Positions 1-7,623 of a stretch of 7,623 bases of DNA are shown in pieces. The position numbers were made by a program, and so were the translations under genes. The stretch is from Nitrospinota bacterium (GTDB taxonomy: Bacteria > Tectomicrobia > Entotheonellia > J063). Position 1 is the first letter of the stretch; each line of letters opens with the position of its first letter. The notes beneath the pieces were generated by a model, which worked only from the letters and a program-made list of their open reading frames with translations, made no database searches and was not told the DNA's origin. The DNA is taken from the NCBI GenBank assembly GCA_003696125.1, contig RFHZ01000782.1:1-7623 (forward strand). The letters are read 5' to 3'.

Positions 1-100
1 TCTCAATCATATCGAGCCGGAATTGCGGGACCTGATCGAGCGTTTTCGCTCCTACTACGATCCGGAGCGGATCGCGGCCCTCCGCCTGTCCTATTTTTAA
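1..100 (+). CDS. C-terminal end of an unidentified protein (partial)
   Basis: An open frame enters from the left edge (codons start at base 2) and ends at TAA 98-100, leaving 32 residues. The tail is rich in charged and aromatic residues, ends in RLSYF, and contains an ELRDLIERF stretch that looks like an amphipathic helix followed by YYDPERI. G+C and codon choice match the genes downstream, and the strand is the same, so it is a plausible real gene end rather than chance. I do not recognise the family; a transferase tail such as a sulfotransferase or glycosyltransferase would fit the neighbourhood, but nothing in 32 residues proves it. An inverted repeat begins two bases after the stop. Confidence 0.6.
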   Translation, partial: LNHIEPELRDLIERFRSYYDPERIAALRLSYF

Positions 101-101
101 A

Positions 102-130
102 ACCAGGCCCAGAGGCACCGGACGCCTGGT
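102..130 (+). terminator. Stem-loop just after the first stop codon, possible terminator
   Basis: ACCAGGC at 102-108 is the exact reverse complement of GCCTGGT at 124-130, giving a 7 bp stem with a 15-base loop that starts directly after the TAA at 98-100. There is no run of T after it, so it is not a classic intrinsic terminator. It could protect the mRNA 3' end or act together with the larger palindrome that shares bases 129-130. The position is suggestive and the function is inferred. Confidence 0.3.
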
Positions 131-156
131 AGGGGCGCAGCGCGCTGCGCCCCTAC
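129..156. repeat. 28-base perfect GC-rich palindrome
   Basis: Bases 129-156 read the same on both strands: the left half is GTAGGGGCGCAGCG and the right half is its exact reverse complement. All 14 positions pair, and the core is almost entirely G and C. As RNA it would form a very stable hairpin with a minimal loop; as DNA it could form a cruciform or a symmetric protein site. Palindromes built on this GTAGGGGCGCAGC core are, from memory, frequent dispersed intergenic elements in some bacterial genomes, so a REP-like repeat is the likeliest reading. Confidence 0.75.
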
Positions 157-190
157 GCGCCGAACACGGAACCCTTGACGACAACAAACC

Positions 191-231
191 AGGCACTAGA
201 GACCAGGCACAAAGGCCCAGAGGCACAAAGG
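191..231. repeat. Degenerate AGGCACAA-type octamer repeats
   Basis: Copies of an 8-base unit occur at 191-198 (AGGCACTA), 205-212 (AGGCACAA), 213-220 (AGGCCCAG) and 221-228 (AGGCACAA), followed by a partial AGG. The last three are in direct tandem. A related CCAGGCCCAGAGGCAC string lies at 103-118. The stretch leads straight into the heptamer array, so the two form one low-complexity block. No coding role is likely. Confidence 0.55.
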
Positions 232-232
232 A

Positions 233-309
233 TTTACTCAGTCCTCGTTACTCATTACTCGTTACTCATCACTCATTACTCGTTACTCATCACTCATTAC
301 TCGTTACTC
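233..309. repeat. Tandem heptamer array, consensus RTTACTC, 11 units
   Basis: Seven-base units run without interruption: two degenerate ones (TTTACTC 233-239, AGTCCTC 240-246), then nine near-perfect ones from 247 to 309 that are GTTACTC, ATTACTC or ATCACTC. A higher-order 21-base period (GTTACTC ATCACTC ATTACTC) occurs twice in full, at 261-281 and 282-302. An open frame from ATG 175 through this array translates as repeated HYSLLIT, which reflects the array rather than a gene. It lies about 65 bases upstream of the chorismate-lyase-like gene. It is a minisatellite prone to slippage; a regulatory spacing role is possible but not shown. Confidence 0.85.
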
Positions 310-335
310 ACCCCAAGCCTTGGGGAGGGTGTTTT
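309..335 (+). terminator. Hairpin followed by TTTT, possible terminator or attenuator
   Basis: CCCCAA (311-316) pairs with TTGGGG (320-325) around a GCC loop, and the flanking CACC (309-312) can alternatively close with GGTG (328-331). TTTT follows at 332-335. This is the nearest thing to an intrinsic terminator between the first gene and the lyase gene. It lies 39 bases upstream of the lyase ATG, so it would stop upstream transcription or act as a leader attenuator. The T-run is short and the stem has a bulge when extended, so confidence is low. Confidence 0.3.
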
Positions 336-374
336 CAGTGATACATTATCCCGAACAGCAGGGAAAGGTAAACG

Positions 375-968
375 ATGAAGGTACAAGAGCAGTTTAATCC
401 GATGAGCGACCTCTTTGTCGCGCAGTTTGCCAAACCGACGCAATTTGAGGAGATCAATCTCCGTGCCCTAACCCCTTTCCAGCGGGCGCTACTCGTCATT
501 GATGGCACGGTGACCAAATTCATCGAGACCTATACGCTGGAGCCGATAGAGATTGTCCGTCTCGGACAGCATACCCAAGCCCTCTCTGCCGATCATGTAT
601 GGTTAGAGGCACCGCAGGGGACAGAGGTCGTTGCCCGGCAGGTGATCCTCCGGGGGAAGTACAGCTACATCCTCTATGCGTACGCCGTCTCTCTCATTGT
701 GCCGGCCCGTCTCCCGGACCAGATCAGGCAGGGACTGGAGGTAGAAGGGGGTGCACTGGGCCGTATCTTGCTCAGCGGGCAGATGGAGACTCGACGGGAA
801 GTCCTCTGGTACGGGAGGGAACGCCTCCATCCCCTGCCCGAACCGATTCAGCATCTGACAGATGGCGAGTTTCTCAGCCGTACCTATCGCATCATTGCCG
901 GTGGGCAGCCGCTCATGCTGATCAATGAGAAGTTTCCGATGGACCTGGACCGGCCGACTTTTGACTGA
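375..968 (+). CDS. Chorismate pyruvate-lyase-like protein (UbiC-like/DUF98 family)
   Basis: The predicted 197-residue soluble protein matches the chorismate lyase family, which cleaves chorismate to 4-hydroxybenzoate and pyruvate. Family signatures seen in order are LTPFQRALLVIDGTVTKFIE (32-51), an EPIEIVRLGQ strand (56-65), a VILRG segment with Arg93 (90-94), LGRILL (128-133), ETRRE (138-142) and the C-terminal LINEKFP with Glu185. In E. coli UbiC an Arg, a Leu and a C-terminal Glu contact the product, and equivalents are present. The length is nearer to the roughly 200-residue mycobacterial Rv2949c type, which feeds phenolic glycolipids, than to the 165-residue E. coli enzyme. ATG 375 is preceded by GGGAAAGG (361-368). 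The next gene is an acyl-adenylating ligase, suggesting the product is activated rather than sent to ubiquinone, though a quinone role cannot be excluded. No signal peptide or membrane segment is seen. Confidence 0.85.
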   Translation: MKVQEQFNPMSDLFVAQFAKPTQFEEINLRALTPFQRALLVIDGTVTKFIETYTLEPIEIVRLGQHTQALSADHVWLEAPQGTEVVARQVILRGKYSYILYAYAVSLIVPARLPDQIRQGLEVEGGALGRILLSGQMETRREVLWYGRERLHPLPEPIQHLTDGEFLSRTYRIIAGGQPLMLINEKFPMDLDRPTFD

Positions 969-985
969 TCCTGCTTTTCTACCCT

Positions 986-1003
986 CACCTGAAGCGGTGT
1001 TTT
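986..1003 (+). terminator. Short hairpin plus TTTT after the lyase gene
   Basis: CACC (986-989) pairs with GGTG (996-999) around TGAAGC and is followed by TTTT (1000-1003). The stem is only 4 bp, so any termination would be weak. The layout repeats that at 309-335: both have CACC, then AAGC, then GGTGTTTTC. This suggests two copies of one degenerate intergenic element rather than two independently evolved terminators. It lies 17 bases after the lyase stop codon. Confidence 0.2.
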
Positions 1004-1037
1004 CTGATGTAGATGGCCATTTTTGCTTTTTTAGCGA

Positions 1038-1054
1038 GCCCCTCTCCCAGGGGC
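1038..1054. repeat. GCCCCT/AGGGGC inverted repeat, intergenic
   Basis: GCCCCT (1038-1043) and AGGGGC (1049-1054) form a 6 bp perfect stem with a CTCCC loop. The surrounding CCCCTCTCCCAGGGGCGGGG string resembles the widespread short intergenic palindromes built on CCCCTCTCCC, known in many bacterial genomes. It also rules out reading 1013-1114 as the N-terminus of the ligase, because that translation (FLASPSPRGG) derives from the repeat. Confidence 0.45.
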
Positions 1055-1070
1055 GGGGAATTTGTGTTAA

Positions 1071-1097
1071 CCGGTACGGGTTGTAAGACCCGTCCGG
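1071..1097 (+). promoter_or_regulatory. Leader hairpin just upstream of the ligase ribosome-binding site
   Basis: ACGGGT (1076-1081) pairs exactly with ACCCGT (1088-1093) around a TGTAAG hexaloop. Flanking CCGG (1071-1074) and CCGG (1094-1097) extend it to a 10 bp stem with a single bulged T at 1075. It ends five bases before the AAGGAG ribosome-binding site (1103-1108), so it could affect translation or protect a processed 5' end. It might equally be another dispersed repeat, since ACGGGTTGTAA-type palindromes recur between genes in some genomes. The structure is clear on paper; the role is inferred. Confidence 0.4.
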
Positions 1098-1114
1098 AGA
1101 ATAAGGAGACCTTC

Positions 1115-2434
1115 ATGGCGGTTACTTACTTAGATCCGTTTATCGAGACCTTGGGCCGAGAGGCGCTGGCTCAGATACAACTGAAGAAGTTCCAGTTGAT
1201 GCTCGACTCTGTGCTCGAGACCAACGCCTTCTATCGGCAGAAATTTGCTCCGGCAGGGGTAAAGCAGGGGGGAGATGTGCAGACTCTTGCCGATTACCGG
1301 AAGCTCCCCTTTACCACCAAGGCAGAACTCTCCAATGACCAGATGTGCCATCCCCCGTACGGTACCAATCTCACCTTTTCTCGAGAGCGGTACACCCGCT
1401 TCCACCAGACCTCGGGTACCACCGGAGCCCCGCTCCGCTGGCTGGATACAGAGGAGAGCTGGTACTGGTGGGCCCGCTGCTGGGCAGCGGTCTACAAGGC
1501 GGCAGGGGTCACCCCCATGGATCGCATCTTCTTTGCCTTTTCCTTTGGTCCCTTTATCGGTTTTTGGAGCGCGCATGAGGGGGCGAGACTGGTCGGGGCC
1601 ATGTCGCTTCCCGGGGGAGGCATGTCCTCGTATCAGCGACTGAAGGCGATCCTGGAGAACGATATTACCGTGCTGGTCTGCACTCCTACCTATGCCCTGC
1701 ATCTGGCCGAGGTGGCGGAGCAGGAGGGGATCGATATCAGCCAGTCTTCGGTCCGTATCACCATCCATGCCGGGGAGCCGGGTGCCAGCCTGCAGGCGAC
1801 AAAACAGCGGATCGAGACGGCCTGGGGGGCACGCTGCTACGATCATGCCGGGGCGACCGAGGTGGGAGCCTGGGGTTTCGAGTGCCTGGCCCAGGATGGG
1901 CTACACCTGAACGAGGGGGAGTTCATCTGTGAGGTACTGGACCCGGACAGTGGAGAACCGGCCGGGGAGGGGGAGTTGATCATTACCAACCTGGGACGGG
2001 GTGGAATGCCGGTCATCCGCTACCGGACCGGTGATCGGGTAAGGCTCCAGACCGCTCCCTGCGAGTGTGGTCGTACCTTTTTCCGGCTCCAGGGTGGGGT
2101 GATCGGACGCATAGACGATGCCCTCATCATCCGGGGAGTGAATGTCTTTCCCAGTGCGGTGGAGAACATCGTCCGTCGCTTCCCCGAAGTGGGAGAGTTT
2201 GCGGTGGATGTCTATCGCCGCCGGACACTCGACGAGATGGAGATCCGGCTGGAGGTCAAGGGGGGGGAGACAGAGAGAGTCGCTGCGGCTGTAGGAAAAG
2301 AGATCCGCAACGGCCTGGGATTGCGCGTGCAGGTAAAACCGGTACCCTACGGGACCTTACCCCGCTTTGATCTGAAGGCAAAGCGTTTTACCGATCATCG
2401 TCGCATCAACGGCGTTGCTTCCGGTAGAGGCTAG
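1115..2434 (+). CDS. PaaK-like adenylate-forming acyl-CoA ligase (phenylacetate-CoA ligase family)
   Basis: The predicted 439-residue cytoplasmic protein would activate a carboxylic acid as acyl-AMP and probably acyl-CoA. Motifs in order: phosphate loop TSGTTG (99-104), DHAGATEVG (243-251), MPVIRYRTGD (298-307), hinge GRIDDALIIRGVNVFPSAVE (331-350), and C-terminal LKAKRF, where Lys421 is the probable catalytic lysine. Cys257, His264, Cys316 and Cys318 are arranged like the structural zinc site of some PaaK-type enzymes. ATG 1115 was chosen because AAGGAG lies 6 bases upstream and MAVTYLDPFIE begins the family-like region; a start at 1013 would add residues encoded by an intergenic repeat. The gene follows the chorismate-lyase-like gene, so 4-hydroxybenzoate is the leading substrate candidate. 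The aryl specificity cannot be read from sequence; phenylacetate, benzoate or another aryl acid are alternatives. Confidence 0.88.
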   Translation: MAVTYLDPFIETLGREALAQIQLKKFQLMLDSVLETNAFYRQKFAPAGVKQGGDVQTLADYRKLPFTTKAELSNDQMCHPPYGTNLTFSRERYTRFHQTSGTTGAPLRWLDTEESWYWWARCWAAVYKAAGVTPMDRIFFAFSFGPFIGFWSAHEGARLVGAMSLPGGGMSSYQRLKAILENDITVLVCTPTYALHLAEVAEQEGIDISQSSVRITIHAGEPGASLQATKQRIETAWGARCYDHAGATEVGAWGFECLAQDGLHLNEGEFICEVLDPDSGEPAGEGELIITNLGRGGMPVIRYRTGDRVRLQTAPCECGRTFFRLQGGVIGRIDDALIIRGVNVFPSAVENIVRRFPEVGEFAVDVYRRRTLDEMEIRLEVKGGETERVAAAVGKEIRNGLGLRVQVKPVPYGTLPRFDLKAKRFTDHRRINGVASGRG

Positions 2435-2483
2435 ACTCCGTATCGGTAGTGAGGCTTCTGCTGGTCATAGAAAAGAGTGGTGA

Positions 2484-2490
2484 AAGGAGG
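2484..2490 (+). promoter_or_regulatory. Strong Shine-Dalgarno that places a non-canonical start
   Basis: AAGGAGG at 2484-2490 is a near-ideal ribosome-binding site. The codons at a suitable distance in the oxidoreductase frame are ATC (2496, gap 5) and ATA (2499, gap 8); no ATG, GTG or TTG occurs in this frame between the in-frame TGA at 2481 and GTG 2580. The first in-frame conventional start, GTG 2580, lies 89 bases downstream of this site. Confidence 0.75.
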
Positions 2491-2498
2491 GTAGGATC

Positions 2499-4076
2499 AT
2501 AACAGATAACATTACAGTTGCCTGTATCGGTGCCGGGTACTGGGGAAAGCATCTCGTACGGAACTTCCACGACCTGGGAGTGCTGAGCCGGGTCTGTGAG
2601 GTGGATGAGGAGAGGTGTATCGATCTGGAGGCCAGATATCCCTCGCTCAGGGTCGATCGAGAGATCGATTCCCTTCTTGCTGACCCCACGGTGACCGGGG
2701 TGGCGATCGCCACCCCGGCCGAGACGCATGGGACTCTGGTACGGCGTGCCCTGCTGGCCGGTAAGGATGTCCTGGTAGAGAAACCGCTCTGTCTCGATCC
2801 TGAGGAAGGGGAACGACTCGTTTTACTTGCCGCCGAGAGAGGGTGCCTGCTCATGGTCGGGCATCTCCTCTGGTATCATCCGGCCATACGCCGGCTCAAG
2901 ACCCTGATCGAGAGGGGAGAGTTAGGGCGCATCCAGTACATCTACTCGAATCGCCTCAACCTGGGAAAGATCCGTCGCGAGGAGAACATCCTCTGGTCCT
3001 TTGCCCCGCATGATATCTCCCTCATCCTCGGCCTGGTCGGCGAGATGCCGGAGACGGTGGCTGCGCATGGGGGGAATTATCTGCACAACCGGATCGCCGA
3101 TGTTACCGTGAGTCTCCTCTCCTTTCCCAGCGGGATCAAGGCACATATCTTCGTCTCCTGGCTCCATCCCTTCAAAGAGCAGAAGCTGGTAGTGGTCGGG
3201 GAGCGGAAGATGGCGGTCTTTGACGATATGGAGTCGGAGCAGAAGCTCCTGCTCTATCCGCACACGATCCACTGGAAGCACCATGTACCGGTTGCCAGTA
3301 AGGCAGAGGCGCAGGTGGTACCCGTGGACCCGTGTGAACCTCTCCGGGAAGAGTGCCTCCACTTCCTTACCTGCCTCCGTACCCGGCAGACACCCCGGAC
3401 AGATGGACAGGAAGGGTTACGGGTACTGCGGGTGCTCCAGCGCTGTCAGGAGGCGCTGGAGGGGAAGACCACTCCCCTGGAAAAGCCGGCTCCCAGGCCA
3501 CAACGGGACTATTTTGTCCATGAGTCGGCCTTCATCGATGATGAGGTCGAAATCGGGAAAGGGACCACGATCTGGCACGTATCGCATGTATTGAAGAATT
3601 CCCGCATCGGGAAGAACTGTCGTATCGGGCAGAACGTGGTCATCGGTCCCCAGGTAACGATCGGCAACAACGTCAAGATCCAGAACAACGTCTCCGTGTA
3701 CGAAGGGGTGACCCTGGAAGACGACGTATTCTGCGGGCCGTCCATGGTCTTTACCAATGTCATCAATCCCCGTAGCGAAATACGGCGTATGGATGAGCTC
3801 CGCACGACCCTTGTACGACGAGGAGCCAGCCTGGGGGCGAACTGTACCATTGTGTGCGGGGTGACCATCGGAGAATACGCCTTTGTGGGAGCCGGGGCGG
3901 TGGTGACAAAAGATGTGCCTGCGTTTGCCCTGGTCGTGGGGAATCCTGGACGGATCGTCGGCTGGATGTGTGTCTGTGGGCACCGTATTCGTTTTCAAGC
4001 AGAGGAAGGAGAGGGTTCGTGTCCGGTATGCCAGCGGAAGTATCAGAAGAGCGGCCAGCAGGTCTCCCCAAGCTAA
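2499..4076 (+). CDS. Fused Gfo/Idh/MocA oxidoreductase and left-handed beta-helix acyltransferase, putative ATA start
   Basis: This 525-residue protein joins two enzymes of diacetamido-sugar synthesis. Residues 1 to about 330 are an NAD(P)-dependent oxidoreductase: Rossmann loop GAGYWGK (11-17), EKP with Lys95, and PHDISL (His171, Asp172) near the active site. WbpB/WlbA homologues oxidise C3 of UDP-GlcNAc uronic acid. Residues about 337-490 carry hexapeptide repeats ([20 protein letters not shown], then [14 protein letters not shown]) like acetyltransferases WbpD/WlbB. A tail with Cys491, Cys493, Cys508 and Cys511 resembles a zinc ribbon. The aminotransferase for the intermediate step is next. 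GTG 2580 would delete the Rossmann loop, so translation must begin upstream. ATA 2499, 8 bases after AAGGAGG, gives a typical (M)[15 protein letters not shown] start; ATC 2496 is the alternative, and a sequencing error or mutation of ATG is possible. The domain calls are firm; the exact sugar is inferred. Confidence 0.88.
4006..4011 (+). promoter_or_regulatory. Ribosome-binding site for the aminotransferase, inside the fusion gene
   Basis: AAGGAG at 4006-4011 lies inside the 3' end of the fusion gene. It is 7 bases before GTG 4019 and 16 bases before ATG 4028, both in the aminotransferase frame. The spacing favours GTG 4019. The position implies translational coupling, with ribosomes finishing the fusion protein passing over the start. 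Confidence 0.55.
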
Positions 4077-5182
4077 GGGTACCCTTGCTGGACCTCAAAG
4101 CGCAGTACAGGGGGATTCAGGATGAGATTCGTGCCGCCATCGAGCGGGTCTGTGCCTCGCAACGCTTCATTCTCGGTCCCGAGGTAGAGGCCCTGGAGGA
4201 AGCCATTGCCACGTTCTGTGGGGTCCCCTACGCCATCGGCATGTCTTCGGGTACCGATGCCCTCCTCGCCGCACTCATGGCCCTCGACATCGGTCCAGGG
4301 GATGAGGTGATCACCACGCCGTACACCTTCTTTGCCACGGCAGGAGTCATCGTGCGGGTAGGGGCGCGACCGGTCTTTGTAGACATCCATCCCCGCACCT
4401 TTCACCTGGACCTCGAGGCGGTAAAGGCACGGATAACCCCTCGCACCAGAGCCATCATCCCGGTTCACCTCTTTGGTCGCTGCGTCGAACTCGATCCGAT
4501 CCGTCACCTCACGGAAGAGCGAGGGATCTGGATCGTGGAAGACGCGGCCCAGGCCATTGGAGCCTGTGATGAGGAGGGGAGACAGGCTGGGACCATCGGT
4601 CATCTGGGAACCCTCTCCTTCTTCCCCAGCAAAAACCTGGGTGCCTTTGGGGATGGAGGCATGGTGGTCACCGCGGATCAGCGCCTTGCCGAGAAGCTCC
4701 GGACGCTACGTGTTCACGGCAGCAAGCCGAAGTATTACCATCGGATGGTGGGAGGGAATTTCCGTTTAGATGCCCTGCAGGCAGCCATCTTGCGGGTGAA
4801 GTTACCTTATCTCGCTTCCTGGACGGCAGCCCGTCGGGCAAATGCCCGGCGCTACCGGCTCCTGTTTGGTGAAATGGATCGGTTAGGGAAGGTTACCCTC
4901 CCGGAGGATACCCCTGGGCATATTTACAACCAGTTTGTTATTCGCGTACCGCAACGTGATAATCTACGAGCCTTCCTGAAAGCCCGGGGAGTAGAGAGTG
5001 AAGTCTACTATCCTCTCCCCCTCCATCTCCAGGAATGTTTTCAGGGGCTGGGATACCGGCAGGGAGATTTTCCCCAGGCCGAAGCGGCCGCTGTCGAGAC
5101 CCTGGCTTTACCCATCTATCCTGAATTGAGCGAGGAACAGCAACGGTATGTCGTCCACCAGATCCGGGAATTCTATGCCTGA
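4019..5182 (+). CDS. DegT/DnrJ/EryC1-family PLP-dependent sugar aminotransferase
   Basis: The predicted 387-residue enzyme transfers an amino group to a keto sugar nucleotide using pyridoxal phosphate. Signatures: N-terminal [10 protein letters not shown] (21-30), [11 protein letters not shown] (76-86), [12 protein letters not shown] (96-107), EDAAQAIGA with Asp175 facing the PLP nitrogen (174-182), and [15 protein letters not shown] with Lys205 as the Schiff-base lysine. It closely fits WbpE/WlbC-type 3-aminotransferases, which act on the 3-keto product of the oxidoreductase encoded just upstream. The acceptor amine would then be acetylated by the second half of that fusion. GTG 4019 is preferred by Shine-Dalgarno spacing; ATG 4028 would shorten the protein by three residues. 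The gene overlaps the fusion gene by 58 bases in another frame, and its stop overlaps the next start by 8 bases. Exact substrate is inferred; a 4-keto or 3-keto deoxysugar is the main alternative. Confidence 0.92.
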
Positions 5183-6470
5183 TACTCCAGGGAATAAACT
5201 CCTCTTTTTGGCCTACCCTTTTCCCCCGGCCAATATTACCGCTGCCGTGCGTACCTGGAACATGGCCAGGTACCTGGGGCGATTGGGCTGGGAGGTGACG
5301 GTGGTGACCCTGCATCCATCCATCTGGCGTCAGGTTGAGCAGCCGGAGAGGATGGGCGAACGTCTTCAAAAGGAAGGGATTCGCCTCATCCTGACCGATC
5401 ATCGCTGGCGGTGTCTCTCCCCTGACCATCTCCGATGCTGGAACCGGGGACCGGGATGGCTGGCCGGGGGAATCTGTCGCCGGATAACCCGGCACTTAGG
5501 GATCGATCGGGGGATTGGTTGGGTGAAACCGGTGGAACAGGCCTGTGCGGCTTTGACTCCTGAGGATGTCGATGTCCTTTTAGCCACCGGTTCCCCGTTT
5601 GCAGCCTTTACCGTTGCCAGGCGCCTGTCAGAGAGGCTCGCCTGCCCTTACATATTGGACTATCGCGATCCCTGGACCGGTAACCCGCACGTAACGCGTT
5701 CTTCTTCTCCTCATATCTTCCGCAAAGAGGCCCGGCTCCTGGCAGAGAGTGCAGCCGTAACCATCGTCTCTGCGTCCTGGGGAGAGGCCATGGACCGGCG
5801 TTTTGGTTTAGGTTCAAAGCTCCATGTGATCAGTAACGGCTATGATCCAGAAGACCTGGCTGCTGTGGTTCCGAAGGAGTTTGATCACTTTGCCATCGTC
5901 TACACCGGGAACTTCTATCCACCCAAGCGAGTCATCTCTCCGCTCATGGCGGTACTCGATCGGCTAAAAATCCATCCCTCAGTGCAGGATATCCCCTGGT
6001 TTTTCCACTACTATGGAGGACAGGAAGCCCATGTGCGGGCAGAAGCGGAACGGTTCGGGGTGATGGACAGGGTCGTGTGTCATGGCAGGGTACCACGTGC
6101 TGAAGCCCTTTCTGCCGTGCGCGGGGCGCATGTTGCCGTTGTCATCACCTCGGTTGCCGCAGAGGCGACGATGGAAGAGAGAGGTATTGTGACCGGCAAG
6201 GTCTTTGAAGCATTGGGGCTGGGAACGCCTGTACTGCTGATTGCGCCCAGGGAGAGTGATGCCAGGGTGGTCATCGATACGGCCGGATCAGGAGGATGTT
6301 TTACCGGCACAGACCTGCAAGGTATGGAGTCGTTTCTGCTCCGGATGATGACAGGCTGGAGACCCCAGCCAGCAGATAGAGAGCGATTCGCCTGGCCCGG
6401 TCTCGCCTCCCGCCTGGATCAGATCTTGCGTCACGCCATAGCGGGGAATGAGATGGCAGGCATTTCTTAA
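5175..6470 (+). CDS. Glycosyltransferase, GT4-like (GT-B fold)
   Basis: The predicted 431-residue protein has the two Rossmann-like halves of a retaining GT-B glycosyltransferase. The N-terminal half opens with [11 protein letters not shown] (8-18) and has [17 protein letters not shown]-like features around 31-46 and DYRDPW at 162-167. The C-terminal half has ISNGYDP (219-225), [12 protein letters not shown] (241-252) and [12 protein letters not shown] (341-352), the usual donor-binding region. It has no signal peptide or clear membrane helix, so it probably acts at the cytoplasmic face on a lipid-linked acceptor. ATG 5175 overlaps the aminotransferase stop by 8 bases; ATG 5148 is possible but adds nine residues with no family match. 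Position suggests transfer of the diacetamido sugar or a neighbour in the same glycan. Donor and linkage cannot be read from the sequence. Confidence 0.88.
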
Positions 6471-6481
6471 AAGAGGGGATG

Positions 6482-7623
6482 ATGCGAACCTATTCCACCA
6501 TACGAGCCGCCGGCTGGTTCTTCACCGGCTATCCGGCCACAAGGTATGCCCGCCTGCTCCAGAGGGCAGAACAGTGGTCCAGGGTAGAGCTGGAAGAGTA
6601 TCGAAACGCAAAGATACGAGACCTCATCACGCACTGTTACGACAACGTACCGTACTACAGACGGGTCATGGAGGAACGAAAACTCCTCCCGCAGGATATA
6701 CAGAGAGCCGAAGACCTGGCCAGACTCCCCATCTTGACCAAGAGGGTTATCCAGGACACGCCGGACGATTTGTTGGCCCGCAATGTGGCAAGTAGGCGTG
6801 TTTCCTGGTCCAAGACCGGTGGGACCACCGGGCAGCCGACACGGGTCTGCAAGAATATCGAGTGTATCGCCTGGGAGAGCATGTGTCATGAACGGGGGCT
6901 ACGGTGGGGTGGTCTGGGACCGGATGAACCGAGGATACGGCTCTTTGGGGGCTCTCTGGGCATCAACCGTACCCGGTGGACCACGCGGCTACGGGACCTG
7001 TTTTTGCGACGCGATCTCTTCTTGCCGGCTTTTGAACTGCGTACCGATACGGTAGCCGCCTATGGCGAGAAGATTCGTCGCTCAAAATACCGTTTCCTGG
7101 TAGGGTATGCTTCGGCCATCTACCGGCTGGCCGTGCTGGCCGAGGAGATGCATCAACCCCTGACCTTTGATGCTGTCTTTCCCACGGCCGAGTTGCTCCT
7201 TCCCGAATGGGCCGAGGTGATTCGCACCGCCTTCAAGTGTGCCGTGCTCCCCTACTACGGTTGTGGGGAGGTGAACTCCTTAGGATACTCGATCCCGGGG
7301 AGCAGGGGGTACCTGATCCCAGAAGAACACGTCCTGATCGAGATCATGCATCCTGACGGATCGACACAGGGTGGCGGGGAAGGCCAGTTTCTCATTACCG
7401 ATCTCGATAACTACGCCATGCCGGTTATCCGCTATGCCAATGGCGATGCAGGACAGATCGGTTATCAACCACAAGGACCCTTCCCCTTTACCCGGATTGA
7501 GAGGCTGGATGGGCGGTATAACAGCTTTCTGATGACCGATACCGGAGAGCTGATCTCCGGGGTCATCGGCACGCATGTCTTTCGTAACCTCCCCTCGGTC
7601 AAAAGTTATCGCATCATACAAGA
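6482..7623 (+). CDS. CapK/PaaK-like adenylate-forming protein, 3' end missing
   Basis: An open frame from ATG 6482 runs for 380 codons to the window edge with no stop. It belongs to the adenylate-forming superfamily in the branch named CapK, common in capsule and O-antigen loci and of uncertain function. Seen in order: NVPYYR (55-60), LPILTK (82-87), phosphate loop SKTGGTTGQPTR (110-121), LPYYGCGEVNSLG (256-268), ITDLDNYAMPVIRYANGDAG (305-324) and LDGRYNSFL (342-350). Compared with the first ligase, the phosphate loop reads TGGTTG, the GRxDD hinge is changed to GRYNS, and the C-x-C metal ligands are missing. Preferred start ATG 6482 has AGAGG 5 bases upstream; ATG 6479 is adjacent to that site and less likely. 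It begins 11 bases after the glycosyltransferase stop. A role in adding an acyl group to the glycan is possible; inactivity as an enzyme is also possible. Confidence 0.88.
   Translation, partial: MRTYSTIRAAGWFFTGYPATRYARLLQRAEQWSRVELEEYRNAKIRDLITHCYDNVPYYRRVMEERKLLPQDIQRAEDLARLPILTKRVIQDTPDDLLARNVASRRVSWSKTGGTTGQPTRVCKNIECIAWESMCHERGLRWGGLGPDEPRIRLFGGSLGINRTRWTTRLRDLFLRRDLFLPAFELRTDTVAAYGEKIRRSKYRFLVGYASAIYRLAVLAEEMHQPLTFDAVFPTAELLLPEWAEVIRTAFKCAVLPYYGCGEVNSLGYSIPGSRGYLIPEEHVLIEIMHPDGSTQGGGEGQFLITDLDNYAMPVIRYANGDAGQIGYQPQGPFPFTRIERLDGRYNSFLMTDTGELISGVIGTHVFRNLPSVKSYRIIQ

Follow-up and report, generated by a model that had tools for sequence, protein, structure and literature searches.

The mycobacterial pathway of Rv2949c, which leads to phenolic glycolipids and p-hydroxybenzoic acid derivatives, follows a general logic in which a chorismate lyase of the family PF01947 is succeeded by adenylation and elaboration. 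In mycobacteria, activation is by FadD22, an enzyme that differs in type from PaaK and feeds a polyketide synthase. In clusters for xanthomonadin and arcuflavin, the chorismate-consuming enzyme XanB2/ArcB makes hydroxybenzoates and is clustered with the AMP-ligase ArcT, and a halogenase gene, arcA, belongs to a cluster of this type (PMC3949708). The bmp-type clusters for brominated phenols comprise four genes, among them a cytochrome P450, and combine a chorismate lyase with a flavin-dependent halogenase that acts on 4-hydroxybenzoate (PMC10579414).

Here, we describe a pair of genes for a predicted chorismate lyase and a predicted PaaK-type ligase, located in a 7,623-base stretch of DNA (hereafter, the window). 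The pair shares the lyase family and the general logic of the mycobacterial pathway, but its ligase is PaaK-type, and we saw no gene for a polyketide synthase, either in the window or in the loci that we read. The principle of the XanB2/ArcT clusters, a chorismate-consuming enzyme feeding an AMP-ligase, would be the same as well; XanB2, however, is a chorismatase of another family, and we noticed no genes for an aryl-polyene synthase in these loci. The bmp-type clusters resemble, in their combination of lyase and halogenase, an extended locus that surrounds the ligase in relatives. Nevertheless, the four-gene bmp cluster has no described ligase and uses a cytochrome P450, whereas the pair in the window adjoins neither a halogenase nor a P450. 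The ligase itself belongs to the same PaaK-like family as NatL2, BagE/FevW, ClxA, and FlxY, several of which act on hydroxy- or aminohydroxybenzoates. Its identity to this wider family is about 22 to 33% in structural matches, and its scores do not come near the cut-offs of the NCBIfam models for PaaK, FlxY, and BagE (for FlxY, 177 versus 520 bits).

We consider it likely that the two genes are a self-contained module for making and activating 4-hydroxybenzoate, which reached the genome in one piece and came to lie upstream of an ordinary amino-sugar operon. In such a module, the lyase would split chorismate into pyruvate and 4-hydroxybenzoate, and the ligase would adenylate 4-hydroxybenzoate with ATP and then pass the acid to a thiol, most likely that of coenzyme A (CoA).

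The window and its genes

The window is the entire contig C174 of a 4.18-Mb draft genome (G000) in 990 contigs, which is 95% complete and has 8% contamination. Because the tetranucleotide profile of the window matches that of its own genome (r = 0.907, inside the range of the genome's other contigs), a binning artifact was rejected within the limits of this test. Six genes, all on the plus strand, are found in the window:

375..968, plus strand: predicted chorismate lyase of the Rv2949c/AF1396 type, 197 aa (PF01947; AF1396/UbiC fold; invariant R88, G129, and E185)
1115..2434, plus strand: predicted PaaK-fold aryl-acid adenylating/CoA ligase, 439 aa (PF14535; PaaK/BT_0428 fold; catalytic Lys)
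about 2496..4076, plus strand: Gfo/Idh oxidoreductase fused to a WlbB-type hexapeptide acetyltransferase; a neighbor outside the module, with an uncertain start codon
4028..5182, plus strand: DegT/WbpE-type nucleotide-sugar aminotransferase, a neighbor (PF01041, E = 3e-117; WbpE, E = 2e-83)
5148..6470, plus strand: GT4-type glycosyltransferase, a neighbor (PF13439, E = 1.4e-11)
6479..7623, plus strand: second, distant PaaK/CapK-like adenylating gene, cut by the contig end (NF045666, E = 1.3e-30, below the cut-off)

The first-pass annotation of this DNA had described a lyase and a ligase followed by sugar genes, and profile and fold matches bear out this layout. The families that it gave to the downstream genes also hold; the oxidoreductase and the acetyltransferase, which it had listed as two genes, are a single fused gene. 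The PaaK/CapK-like gene at 6479-7623, which closes the sugar operon and was absent from that annotation, is 25% identical to the ligase at 1115-2434.

Two features of the nucleotide sequence are recorded here. No ATG, GTG, or TTG occurs where the fused gene is expected to start (2442-2580), and a GGAGG-like site near 2486 is trailed only by ATC or ATA; either an unusual start codon or a sequence error is possible. Upstream of the lyase, at 234-310, there is a tandem repeat of 7 and 21 bases (TTACTCA-like), and TTACTCA-like short strings are also present in one other sampled contig of the same genome (L081).

Predicted activities of the lyase and the ligase

The product of the gene at 375-968 is best read as a chorismate lyase, and very probably is one, judging from family profile, predicted fold, and conserved residues. 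It matches PF01947 with 60.1 bits (E = 3e-16), well over the cut-off of 22 bits. The best structural match of its predicted model (mean pLDDT, 79) is Archaeoglobus fulgidus AF1396 (2nwi; E = 9e-11). Escherichia coli UbiC (1g1b) is matched at E = 6e-5, and GntR-type UTRA domains are found at similar, weaker scores. Since UTRA effector domains have this fold in common with the lyases, the fold by itself is no proof of lyase activity. Residues R88, G129, and E185 are invariant across six divergent homologs, and two of them, R88 and E185, align with AF1396; from comparison by eye, Arg88 and Glu185 may be the counterparts of the product-binding residues R76 and E155 of UbiC. The score against the NCBIfam model of cyanobacterial chorismate lyase (NF037993) is below the cut-off (27.4 versus 175 bits). 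A search of viral contigs and plasmids returned no relatives.

The open reading frame of the ligase opens at 1013, but its homologs start no earlier than the Met at 1115, and the gene therefore most likely spans 1115-2434. The encoded protein carries an AMP-binding_C_2 domain (PF14535; E = 2.9e-19), and the closest folds to its predicted model (mean pLDDT, 76) are BT_0428 and PaaK1/2 (for PaaK1, 2y27, E = 5e-37). PaaK-type enzymes have been distinguished by a C-terminal catalytic Lys and by having no closing C-terminal extension, such as the one that blocks CoA in NatL2 (PMC7204872). In the ligase of the window, the Lys that is the counterpart of PaaK1 K422 is invariant (alignment position 421 of the first row), and a NatL2-like C-terminal extension is absent. 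We rejected an assignment as the phenylacetate-CoA ligase PaaK at the equivalog level, because the score is far below the TIGR02155 cut-off (243 versus 646 bits). With this score and an identity to PaaK of only about 30%, specificity for phenylacetate is not implied. The best reading is that 1115-2434 very probably encodes an aryl-CoA ligase. Its partnership with the lyase points to 4-hydroxybenzoate as the substrate, and CoA is the most likely thiol acceptor.

Lyase and ligase form a conserved module

The two genes lie side by side on the same strand in six genomes, including that of the window (G000, G041, G271, G475, G476, and G477). The frames of the lyase and the ligase overlap by 8, 20, 20, and 4 bases in G271, G475, G476, and G477, respectively; in the window, they do not overlap and are separated by 146 bases. 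In seven further genomes, a copy of the lyase gene lies no more than about 2.2 kb from the ligase, in opposite orientation. Of the same-strand pairs, the one closest to that of the window (63% and 70% identity) is found in a KSB1 genome (L004).

Beyond adjacency, the presence of one gene is associated with the presence of the other. In the phylum of genome G403, 65 of 84 genomes carry both genes and 10 carry neither, while 3 have only the lyase (present in 68 overall) and 6 only the ligase (present in 71 overall) (Fisher's exact test, P = 7e-7, kinship ignored). Several of these lyase-only and ligase-only genomes are incomplete drafts. A wider sample added three genomes, G403, G126, and G271, in which the lyase is strongly matched and the same ligase clade is present; the two genes are adjacent in G271 and on separate contigs in G403 and G126. 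The reverse search gave the same picture: ligase matches of at least 785 bits were found in exactly G000, G403, G126, and G271, every one of which has the lyase, and the next best match scored 644 bits.

The lyase and this clade of ligases are a conserved module. Their adjacency, overlapping frames, co-occurrence, and matching trees (see below) show that the two genes belong together, as the first-pass annotation had supposed, and fit the logic of making and activating 4-hydroxybenzoate. The substrates of the wider ligase family may include other acids, since six genomes hold the ligase without a detected lyase, and since genome G001, with a related ligase and a flavoprotein, gave no match to the lyase.

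An extended locus surrounds the ligase in several relatives

In several genomes, the ligase adjoins a flavoprotein with halogenase-type motifs. The GxGxxG, WxWxIP, and FxDPxYSxG-type motifs and a conserved Lys are present in all nine flavoproteins of relatives that were checked, one of which has F for Y in the third motif, and the flavoprotein of relatives matches PF04820 at an E value of about 1e-26. The vicinity of the ligase also holds varying subsets of a HemN-like radical SAM enzyme, an iron-type alcohol dehydrogenase, an aldehyde dehydrogenase, a short AMP-binding enzyme, beta-propellers, a TonB receptor, a sodium symporter, a 4HBT_2 thioesterase, and an FtsX permease. A GT4 glycosyltransferase near the ligase in relatives is of another kind than the GT4 of the window. 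For the short AMP-binding enzyme, the name LuxE-like was considered and rejected, as its Pfam assignment is AMP-binding only.

The locus recurs around the ligase or its relatives in L030, L074, L075, L132, L192, L193, L195, L202, and L207. The case of L132 (genome G230) combines many locus members with a more distant ligase, and the surroundings of the ligase in G484 and G489 held none of these partners. A related ligase lies directly beside a halogenase-type flavoprotein in G001 (L077 and L198), a class relative of the window's genome. In the window's genome itself, searches for homologs of the flavoprotein and the radical SAM enzyme gave only weak or generic family matches.

Judging by their families and motifs, the halogenase-type flavoprotein of relatives may act after the ligase, and the thioesterase may release the product. 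Among the papers listed by searches of the open-licence literature on 4-hydroxybenzoyl, halogenase, and radical SAM loci, and on chorismate or halogenases in Poribacteria, of which the gene content of G403's phylum is reminiscent, there was no matching locus; the extended 4-hydroxybenzoate locus is apparently undescribed. It is quite possible, although short of probable, that the lyase and the ligase perform the opening steps of a biosynthetic locus, as yet undescribed, that is widespread in one phylum. Starting from chorismate, such a locus would yield a modified 4-hydroxybenzoyl compound, perhaps bearing halogen and sugar, for the TonB receptor and transporters to handle; a metallophore, a pigment, or a redox cofactor would be examples, and the organism of the window would hold a laterally acquired piece of the locus.

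The pair was probably acquired laterally as a unit

In maximum-likelihood trees of both proteins, the sequences from the window and from the KSB1 genome are sisters (support, 99/95 for the ligase and 99/99 for the lyase). In the ligase tree, the two are nested inside the clade of G403's phylum (99/96); the lyase tree supports the same nesting weakly. No lyase was found in four genomes of the same class as that of the window. In the KSB1 phylum, 3 of 82 sampled genomes gave a lyase match, one of the three being in a broken frame and another weak. The broken frame is that of genome G067 (L031, 9149-10934), where the adjacent gene, as read by eye, presumably encodes a DAHP synthase of type II; a search for this ligase in the G067 genome gave no match.

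The sister placement in both trees, together with the nesting in G403's phylum, suggests that the two genes probably traveled together. The simplest reading of the trees is joint lateral transfer, probably from G403's phylum, by which the pair would have entered the genome of the window and a KSB1 genome as one unit.

The module may instead be a vestige in the genome of the window, either acquired with a larger locus or left from one, and now without a dedicated downstream pathway. Such an explanation would fit the failure to find the flavoprotein and the HemN-like radical SAM enzyme in a genome that is about 95% complete, and decay has occurred elsewhere, as the broken lyase frame and the missing ligase match of G067 indicate. 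However, both frames in the window are intact with their key residues kept, and the KSB1 copy of the pair is also intact, from which selection seems to persist. We regard a vestige as unlikely.

The sugar genes are probably accidental neighbors

The genes downstream of the ligase carry the dehydrogenase, aminotransferase, and acetyltransferase steps of the WlbA/WlbB/WbpE diacetamido-sugar pathway. The aminotransferase at 4028-5182 matches WbpE (3nu7), among others, at E = 2e-83. Unlike in the described pathway, the dehydrogenase and the acetyltransferase are fused here, and the WbpA-type UDP-GlcNAc 6-dehydrogenase step is absent from the window. About 60 bases separate the stop codon of the ligase from the expected start of the sugar operon on the same strand, and no clear terminator is seen between them; co-transcription of the pair and the sugar genes is thus possible.

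The first-pass annotation had gone further and proposed that the diacetamido sugar or glycan made by these genes receives the activated 4-hydroxybenzoate, giving an aryl-capped or aryl-started surface glycan. Besides the shared strand and the short interval, a second PaaK/CapK-like gene within the same run favors this proposal, and the fused hexapeptide domain, an N-acyltransferase of the WlbB type, could in principle be the missing transferase. In addition, the activated acid would need some other use in the window's genome, where searches for the halogenase-type and radical SAM partners did not find them. Yet the hexapeptide half of the fused gene is closest to a WlbB-type acetyltransferase, that of Bordetella petrii (3mqg; E = 4e-65), and the gene trees show the pair traveling without the sugar genes. 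Moreover, queries with WlbB, the aminotransferase, and the GT4 found no homolog at E = 1e-5 in 32 related loci (522 kb), and a WlbA-type query retrieved only three weak Gfo/Idh matches (24 to 26% identity) from the same loci. The close relatives G482, G483, and G484 have no such sugar genes either, and the KSB1 pair is flanked by what we take, by eye, to be a BamA-like gene and a citrate synthase gene. A conserved neighborhood with wlb/wbp-type genes, on which the proposal had been made to depend, is absent in the relatives that we read. We rejected the aryl-capped glycan as unsupported and consider it improbable, also as an association private to this organism; the adjacency to the sugar genes in the window is probably an accident, as their absence from the related loci suggests.

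Least probable of all is a route in which the free 4-hydroxybenzoate released by the lyase goes into a ubiquinone-type quinone and the ligase is an unrelated neighbor. UbiC-like chorismate lyases do serve ubiquinone synthesis, UbiA-family prenyltransferase genes were present in 5 of 5 genomes tested, and the Halochromatium lyase (L005), which has no ligase beside it, may have a quinone role there. However, a free-acid pathway would leave the lyase-ligase adjacency, the frame overlap, the co-occurrence, and the matching trees unexplained, and UbiA-family genes are also found in 14 of 14 control genomes, so that their presence is uninformative and lends quinone supply no specific support.

Significance of the module and the wider locus

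A better finding than the glycan is the conserved lyase-ligase module together with the wider locus in relatives. The initial guess of an aryl-capped glycan is replaced by a pair of genes that co-occurs and appears to move across phyla. Because the pair is near-universal among the 84 genomes of G403's phylum, we suggest that its function there is basic rather than occasional. The pair also points to a conserved 4-hydroxybenzoate locus, apparently undescribed, that includes halogenase-type and radical SAM enzymes. This locus occurs in a phylum that has been little studied, and its product could be a new pigment, metallophore, or cofactor.
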